Shown piece after piece: positions 1-35,838 of a DNA stretch of 35,838 bases (positions are counted from its first letter, which is position 1; each line of letters begins with the position of its first letter). The stretch is taken from assembly GCA_030153935.1 (NCBI GenBank), contig JASKKX010000014.1:1-35838 (forward strand), in the 5' to 3' direction. The position numbers and the translations under genes are program-made. The notes under the pieces were generated by a model. The model searched no databases. It was given only the letters and a program-made list of their open reading frames with translations, and was not told where the DNA came from. The DNA comes from Verrucomicrobiota bacterium (GTDB taxonomy: Bacteria > Verrucomicrobiota > Kiritimatiellia > Kiritimatiellales > Tichowtungiaceae).

Positions 1-1134
1 AAATTCCGGATGTTCTGATTGGAATCGTTCCACAACTTCCGCGGTCTCTTCGCGCGTGAAGGTACAGACCGAAAAAATCAGCACACCGCCGGATTTCACG
101 CACTGTGTCGCATTGTTGAGCATCCGCAGCTGTAAATTGCGTTTCTGCGCGGGATCACGGGGATCCGAACGCCATCTCGCATCAGGATTTCGACTCCAGG
201 TACCCCACCCTGAACAAGGTGCATCGACGAGTACACCGTCGAAGACTTTACTGAACGGCGCGTCTTCAGCCAGATTGTGTATCTGTGTCCGAACGATTGG
301 CAACCCGTCAGTGCGGGCTCTCTTTTTGCACTCCCGCAGGGCGTTTTCACGCACATCGGTCGCCAGCACCTTCCCTCCCGGTCCGATCAGATCCGCCAGA
401 TGGAGCGCTTTGCCTCCCGCGCCGGAGCAGGCGTCCCACCAATCGGAACCTTTTTCAGGGGAGGCAATGAGGGCAACGGTCTGCGAAGCAATATCCTGCA
501 CTTCGTATTGTCCGCGACTTCCCAGTGCGCCGAATGATGCGCCGCCCTCAACCGAAATCGAACCGGGAAGGTTCGGATGTTCTTTGAATCCAATGCCCGC
601 CTCCGTAAGTGCCTGCTTAAATTCGTCAGAGCGCAGACGCAGCCAGGTCGGCGGACGCTGCTGAATGGTTTCATAAAACAACGCTTCGCAATCCGGCGGC
701 AGTTCGACACTTTTCCAAAACTCTGGAAAAATAAGGGCCGGTTTTCCCGGCGTTTGAAAATCGGGAAACCACCCGGCAAGCACTGCGCATTTTTCGTCCA
801 CGGTTTTTCCGCCGAGTAAAGTCCAGTCAGAGCGAATGACTTTCTCCAGTGCCGGATGAATTTCTGTATGGTCGAGCAGCCAGCTCAGGCCGGCCGCCTC
901 CAAAAATGTCAGGCCCGCTTTCTGTGTCCAGCCGAGCCACCGGAAAAAGGAAAAGAACGCTTCAGAAAGAAACCGGCGATCGCGCGAGCCGAGTTCACGC
1001 CGGTTCTTGAAGAACTGCGCCAGCACGCGATCGGCCGGATGCCCGCGGTCGAGAACCCGCGGAACCAGCGTTTCCAGTATTTCGCCCAGCAAAGCCGTTT
1101 GGCGATCGACAATTTTTTCGTTCAGTTTTTTCAC
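1..1134 (-). CDS. rsmB: RsmB/Fmu-like 16S rRNA (cytosine-5-)-methyltransferase, 3' end truncated by window edge
   Basis: Minus-strand frame from GTG at 1134 is open to base 1. It reads VKKLNEKIVDRQTALLGEILETLVPRVLDRGHPADRVLAQFFKNR... then DWWDACSGAGGKALHLADLIGPGGKVLATDVREN and VLVDAPCSGWGTWSRNPDARW, the SAM-binding and DAPCSG motif IV of the NOL1/NOP2/Sun family. It is missing from the ORF track because it runs off the window and uses GTG. Confidence 0.88.
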   Translation of the reverse strand, partial: MKKLNEKIVDRQTALLGEILETLVPRVLDRGHPADRVLAQFFKNRRELGSRDRRFLSEAFFSFFRWLGWTQKAGLTFLEAAGLSWLLDHTEIHPALEKVIRSDWTLLGGKTVDEKCAVLAGWFPDFQTPGKPALIFPEFWKSVELPPDCEALFYETIQQRPPTWLRLRSDEFKQALTEAGIGFKEHPNLPGSISVEGGASFGALGSRGQYEVQDIASQTVALIASPEKGSDWWDACSGAGGKALHLADLIGPGGKVLATDVRENALRECKKRARTDGLPIVRTQIHNLAEDAPFSKVFDGVLVDAPCSGWGTWSRNPDARWRSDPRDPAQKRNLQLRMLNNATQCVKSGGVLIFSVCTFTREETAEVVERFQSEHPEF

Positions 1135-1250
1135 AAGGTCCTTTGACGATTTTTATTTTTTCGAGTTAAAAGTCAGGCATAATTCTATCTTCTTCCGTTG
1201 ACGGTGTAAAAACGGGAACGGAAATTATTTGGAACCACAAAAGGAACAGT

Positions 1251-2411
1251 ATGGCCAAAGAACTCGGATTTGTGATGATTACGCCTCATTCGCTGCGCAA
1301 GTCGCGCACCGGCGGGATTATCGGGCGTTTCAGCCGGATTGAAGGGTTGGAATTTGTCGCCGCCCGCATGTTCGGTCCCAGTCAGGAGCTGGTTAATCGG
1401 TTTGCGGATCGGCTGCGGGATATGCCGGATGTTTCCCCTGACCGGCGTGATCTCCTCTCTGAATATGTCTTACGCGCATTCAGACCGGACCCCGACACCG
1501 GTCGACCGCATCGCGTTATGCTTCTGTTTTTTGAAGGCGAAGCGGCCATTCGTAAAATCTATGCTGCGGCCGGTGACTTTGACGATACCCAGGAATCCGC
1601 CGATACCATCCGAGGAACCTTTGGCGACTGCGTCCACGACCCGGATGGTAACATCATCTACTTCGAACCGGCTGTCCTGGTTGCGCCGACTCCCGCCGCT
1701 GTCAAAAGCACCTTATCGCTCTGGATGGAATATGCTGAGAGTGACGGCGGCATTATCAAAAACGCCCTCAGCCTGCCGGATGAAGAGGTCCAGCGCACCC
1801 TCGTGATCATCAAACCGGACAACTTCCGGTTCCCCAGTTCGCGCCCCGGCAATATCATTGACCTCTTTTCGCGTTCCGGCCTGCGCATCATCGGTGCGCA
1901 GGTACATCGCATGAGCATGGCTGAAGCGCTGGAGTTCTACGGTCCTGTCCGGAAAGTTCTGCGCGAAAAACTCTGTGGCCTCACCACCGAAAGAGCCTGC
2001 GCGGCGCTGGAAAAAGAGTTCGGTTTCCCGATGCCCGCCGAAGTGAAAGAAGCCCTGAACCGGACTCTCGGTCCGTATTATGGCGATCAGCAGTTCTATG
2101 AAATCATGAAATTTATGACTGGCCTGTGGCTCCCGGATGTCATGGCCGACGAAATGGAGAAAGACGGCGCGGTCCGCTGCCTCGTTCTCATCTATGCGGG
2201 GATCGATGCCGTCGATAAAATCCGCACCATTCTCGGCCCGACCGACCCGAGCAAAGCGCAGCCTGGCTCTGTGCGCAAAGAGTACGGAAGCGATATTATG
2301 GTCAATGCCGCGCATGCTTCCGACTCCCCGGAAAACGCCAGGCGTGAAATGGGCATTCTGCGGCCGGAGCGGAATCTTCTGAAAAAATGGTTTGATCAAT
2401 ACTACGGATAA
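1251..2411 (+). CDS. Tandem nucleoside-diphosphate kinase-domain protein (degenerate N-terminal copy plus apparently intact C-terminal copy)
   Basis: C-terminal half has RTLVIIKPDN and GPTDPSKAQPGSVRKEYGSDIMVNAAHASDSPENARREM (NDK Lys, TxRxxFG-like and His motifs). N-terminal half has ELGFVMITPHSL and ADTIRGTFGD, a degenerate NDK fold. Confidence 0.8.
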   Translation: MAKELGFVMITPHSLRKSRTGGIIGRFSRIEGLEFVAARMFGPSQELVNRFADRLRDMPDVSPDRRDLLSEYVLRAFRPDPDTGRPHRVMLLFFEGEAAIRKIYAAAGDFDDTQESADTIRGTFGDCVHDPDGNIIYFEPAVLVAPTPAAVKSTLSLWMEYAESDGGIIKNALSLPDEEVQRTLVIIKPDNFRFPSSRPGNIIDLFSRSGLRIIGAQVHRMSMAEALEFYGPVRKVLREKLCGLTTERACAALEKEFGFPMPAEVKEALNRTLGPYYGDQQFYEIMKFMTGLWLPDVMADEMEKDGAVRCLVLIYAGIDAVDKIRTILGPTDPSKAQPGSVRKEYGSDIMVNAAHASDSPENARREMGILRPERNLLKKWFDQYYG

Positions 2412-2459
2412 CCGGTGTAATGCGCGCCGGCTGAATCTGACGGTATGGAGAACGATTGT

Positions 2460-3638
2460 ATGTGGAAAAATGTTGAGAGTGCACCTGCCGACGCCATCCT
2501 CGGGTTGACAGAGGCCTTTAAAAAAGATCCCCGCTTTGCCAAGGTCAACCTCGGGGTCGGCGTCTATAAAGATGAAGAAGGACACACGCCGATTCTCGCA
2601 TCGGTTAAAGCCGCTGAAAAACGTCTGATTGACGAGGAAAATACCAAATCCTATCTGCCGATCACCGGCAATGAGGCCTACGGGCGGGAAGTCCAGAAAC
2701 TGATCTTCGGAGCACCCTGCGATCGCGCGGTCACCGCCCACACCCCCGGCGGCACTGGGGCTCTGCGCGTTGCGGCGGAGATGCTCCGCACCTTCAGCAG
2801 CAAAACCTTCTGGGTCAGCAAGCCGACCTGGGCCAACCACACCAACATCTTTAAAGCCGCCGGACTGACTGTGAAAGAATACCCCTATTACAACCCGGCC
2901 TCCAAAAATCTCGACAGCGAAGGCTTCCTGTCCGCGCTCGAACAAATTCCGGCGAATGACTGCGTTCTGCTGCATGCCTGCTGCCATAACCCGAGCGGCG
3001 TGGATCTCTCCGCCGACCAGTGGAAGCAGGTTGCGCAGATCGCGGCAAAAAACGGATGGTCCGCGCTGGTGGACTTCGCCTATCAGGGCTTTGGCGAAAG
3101 CCTTGAAGCCGACCGCATCGGGGTGGAAGCATTTCTTGAATCCGGAATCGATTTCTTTATCGCCAGTTCCTTTTCCAAAAACTTCGGTCTCTACCGGGAA
3201 CGCACTGGTGCGCTGACTGCCGTTGCTGCCTCACCTGCCGATGCCGAAACTGCCGCCAGCCATTTGAAAGCCACCGCACGGGTCATCTATTCCAATCCGC
3301 CTGCACACGGCGGAATGATCGTCACCACCGTCCTGCAGGACAGTAAGCTTTCCTCCCGTTGGAAAAATGAGCTCAACGGCATGCGCGACCGAATCGCCCA
3401 GGCACGTGCCGCACTGGCCGAAGGCCTCACGGCGCACGGCGTGCCGATGGACTGCTCCTTCATCACCCGGCAGAAAGGAATGTTCTCCTTCAGTGGACTG
3501 ACTAAAGAGCAGGTTGCTTTTCTGCGCGAGGAAAAAGCCATCTACATCGTCGACTCAGGCCGCATCAACGTTGCCGGACTGACTCCGGGAAATCTAGGCT
3601 ACGTCTGCGACGCTGTCGCCGAGGCCATGAATCGCTAA
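2460..3638 (+). CDS. Aspartate/aromatic amino acid aminotransferase (class I, AspC/TyrB-like)
   Basis: VNLGVGVYKDEEGHTPILASVKAAE, LLHACCHNPSGVDLSADQW, LVDFAYQGFGES and SSFSKNFGLYRERTGAL (PLP-lysine motif). ORF opens at 2445; Met at 2460 gives the usual family N-terminus. Confidence 0.9.
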   Translation: MWKNVESAPADAILGLTEAFKKDPRFAKVNLGVGVYKDEEGHTPILASVKAAEKRLIDEENTKSYLPITGNEAYGREVQKLIFGAPCDRAVTAHTPGGTGALRVAAEMLRTFSSKTFWVSKPTWANHTNIFKAAGLTVKEYPYYNPASKNLDSEGFLSALEQIPANDCVLLHACCHNPSGVDLSADQWKQVAQIAAKNGWSALVDFAYQGFGESLEADRIGVEAFLESGIDFFIASSFSKNFGLYRERTGALTAVAASPADAETAASHLKATARVIYSNPPAHGGMIVTTVLQDSKLSSRWKNELNGMRDRIAQARAALAEGLTAHGVPMDCSFITRQKGMFSFSGLTKEQVAFLREEKAIYIVDSGRINVAGLTPGNLGYVCDAVAEAMNR

Positions 3639-3735
3639 AGCGGGCAAGCTCCGGATTCGGGCAATGCGCTGAGTGAGCCTCTCTTCAACCGTGTGATCAA
3701 TACAGGCGGGACGACGGGATCGCGTAACGCATCCG

Positions 3736-3939
3736 TCAGTGAGCAGCGTTTTTTTTGGTCAGATCCAAATCCCGCAGACCGTAATGAATGGCAGGCAAGG
3801 AACAGTTCAGCTTCAAGGTTTCCCGAATCTCTTTGAGAGTAATGTCTTTCTGCTGCTGGAGCGGGCTCTTAATCTGCCCGGAGCGCTGTGGATTATGGCC
3901 ATGTGCTTTACCTTTTTCTCTATCACGTGCTCCAAAAAA
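3736..3939 (-). pseudogene. Remnant of an IS630-type transposase N-terminal (helix-turn-helix) region
   Basis: Minus-strand translation: GARDREKGKAHGHNPQRSGQIKSPLQQQKDITLKEIRETLKLNCSLPAIHYGLRDLDLTKKNAAH*. It resembles the IS630 pattern xxTLxELRExLxxxxSxxTIxRALxxLGLTxKKK. No DDE domain and no convincing start remain. Confidence 0.5.
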
Positions 3940-4181
3940 AAGAAAATCAGGTGCTGTAAACAGTTCTTGAGATATGTGATACTGTATTTACTTTGATTTT
4001 AACGAACAGGTGAAATGTTATGTATGAAATCGGTTCCGGCACAGCCTGACGACATCTTCGGGTTAAGTTTGCACAGAGTCTGCGGTTTCCGGAGAGCGGT
4101 TTATTTTTTCACAGGGGAATGTGATCTGACTGTGATGAATTTTATCTAAAAACAGCCATTCAACAGGAGCGAAATCCCGAT

Positions 4182-6377
4182 ATGAAAGATGATAAACTCT
4201 ATATTCAGATGTTCAGCATACACGGTCTGATCCGAAGCCATAATCTGGAAATGGGACGTGATGCGGATACGGGCGGACAGATCAAGTACGTTCTGGAAGA
4301 AGGGATGGAGCTGTCCAAACAGCCGGAGGTCGCACGGGTCGATCTGTTCACCCGCTGGATCGGCGACAAGACGGTTTCCAGTGACTATTCTGTTCCCGTG
4401 GAGGATGTCACGGAGAAGTTCCGCATCGTGCGTATTCCGTGCGGCGGCGGCAAATACCTGCGCAAAGAACTTCTCTGGCGACACCTGGATGAATATATCG
4501 ACAAGTCCATTCAGTTCATTAAACGCGGAGGCCGGCTGCCGGATATCGTTCATGGACATTATGCGGACGCCGGGTATGTCGCCATGTGGCTGAGCCGCCT
4601 GTTCGGGGTCCCGTTTATTTTCACCGGGCATTCCCTGGGGCGCTCCAAAAAGGCCAAACTGCTGGCCGACGGCATGCCCGAGGAACAAATCCGCCGCCGA
4701 TATATGATCGACCAGCGGATCGATGCGGAAGAAAACGTGCTGAGTTCCGCAGACATGATTATCACCAGCACCAACCAGGAAATCGAGCAGCAGTACGAAG
4801 AGTATGAAAACTGCAGGAGCCCCGAATACCGTGTAATCCCCCCCGGTATCGACCTGGAGAAGTTTTATCCCTACTACCACGACATGTTCACAGAAAAAGA
4901 GCCGGACGAAACGCATCTGCATGCCCACGCCTCCATCCTGCTGGAACTCGAACGGTTTTTTAAATTCAAAGACAAGCCGCTCATCCTCGCACTCTGCCGG
5001 CCGGACAAACGAAAAAATCTCTCGGGGCTGATTGAAGCCTACGGCACAGACCGGGAACTGCAGACCATGGCCAACCTCGCCATTTATGCCGGCATCCGCA
5101 AAGACATCACTCAAATGGAGGACAACGAACAGAACGTGCTGACCGACATGCTGTTGCTCATGGACAAATATGACCTGTACGGGAAAATGGCGATCCCGAA
5201 AAAACACGACTTCGAACTGGAAGTGCCCGAACTCTACCGAATCGCTGCCGCCAGCAAGGGGGTGTTTGTGAACGCCGCCCTCACGGAACCGTTTGGTCTG
5301 ACCCTGCTCGAAGCCGCCGCCACCGGGCTGCCGCTGGTTGCCACCGACGACGGCGGCCCGCGTGACATCCTTGCCAACTGTAAAAACGGGAAACTGGTTA
5401 CCCCAACGGACACCCGGGCCATCGCCGCCGCCATCAAAACCATCATCTCCGATTCCGATCAGTGGGAGGCCTATTCAAAAAACGGCATTCTGAATGTGCG
5501 CGAACATTATGCATGGAAAGCCCATGCCAGGCATTATCTGAAGGAAATCCGCGAGGTGATCAAACAGAACACGCCGGCGGAACCGGATATCGACAAAACC
5601 CCGCCGGCGATCGGCCGCCGGCTGGCCAAGCTCAATCACTTCCTGATCACCGATATCGACAACACGCTGATCGGCGACGACAACAGCCGCCTCCCGGAAC
5701 TGGCGGACTTTCTGCGGGAAAACCGCAACCGACTCGGTTTCGGCATTGCCACCGGGCGAACGATTGACTCCGCCATGGAAATCCTCTCCGAACACGACCT
5801 GCCCGAGCCGGATGTGATGATCACCTCGGTCGGCGCGGAAATCTACTACGGCGCGGCACGATATGCGGACCAGGGCTGGCAGGCACATCTGAACAGTCAC
5901 TGGAACCGCGAAAAAATCCGCCGCCTGCTCGAATCGTTCGACTTCCTTGAATATCAGGAGGAGGAAACTCAGCGCCCCTTCAAAATCAGTTACAACATGG
6001 CTCCGGAAAAAGACCGCTTAACCCTCATCCACGACCTGCTGCACAAAAACCGCTGCCGCTACACCATGGTTTACTCGCACGAACAGTTCCTCGACATCCT
6101 GCCGCACCGCGCGTCCAAGGGGAAAGCCATCCGCTATCTCAGCTATAAATGGAACATCCCGGTCTCGCAGATCATCGTCGCCGGCGACTCCGGCAACGAT
6201 GCCGAAATGCTGCGCGGCGATCTTGCCGGCGTCGTCGTCGGCAACTACAGTTGCGAATTAGAACCCTTCCGCGGCAGTCGCAAAATCTACTTCGCCGAAG
6301 CAACCTGCGCCGGCGGGATTCTCGAAGGCCTTGACCATTATAAAATCAGACAGAAAATCGCAGGAGCCACCTCATGA
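4182..6377 (+). CDS. Sucrose-phosphate synthase with fused HAD sucrose-phosphate phosphatase domain
   Basis: GT4 N-terminus IQMFSIHGLIRSHNLEMGRDADTGGQIKYV, HGHYADAGYVAMWLSRLFGVPFIFTGHSLGRSK, ALTEPFGLTLLEAAATGLPLVATDDGGPRDI. C-terminal HAD motifs DIDNTL, SKGKAIRYL and GDSGNDAEML. RBS caggag upstream. Confidence 0.92.
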   Translation: MKDDKLYIQMFSIHGLIRSHNLEMGRDADTGGQIKYVLEEGMELSKQPEVARVDLFTRWIGDKTVSSDYSVPVEDVTEKFRIVRIPCGGGKYLRKELLWRHLDEYIDKSIQFIKRGGRLPDIVHGHYADAGYVAMWLSRLFGVPFIFTGHSLGRSKKAKLLADGMPEEQIRRRYMIDQRIDAEENVLSSADMIITSTNQEIEQQYEEYENCRSPEYRVIPPGIDLEKFYPYYHDMFTEKEPDETHLHAHASILLELERFFKFKDKPLILALCRPDKRKNLSGLIEAYGTDRELQTMANLAIYAGIRKDITQMEDNEQNVLTDMLLLMDKYDLYGKMAIPKKHDFELEVPELYRIAAASKGVFVNAALTEPFGLTLLEAAATGLPLVATDDGGPRDILANCKNGKLVTPTDTRAIAAAIKTIISDSDQWEAYSKNGILNVREHYAWKAHARHYLKEIREVIKQNTPAEPDIDKTPPAIGRRLAKLNHFLITDIDNTLIGDDNSRLPELADFLRENRNRLGFGIATGRTIDSAMEILSEHDLPEPDVMITSVGAEIYYGAARYADQGWQAHLNSHWNREKIRRLLESFDFLEYQEEETQRPFKISYNMAPEKDRLTLIHDLLHKNRCRYTMVYSHEQFLDILPHRASKGKAIRYLSYKWNIPVSQIIVAGDSGNDAEMLRGDLAGVVVGNYSCELEPFRGSRKIYFAEATCAGGILEGLDHYKIRQKIAGATS

Positions 6378-7819
6378 AATTACAGAACAAAGTCCAGCTC
6401 ATCAGTTATCCCGACAGCATGGGAGGCAACCTCCTGGCCCTGCACTACTGCCTGCGCAAATATCTGCGCAACGCCATCGGCGGCGTGCATATCCTGCCGT
6501 TCTACCCCTCATCCGCCGATCGCGGCTTCGCGCCTCTCACCTACGATGCCGTCGATCCGCTCTTCGGTTCATGGGAGGATGTCGAAAAAATCGGCGAGGA
6601 TGTCGATCTCATTATCGACTTCATGGTCAACCACATCTCCCGTCAGTCGGTCTGGTTTCAGGACTATCTCGAAAAAGGCGCCGATTCCGAGTACGCGGAC
6701 ATGTTCCTCAGCTTCAACAAATTCGGCCCTGACGGCATCAGCGACGAAAACCTGGCCAAGGTTTACACCCGCAAACCACGTCCGCCCTACCTTGAAATCC
6801 AGCGGCCCGACGGCAGTATCGAACGCGTCTGGTGCACCTTCGACTATGAGCAGATTGACCTCGACTGGAGCTCGCCGCTCACCCGCAGCCTCCTGCGCAA
6901 TACCCTCCTGCGCATGGGGCGCAGCTCTGCCAAAATGATCCGCCTTGATGCCTTCGCCTACACCACCGTCGAAATCGGCACGAACTGCTACTTCCGCGAA
7001 CCCGCCGTCTGGGAACTGCTCGACTGGCTCCGCGACTGCGTTATCCCCTTCGATACCGACGTCCTGCCTGAAGTCCACGAAGAAAGCTCCTATCAGCACA
7101 AACTCTCTGAGCATGGCTTCTGGTGCTACGACTTTTCCCTGCCCATGCTCGTGCTTCACACCCTCTACCACCACACCAACCAGCGGCTCATCAGCTGGCT
7201 GAAAACCTGTCCGCGCAAACAGTTCACGACTCTCGACACCCACGACGGCATCGGCATCGTCGACGTCCACGGCCTGCTCACCGAAGAAGAAATTGAACGA
7301 ACCGTCAACGGCCTGTATGAAAAAGGCTCCAACGCCAAAGAAATCTATTCCGGCCCCGACTACAAGAACCTCGACATCTACCAGATCAACTGCACCTACT
7401 ACAGTGCTCTCGACCACAACGACGACGCCTACATCGCCGCGCGCGCCATCCAGTTCTTCGCCCCCGGCATCCCGCAGGTCTACTACGTCGGACTGCTCGC
7501 CGGCGAAAACGACATCGACCTCGTCGAGCATACCCGCAACGGCCGCGACATCAACCGCCACAACTACACCCTCGAAGAAATCGATCTCGATATTCACAAA
7601 CCTGTCGTCCGGCGCCTTCTGTATCTCATGGAATTCCGCAATCGCCACCCCGCCTTCGAAGGCGGCCTCACAATTGCCGACACTCCCGACAACGAACTCG
7701 AACTCGTCCGGACGTACGGCAGCCACCGCGTCGTCCTGCACATCCATCTGAAAACCTACAAAACCGAACTCACCTTCATCGACGCCGAAACCGGCGCCGA
7801 AACCACCAAAATCCTGTAA
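6374..7819 (+). CDS. GH13 subfamily 18-like sucrose (or related glucoside) phosphorylase
   Basis: KVQLISYPDSMGGNLLALHYCLRKYL, IRLDAFAYTTVEIGTNCYF (nucleophile Asp), DVLPEVHEESSYQHKLSEHGFWCYDFSLPMLVLHTLY, RKQFTTLDTHDGIGIVDV, PGIPQVYYVGLLAGENDI. Overlaps the upstream gene by 4 bp (ATGA). Confidence 0.88.
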   Translation: MKLQNKVQLISYPDSMGGNLLALHYCLRKYLRNAIGGVHILPFYPSSADRGFAPLTYDAVDPLFGSWEDVEKIGEDVDLIIDFMVNHISRQSVWFQDYLEKGADSEYADMFLSFNKFGPDGISDENLAKVYTRKPRPPYLEIQRPDGSIERVWCTFDYEQIDLDWSSPLTRSLLRNTLLRMGRSSAKMIRLDAFAYTTVEIGTNCYFREPAVWELLDWLRDCVIPFDTDVLPEVHEESSYQHKLSEHGFWCYDFSLPMLVLHTLYHHTNQRLISWLKTCPRKQFTTLDTHDGIGIVDVHGLLTEEEIERTVNGLYEKGSNAKEIYSGPDYKNLDIYQINCTYYSALDHNDDAYIAARAIQFFAPGIPQVYYVGLLAGENDIDLVEHTRNGRDINRHNYTLEEIDLDIHKPVVRRLLYLMEFRNRHPAFEGGLTIADTPDNELELVRTYGSHRVVLHIHLKTYKTELTFIDAETGAETTKIL

Positions 7820-8021
7820 ATCCCGCCTGCCGCCGACCGGTCAAACCGTCGACGTCTCAACCCTTGGAACCGGCGGCGGGTTGTTTCTCCAGGGAGTGGA
7901 AACTTTGCTCTGCGGATTAAACTCATTGTAAAAAAGGCCTGCGCGAAGCGGAACGCGGACGAATGACGCAGGGACGGAACCGAGGGGAAAACCCGGCGGA
8001 TTTCTATCCAAATCAAAAGCA

Positions 8022-8774
8022 TCACCAGAACCAGTAAGCACCGGTATAGACAGCATACCAGCCGAGCAGCCCGTTGGTGAGCGCGTGCGCCCAGACAGCG
8101 GCCCAGATATCGCGGGTACGAACCATCAACGCGGTGTAGAGCAATCCGCAGAGAAATCCCATCAGCCATTCGTTGTGTTCAAGAGCGAAGATAACCGACA
8201 CCAGAACGCACATTTTAACGTTCATCACGCCGAGTCTTTTTTTGAAAAAAGGACTTCCCTGCATCCAGCGATAGAGAAAGCCGCGAAACATGAATTCCTC
8301 GATCGCACTGATCACAACGGTGGTTCCCAGCATATGAATCCAGAAAAGCGGCCAGCCGGTCGCGCGCGGATCATAGTGATACAGCCCGTTTGAGCCCAGT
8401 TCGAGCGGCTCGCGCAGTTTGCCGAAGCGTGTCAGCTGAACGAAATAACGTTCGTAAAATTCGCTGATTTTCGGAAAGAATCTCTTGAAGATTTCTGATT
8501 CGAATCCGATCCATAGAATAAAGACCAAACTACCGACCGCCAGAGCCGGCAGAATACTTTTCATTTTCGGCCGCTCATACCAGCGCCACGGACGGAAGAC
8601 CAGTAACAGGACAAGTCCTCCCAGAGTCTGAACGGCATAACGGATTCCGGACGGGTCCCCCAGCAAAGACATCATCAGAAGCCAGGCAAGAAACGGAACG
8701 GTATGGGCCCAGACCGCCCGGGTGTTTTCCCGATCCAGTTCAGCCGTCCAGTTGATGTCAGTTTCAGCAGACAT
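8022..8774 (-). CDS. CPBP/CAAX prenyl protease-related intramembrane protease
   Basis: ISAIEEFMFRGFLYRWMQ (EExxxR motif), LVSVIFALEHNEWLMGFLCGLLY and IWAAVWAHALTNGLLG, multi-TM. Met at 8774 (MSAETDINWTAELDREN) is a more likely start than 8843. Confidence 0.82.
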   Translation of the reverse strand: MSAETDINWTAELDRENTRAVWAHTVPFLAWLLMMSLLGDPSGIRYAVQTLGGLVLLLVFRPWRWYERPKMKSILPALAVGSLVFILWIGFESEIFKRFFPKISEFYERYFVQLTRFGKLREPLELGSNGLYHYDPRATGWPLFWIHMLGTTVVISAIEEFMFRGFLYRWMQGSPFFKKRLGVMNVKMCVLVSVIFALEHNEWLMGFLCGLLYTALMVRTRDIWAAVWAHALTNGLLGWYAVYTGAYWFW

Positions 8775-9165
8775 GCGGAGAAAGTAGTCCAACCTCGGTA
8801 AAGGACAAAGCAAAAACAGGCAGAACAGGCACATCCAATCCAACGACCGGAGAACCGTGCTGCAGGCTCTATTCCTTGCAGCAAAGCAAACCGAAACATC
8901 TGTATGCAGAAAAAATCCATCTGCGGATCTTTCCGTGGAGAAAGGAAAGAAAGGGATGTCAAACGGTCAATTTAAAGCGGGACATGGATCCCGGATCGAC
9001 AGTATAATTTTCGGAATATTAAAAAAAGAAATTGAAACCCGGAAGGATATTCAAAGTCGGTAAGATAAAGACGCTGAACCGAGTGCAACTGTGAAAACCG
9101 ACTGATTCCGTTCTTCGGGATTTTTTTCGAACCAATCCTTTCAACAAAGCAAAAAACAAGGAGAG

Positions 9166-10002
9166 ATGATGAGCGCGGAGATCAAGAAGCTGAGCACCAA
9201 GGCTCAGGCCGCAGCGGCGGAACGCTATGCCGCATTGTATAAAAAAGCCTTACCCGGTTCCGGCGGCATTGAAAAATCTCGAATTGAAATCGCAACCTTT
9301 AACCGCTCTTCAACGCTTGAAGAATTCCAGAAAGTCGGACTGGGACTGGAAACCGTCGTGATTTTCCGGGATGAATCCGGATTGGGTCATACAGGAAAAA
9401 TTCTGATGAATCTGCCGGGGCAGCTGCTGCTGGAACACAGTCATGTGGACACCTTTGTACTCAGGAAAGAAGCAACCCTTCCGGATGAATTTATAAAACT
9501 CTCTGAACTGATCAACGGCTTCCGCGGAATCGTCCAATACAACAGCGACGGATCTGTAATCTGTGACCCGACCGGAAATCCGCAATACATCTATCCGGAA
9601 ACCGATTATCAGACCGTGCAGGCAAAAGACGGCCTGACGGCCTATCCGGCGGGGCAGACTGAAGACATTGTCAAAATTTTTCCCGGAAAATCAGAAACCT
9701 TCAAGGCAATTTACGGTGACGGAGTGCTGTTTGCCGATACAGCCCAAGTGGTCTATACGCCGCCCGGGATAAATCCGGATCAGATTCCGGAAAAACTCCT
9801 TCCCCTGACTGAAGAAGTGCGGAACGAACAGGCGATTACAACAAAACGGATGATCTATCTGACTCAAGGGATGAATGTGCTGCTGCCGAAAAACACACGG
9901 CATGCCTTTCTCGGCGGTTTAAACGGATGCGTTTATCTCGAGTTTTCCACTCCCTCTATGGATGAAGCGGATCGGTACACAGACAAAAGGGTTATTCGAT
10001 GA
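9166..10002 (+). CDS. Cupin-type sugar isomerase-like protein (D-lyxose ketol-isomerase-like)
   Basis: Cupin metal/loop signatures LLLEHSHVDTF and LLPKNTRHAFLGGLNGCVYLEFSTPSMDEADRYTDKRVIR. RBS aaggagag upstream. Confidence 0.55.
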   Translation: MMSAEIKKLSTKAQAAAAERYAALYKKALPGSGGIEKSRIEIATFNRSSTLEEFQKVGLGLETVVIFRDESGLGHTGKILMNLPGQLLLEHSHVDTFVLRKEATLPDEFIKLSELINGFRGIVQYNSDGSVICDPTGNPQYIYPETDYQTVQAKDGLTAYPAGQTEDIVKIFPGKSETFKAIYGDGVLFADTAQVVYTPPGINPDQIPEKLLPLTEEVRNEQAITTKRMIYLTQGMNVLLPKNTRHAFLGGLNGCVYLEFSTPSMDEADRYTDKRVIR

Positions 10003-11198
10003 ATCGCACGTATACAGGATTCGGATTCGGGGCGATTCAGTCCGGTTTACTGCTGTACGAAGCCTTTCGCAGCGGAAATTTTTCGCGTTTGGTTGTGGCA
10101 GAGGTGATTCCGGAAGTCATCGCCGCAGTTCGCGAGGCTAATGGTTATTTCCTGAATATTGCGACAGAAAACGGAATTGAACATCATTTCATCGAAGGAA
10201 TTGAAATCTATAATCCGGCGGTTCCCGCTGAAGCAGAACAACTGGTTGCGGCGCTGGCTGAATCGCAGGAGATCGGAACCGCACTGCCCAGCATTGATTT
10301 TTTCACCCGCGGATCGCCGGCGGTTGCCGATCTTCTGCGAAAGGCCTTTACCGCCAAGCTGAATGATCCGGCGCTGCCGGATGCGGTTGTGTATACTGCC
10401 GAAAACAATAACCATGCCGCGGAACTGCTCGAAAAATCCGTTGGGCTAAACCTCGATGGCAGAGTGCAGTTTTTAAATACGGTTGTCGGGAAAATGAGCG
10501 GTGTGGCCACCGATGAAAAACAGATCGAAGAGGATGCTCTGGCGCGCGTAACTCCCGCCGCAGATCGCGCCTTTCTGGTGGAAGAGTTCAATCGGATTCT
10601 GATCACAAAGATTAAACTGTCCGGATTCCGACGCGGTATCGAAGTGTTCGCAGAAAAGGATGATCTTCTCCCGTTTGAAGAGGCCAAACTTTACGGACAC
10701 AATGCGGTACATGCCTTGATCGGTTATCGGGCAAATGAAAAAGGATGCCGCTACATGTCAGAGGTATCTTCTTTTCCTGAAATTACGGGAGCCGCCCGGC
10801 AGGCATTCCTACATGAATCCGGCGCGGCGCTGATTAAAAAATACGCCGGACTCGATCCGCTGTTCACGCCCGACGGATTTAAGGAATATGCCGATGATCT
10901 GCTGAAGCGGATGATGAACCCGAACCTCCGGGATCAGGTGGAACGAGTCATTCGTGACCCGCGCCGCAAACTGGGATGGAATGATCGCCTGATCGGAACC
11001 ATGCGGCTGGCAATCGCGCAGAAAATCAGCCCGGATCACTTCGCCGCTGCGGCAAGGGCGGCTCTCCACTGTCTGTCGGAGCAGGAAAACACAACCGACA
11101 GTTCACAGCTGCTCACGGAAATCTGGGCGAAAGACAACCCTTCCGGCGAAGAAGAGGCCTCCGTGCGTAAAATGATTTTCTCTAACCAACACCCCTGA
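9999..11198 (+). CDS. Mannitol-1-phosphate 5-dehydrogenase/mannitol dehydrogenase-like polyol dehydrogenase
   Basis: GFGFGAIQSGLLLYEAFRSGNFSRLVVAEVIPEVIAAVREANGYFLNIA (nucleotide-binding N-terminus), VYTAENNNHAAELLEKSV, VQFLNTVVGKMS. 4-bp overlap (ATGA) with the upstream gene. Confidence 0.7.
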   Translation: MNRTYTGFGFGAIQSGLLLYEAFRSGNFSRLVVAEVIPEVIAAVREANGYFLNIATENGIEHHFIEGIEIYNPAVPAEAEQLVAALAESQEIGTALPSIDFFTRGSPAVADLLRKAFTAKLNDPALPDAVVYTAENNNHAAELLEKSVGLNLDGRVQFLNTVVGKMSGVATDEKQIEEDALARVTPAADRAFLVEEFNRILITKIKLSGFRRGIEVFAEKDDLLPFEEAKLYGHNAVHALIGYRANEKGCRYMSEVSSFPEITGAARQAFLHESGAALIKKYAGLDPLFTPDGFKEYADDLLKRMMNPNLRDQVERVIRDPRRKLGWNDRLIGTMRLAIAQKISPDHFAAAARAALHCLSEQENTTDSSQLLTEIWAKDNPSGEEEASVRKMIFSNQHP

Positions 11199-11405
11199 AC
11201 CGGCTTCTGAATAAAGTGATAACGGGGTCAGTTTTTTACAGCCTTTTTACTGACGGCAGAGAGTCCCCGCGCCGGAAAAAGGGGGGATGGAAAACGATCC
11301 TTTTCAGTTCAACAGGTGGAAAACACGGCGGCGGGAATCTGGTTTGCACTGAAAGAAAAGGCTGAAAAACAGGGCTGCCGCTTTTGACGCTTGGGGTCAA
11401 AACAA

Positions 11406-11420
11406 GTTGACATCGTCAAC
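11406..11420. promoter_or_regulatory. Palindromic operator candidate GTTGACATCGTCAAC overlapping the -35 box
   Basis: Perfect 6-bp arms GTTGAC/GTCAAC with 3-bp spacer, 34 bp before the MarR-like start codon. Confidence 0.65.
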
Positions 11421-11435
11421 ATTCTGTTCTATATC
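11407..11435 (+). promoter_or_regulatory. Predicted sigma-70 promoter of the marR-like gene (-35 TTGACA, 17-bp spacer, -10 TATATC)
   Basis: TTGACA at 11407-11412 and TATATC at 11430-11435, exactly 17 bp apart; downstream ATG at 11454. Confidence 0.6.
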
Positions 11436-11453
11436 GTTTTCTGTCAGGGAAAA

Positions 11454-11942
11454 ATGGAGAAACATTCCACGGGGTACTTTGGCAGCGATGGAATCAATTG
11501 TGATTGGAACGATATGGAAAAAGCAGCGATTTCAGCTATAAGCAGATCATTAATTGAGATCGCCTGGTATTTTGGGCCGCAGGGGTTGAATGGTGAATGC
11601 TGCGAAAACCTTACCCTGCCGGAATTTATCGCACTGGACAAAGTCTCCACCACACCCCACTGCGCGGTACAGGATGTCGGTCACGCCCTTGGCTTTACAA
11701 AAAGCGGCGCGACCCGAATTGTCAACCGGCTTGAAAAGAAAGGATATGTCCAGAAGCTTAAATCCCATGAAGATGGGAGGATCTGCTGTGTGGAAATAAC
11801 AAAGTCCGGCGAACGCGTCCTGTCGTCCGCTGATTCACGTTATCTGGAACAATTCCATACCATTGCCGAAAAGATGCCGGAGTACACAGTAGCAGACACA
11901 GTGAAATTGCTTACAGCAATGGCAAAGGCCCTGAAGGGCTGA
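11454..11942 (+). CDS. MarR-family transcriptional regulator
   Basis: Winged-helix signature VQDVGHALGFTKSGATRIVNRLEKKGYVQKLKSHEDGRICCVEITKSGERVL. Met at 11454 preferred because the promoter lies inside the longer ORF (11391). Confidence 0.8.
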   Translation: MEKHSTGYFGSDGINCDWNDMEKAAISAISRSLIEIAWYFGPQGLNGECCENLTLPEFIALDKVSTTPHCAVQDVGHALGFTKSGATRIVNRLEKKGYVQKLKSHEDGRICCVEITKSGERVLSSADSRYLEQFHTIAEKMPEYTVADTVKLLTAMAKALKG

Positions 11943-11959
11943 CTTTTTTTGCGCTTAAA

Positions 11960-11974
11960 GTTGATCTTGTCAAC
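11960..11974. promoter_or_regulatory. Second palindromic operator candidate GTTGATCTTGTCAAC upstream of the permease gene
   Basis: Perfect 5-bp arms GTTGA/TCAAC; 12/15 identical to the site at 11406-11420. Confidence 0.6.
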
Positions 11975-11995
11975 CATAATGAGGAGGATTTTGAA

Positions 11996-12898
11996 ATGAA
12001 CAACCTGATCAGCACCATTCAATATTTTTTGATCATCACCGCAGAGCTGACGGTGCTTTTTCTGGGCATCAGCACGATCATTGCGCTGGTATTGATGTAT
12101 ATCCCGCAAGAAAAACTCAGACAGTGGCTCTCGCGTCGCGGGATTTGGGGAAACGTCCTGGGAGCCGTGGTTGGATCGCTCACCCCTTTTTGCGCATGCT
12201 CAACCATACCGATGACGCTTGGCATGCTGAATGCCGGAGCACCATTCGGGCCGGTCATGTCATTTGTCATCGCGTCACCTCTGCTCAACCCGATCATTAT
12301 CAGTATGGTCTGGGCACTGATGGGGATAAAAGCGTGTTTGCTCTACTTCGGAGTCACTTTTCTGGGATCGATGCTTTTCGGTGTTGTTCTCGAAAAAATC
12401 GGTGGGGCGCGCTATGTGAAAAAGGTCAGGGTCAAACCGAACTGTTGTGGCGCCACCCATGATGCAGGAAACGGCCCAATAACCTTTTCCGGGAAACTGA
12501 AAGCGTCATTGATTTCCGCCTGGGGAGATTTCAGAGCGGTTCTCATTTATCTTCTTATCGGTGTTGCAATCGGTGCCGGAATTTACGGATACATTCCTCA
12601 AGACTTCGTGACAAGCATAGCCGGTCCAGACAACCCGTTTGCAATTCCTGTCGCGGCCATTATTGGCGTCCCGCTATATATCAGGGCTGAAACAGCCATT
12701 CCGATTGGATTGGCCTTGTCGCAAAAAGGCATGAGCATGGGGGCTGTTATCGCGTTAATTATCGGCGGTGCAGGCATGGCGATACCCGAAATGGCCTTGC
12801 TGGCGAGTATTTTCAGAAAACGCCTTGTAGCTGCAATCGTCGTTGTCATCTGGACAACCGCAGTCGTGGGCGGATACGTATTCAACACAATGTTCTAA
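11996..12898 (+). CDS. ArsP/UPF0718 (DUF318)-family permease
   Basis: Hydrophobic multi-TM protein with VVGSLTPFCACSTIPMTLGMLNAGAPFGPVMSFVIASPLLNPIII, RAETAIPIGLALSQKGMSMGAVIALIIGGAGMAIPEMALL. RBS gaggagg upstream. Confidence 0.85.
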   Translation: MNNLISTIQYFLIITAELTVLFLGISTIIALVLMYIPQEKLRQWLSRRGIWGNVLGAVVGSLTPFCACSTIPMTLGMLNAGAPFGPVMSFVIASPLLNPIIISMVWALMGIKACLLYFGVTFLGSMLFGVVLEKIGGARYVKKVRVKPNCCGATHDAGNGPITFSGKLKASLISAWGDFRAVLIYLLIGVAIGAGIYGYIPQDFVTSIAGPDNPFAIPVAAIIGVPLYIRAETAIPIGLALSQKGMSMGAVIALIIGGAGMAIPEMALLASIFRKRLVAAIVVVIWTTAVVGGYVFNTMF

Positions 12899-12924
12899 CC
12901 GCTGATTAAAAAGGAGAAAAATCC

Positions 12925-13126
12925 ATGAAAGACCAGCTTTTTCAAAAAAATCTTCGGACAAAAATCCTCTTGTTACTCACTGGAGCTTGAAGAAATCGAT
13001 TCAAATGAAGTAAAATCTTCTGACGCAAGAGAGCGTACACCGAGCTGCGTCTGTGGCTCAACGCCGAATCCTGAGGCAAGAAAGAATGAAGATAAGAAAA
13101 AAGAGTTTAATCTGGTTGAACAATAG
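12925..13126 (+). pseudogene. Small Cys-containing permease-associated ORF, interrupted by a frameshift at an A7 run (12944-12950)
   Basis: RBS aaggag then ATG 12925; as read it stops at 12990. Removing one A gives MKDQLFQKIFGQKSSCYSLELEEIDSNEVKSSDARERTPSCVCGSTPNPEARKNEDKKKEFNLVEQ* ending at 13126. Confidence 0.5.
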
Positions 13127-13138
13127 GAGATTATCATT

Positions 13139-13210
13139 GCTTAACAAGGCGCTCCACCGGACGGGAATTCCGCTGCGCTCCATAAAACCCAGTGAGTTCA
13201 AACGTTGGAC
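13139..13210 (+). other. attC-like (integron gene-cassette recombination site) element
   Basis: GCTTAAC (RYYYAAC) at 13139-13145 and GTTGGAC (GTTRRRY) at 13204-13210, 72 bp overall, with partly complementary inner arms (CTCCACCGG...CCCAGTGAG). An ATG follows immediately at 13211. Confidence 0.45.
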
Positions 13211-13289
13211 ATGATGCTGATGAATAAAACGGACACTGAGTATCCGAAGCCCTTCCGGCCCATGCAGCACGACCTCGTGAGAGCCGCCG

Positions 13290-13667
13290 ATGGTTGCCTG
13301 TGCGATTGGACAGAAGACGTATTCCAGCGAACCTATTCAGCAGCAGCCCAAGGAGCTTGTCCCCAACGTTCCTGCGCAAGAATTAAAACACCAGATCGAC
13401 AACTGCGGTTCTCATTCAGGAAGAGATGTCGACAAGTTCAAGGGGACGGGATTGGCGCCGCAACCCGCCCGCCACGTCGACGCGCCCATCATGGGGGAAT
13501 GTGTGGCGCACATGGAATGCCGCGTCGAACAAGCGACCGACACCGGCGACAAGGTTCTGTTCATCGCGACTGTGGCTGACGCCTGCGCCGACGAAGATGT
13601 AGCGCAGGGCCGCCGGACAGCCGAATACGCAGCCGGAGATTTTCCTGGGAAAGTCTATGGGACGTGA
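13290..13667 (+). pseudogene. Degenerate flavin reductase/flavoredoxin-like domain fragment
   Basis: PPMVACAIGQKTYS...LVPNVPAQELKHQIDNCGSHSGRDVDKFKGTGLAPQPARHVDAPIMGECVAHMECRVEQATDTGDKVLFIATVADACADEDV matches the flavin-reductase pattern (VLNVP, DYCGxxSGxDVDKF, APxIxECxxxxECRV). The N-terminal part is broken by an in-frame stop and a frame change. Confidence 0.55.
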
Positions 13668-13802
13668 TTCGCTTGTCTGGGCAACGAAAAGGCCCAACCA
13701 TGAGAGCTGGAGTTTGCGTTTTTACCGAAGCGGCAAAAAGGATGCTGCAGAGAAAACAGAGAGAAATTTTGAGCAGAAACAGCAAAATACAAGGGATAGC
13801 GT

Positions 13803-14732
13803 ATGATTGAATACCAAAAAGTGGATGCCGGGAAGGTCGTGCCAGCGAGCGATCCGCAGTCCGCTGAAATCGTGCGGATGATTGCACCGAGTTCAGCGGA
13901 ATTGGAAAATGTACGCACATTGACATCCGCGCCGGTCGACTTCTTGTCGGCGGCCTGTGATAAAGACGAACGACCTCGTTTTGAGACAGACGAAGGCGTT
14001 CATCTGGTGGTCTTGCGTGTGCCGTTTGAAGACCATAATTCCGCGGTTCCCGTCGTAACAGTGGCATTCGGTCTGGTCTTGACACCTCATCATATTGTAT
14101 CCGTGTGTTCTGTCGCTTCCGACGTGTGGACCCTGCTGGGCACCGGCAGGGGGAGAGTTCCGGCGGCGGACAATCGTATTGCTCTCATCTCAACACTATC
14201 CCTGTGCATCGCGCGTCTCTACCTCAAGCATCTTGATTTCATTCGTGCCGAGGCCAACCGTGTTGAGCTGGAGATTCATCATTCCATGCGAAACGAAATG
14301 CTGATCCGCATGTTGAATCTGGAGAAGTGCCTCGTCTACTTCACAACATCCCTCCGCGGGCATGACCCGATCTGGCCTCGTCTCAAACGCATCGAGGGAC
14401 GTGACCTTACGGAAGACGAACTCGAGTTACTGGAAGATGTGATTATCGAGTTCAGACAGGCCCGCGACCTGGCGGAAATCCACAGCAACATTCTCAGCGG
14501 GATGATGGATGCTTTTGCGTCGGTGATCTCGAATAATCTTAATGTTGTGATGAAACTACTCACCTCCATCACGATCATTCTTATGCTGCCTACGCTCATC
14601 GCAAGTGTGTACGGAATGAATGTAAAGCTGCCTTTTCAGGACTCCCCGCATGCCTTCCTCATCACAATGGGAATGTCGGCCGTTCTGTCAGCCGTCGGGA
14701 TGATACTGTTCCACCGAAAGAAATTCTTCTGA
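13803..14732 (+). CDS. CorA-family divalent metal transporter
   Basis: C-terminal two-TM module MKLLTSITIILMLPTLIASVYGMNVKLPFQDSPHAFLITMGMSAVLSAVGMILFHRKKFF with the YGMN motif; acidic/charged cytoplasmic N-terminus. Confidence 0.9.
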   Translation: MIEYQKVDAGKVVPASDPQSAEIVRMIAPSSAELENVRTLTSAPVDFLSAACDKDERPRFETDEGVHLVVLRVPFEDHNSAVPVVTVAFGLVLTPHHIVSVCSVASDVWTLLGTGRGRVPAADNRIALISTLSLCIARLYLKHLDFIRAEANRVELEIHHSMRNEMLIRMLNLEKCLVYFTTSLRGHDPIWPRLKRIEGRDLTEDELELLEDVIIEFRQARDLAEIHSNILSGMMDAFASVISNNLNVVMKLLTSITIILMLPTLIASVYGMNVKLPFQDSPHAFLITMGMSAVLSAVGMILFHRKKFF

Positions 14733-14766
14733 AAATGAAAGCGCACAGCAAAGTCCTGCGCACCTG

Positions 14767-14798
14767 CAAAATGGCCCGCACAGACGCGGACCATTTTG
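14767..14798. terminator. Stem-loop 3' of corA (CAAAATGG-C-CCGC ACAGAC GCGG-A-CCATTTTG)
   Basis: 12 bp of pairing with a single C/A mismatch and a 6-nt loop, 35 bp after the corA stop. No U-tract, so its function as a terminator is uncertain. Confidence 0.4.
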
Positions 14799-14799
14799 A

Positions 14800-15087
14800 G
14801 GGAAAGAACAAACGTTCGACACGACGCCAACCATTGCAAACCTGAAACGTGGTGACAACCACATCGTGAAGATTGCGATGGATGGGTATTTGCCCGATGA
14901 AACCACCCTCACCAAGAAGGTGAGCGGCTGGGTCCGGGGTAACCTTGTCTTCGGTGGTCTGATCGGCCTCGCTGTCGATGCGATCAGCGGCGGGATGGCG
15001 CAATTACTTGAAAAACATACAGCCCTCGTTTTTACCCCTCAAAGAATCGGGAAGTTTCAGAGAAAACTCACTTGCGTAAAGCCATGA
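14800..15087 (+). pseudogene. 5'-truncated PEGA-type protein fragment
   Basis: Frame open after a TGA at 14797 but without a plausible start: GKEQTFDTTPTIANLKRGDNHIVKIAMDGYLPDETTLTKKVSGWVRGNLVFGGLIGLAVDAISGGMAQLLEKHTALVF, with the PEGA-like LxxGxHxVxIxxxGY pattern and the GGLIGLAVDAISGGM tail seen in such proteins. Confidence 0.5.
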
Positions 15088-15170
15088 GTTGTGGTATGAA
15101 CTGCCAATAGGTTTGCCTGATTATCGGCAGCTCTCATAAGAGGCTGAACGGCCAGAAGGAGATGGAGGGG

Positions 15171-15902
15171 ATGAAACTCTTTGCCCGCAAGTATTCCAGT
15201 CTATATGTCATCATGGGTGCTCTACTTTTCCAAACACTCACCCTATCGACGGCTAGTGCCGACATAATCACGCTCGAAACCTCCAACATGGGATACTACT
15301 GGTATCAGAGATCGACTTGGATGGGCGGCTCGGATACCCAGACCGGCTTTTCCTATGGCGACGGTGGAGGACTGCAACACGTCCAGAATAACTACCAGTA
15401 TTACGGCGGAGCTGACCGCTACTGGGAGCAGAAAGACCTTTATTTTCAGATCGACCTGAGTTCGATTACGGGCGACCTGGAAGAAGCTGTCTTTCACTTC
15501 TATGTCACAGTCAACAATTCTCCTGCGCCCTCCGTTCTCAAGCATGTGGACACCCAGACGACCCTCGCCACAGGGGACGCGGGACAGAAACTCGCTGGAA
15601 GCACGGATGTGGCTGGGACCGACAGCTTTGTCGTGGGATGGAACAGCGTGGACGTGACCTCGTTCATCCAGTCGGATTTAGATAACGGCTATTCCTTTGC
15701 CGCGTTCAGCATCCCGAAGTTCGACCAAGTGCAGGATCAGAATCGTTTGCTGTCCCTGTACGGCCCGACCTCGACGGAACTTGTGGACGGCCAATCCACG
15801 CAACCTTACCTCGCGACGATCCCCGAGCCAGCCACCATGAGCCTGCTGGCCTTGGGCTTCCTGGGCGGGCTGGCGCTGATCCACCGCCGTCGCACGGCCT
15901 GA
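15171..15902 (+). CDS. PEP-CTERM sorting-signal protein
   Basis: N-terminal signal peptide (MKLFARKYSSLYVIMGALLFQTLTLSTASA) and C-terminal IPEPATMSLLALGFLGGLALIHRRRTA (PEP motif, TM helix, basic tail). Confidence 0.92.
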   Translation: MKLFARKYSSLYVIMGALLFQTLTLSTASADIITLETSNMGYYWYQRSTWMGGSDTQTGFSYGDGGGLQHVQNNYQYYGGADRYWEQKDLYFQIDLSSITGDLEEAVFHFYVTVNNSPAPSVLKHVDTQTTLATGDAGQKLAGSTDVAGTDSFVVGWNSVDVTSFIQSDLDNGYSFAAFSIPKFDQVQDQNRLLSLYGPTSTELVDGQSTQPYLATIPEPATMSLLALGFLGGLALIHRRRTA

Positions 15903-16288
15903 TTGCCTTACAGCTGCCGGCGTCGATGCCCGGCCAGCGTCCCGGAAAATTTCTGCGGTCTGCCCTGAGTCCGCCCATTCACGCGAACGGCGGGCTTGCA
16001 GCGGTCTCCCCGGCGGTTCCGGTTTTTTGCGGGTTCGAATCCGGGGAGGAGTTCCTCGTTATTTCAAAGCGATGAAACGTGCCCGCGCCGGAGCGTCCCA
16101 TTCAAACGCACGGGGGCGGCCGGCCTTCCCTTGGGAACCTGACGGGATCGGCGTCCCACAGTTTTGAGTCCCCCTGCCTTGGGCAGGCATCCTGGCACTC
16201 CAACTGGACGTCCGGGTTCAGCATCCGGTCGGGCGGTTAAATCAAACCATCAGTTCCGCATCGAAAGCGGTTCCGTTGCGGAGCATAA

Positions 16289-16592
16289 AACAGGTGGATC
16301 CATCCGGCCTTTTTCCGGTGGATGAGCCCCATCTTCATCGGGCTCATCATTTCCATCCCGTTCTCTATCCTGCTCAGCAAGGAATCCGGCGGAGCGGCCG
16401 GACACCAACGGAAGCTTTTGCTCACGACCCCGCAGGAAAACAGTCCCCCGGCTGAACTGGTCGAATTACAGACGAATCTGAATCCCTGTCGGCAGCAAAT
16501 GCCGCGGCCCGAATCGCTGCAGAAAAACTGCGGGTTTATGAACGTTGGTATCGATCCCTGTGTCATTGGAAATCGCTGTGGAAATTCGGTCT
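16289..16592 (+). pseudogene. C-terminal remnant of glucan biosynthesis glucosyltransferase (OpgH/MdoH-like)
   Basis: NRWIHPAFFRWMSPIFIGLIISIPFSILLSKESGGAAGHQRKLLLTTPQENSPPAELVELQTNL...NCGFMNVGIDPCVIG resembles the OpgH C-terminus (NPAFFWWLxPVLxGLxLSIPLSVLxSR...LFLTPEExxPPxxL...xxVxDPxxN). Preceded by an in-frame TAA and lacking all catalytic regions. Confidence 0.6.
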
Positions 16593-16677
16593 CGGGTCGC
16601 AGGCGCATGTGTGCTGCTGCGCCTGAGGATCCGCTTCAGGACCCTCACCAGAGCTCGCCCTCCCCGGCCTCCCGGCC

Positions 16678-18546
16678 TTACCGGCCCTGCTCGATGAAGC
16701 CTTCCAGCTTCCGGATACGGGTCGGGTGGCGCATTTTGCGCAAGGCCTTGGCTTCAATCTGCCGAATGCGTTCGCGCGTGACGCTGAACTGCCGACCGAC
16801 TTCTTCCAGCGTGCGCGGATAACCGTCAGCCAGGCCGAAACGCAGAGTCAGCACCTCCTGCTCGCGGTCGGTCAGCGTTTCGAGAACATCGCCTATTTTT
16901 TCGCGCAGCAGGCTGAACGCCGTCATTTCGGAAGGATTTTCCGCCGATTTATCCTCAATAAAGTCACCGAAACTGGTGTCATCGCTGTCCCCGATCGGTG
17001 CCTGCAGCGAGATCGGCTGCTGGGCGATCTTCAGAATCGCGCGGACGCGCTCAACCGGCATATCCATTTCATCAGCCAGCTCTTCCGGGGTGGCTTCCCG
17101 TCCGAATTCCTGCAGAAGTGTTTTCTGAACGCGCAGCAGTTTATTGATGGTTTCAATCATGTGCACCGGAATACGGATCGTGCGGGCCTGGTCGGCAATC
17201 GACCGTGTAATGGCCTGACGAATCCACCAGGTGGCATAGGTACTGAATTTATAACCGCGACGGTATTCAAATTTTTCAACCGCTTTCATCAGGCCCATGT
17301 TGCCTTCCTGAATCAGGTCGAGAAAAGAAAGTCCGCGGTTTGTATATTTCTTGGCGATGCTGATCACCAGGCGCAGGTTGGCCTCAATCATTTCTGTCTT
17401 GGCCTGCAGTCCTTTACGGAGCCAGTTGCGAAGCAGCTGGTAGTGTTCTTTAAACGGCTCAATCTCCATCAAGAGAATTTCTTCCAGCTCACTCAGGCGG
17501 TTTCTGGCCTGAGCCAGATTTTCCGGAGCGGCTTTGGCGCGGCTCTTCTCAAGCCGTTCAATTTCAGCCTGCAGTTCCCGCACTTCCTTGTGATACGGAT
17601 CGATTTGCGGAACGATATCTTCGATCGCCTTCTGCTTAAAATGCAATTGACTGAAATACTCCGAAAGGCGCTCCTGCGCCCCGTTAAACAGTTTTTCGTT
17701 CTTTTGGCGCTCCGCGTCACTGTCCGCCCTGATGAGTGCAAGAAAATATTTATGGGCGAGGTCTTTATTCCGGCGAATTCCCTGCAGGACTTTCGGCAGA
17801 TCATTGAAATAATCTTCACGACATTCCACATGTTTATCGCTGATAATCCGGTCGAAGCGCAGCTTGCCTTCTTCGATTTTCTCGATCACCCCCAGATACG
17901 CATCTGCCGTGCAGCCGATACGATTGAACAGCTGCGTCGTGTGAATCTCGGCTTCTTCAATACGCTTCGAGATTTCGACCTCCTGCTCGCGAGTGAGCAG
18001 CGGCACCTGTCCCATCTGTTTCAGATACATTCGGACCGGATCGTCGAGCACATCACTGCGGGCACTCTGTTTTTCGCGCTCCTCTTTTTCCATGCGCGCC
18101 TTGAAATCTTCCACATCGTCGGAACGGATAATCTCCACTTCCATGCTTTTAAGCAGAGCGGTGACTTTCTCGACATCCTCAGGGATCACCAGGTCTTCAG
18201 GAAGCGCTTCGTCGATATCCTCATGCGTCAGGAAACCGTGCTCGGAAGCCAGCGCAATCAATTCTTTAATTTTTTCATTACGCTCTTCGCGCCGCATCAC
18301 AGAAACCGTGGCGTTTTCACTGATTTCCGGCGGTCCGTCAGAAAGTTCTGTTCGCTGAACAGGTCCGGTTTTTTCAGGACTCTGTTTTGCGGAATCGACG
18401 GGTTCAACCGGTCTTTTTTTTGCCGGGGTTTTCTTTGTAACCGACGTCTTCTTTTTGACTGTGGTTTTTTTGGCCGAAGGCTTTTGCTCAGCATTCACTT
18501 TTTTTTCTGTTTTCTTTTTGGCGGCAGTTGTCTTTTTTTCAGCCAT
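16678..18546 (-). CDS. rpoD: RNA polymerase primary sigma factor (sigma-70/RpoD) with a lysine-rich N-terminal extension
   Basis: [29 protein letters not shown] (1.2), [61 protein letters not shown] (2), [51 protein letters not shown] (4). Start at ATG 18546. Confidence 0.97.
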
Positions 18547-18741
18547 GGAAATCTCCAAATTCAGGGGAAGGTACAAAAAACCTATTATATACAGGAAGTA
18601 AAGATTAAGAAGCAAACGGGGCGCCGCGTCAAGGCTTTTTGAAAAATGAAAAGGCGTTGTTTTTAATATGGTTATGGAATACATCCTGCTACGTTTAAAC
18701 CTGTTGCCGTTAACCGTCCCGACAAAAACAGGAGGATCGTT

Positions 18742-20196
18742 GTGAACCGACTTGATGAACTGCTGAAGCTCACGGTGGAAAAAGGAGCCAGTGATCTGCA
18801 CCTTTCCGCCAACTACTGCCCCTGTATCCGCGTGGATGGTGAAATGAAATTCTTAACAGACCTTCCGATTCTCACGGCTGATGAAAATGAGACCCTCCTC
18901 TGTTCGATCATGCCTGACCGCAGTAAAAAAGAGTTTGAAGAACTCTGGGATACAGACTTTGGCTACGATCTTGCCGGAACCGGCCGTTTCCGCGTCAATG
19001 TATTCAAAGACACATACGGCACCGGCGGGGTTTTCCGCGCCGTTCCGGAAAAGGTTCCGGCGCTCGAAGACCTCGGGCTGAGTTTTTCAGGAGTTCTGCG
19101 TGAGTTATGCACGCATACCAAAGGACTGATTATTGTCACCGGCCCGACCGGCAGCGGAAAATCTACAACGCTGGCCTCCATGGTTGATCTGATTAACCGG
19201 ATTCGCACAGAGCACATCATCACGGTGGAAGACCCGATTGAATTTCTCCACCGGTCCAAGGGATGTCTGATCAATCAGCGGGAAGTGCATCGGCATACCC
19301 GCAGTTTCGCCGGGGCGCTGCGCGCAGTGCTGCGTGAAGATCCCGACATTATTCTGCTCGGAGAAATGCGCGATCTGGAAACCACGGAAATTGCCCTCGA
19401 AACCGCCGAAACCGGACACCTTGTCCTGGCCACCCTGCATACCAATACGGCCACGTCGACCCTTGACCGCATCATCGATAAATTCCCCGGAGACCGTCAG
19501 AATCAAATCCGGACTCTGCTGGCAAACACGCTGACCGGAGTCGTTGCCCAGACTCTCTGCAAACGGATGGAAGGCGGACGTGTCGCCGCCGCGGAAGTAC
19601 TGATTGCAACACAGGCTGTGCGCGCCAATATTCGCGACGGAAAAACTCATCAGCTGCCGACCGCCATTCAAACCGGCCAGAATGTCGGAATGCGTTCCTT
19701 CACCGACAGTCTGTTTCAACTGGTACAGGACGGCATTGTGGCTCCGCGCGAAGCGTATCTCAAGGCCGTGGACAAAGTCTCTCTGGAGCAGAAATTCAGT
19801 TCGGCCGGAATTTATTTAGATAAATCGCTGGTGGAACTGCCCAAACCGGACACGATCGATGAGTTTGAGCTGAGCCGTGCGGACATGAACTCCCTCGAAT
19901 TCCTCAAAAAAACCGCGTGGAAACTCTCAACCGATCGGAATTCGCAGGCACGTGACGGGCGCAAAGCCGTTGAGCTGATTGAACGGGCCATTCAATTGGG
20001 GGCGAAGGATGCCGAAACCTTTATGACCCGGGCTGCGGCCCAGGCGGAAACAGGACGTTTTAAGGAAGCGGTTCAGAATGTTAAAACAGCCATGAAGCTT
20101 GCCAGACAGGAGAATCATCTCGACTGCCTGCGCGAACTGCCGCAGCACCTGAATTATTACAAAAAATCGCGGCCGCACCCCGGAGCTGTCGCCTGA
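18742..20196 (+). CDS. pilT: PilT-like type IV pilus retraction ATPase with C-terminal TPR-like extension
   Basis: [21 protein letters not shown], Walker [73 protein letters not shown] start with RBS aggagg. Confidence 0.92.
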
Positions 20197-20203
20197 TTGC
20201 AAA

Positions 20204-21883
20204 TCACTTGTATTCCGACTGCTTTGCGCTGTCCGTTTTTTCCATCAGACGCTGCTTTTCCGCAGCTCTCAGGGTCTGAATTTCCTGCTTGCTGCGTTCG
20301 TTTTCCTGTGTTTCAAGCAGTTTAATCTGCTCACGTGTGACGGCCCGGTCCGCGGTATCCGTGATGTGATATCGCCGGGCCAGTGAAGCGTCCTCCGGCA
20401 GACCGGTTTCAAAGCTGATATTTTCGGGATTGGCCAGACCAACGGTCACAAAAATAATCGTTTCCGTCTGCCGCTTGCTTTTGCTGCTGTAGGAAAAAAA
20501 CCGGCCGAGAAGAGGAAGACGGCCGAGAAGAGGAATGCGTCGATCCACGTCGGAGTTGGAAATTTCCGTCAGACCGCCGATCGCAGCCGTCTGACCGCTG
20601 TGCAGACCGAACGTGGTATTGATAGTCTTTGTCGTTTTGCCGTAAAACTCCGTGCCGTCGTCGGCGGTCATAGGAACCGTATCCAGCCGGTCAAGCGTCG
20701 GCTGAATATTAACCGTAATGTTATCCTCGGTATTAATCGTCGGGGTGACGTCGACCCGGATCCCGTCTTCAAAATAGGGTTCATTGTTATCCAGTTCGTA
20801 AGTACGGACGATCTGTGTATCGCCGGAGGTCGTTGTCGTCCCTTTCACATTGGGTTTTTTCTGCCCGATGTGGATGGATGCGGTCTCTTCATTGGCCACA
20901 ATGATCTTTGGATTGGAAACCACCTTGGCGCCGTTGATCTCTTTCAGGGCGGCCAGAACCAGACTGAAGTCATCCGCGGAAAGCAGAGCGGTTGTCGTTT
21001 TTATGGTCTGCGTAAATTTCTTTCCCGGAACCTCCTGAAAAAGGCCCGAATCTTCTCCGGTTAACGACGCTGCGGTTTCGATAGCGGAAGCGGAATTAGT
21101 CACGCCGCCGAAAGAGCCCCTCGTTCGGGTTGAGGTTTTGCTGTACCCGGCAGCCAGGTTAGAGGCCCCGACACGGTAGCCCCCATCGCTGCCGCCCAGT
21201 ATCTGCCAGTCAATCCCGAGCTGATCGGAGGCGCTGTCGCTCAGTTCCATGAATTTGGCTTCAATAAAGACCTGCTGGCGCGGCAGATCGACCATGTTGA
21301 TGATTTTTTCGATATCAGCCAGACTGGATGCCGTACTTTGCACAACAATCATGTTGCGCGAAGCAAACAGCGCGATTTTTCCGCGCTCGGGAACCAACCC
21401 CCTGATCAGCTCGTTGACCGAGGCAACCGTCGCGTATTTCAGGTGAAAGGTTTTGAAGGCGAGCGGTTCAGGGGCATCAACCGGACGGACGCGGACGCTG
21501 TAGACTTCGGTGCCGGGAATCTTTTCATAGAGTTCAAGACCGTTTGTGTCGAGAATGGCCTGGAGGGAAGACTTCCACTCGACTCCGGACAGGTTGACAT
21601 CCACCTGCCGGCTCGCAACGTCCCGTCCCAGATCGGGCACGATTATGTTCGCATTGGAAAGACGGCTGAAAAGCCGGATGACATCCTGCAGCTCCACATC
21701 CTTCAGGTTCAGAGAAACCCGTCCACTGAGAATTGCGGCTCCCTCGATCCCTTCGTCTGAGATGCCGATCTCATCGGTCCGCGGAATTTCCTGAACAGTC
21801 ACCGCGGCGGGCTCGGCATCCTGCGCATAAAGAGATGCAGCGCATAAGCCGCCTAAAAAAACGGCAGCGAGGGGGTTCTTCAT
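20204..21883 (-). CDS. Type IV pilus/type II secretion secretin (PilQ/GspD-like)
   Basis: Signal peptide; VSLNLKDVELQDVIRLFSRLSNANIIVPDLGRDV (STN/N-domain), IEAKFMELSDSASDQLGIDWQ, VVSNPKIIVANEETASIHIGQKKP, GIRVDVTPTINTEDNITVNIQPTLD, SGQTAAIGGLTEISNSDVDRRIPLLGRLPLLGRFF. Confidence 0.93.
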   Translation of the reverse strand: MKNPLAAVFLGGLCAASLYAQDAEPAAVTVQEIPRTDEIGISDEGIEGAAILSGRVSLNLKDVELQDVIRLFSRLSNANIIVPDLGRDVASRQVDVNLSGVEWKSSLQAILDTNGLELYEKIPGTEVYSVRVRPVDAPEPLAFKTFHLKYATVASVNELIRGLVPERGKIALFASRNMIVVQSTASSLADIEKIINMVDLPRQQVFIEAKFMELSDSASDQLGIDWQILGGSDGGYRVGASNLAAGYSKTSTRTRGSFGGVTNSASAIETAASLTGEDSGLFQEVPGKKFTQTIKTTTALLSADDFSLVLAALKEINGAKVVSNPKIIVANEETASIHIGQKKPNVKGTTTTSGDTQIVRTYELDNNEPYFEDGIRVDVTPTINTEDNITVNIQPTLDRLDTVPMTADDGTEFYGKTTKTINTTFGLHSGQTAAIGGLTEISNSDVDRRIPLLGRLPLLGRFFSYSSKSKRQTETIIFVTVGLANPENISFETGLPEDASLARRYHITDTADRAVTREQIKLLETQENERSKQEIQTLRAAEKQRLMEKTDSAKQSEYK

Positions 21884-22344
21884 TTTTCATTCTCCTTTTT
21901 CAATCCGGGGCTGCTGTCTTTGACAGCAATCCGTTCGAGTTTCACTTTCCCGCCGGGTTGAATATCGATCAGTTTCCACTGGTAGGTCTTTCCGCTGTAA
22001 TGAATTTCGATAAAATCTCCCACGCTTTTGACCTCGCCGTTTATAATCGCGGCCGTCTGACTGCCCATGCGGCTGGTGCCGTTGACCCGAATAAGCGCCG
22101 CCGGTGCGGCCCAGTCCGAAACAACGGCTGAGCTGTCATCCTCTCCGTTTTTTTCAGCCTGCCAGTTCTCCGGAAAATACCCGACGGGCCAGAAGGGATC
22201 GCGCAGCGGTTCGAATGTAAATTCCTCGTCGTGAACGGTGGCAGATACGACCGGAAGAAGGCCCGAGAGAAGAACGGCCAGCAGGATTGCGATCCTCTGC
22301 AGGGACCGGCAGGATTTTTTCACAGATGAAACGTATGTTAACAT
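21880..22344 (-). CDS. Small secreted/periplasmic pilus assembly protein (PilP/GspC-like position)
   Basis: N-terminal signal/TM, then LRDPFWPVGYFPENW and a short domain IRVNGTSRMGSQTAAIINGEVKSVGDFIEIHYSGKTYQWKLIDIQPGGKVKLERI. 4-bp overlap with the secretin gene. Confidence 0.5.
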   Translation of the reverse strand: MLTYVSSVKKSCRSLQRIAILLAVLLSGLLPVVSATVHDEEFTFEPLRDPFWPVGYFPENWQAEKNGEDDSSAVVSDWAAPAALIRVNGTSRMGSQTAAIINGEVKSVGDFIEIHYSGKTYQWKLIDIQPGGKVKLERIAVKDSSPGLKKENEK

Positions 22345-22364
22345 ATTCTATTCCCAGGTCGGGT

Positions 22365-22940
22365 CTATTCCGGGTTTCCTTCAATTTTCACCGCAGCCGG
22401 CCACTGCATTACAATGCGAACCTCCTGAGATTGCGGATCATCCTGCACCGCGGAGATTCTGATCTCTTTGATTAACAACAGCGGGTTGCCCTTTTCGAGG
22501 CGCCAGATAAATTCAGCTAACCGGTTATAGCCGCAACGGGCGGCTGCATTGATTTCATACGGCTGGATGGACGCCTCGTTGGTCTTCCCGTCCGGGAAAA
22601 GCACTTCTTCAAGGCTGTCGAGTTCGATCCGGGCCTGTGTCGCGCAGCGTGAGACATATTCATACGCCCATGCATAACGATCGGACAGAGTGGGCGTGTA
22701 GATCACCCGCTCTTTCAGTTCTTTTATGCTTTGGGACAGCTCGTTGTCGGTCGTTTTCCGGCGAAGCAAAACAGAATGCGCCTCGTCGAGTTTCTGATGC
22801 AGACTCAACAGCTCGCTCTTCGCCGAACTGCTCCGCGTCGAGGAGAGGTTGCGCACAAGCAGAAAAATCTGCGCGAAAGCCAGAACAATCGTGACAACAA
22901 CCATCAGCTGCTGTTTTTTGGTGAGGGAGGCCCAGTTCAT
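22365..22940 (-). CDS. PilO-like type IV pilus inner-membrane assembly protein
   Basis: Single N-terminal TM followed by a coiled coil (LLSLHQKLDEAHSVLLRRKTTDNELSQSIKELKERV); positioned between pilN-like and secretin genes. Confidence 0.6.
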   Translation of the reverse strand: MNWASLTKKQQLMVVVTIVLAFAQIFLLVRNLSSTRSSSAKSELLSLHQKLDEAHSVLLRRKTTDNELSQSIKELKERVIYTPTLSDRYAWAYEYVSRCATQARIELDSLEEVLFPDGKTNEASIQPYEINAAARCGYNRLAEFIWRLEKGNPLLLIKEIRISAVQDDPQSQEVRIVMQWPAAVKIEGNPE

Positions 22941-23527
22941 TGTTTACCGCCCTCCGCCGGACGGCGGCCCTCTAGCGTAAAACTCCAGCTGTCCCCGACT
23001 TCGCGCTGCGAGGATACCAGCTTAACCTCCCCGCAGAAACTGCGCACATCGCCATTGGAATTGAGCTGGCGCTTCGTATCAACAGCCGTCAGTTCGCCCT
23101 GGGCCTCGCCGCTGAGCCGAAGTGTATAATACATCTTATCATCGTCGATTCCCTTTTCGATGCCGGCATACAGACTGCTCAGCGCAACGTTCAGAGGGAT
23201 TTCACTTTGCACGGCATGCAGCACTTCGAACAGGTCAGCACGGCCTCCCCGGGACCAGGTTTCGAGTGCCGCCAGCGTTTTGCGATTGGCGGCGAGGGCG
23301 GCGGCGGCGGCCCGGGCGGCTTCCGCCAGCGGTTCGGTGCGTTCCCACTCGCGCCGGGCCTGGTTGAGATCGGTGTTTACTTTTATTTGAGAGAGACCGC
23401 CCAGCGTGAAAACCACAATGCTTACTCCCGCCAGCACACTGATGGAACCCAGCGCAATCACTTTCATGCTGACGATCCCCTGATAGCGCTGGTCGGCTTT
23501 TTTCAGCAGATTAACCTGCAGGCTCAT
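22937..23527 (-). CDS. PilN-like type IV pilus assembly protein
   Basis: MSLQVNLLKKADQRYQGIVSMKVIALGSISVLAGVSIVVFTLGGL: short VNLL leader then TM and coiled coil. Start 23527 overlaps the pilM-like stop (ATGA). Confidence 0.7.
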   Translation of the reverse strand: MSLQVNLLKKADQRYQGIVSMKVIALGSISVLAGVSIVVFTLGGLSQIKVNTDLNQARREWERTEPLAEAARAAAAALAANRKTLAALETWSRGGRADLFEVLHAVQSEIPLNVALSSLYAGIEKGIDDDKMYYTLRLSGEAQGELTAVDTKRQLNSNGDVRSFCGEVKLVSSQREVGDSWSFTLEGRRPAEGGKQ

Positions 23528-24540
23528 ACCGCCTCCATTCCGGCCAGCGCCGCGCCGACAGCCGCCGCAAACCGGGATTCCTGCCCGATGAACCGGGCCG
23601 GAAGTCCTTCCGGCGGAAGCTCGAGTTTTTCGAACGGGTTCCAGACTTCCGGAACAAAGCCGAGCACTTCCCGGATAGCGGTCTGCCAATAGGGTGATGC
23701 GGCCGACCCGCCGGAAATATAAACCGCTGTCAAAACACTTTTATTCTGGCGTTCGACAAATTCGCGATAGATGGAAAGCTGCTTGGTAAGCGGACCCAGT
23801 ATCTGACGGATCGGGGCCGAGACATCGACGGACCTGCCGGCCAGAATGGTTCCGGCCATGTCGGCATCGACACCCAGAGACTGCTGCATCTGGCGGACCA
23901 ACGCTTCACTGCCGATATCAAACCGGTTGACAATCTGCAGCTGATTACGGTGCAGAAAGGCGGCATAAGTAAAGCGGGCACCGGTTTCAATGACGCAGAC
24001 CGTCTGGTCGGCCGTCTGGTCGCCGCAGTTATAAATAAAGGCGGAAAAAGCCGCCAGCCCCGAAAGTTCGAGTGAATACGGCGCGGGAGCTCCGCTGGAA
24101 AAGAGCGAGAGGTAGTGCTGCACCGACTGCTCCGGAACGGCAACGCCGAGAACCGTGCTTTCACGCTTGCCGCGGGCGCGAAAAAGCACCCGTCCACGGG
24201 CACGATAGTCGTCCGGCACCGCCAGGTTTTCACGAACGATTGCCTGGAGATCTTCCTCTTCCGACAGCACCCGCGAGAAAACGCGCAGGGATGTGTTTTC
24301 CATGGTGGCGCATAAAGCCGTATAGTAGGCGGCCAGCGGCCGGGGCAATACCGGGCGCTTTTCCGCATCGAGCCCAACAGGCGGCAGGATATCGGCGGCG
24401 GCCAGCACAATGCGGTCTTTGACTTTTCTGAGCCGAACCGCTTTGATGCCGCTGGTCGCGAAATCCAGTGCAAGCAGATTGGCCGGACAACGCCGTTTCT
24501 TTTCTTTGCGTTCGTTTGTCGATTTCAGTTTAAAATTCAT
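23524..24540 (-). CDS. PilM-like actin-fold pilus assembly ATPase
   Basis: LLALDFATSGIKAVRLRKVKDRIVL, VCVIETGARFTYAAFLHRNQLQIVNRFDIGSEALVRQMQQSLGV, AVYISGGSAASPYWQTAIREVLGFVPEVWNPFEKL. Confidence 0.8.
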   Translation of the reverse strand: MNFKLKSTNERKEKKRRCPANLLALDFATSGIKAVRLRKVKDRIVLAAADILPPVGLDAEKRPVLPRPLAAYYTALCATMENTSLRVFSRVLSEEEDLQAIVRENLAVPDDYRARGRVLFRARGKRESTVLGVAVPEQSVQHYLSLFSSGAPAPYSLELSGLAAFSAFIYNCGDQTADQTVCVIETGARFTYAAFLHRNQLQIVNRFDIGSEALVRQMQQSLGVDADMAGTILAGRSVDVSAPIRQILGPLTKQLSIYREFVERQNKSVLTAVYISGGSAASPYWQTAIREVLGFVPEVWNPFEKLELPPEGLPARFIGQESRFAAAVGAALAGMEAV

Positions 24541-24555
24541 CCGTTAATCACTCAC

Positions 24556-24942
24556 CTATCTCTCATCCGGTTTGGTGGCACCGCGCACCCACCATACGCA
24601 GCAACCAATTAATAATAAAGCGGTTACACTGAATATCCACCGGTAAATCACGCGGGTTCTGAGCCCCTTTTTCCGTGCGGCGGCCGGATAAGCTCGCTGG
24701 GCGGATTTTCCGGCTTCTCCGGGAACGGAAACCCAGGGGGAACGACTCATCGCTTCCCGTATTTTCTGATCCATCGCGATCATCTGACGACCATGCTGTT
24801 CCTTCCGCTGTTCCGATTCGGCTGTTTTCCGGGCGCGATAGCGGAGAATTTCTTTCTGACGGTATGGCGCATCCGGCGGCAGCAACCCTTGTGCCGCACT
24901 TCCGGCCAGCAGAACAAAGAAAAGAAGAACGAATCGTTTCAT
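24556..24942 (-). CDS. Hypothetical protein with signal peptide and C-terminal TM segment
   Basis: MKRFVLLFFVLLAGSAAQG...IYRWIFSVTALLLIGCCVWWVRGATKPDER; starts at the stop of the upstream gene within a tight operon. Confidence 0.6.
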   Translation of the reverse strand: MKRFVLLFFVLLAGSAAQGLLPPDAPYRQKEILRYRARKTAESEQRKEQHGRQMIAMDQKIREAMSRSPWVSVPGEAGKSAQRAYPAAARKKGLRTRVIYRWIFSVTALLLIGCCVWWVRGATKPDER

Positions 24943-26657
24943 CAGGGTGCAAGCTCCGTCCAGACAATCGTTTCCGCAGGTTTCAGCTCCATGGGGAGAT
25001 ACGGAGTAAAATCAGCCGACAATGCAACCCGGGGATCCCAATTCAGGTAGAGCCTGCCGTTCAGAATCATGGCTTCGTCCCGGCAGATAATGCCGCCGTT
25101 CACCATCGCGTTCTGATCGAAGTATCCCACGGTCAGATGATTATTATAGAGCATGGCCTGAATCGTCCTGACTTTCCCGTTCGGGGAAAGCGCACCGAAT
25201 GCGCCATCAGAAAGACTGGATTCATACAGGCGGCGGGGCACCCCGGCAGCCGGATTGGAGTCGCTGCATTTTTCTCCGTAGGTCGCTGTGTAATCGCCGT
25301 TAAAATAGTTCGTCCCGTTTTCGGCATAGGAAACATATCCGATATCGGCATCCGTGGCGCTCACCTCGTAGGCCGAAGTCCCCGGCGGTTGAATATAAGC
25401 CGATACGCCGCTGGCAAAACTGCTGGAGCGGTAATCCCCGATGACAACCGATCCTTTGGCACACAGCCCCAGAAAATCCTTTTGCAGATTATCGGGCAGC
25501 GTGTTTTCCCGGAAGTTGACCGCCGTATCCGGCTGTTCCCATTTCGGCGGATCAACCGCCGTGAGATCCCCGATAATATGAACATTGCGTCCGGCATAAA
25601 TAGTCCCCTGGCCGGTATAATATCCTTCAATAATCACATCTCCGTCGACAACGACAGGACCGTTAATGACAATCGGATTCTCTTGCGTCCCGCGCAGAAC
25701 CAGACACCCCTCGTCGGCGGCGCCTTCCACACCGCTCGGCCCCGTACCGTCATAAACGGCATCGGCGACAACCGATCCGTTGATAGAGATCTGTCCGCCT
25801 TTTTTCTGTGCATAATATTTGTAATCGCTCAGGTCCCCGATGTAGGGCATATCCAGCTGAGCCGTGTTATCATGAATCGACACGGTGTAGGGGTCGTATC
25901 CGTATTCCCATTCGCTGTCTGGATTATTCTTGTTCATATCGACATGGCCGGCCGGCCGGAAATATTCACTGTACGAATTGTTTTTATACGTATTCCAATT
26001 CCATGCCCCGGGGTTGCGGTTTACAGCATTGACACCGCCGGCATAGGAACTTCCATTGAGAATCAGGGAAGAAGAGTTCAGATCGACATCATAGTTCGAA
26101 CGAATGTCCCCGTTCACCACCATATCGACCCGGCTGAACCAGCCGTAATTATTAATGAAATAGGAATGGTCGAAAACCGAAGATTTATTGAGCCGATAAC
26201 AAACCGTCTCCCGGATCTTACGGGTCACCGTCTTCCATTCCGCCTCTACCGTTACCGTCACAAAGAGGACCTGCTCGTCATAACTGCCGGTTACATCACT
26301 GGTCGTAACCGTCGAATGGATTTGTGCCTCGTCGTAAGGGCAGCCGGGAATTCCCGCAATGGCAGACAGAGATCCGTCCGCACTCGATTCCGCAGCATGA
26401 TCTTTGAGCCAGTTGATATCATTCCAGCTGTAAGTGATCTCATGATAGTCTTTAAAGCGCATGTAGACATCCGCCTTGATACTCTCCATGGCGGTCTGTG
26501 CTGCCAGCAGCGTCTCATCGTACTGCTGCCAGGCGGTTACACGGGGACCGCTCTGCCGGGCGGCAAATACAAACGATCCGGCAATCAGCAGAGCAATCAG
26601 CAGCAGCATCAAGGCACTGGTCAGAACAAAGCCGGAATTGTTTTTATTTATTTTCAT
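24942..26657 (-). CDS. PilX-like pilus assembly protein with repetitive beta-rich region
   Basis: N-terminus MKINKNNSGFVLTSALMLLLIALLIAGSFVFAARQ (PilX-type hydrophobic helix); central NGPVVVDGDVIIEGYYTGQGTIYAGRNVHIIGDL. Confidence 0.6.
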   Translation of the reverse strand: MKINKNNSGFVLTSALMLLLIALLIAGSFVFAARQSGPRVTAWQQYDETLLAAQTAMESIKADVYMRFKDYHEITYSWNDINWLKDHAAESSADGSLSAIAGIPGCPYDEAQIHSTVTTSDVTGSYDEQVLFVTVTVEAEWKTVTRKIRETVCYRLNKSSVFDHSYFINNYGWFSRVDMVVNGDIRSNYDVDLNSSSLILNGSSYAGGVNAVNRNPGAWNWNTYKNNSYSEYFRPAGHVDMNKNNPDSEWEYGYDPYTVSIHDNTAQLDMPYIGDLSDYKYYAQKKGGQISINGSVVADAVYDGTGPSGVEGAADEGCLVLRGTQENPIVINGPVVVDGDVIIEGYYTGQGTIYAGRNVHIIGDLTAVDPPKWEQPDTAVNFRENTLPDNLQKDFLGLCAKGSVVIGDYRSSSFASGVSAYIQPPGTSAYEVSATDADIGYVSYAENGTNYFNGDYTATYGEKCSDSNPAAGVPRRLYESSLSDGAFGALSPNGKVRTIQAMLYNNHLTVGYFDQNAMVNGGIICRDEAMILNGRLYLNWDPRVALSADFTPYLPMELKPAETIVWTELAP

Positions 26658-26672
26658 CAGATTTCGTCGCCT

Positions 26673-27407
26673 CTACTGACTTGTACCGTTATTCCACCGA
26701 TCCCACCACTGATCCCACCAGTCGTAATTTCCGTGATCGCTGTTCCCGGGGTTGCTTGGATCGTATCCGTCGCTGTTTCCATGGCCGTTGTCGCCATCAT
26801 CGTCTGCCGTGTCGTCCCCCGATGTGGAAACAACGTAGTACCCCGGATTATCTTTATTGATCAAATAAGCCATGATTCTCTGTGCCTGCTCATAGCGCCG
26901 TCCCCCGGCCCGATAACGCAGCACATAGTTCAACGTCAGCACATCTCCGTTGAGCTCAGCATCAAACGACGAAGCGGAAAGATCCGGCATGGCATATTCA
27001 CTGCCTTTCTCTCCCACGATGATGGCCCAGGATTCCTCCCCGGTCGTATTATCCTTGATAAACAGCGATTGATTCGCCTGCGATGCCTCGGTCACAAACC
27101 CGCGCAGCCAGAACTCATTATTTATCCGCGAAACGGCATATTTCACAGTCGACCAGTCCTCTCCCTTGTCAATATCGTAGATTTTACTGACGGAAAGAAT
27201 GCCGGTTCCCGGGCCCTCACCGCCGCTTAGAATCCGGGCCCGGGCCACGCGGGACTGCTGTGCAAGATGCCAGTAAGCGGTCGCGTCAGACCACACGGAA
27301 AATTCCTTTACCAGCAGGCTGCCCATTGCCGCGAAAACCAGCACGGCAATAACGGTGGACAGCAGCACTTCAACCAGTGTGAATCCCCGGCAGGGTTCTG
27401 TCTTCAT
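26673..27407 (-). CDS. Prepilin-type N-methylation protein (PilW/GspJ-like)
   Basis: MKTEPCRGFTLVEVLLSTVIAVLVFAAMGSLL prepilin cleavage motif; C-terminal low-complexity D/G/N/W tail. Confidence 0.8.
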   Translation of the reverse strand: MKTEPCRGFTLVEVLLSTVIAVLVFAAMGSLLVKEFSVWSDATAYWHLAQQSRVARARILSGGEGPGTGILSVSKIYDIDKGEDWSTVKYAVSRINNEFWLRGFVTEASQANQSLFIKDNTTGEESWAIIVGEKGSEYAMPDLSASSFDAELNGDVLTLNYVLRYRAGGRRYEQAQRIMAYLINKDNPGYYVVSTSGDDTADDDGDNGHGNSDGYDPSNPGNSDHGNYDWWDQWWDRWNNGTSQ

Positions 27408-27411
27408 CATT

Positions 27412-27876
27412 TCAGCGATCCCCCCGGTAACGATAAACCCGGTAGTCGGCCAGCGGTCTGGGATATTCTTTAAGCACCGAACCGTCCGAATCCAATACGG
27501 AAAAGAGCGGGCCGGCGGCCGGCGGCCAGACCTGCACCCGGATTTCCCAGTAGTCAATCCAGTGCAGCGGTTCATGGGTCTCCGGCAAAATGGAATAGCG
27601 CACCACCCCGTTGGTTGAAAAAATACTGTTTTCAGGCGTCGGATCCGGACCGGAAGAAAAAGCCGTACCGGGAAGATCTTTGAAGTCCATATTGAACAGG
27701 ATCCAGAGTTTGTCGAATGCGATACCCTGTGCCTCCAGTCGCGCCCGGGCCCGCGCAAGGACCTTATAGGAATAGAACATTCCCTGATAAACCAGTACGG
27801 CCGCCACACTGACCAGTACAACTGAAATCAGGACCTCTACCAGTGTGACGCCCGCTCTGTGATCTCGTTTATTCAT
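27412..27876 (-). CDS. Prepilin-type N-methylation protein (GspI/PilV-like)
   Basis: MNKRDHRAGVTLVEVLISVVLVSVAAVLVYQGMFY prepilin motif. Confidence 0.82.
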   Translation of the reverse strand: MNKRDHRAGVTLVEVLISVVLVSVAAVLVYQGMFYSYKVLARARARLEAQGIAFDKLWILFNMDFKDLPGTAFSSGPDPTPENSIFSTNGVVRYSILPETHEPLHWIDYWEIRVQVWPPAAGPLFSVLDSDGSVLKEYPRPLADYRVYRYRGDR

Positions 27877-27878
27877 GT

Positions 27879-28394
27879 TTAGTTTTCGACAATGAAATGA
27901 TACGTATTCCCCGCGCGGCGAAAAGTTCCGGAATCCAGATCGCCGTCATCAATCAGGCGGTCAAATTCTTTCAGCTGTTTTTCCGAGGCCGTCGGTGCCC
28001 GGATTGAAACGGAGAATGCAATTCCGTCTGAATTGACGTCCCACGCCCAGTGTCCCCCCAGTCCGGTTTCCTTGTCCCACCAGTCGATCTTGAGATAAGG
28101 AAAGTAGTAGTCTGTCAACTCTGCAGCGGTACTCTCCATCGGATAAGCGCCGGTTTCCGCTTTGCAGAGCTCAAACGCCTGAACCGCCGTACGCAGTTTA
28201 TTGGCGCATTCCGCATTCTGCCGGCTGCGGACGGCCCGATTGACCGCCGGGATCATCAGGACAGCGAGCAGCCCGATCAGCGATACCGCCAGGATCATCT
28301 CCACCAGCGTGAAACCGTTCTTACCACCCGGACGCCCCGCATCGCTGCCGCCCGGAAAACAGATCACGCGTTGTTGTACGTCGATCGCCTTCAT
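27879..28394 (-). CDS. Prepilin-type N-methylation protein (GspG/GspH-like)
   Basis: ...GGKNGFTLVEMILAVSLIGLLAVLMIPAVNRAVRSRQNAECANKLRTAVQAFE prepilin motif with a long leader. Confidence 0.85.
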   Translation of the reverse strand: MKAIDVQQRVICFPGGSDAGRPGGKNGFTLVEMILAVSLIGLLAVLMIPAVNRAVRSRQNAECANKLRTAVQAFELCKAETGAYPMESTAAELTDYYFPYLKIDWWDKETGLGGHWAWDVNSDGIAFSVSIRAPTASEKQLKEFDRLIDDGDLDSGTFRRAGNTYHFIVEN

Positions 28395-28540
28395 CCCTTA
28401 AAATACGAGCATTCTATATGCCATAATTCCGCGTTTCATCACAATATCGGCCATGCCGCCTGATCGATCAAAGAGCCGCCCGCAATGGTTCGCGTTCTCA
28501 ATGACTCTCATTTTTATAATAAATGCGAATTCTGTATGAC

Positions 28541-29362
28541 TCAGCTCACCCCCCCCGACAACGCGTTCCGGATCTGCATCAGCCGCTGGTCATATTCCTG
28601 CGGCGTCACCAGATAGGGGTGGCATCGCTTCCCGGAAAGCTCCTCGGCACGGCGCATCAGGTCGGGATGGGGATTGAGCACGGCCAGCATCAGATCCCCT
28701 CCCACCTGAGCAAACGGAAGTGCACCGTGATGGCTGATAAAATCCAACGGAAGCACTTCCCGGAGCTCCTCGCGCTCCTCATAGCGGCTCAAAGCCATCA
28801 CCGGAACCCGCTTCTTCCAACAGAGATGGGTCATCAGCCGGTCAAAACGGCTGAAGTTTCGATCCTGCAGGATGTGCAGTGCCGACACCGGAACACTCCC
28901 CTCCCGCGACGACAATTCGGTGAGATCGTGCAGCAGGTTGGAATATTCCTCCTGCGAAAGGATTTCATCCTGGAACAGTTCCCAGGCCAATGCCATTTCA
29001 GATTCGATTCCTGTCGCCCGTCCAGGCGGCGGCTGAACCGGCCCGGCCGGTTCATTCATCAGTTCCACCACCATCTGCAGCTCCTGAAGACGATCCATAC
29101 GCTTCTGAACCTCCGGCATCTCATCGAGAATCGACGCATACTGATTCAGTACGAAACGGATCATTTCCATGTTCTGTGTTGCGCGCGCCTGGTCATCCAT
29201 CTGCGTCAGGCAGTCAAACGCCTTTTCCGGAAGTTCCAGCTTGAGATGGGTTTCATACAGCGCGCGCAGCGTGAAAAAATCGTCAGGCATCACTTCAAGA
29301 ATCTGCTGAAGCATCTCGGCCGTCTGCTGAAGGGCCTCTCTGGAATCAGTCGCCTCGCTCAT
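28541..29362 (-). CDS. Stand-alone GspE/MshE N-terminal-domain-like protein with helical N-terminal half
   Basis: C-terminal LPLDFISHHGALPFAQVGGDLMLAVLNPHPDLMRRAEELSGKRCHPYLVTPQEYDQRLMQI matches the T2SSE_N/MshEN pattern (I/L..A...LPL...G..L.VA..DP). No ATPase domain. Start 29362 preceded by aggagagagg. Confidence 0.65.
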   Translation of the reverse strand: MSEATDSREALQQTAEMLQQILEVMPDDFFTLRALYETHLKLELPEKAFDCLTQMDDQARATQNMEMIRFVLNQYASILDEMPEVQKRMDRLQELQMVVELMNEPAGPVQPPPGRATGIESEMALAWELFQDEILSQEEYSNLLHDLTELSSREGSVPVSALHILQDRNFSRFDRLMTHLCWKKRVPVMALSRYEEREELREVLPLDFISHHGALPFAQVGGDLMLAVLNPHPDLMRRAEELSGKRCHPYLVTPQEYDQRLMQIRNALSGGVS

Positions 29363-29578
29363 AACCTCTCTCCTTTTATTAAACTCTGGCCAGAGCGGAG
29401 CAGGATTTGTGCCGTGCGGCATATTCTCTTTTTCCAGGATATTGGAAAAAGATTCTCATTTTTTACAAAGGATGGGGAAACCGGCGGCGGCAAAAACCCG
29501 GCAACGGCCGCTGTTTTCCCGCTCCGGCCCTCTCCAGGCTTGTTTCCATGCTTTGAAAAGCCTACCGTCCATTGTCCC

Positions 29579-29593
29579 TGGCACTGTTTATGC
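29579..29593 (+). promoter_or_regulatory. Candidate sigma-54 promoter upstream of pilB (TGGCAC-TGTTT-ATGC)
   Basis: GG (29580-81) and GC (29592-93) at the required 12-bp offset; -24 element is perfect TGGCAC, -12 is ATGC. Confidence 0.45.
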
Positions 29594-29615
29594 TTTATTC
29601 TCTGTCGAATAAACG

Positions 29616-31328
29616 ATGATGAGTGATCACACCTACAGAACGCTTATGGAAGTTCTATCCGCCCGGTTTCCGGTTTCAACGGAAGCTCTGAGCGCGGCAC
29701 AGGCGGAGGCGGAAAAAAGCGGAAACCCGCTTGAGGAGGTGCTGGTTGAGCAGGGAACGGTGCCTGCGGAAACGATGCTGCTGGCCAAAGCGGACTATCT
29801 GGAGATGACTCCGGTCAGCCTGGATGGGTTCAGTCCTGACAGTTCGCTTGTGGAACTGCTGCCGCGCTCCACCTGGATTCAGCTCAAGATGCTGCCGCTG
29901 TGTAAAACCGGCAAACTGCTCACTGTGGCGGTCGCCGATCCCTTCAATATTATGGGCATCGAAAATCTGAAGACCCAGATCGATTATCAGGTATTCCCCG
30001 TTATCGCCGACGCCAGGGATCTCCTCAGCTCGCTGGAGGGCGCCGCAAAGGAGTCTTCGGTTGCACTGGAAGATATTCTCAAGGACATGGAGGACGACAG
30101 CGAACTGGAAGTCGACCAGGAGGTGGCCCATGCCGACAACCTCGATGAAATGCTCGACAGCTCCAAAGACGCCCCGGTGATTCGCATCGTCAACTCGATT
30201 CTGATTGAAGCGCTGCGCAAACAGGCCAGTGATATTCATATTGAACCGATGGAAAAGAAAATCCGCCTGCGCTACCGCGTCGATGGAGTGCTTTACGAAA
30301 ATCCCGGCCCGCCGAAGAGTGTGCAGTCGGCCATTTCATCGCGCATAAAAATCATGTCAAACCTCGATATCGCGGAGCGGCGCATTCCGCAGGACGGGCG
30401 CTTTAAGATCAAGGCGCTCGGCAAAGAAGTGGATCTGCGGGTAAGTTATCTGCCGACGGTGCACGGCGAGAAAATCGTGATGCGTATTCTCGACAAAAGC
30501 GCCCTCGCTCCAAGCCTGGAAGCTCTCGGACTGGAACAGAAGGCCTTGGAAGATCTGCACTATGCCATCCGCAAGCCGCATGGCATGATGCTGGTGACCG
30601 GACCGACCGGTTCCGGAAAAACCACAACGCTCTATTCAGCTCTTCAGGAACTGAATAAAGAGGACGTGAACATCATTACGGTAGAAGATCCGGTGGAATA
30701 TCAGCTCGGCGGAATCAACCAGGTTCAGGCCCGGCCCGAGGTCGGATTGACCTTCGCCTCCGGTCTGCGTTCGATCCTGCGCCAGGATCCGGACATTGTG
30801 ATGATCGGGGAAATCCGCGACCAGGAAACGGCTTCGATTGCAGTGCAGGCGGCGCTGACCGGACATCTGGTGCTGAGCACCCTGCACACCAATGACGCCG
30901 CCGGGGCTATTGCCCGTATGGCTTATATGGGCATTGAGCCGTTTCTGCTCTCTTCCTCGCTGGTGATGACCCAGGCGCAGCGGCTCTTCCGCAAACTCTG
31001 CCCCGTCTGCAAACAGCAGATCACCCTGCCGGAAAAAGTCCTGCGACGAAACCACCTCGACCCGGATCAGTTTAAAGAAGTGACCTTTTTCGCCGCGAAA
31101 GGCTGCCCCAAATGCGGAGGACTCGGCTATAAAGGCCGCGGTGCGCTCATGGAAATTCTGCTGCTGGACGATGAAATCAAAGCAAAAATCCTTGAAACAG
31201 CGGAAGCCGGCGCGCTGCGCGAACTGGCGGTGCGCAACGGCATGAAAACCCTGCGTGAAACCGGGCTGGCCAAAGTGCGCGAAGGACTGACGACCGTCGA
31301 TGAGATTTTGCGGGTAACAACAGAATAA
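29616..31328 (+). CDS. pilB: PilB/GspE-like type IV pilus extension ATPase
   Basis: MshEN-like N-terminus, ASDIHIEPMEKKIRLRYRVDGVL, GPTGSGKTTTLYSALQELN, EDPVEYQLGGINQVQ, RQDPDIVMIGEIRDQETASIAVQAALTGHLVLSTLHTNDA, Cys pairs CPVCKQQ and CPKCGGLGYKGR. Confidence 0.95.
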   Translation: MMSDHTYRTLMEVLSARFPVSTEALSAAQAEAEKSGNPLEEVLVEQGTVPAETMLLAKADYLEMTPVSLDGFSPDSSLVELLPRSTWIQLKMLPLCKTGKLLTVAVADPFNIMGIENLKTQIDYQVFPVIADARDLLSSLEGAAKESSVALEDILKDMEDDSELEVDQEVAHADNLDEMLDSSKDAPVIRIVNSILIEALRKQASDIHIEPMEKKIRLRYRVDGVLYENPGPPKSVQSAISSRIKIMSNLDIAERRIPQDGRFKIKALGKEVDLRVSYLPTVHGEKIVMRILDKSALAPSLEALGLEQKALEDLHYAIRKPHGMMLVTGPTGSGKTTTLYSALQELNKEDVNIITVEDPVEYQLGGINQVQARPEVGLTFASGLRSILRQDPDIVMIGEIRDQETASIAVQAALTGHLVLSTLHTNDAAGAIARMAYMGIEPFLLSSSLVMTQAQRLFRKLCPVCKQQITLPEKVLRRNHLDPDQFKEVTFFAAKGCPKCGGLGYKGRGALMEILLLDDEIKAKILETAEAGALRELAVRNGMKTLRETGLAKVREGLTTVDEILRVTTE

Positions 31329-31339
31329 ACGGGAAAACC

Positions 31340-32425
31340 ATGGCAGCAGTGAAAAAAAAAGGGGGCCGGAGAAAAGTCAGCGGTGCGCGGAAAGTCCGGC
31401 TCAAGGAGCTCCCTATCTATACCCGGCAGCTGGCGGCAATGCTCTCTTCCGGCATGCCGCTGGTGCAGTCAATCACAGCACTCGAAGAGCAGACCGAGAA
31501 CAAAAACTTTCGCGGAGTGCTCACCGGTGTGCGCACGGATGTTGAAGGGGGCGCCATGTATTCCGATTCGCTGGGGAAATATCCGCAGGTATTCGATGAA
31601 CTCTATGTGAATATGATGCGGGCCGGCGAAACCGGAGGAATGCTCGCCGAAACCTGTGATCGCGTCGCCGTATTTCTGGAAGAATCAAACCGCCTGCGCT
31701 CAAAGGTAAAGTCAGCCATGATGTATCCAACGGTGGTGATCTGCGTGGCGGTGATCATTTCGATCGGGCTGATCGTCTTTATTGTCCCGACGTTTGCCAG
31801 TATGTTTGCCGGCTTTGGCGCCGATCTGCCCGGGCCGACCCAACTGCTGCTCGATATCAGCAACTTCATCCGCAGCTACTGGTATATTGTGGTCGCGACA
31901 ATTGCGGCGGCGGTATACAGCCTGCGCCGTTATGTCCGGACGGAAAAAGGCGGCTTTGCGCTGGATCTGTTCCGCCTGCGTTTTCCCTTGCTCGGCAAAC
32001 TGGTACGCAAAATCGCAATCACCCGTTTCGCTTCCACCTTCGCCCAGCTGCTGTCCAGCGGAGTGCCGATTATTCAGGCCATGAGTATTGTCGGCGTGGC
32101 GACCGGCAACAAGGTGATCGGTAAAGCCATCCTCGATGCCCGCGCCAGTGTCGAACAGGGCAACACGGTTTCGGCCACACTGAAAGGTAATAAAGAATTT
32201 CCCAGCATGCTGATTCACATGCTGTCGGCCGGCGAGCAGACCGGTAAAATGGAAGAGATGCTCAGTAAGCTGGCTCAGTTCTATCAGGAGGAAGTCAACA
32301 CCCTGCTTGAAGGACTCACCTCCATGCTTGAGCCGCTGCTGATGGTGGTGATTGGAGTGATGATCGGCGGAATCGTACTGGCCATGTTTATGCCGATTTT
32401 CAAGATGACCGAAGTGGCAATATAG
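31340..32425 (+). CDS. pilC: PilC/GspF-like inner-membrane platform protein
   Basis: LPIYTRQLAAMLSSGMPLVQSITALEEQ, VNMMRAGETGGMLAETCDRVAVFLEE, FASTFAQLLSSGVPIIQAMSIV, MLSAGEQTGKMEEMLSKLAQFYQEEV. Confidence 0.95.
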   Translation: MAAVKKKGGRRKVSGARKVRLKELPIYTRQLAAMLSSGMPLVQSITALEEQTENKNFRGVLTGVRTDVEGGAMYSDSLGKYPQVFDELYVNMMRAGETGGMLAETCDRVAVFLEESNRLRSKVKSAMMYPTVVICVAVIISIGLIVFIVPTFASMFAGFGADLPGPTQLLLDISNFIRSYWYIVVATIAAAVYSLRRYVRTEKGGFALDLFRLRFPLLGKLVRKIAITRFASTFAQLLSSGVPIIQAMSIVGVATGNKVIGKAILDARASVEQGNTVSATLKGNKEFPSMLIHMLSAGEQTGKMEEMLSKLAQFYQEEVNTLLEGLTSMLEPLLMVVIGVMIGGIVLAMFMPIFKMTEVAI

Positions 32426-32436
32426 GAATCATCACG

Positions 32437-33711
32437 ATGAATACAATCTCGCCGGACAGGGAATCGCGCGCTGTTTCGTGGGCGGTTATGATGGGGCTTC
32501 TCGGGGGGCGGCTGGCCATCATCAGTGGATTTCTGATCGTTCTTTCCTTTGTGCTCAAACACGACAGCATCGCATTCTATGCATTCATGGCTTTCTCCTA
32601 TATCATTACGATCCCCTATTCCCTCTGGATGCGAAACCAGGAGAAGATGCGCCAGCTCGCGCCGCTTCAGTTCCTGGTGGATCTCGTGTTCGTTTCCGGA
32701 CTGGTCTATTTTACCGACGGCATCGGCAACGACTTTCTGATTCTGCTCTACCCGCTGATCATCCTTTCGGCGGGGATCATCCTTCCGCTCCGGCAGACGG
32801 TTCAGATCACCGTGCTGGCGATTATCTCCTATACACTGGTGATTCTGCTGATGTCGCAGAACATTCTGGTTCACTATCCCGCATCCGGCACGGCTCCGTC
32901 CTTTCGGGATATGCCGGGGGCCATGGCACTGCGTCTTTCTGTTTTCATTTTCTTCGGGATCGCCAGCGCATATGTTTCACGCCGTTGCGATTATATCAGT
33001 AAAAAAGAAAAACAGTTCCGGGACATCACGCAGATTATTTTTAAGAATGTTAAAACCGGCCTGCTGCTGCTGGATGAGAACGATCAGATTCTGATGGCCA
33101 ACGGCCGTGCCTGCATCCTGCTGGGACGCGACGAGCCGGAATTGATCGGAAAAGCACTTGCCTCGGTTCATCTCAAGCCTTCTGAAGTCAAAAACGGCGA
33201 CCCCGATCTGTGCGGCGCGGCCGATTATTTCTATCGTGCTGACGGCTCTGTATTCCCTGTGGGGATCGAAGAGGCCCGTCTTACCCTGCCCTCCGAGGCG
33301 GTTCCGAATGCCCGCGCCGTGACAAACGGGATGGTGGACGCACGCATCCTCAACTTTAACGACCTCTCGTCTTTCATCCGGCTGCAGAAACAGAACCGTC
33401 AGCTTGAACGGATCCATGCCGCCGCGAACATGGCCAAAGAGATCGCACAACAGATCCGCACTCCGCTCACCGGAATCTCCTGTGCGATTCAGCTTCTGCG
33501 GTTCGATCTGACATCCGAAATCGAAAAGAAACCTATAGAAGAGCGGGAAGAACTCTATCGTCAAATCGTTGAAGAATCCATTCGGATGGATAAAGTCATC
33601 CAGAACTTTCTCAATTATGCCGAATTTTCCTCGCAAGACGTCCGGGATCTGATTCAAATGGATATCGACCAGAAAGTATCGCGCGATTCACAAATCGGAA
33701 AAAAAGACTGA
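32437..33711 (+). CDS. PilS-like membrane sensor protein with degenerate HisKA region and no HATPase domain
   Basis: Multi-TM N-terminus, PAS-like middle (VKTGLLLLDENDQILMANGRACILLGRDEPELIGK), then AANMAKEIAQQIRTPLTGISCAIQLLRFDL...IVEESIRMDKVIQNFLNYAEF and a stop at 33711. Confidence 0.8.
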   Translation: MNTISPDRESRAVSWAVMMGLLGGRLAIISGFLIVLSFVLKHDSIAFYAFMAFSYIITIPYSLWMRNQEKMRQLAPLQFLVDLVFVSGLVYFTDGIGNDFLILLYPLIILSAGIILPLRQTVQITVLAIISYTLVILLMSQNILVHYPASGTAPSFRDMPGAMALRLSVFIFFGIASAYVSRRCDYISKKEKQFRDITQIIFKNVKTGLLLLDENDQILMANGRACILLGRDEPELIGKALASVHLKPSEVKNGDPDLCGAADYFYRADGSVFPVGIEEARLTLPSEAVPNARAVTNGMVDARILNFNDLSSFIRLQKQNRQLERIHAAANMAKEIAQQIRTPLTGISCAIQLLRFDLTSEIEKKPIEEREELYRQIVEESIRMDKVIQNFLNYAEFSSQDVRDLIQMDIDQKVSRDSQIGKKD

Positions 33712-33849
33712 GGGATTCTTCCGCCCGGTTTTGTACGGCTTTCCAGGAAAAAATATCCTCCTGATCCCAGGAAAAAAATCGTTGGACTGTATTTCTCGAA
33801 AATGATAATTTTTCGGTGCATTTTCAAAAATAAGAATCGGAACTAATTT

Positions 33850-35226
33850 ATGCCGCGAATTCTCATCGTAGACGACGAACCGACGATCCTGAACCTTCTC
33901 AATAAAATTCTTGTCGGGCAGAACTATGAAGTAATTCCCGCCAGCAGCGGTGAAAAGGCGATCGAGCTTCTTGAAACGGAAAAATTCGATTTAATGATTT
34001 CGGATATCAACATGGCTCCGATCGACGGGATGGAGCTGCTGCATAAAGCGACATCCTCTTATCCCGACATGGGGGTCATCATCCTCACGGCCTACGGCAC
34101 CGTCGCCACGGCAGTGGAAGCCATGAAACAGGGGGCATTCGACTATATCACCAAACCGTTCAAACTCGATGAACTGGTTCTCACCACCCGGCGGGCCCTG
34201 GAATATTATAACGCCATCAGTGAAAACAAAGACCTTAAAGCACGACTGGAACACAAAGAGCATCTCGAAGGTATTGTGGCCGAGAGTCCGGGAATGCGTA
34301 AAGTCTGCGACATGATTGAACGCGTGGCCCCGACCACCACCACGGTTCTTGTCTATGGGGAAAGCGGGACGGGGAAAGAGCTGATCGCCCGCGCCCTGCA
34401 CCGCTACAGTCCGCGCAAAGACGAAACCTTCATGGCCATCAACTGCGCCGCGCTGCCCGCCCCGCTGATGGAATCCGAACTGTTCGGCTATGTTAAAGGC
34501 GCGTTCACCGGGGCGAATGCCACCAAGCAGGGACTCTTCGAAACCGCACACAGCGGCACCCTGTTTCTGGATGAAATCGGCTCCATGCCGCTCGAAGTCC
34601 AGTCCAAACTCCTGCGGGTCCTGCAGGACAAACAGATCCGTAAAGTCGGCGGCTCCGACCACACCGAAGTGGATCTCCGCATCATTGCCGCCACCAACGA
34701 AAAACTTGAAACGCTGATTGAGCAGGGCCGGTTTCGCGAAGACCTTTATTACCGCCTCAGTGTCATCAGCATTGACATCCCGCCGCTGCGCAAGCGACCC
34801 GAAGACCTCCTGCCGCTGATCGACTATATTCTGCGGCGCGAACTCGGCCCGGACGCCGACCTGCCGTCGATCGATCACGAAGCGCAGAGCATTCTCGACA
34901 ACTACAACTGGCCTGGAAACGTCCGCGAACTGGAGAACGCCATTCAGCATGCGCTGACGTTTGCCCGGCAGGGAATGATCACCAAAGATACCTTGCCGGC
35001 CAAAATTGTCGGGACGGTCGAAGAGGGGATCCGGTCCGGGATCATCACCAGCCGGCACGACCGGTTCAAGGGGAAATCCCTGAAAGCTTTTCTGCACGAA
35101 AGAGAACGGGAATTTCTCCAGCGAACCATTGAAGACATGCATGGCGACAAGGAAAAAGCCGCCAATGAACTGGGGATCAGTCTGGCCACCCTGTACCGGA
35201 AACTGCCCCCGAAAGAGAAAAATTGA
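33850..35226 (+). CDS. NtrC/PilR-like sigma-54-dependent response regulator
   Basis: Receiver ILIVDDEPTILNLL...DLMISDINMAPIDGMELL...FDYITKPF; AAA+ GESGTGKELIARALH, ESELFGYVKGAFTGA, GTLFLDEIGSMPLEVQSKLLRVLQ; C-terminal HTH KEKAANELGISLATLYRKL. Confidence 0.95.
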   Translation: MPRILIVDDEPTILNLLNKILVGQNYEVIPASSGEKAIELLETEKFDLMISDINMAPIDGMELLHKATSSYPDMGVIILTAYGTVATAVEAMKQGAFDYITKPFKLDELVLTTRRALEYYNAISENKDLKARLEHKEHLEGIVAESPGMRKVCDMIERVAPTTTTVLVYGESGTGKELIARALHRYSPRKDETFMAINCAALPAPLMESELFGYVKGAFTGANATKQGLFETAHSGTLFLDEIGSMPLEVQSKLLRVLQDKQIRKVGGSDHTEVDLRIIAATNEKLETLIEQGRFREDLYYRLSVISIDIPPLRKRPEDLLPLIDYILRRELGPDADLPSIDHEAQSILDNYNWPGNVRELENAIQHALTFARQGMITKDTLPAKIVGTVEEGIRSGIITSRHDRFKGKSLKAFLHEREREFLQRTIEDMHGDKEKAANELGISLATLYRKLPPKEKN

Positions 35227-35271
35227 AAGACCATCTCTTTTCCTGACACTTTCCGACTGCCAGACAAAAGT

Positions 35272-35288
35272 TTGGCGCGATTGTTGCT
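35272..35288 (+). promoter_or_regulatory. Sigma-54 (-24/-12) promoter of the pilin gene: TTGGCGCG-ATTG-TTGCT
   Basis: One mismatch to the TTGGCACG-N4-TTGCT consensus; GG at 35274-75 and GC at 35286-87, 12 bp apart; 94 bp upstream of the pilin ATG and directly downstream of a sigma-54 activator gene. Confidence 0.72.
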
Positions 35289-35381
35289 CCCCTTCTGATA
35301 CCTGAACACCGGCACACAGCAAGCGGACCGCCTGACACGAAATGAACAGCCGGTCATTAAAAATAAATAAGGAAATAAAAA

Positions 35382-35729
35382 ATGAAAAAAACAAATAAGA
35401 AAACCAAAAAGGGGTTCACCCTGGTTGAAATCATGATCGTCGTGGCCATCATCGGCCTGCTGGCCGCCATCGGCGTGCCATCCGTTATGAACGCTTATTC
35501 CAACGCGCAGGAAAAAACCAGAATGCGCAATATTGCGGATATCGAAAAAGCCAAAGCCATGATGCTTCTGCCTGAGGATGCCGGAGGACTGGGTTATACT
35601 ACTAACGACACTGTTGACTCGACTAACATAATCAAGATGCTGAACATCGACGATTATTCAAAAATCGAAAAAGTGGGATCAGAAACGCTTGACCTTGGTG
35701 ACTTTAGTACAAGAGCTGAATACAAATAA
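35382..35729 (+). CDS. Type IV pilin/prepilin-type protein
   Basis: MKKTNKKTKKGFTLVEIMIVVAIIGLLAAIGVPSVMNAYSNAQEKTRMRNIADIEKAKAMM: classical K/G|FTLVE prepilin peptidase site and hydrophobic helix. Confidence 0.93.
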   Translation: MKKTNKKTKKGFTLVEIMIVVAIIGLLAAIGVPSVMNAYSNAQEKTRMRNIADIEKAKAMMLLPEDAGGLGYTTNDTVDSTNIIKMLNIDDYSKIEKVGSETLDLGDFSTRAEYK

Positions 35730-35745
35730 ATCTGATTACACAGAC

Positions 35746-35783
35746 AAAAAATCCCCGGTCTGTTAAATGTCCGGGGATTTTTT
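35746..35783 (+). terminator. Rho-independent terminator after the pilin gene
   Basis: AAAAAATCCCCGG - tctgttaaatgt - CCGGGGATTTTTT: perfect 13-bp inverted repeat with T-run, 17 bp past the stop codon. Confidence 0.92.
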
Positions 35784-35838
35784 ATGGAACAACAGCTGAT
35801 ATTCAATCAGTCCCCTGGAGTTGATGATGAAAAAGGCC

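Follow-up and report, generated by a model that had tools for sequence, protein, structure and literature searches.

The PilS-like sensor in the pil gene cluster of this Verrucomicrobiota genome belongs to a family in which the ATPase domain (HATPase_c, the CA domain) is missing from all 40 members that could be checked, and the copy studied here has also lost the phospho-accepting His of its H-box. A sequence-only reading of this DNA had treated both losses as one event in one protein, but they differ in age: the loss of HATPase_c is old, while the His has been replaced in only two of 41 members, each at a tip of the tree. Judged by their domain content, PilS proteins of this family cannot autophosphorylate or serve as kinases. 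We suggest that they probably act on PilR from the membrane, by removing its phosphate or by binding it, and that the copy described here is probably a weakened member of this group.

The pil gene cluster

The window (the whole stretch of DNA analyzed, 35,838 nucleotides) makes up the whole of contig G000:C17 in a metagenome bin of 2.0 Mb and 93% completeness. Between positions 29616 and 35729 it carries pilB, pilC, pilS-like, pilR-like and pilin genes in sequence, all on the forward strand. The first gene encodes a PilB-like assembly ATPase of 570 aa (29616-31328; recognized by its place in the gene order and by counterparts in relatives that are 60-85% identical) and is followed by a gene for a PilC-like inner-membrane platform protein of 361 aa (31340-32425; gene order and comparison with relatives). 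The PilS-like sensor of 424 aa (32437-33711) directly adjoins a PilR-like sigma-54 activator of 458 aa (33850-35226), and the cluster ends with a pilA-like gene for a major pilin of 115 aa (35382-35729), identified by its pilin leader (KKGFTLVEIMIVVAIIGLLAA) and by synteny and presumed to be the target of PilR. The order pilB-pilC-pilS-pilR is kept widely among relatives, and in family f2 the linkage of pilS and pilR is so tight that the genes overlap. A divergent gene of 293 aa faces pilB on the reverse strand (28541-29422) and occupies the same place in relatives; its products share 34-39% identity even across families, and some weakly match the N-terminal region of PilB.

Domains of the PilS-like protein

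The membrane part of the window protein (residues 15-204; 32479-33048) comprises six predicted transmembrane helices and a linker helix toward the PAS domain. It matches the six-TM PilS domain 6TM_PilS (PF25323) with an E-value of 2.6e-5 and 24.4 bits, just missing the Pfam cut-off of 27 bits; 28 of 29 family members match at E ≤ 0.1, several of them above the cut-off. The PAS domain (residues 208-309; 33058-33363) is recognized by PAS_8 right at the cut-off (E 1.5e-4), by its modelled strands and helices, and by fold matches to PAS sensors in the PDB. It is followed by the helical hairpin of the DHp domain (residues 311-395; 33367-33621), with a HisKA match at residues 331-396 (PF00512, E 1e-9) and two long modelled helices. 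Where an ATPase domain would be expected to start, the model contains only a short helical tail (residues 399-423; 33631-33705), part of which (FSPxD...LIxxD) is conserved across the order. No match to HATPase_c was obtained from Pfam for this protein even at E ≤ 1, and the 138 bases between its stop codon and the start of pilR are too few to encode such a domain. The predicted structure (m92c979f512a9; mean pLDDT 71.5, a modest value) shows the membrane helices, PAS fold, DHp hairpin and short C-terminal helix, and its fold matches are PAS-DHp kinases, headed by the Vibrio cholerae kinase VC2136 (9p6i). The description given in the sequence-only reading, of intact membrane and PAS-like portions in a protein that ends soon after the second HisKA helix and has no ATPase domain, is thus borne out.

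Loss of the ATPase domain throughout the family

A search with the PilS-like protein (E ≤ 1e-10) gave hits in every one of the 14 genomes that represent the genus (with one copy cut short by a contig end) and in 33 of the 97 relatives. All of the 29 full-length sequences in our alignment (A1) matched HisKA in Pfam and none matched HATPase_c, nor was HATPase_c found with a local profile in 11 further members. The 40 checkable members come from five families within the class and three beyond it; the 41st (L031) runs out at a contig end before the position of the domain. In order neither to favour nor to disfavour copies with HATPase, we searched more widely with a profile of the N-terminal part, which had hits in 34 of the 347 class genomes and 19 of the 390 phylum genomes; no open frame among them was longer than 500 aa. 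Members outside the class (families f67, f75 and f76) keep the architecture, mostly in the order pilB-pilC-pilS-pilR. Since the domain is missing throughout the checkable family including these out-of-class members, its loss is ancient and fixed, and a recent truncation of the window gene is ruled out. Close relatives with both a full H-box and HATPase_c had been named beforehand as the finding that would point to truncation or misassembly; the relatives do have the His, but in none of them is there a HATPase.

The class also contains two PilS-like kinases of full length (L152 and L153), which were rejected as orthologues because the adjoining PilR-like proteins are just 40-43% identical to PilR of the window and neither pilB nor pilC is nearby. 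No separate gene encoding only a HATPase (CA) domain was found inside the pil cluster of any relative examined.

A second subclade of HATPase-less PilS proteins, with the H-box HSxRNPLT, lies away from pilB and pilC (L178 6621-9351, L177 6086-7453, L179 5717-7075); in L178 the pilS gene overlaps a gene for a protein with 35% identity to PilR. One genome outside the class (G425) encodes three HATPase-less PilS paralogues. The third of these (L182 6448-7722) has a divergent H-box-like stretch, YRHSLLNALSP, and lies directly 5′ of a gene for a 1040-aa hybrid kinase that has a CA domain (7913-11035), possibly a natural split pair.

H-box residues

The H-box of the window copy reads EIAQQIRTPLT. 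As had been noted from the letters alone, the position of the phospho-acceptor is occupied by Gln338 (CAA, 33448-33450), one base from a His codon, and the following acidic residue by Gln339 (CAG, 33451-33453). The first of these substitutions is exceptional in the family, where His is found in 39 of 41 members and Gln only in the window and in G037 (CAG). The two lie on separate branches and arose independently, and the replacement of His is recent and rare. Conservation, which had been raised for the Gln as well as for the truncation, holds for the truncation only. The second substitution is not special to the window but is a trait of its genus, in which the +1 position is Q in 12 of 13 members, R in one and acidic in none. 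Across all 41 members this residue is E in 20, Q in 13, S in four, V in two, and D and R in one each, with five changes of state on the tree. In 29 CA-bearing kinases, the best HisKA matches from four of these genomes, it is E or D without exception. The +4 residue, Thr342 in the window copy (ACT, 33460-33462), is T in 26 members, N in 13 and S in two.

In HisKA proteins that have been tested, the acid after the His is required for kinase activity only and the Thr or Asn at +4 for phosphatase activity only (PMC3510030). In CrdS of Myxococcus xanthus, both E372Q and H371A abolish kinase activity; the former leaves phosphatase activity at its full level and the latter lowers it modestly (PMC3510030). 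With T or N retained at +4 in 39 of 41 members beside a variable +1 residue, constraint thus weighs more heavily on the phosphatase residue than on the kinase residue. This relaxation is not universal, since family f2 retains the acid at +1. The DHp domain as such is under selection within the family: the His is kept in 39 of 41 members, and the +4 residue is T or N in 39 and S in the other two.

Divergence of the window copy

The DHp domain of the window copy is 71-73% identical to those of close species, which are 86-92% identical to each other; for the TM part the corresponding values are 78-81% and 83-89%. Otherwise invariant sites are altered in the window copy at six of 47 positions in the DHp domain (L314I, T320N, K327H, M336I, H338Q and G349C) versus one of 85 in the TM part (Fisher p 0.008; small counts, uncorrected), and a comparison of the window copy with the other species for DHp versus TM gave p 0.04 (likewise small counts, uncorrected). 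One other genome (G006) also has six of the 47 DHp sites altered, with its His intact. PilR of the window is faster-evolving than in relatives too, whereas no clear acceleration is seen for PilB or PilC. Among five window-specific changes in the PilR receiver is Ala56, Thr in the rest of the genus, four residues past Asp52 (34003-34020); PilR is speeding up alongside the DHp domain of PilS. The fast change of the DHp domain fits a relaxed or altered function following the loss of the His.

PilR, its promoter and the loss of pilS

The receiver of the window PilR retains D8/D9, D52 (34003-34005), T80 and K102, of which the DD, D and K had been noted in the sequence-only reading, and all of these residues are kept in the 30 aligned orthologues. 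Five of the 30 come from genomes that have no pilS, each with the phospho-acceptor intact, so the phosphate on PilR, if it matters, must have another source. In these genomes PilR would either be phosphorylated by something else or keep its receiver for another reason.

Upstream of pilA we found a −24/−12-like site of the sigma-54 type by pattern match (TGGCGCG-ATTG-TTGCT, 35273-35288, forward strand, about 110 bases 5′ of the start codon). It is the sole exact match in the window, in which about one match with at most one mismatch is expected by chance. The genome encodes one RpoN. Comparable sites lie at about −95 to −129 in some relatives and are missing in others, and because of this inconsistency the evidence for sigma-54 control of pilA in the window is suggestive only.

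In five genomes of family f2 (G014, G015, G020, G023 and G029) pilR lies immediately after pilC and the gap holds short fragments of pilS, and in G035 the tail of pilS alone remains. The remnants between pilC and pilR are located at L148 2388-2862 (G020), L147, L146, L149 and L150, and the tail before pilR at L217. In both G020 and G035 the remnant includes the C-terminal tail adjoining pilR, perhaps retained for translation of pilR. According to a weakly supported PilR tree, pilS was lost at least four times in f2, and G037, the other case of Gln in the H-box, groups with a pilS-less genome (SH-aLRT 93). Because several f2 genomes have deleted pilS yet retain pilR, the sensor is, by this comparison, dispensable. 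Together with the fast divergence of its DHp domain, the deletion of pilS in related lineages indicates that PilS of the window is probably weakened or decaying.

Possible role of the ATPase-less PilS

The window PilS is a member of an old clade in which the CA domain is gone and the membrane sensor, the PAS domain and the DHp domain persist beside PilR. We propose that, under the control of a signal, the DHp-only module of these proteins most likely binds PilR and strips it of phosphate; PilR would receive this phosphate from a different kinase or from a small phosphodonor. The window copy would probably be a weak phosphatase or a PilR-binding remnant heading for full loss of the gene, as in the sister lineages. 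We would give this explanation as a whole an even chance of being correct. A phosphatase or binding role is favoured over a kinase acting in trans because T or N at +4 is kept while the acid at +1 is lost. On the other side, the CA domain boosts the phosphatase activity of the HisKA proteins EnvZ and HK853 (PMC7005713), so a DHp-only phosphatase may be weak; and the His in 39 of 41 members counts against a pure phosphatase, which needs it less than a phosphotransfer protein does. His-bearing members may have a phosphotransfer role, since most of the family keeps this residue, which is helpful yet not strictly required for phosphatase activity.

The closest alternative for the window copy is plain decay, in which the gene has no function left and is headed for deletion. 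Gln in place of His, the fast change of the DHp domain, and the repeated deletions and remnants in the sister family would all be expected, but the frame of 424 codons is intact, the TM and PAS parts are conserved as in relatives or nearly so, and the Thr at +4 and the second DHp helix are retained, and we regard complete loss of function as rather unlikely.

It is unlikely, too, that the DHp domain takes part in a split kinase, its His acquiring phosphate from the CA domain of a separate kinase or from a phosphorylated receiver and relaying it to PilR much as Spo0B or ChpT would. Such a relay would account for the persistence of the His despite deep divergence, and potential donors are plentiful: the genome has 19 HATPase_c matches, several complete kinases among them; contig C99 carries an NtrB/NtrC-like pair and C5 two kinases in tandem, and the G425 paralogue adjoins a CA-bearing hybrid kinase. 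No candidate for the kinase of PilR in this genome could be singled out from sequence. The relay is impossible for the two Gln members, and the acid that activates the His is absent from the whole genus of the window and from other branches. Nor is a CA-only gene present in the pil cluster of any relative examined. The genome's only HATPase-only protein (182 aa) was considered as a partner and placed instead, together with a CBS-HATPase protein, in an [FeFe]-hydrogenase locus (L161, G000:C49:6000-16000).

We are similarly doubtful that PilS performs no chemistry and, as in DivL-like pseudokinases, only binds its partner, with the signal deciding how far PilR is held or titrated at the membrane. 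The tolerated loss of the His on two occasions and the tight linkage of pilS and pilR, up to overlap in f2, are compatible with this, and the pseudokinase DivL is known to have been repurposed for reading a response regulator (PMC4211667). However, binding alone needs neither a near-invariant His nor T or N at +4. An artefact of sequencing or assembly, which at this codon would take a single base in a metagenome bin, is a very improbable source of the Gln given the independent Gln of G037, the five other window-specific changes at otherwise invariant DHp sites nearby and the missing HATPase in all relatives.

The earlier view of a non-standard PilS/PilR pair is supported, as is the inability to autophosphorylate, and with a modulated PilR or a trans-acting kinase it had named the right kinds of explanation; it erred in merging the losses. 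The relaxed constraint on the DHp domain suggests that the window PilS is being weakened rather than being a refined pseudokinase. More tentatively, and with somewhat less than even confidence, we consider that the arrangement could be a design of the phylum: the sensor of the operon would be a dedicated membrane phosphatase or sequestering partner of PilR, the phosphate would be external, and the His and later the gene would have been lost in several lineages.

Two-component annotation usually assumes that the sensor of an operon is the kinase. A sensor in a fixed place beside its regulator, its kinase half gone in many families, is a natural test of whether the DHp domain by itself suffices to regulate a response regulator. 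The series from His kept through acid at +1 lost and His lost to gene lost offers natural variants with which the constraints of kinase, phosphotransfer and phosphatase function can be told apart. Where a gene pair of this phylum is annotated as PilS/PilR, it should not be taken to mean that PilS phosphorylates PilR.

Comparison with known systems

The family shares with the canonical PilS of Pseudomonas aeruginosa and M. xanthus the six-TM domain, PAS and HisKA, the adjoining sigma-54 activator PilR and the location in a pilus cluster upstream of pilA. It differs from them in that the HATPase_c with its N and G boxes is missing from every checkable member and, in the window copy, the phospho-acceptor His as well. 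Our literature searches, which most subscription papers lay beyond, returned no description of a HATPase-less PilS.

Spo0B and ChpT likewise have a DHp-type domain without a working CA domain, but they are soluble and sensorless and their His is essential; a phosphorylatable His is present in most of the PilS family, whereas two members, including the window copy with Gln, are without it. The Caulobacter pseudo-histidine kinase DivL keeps its CA domain, has Tyr at the position of the His and belongs to another family and pathway. Like the PilS family it is derived from a histidine kinase and has no autokinase chemistry, and it still meets a response regulator (PMC4211667). A DHp-only fragment of EnvZ reported to have phosphatase activity (cited in PMC5727384 and PMC3510030) resembles the family in having a DHp domain without CA and in the mechanism proposed here; it is a laboratory fragment and not a natural gene, and its His is present.

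Archaeal proteins described as "HisKA, no HATPase" or "possible incomplete histidine kinase," for which a phosphatase role has been suggested (PMC5847659), also combine N-terminal sensor domains with HisKA and have no HATPase. Their His is conserved, as it is in 39 of the 41 members here, while the window copy lacks it. In contrast to these archaeal proteins, the family described here is bacterial and membrane-bound; its members go with a single operon and a single response regulator, and they share one architecture that is conserved over much of a phylum.
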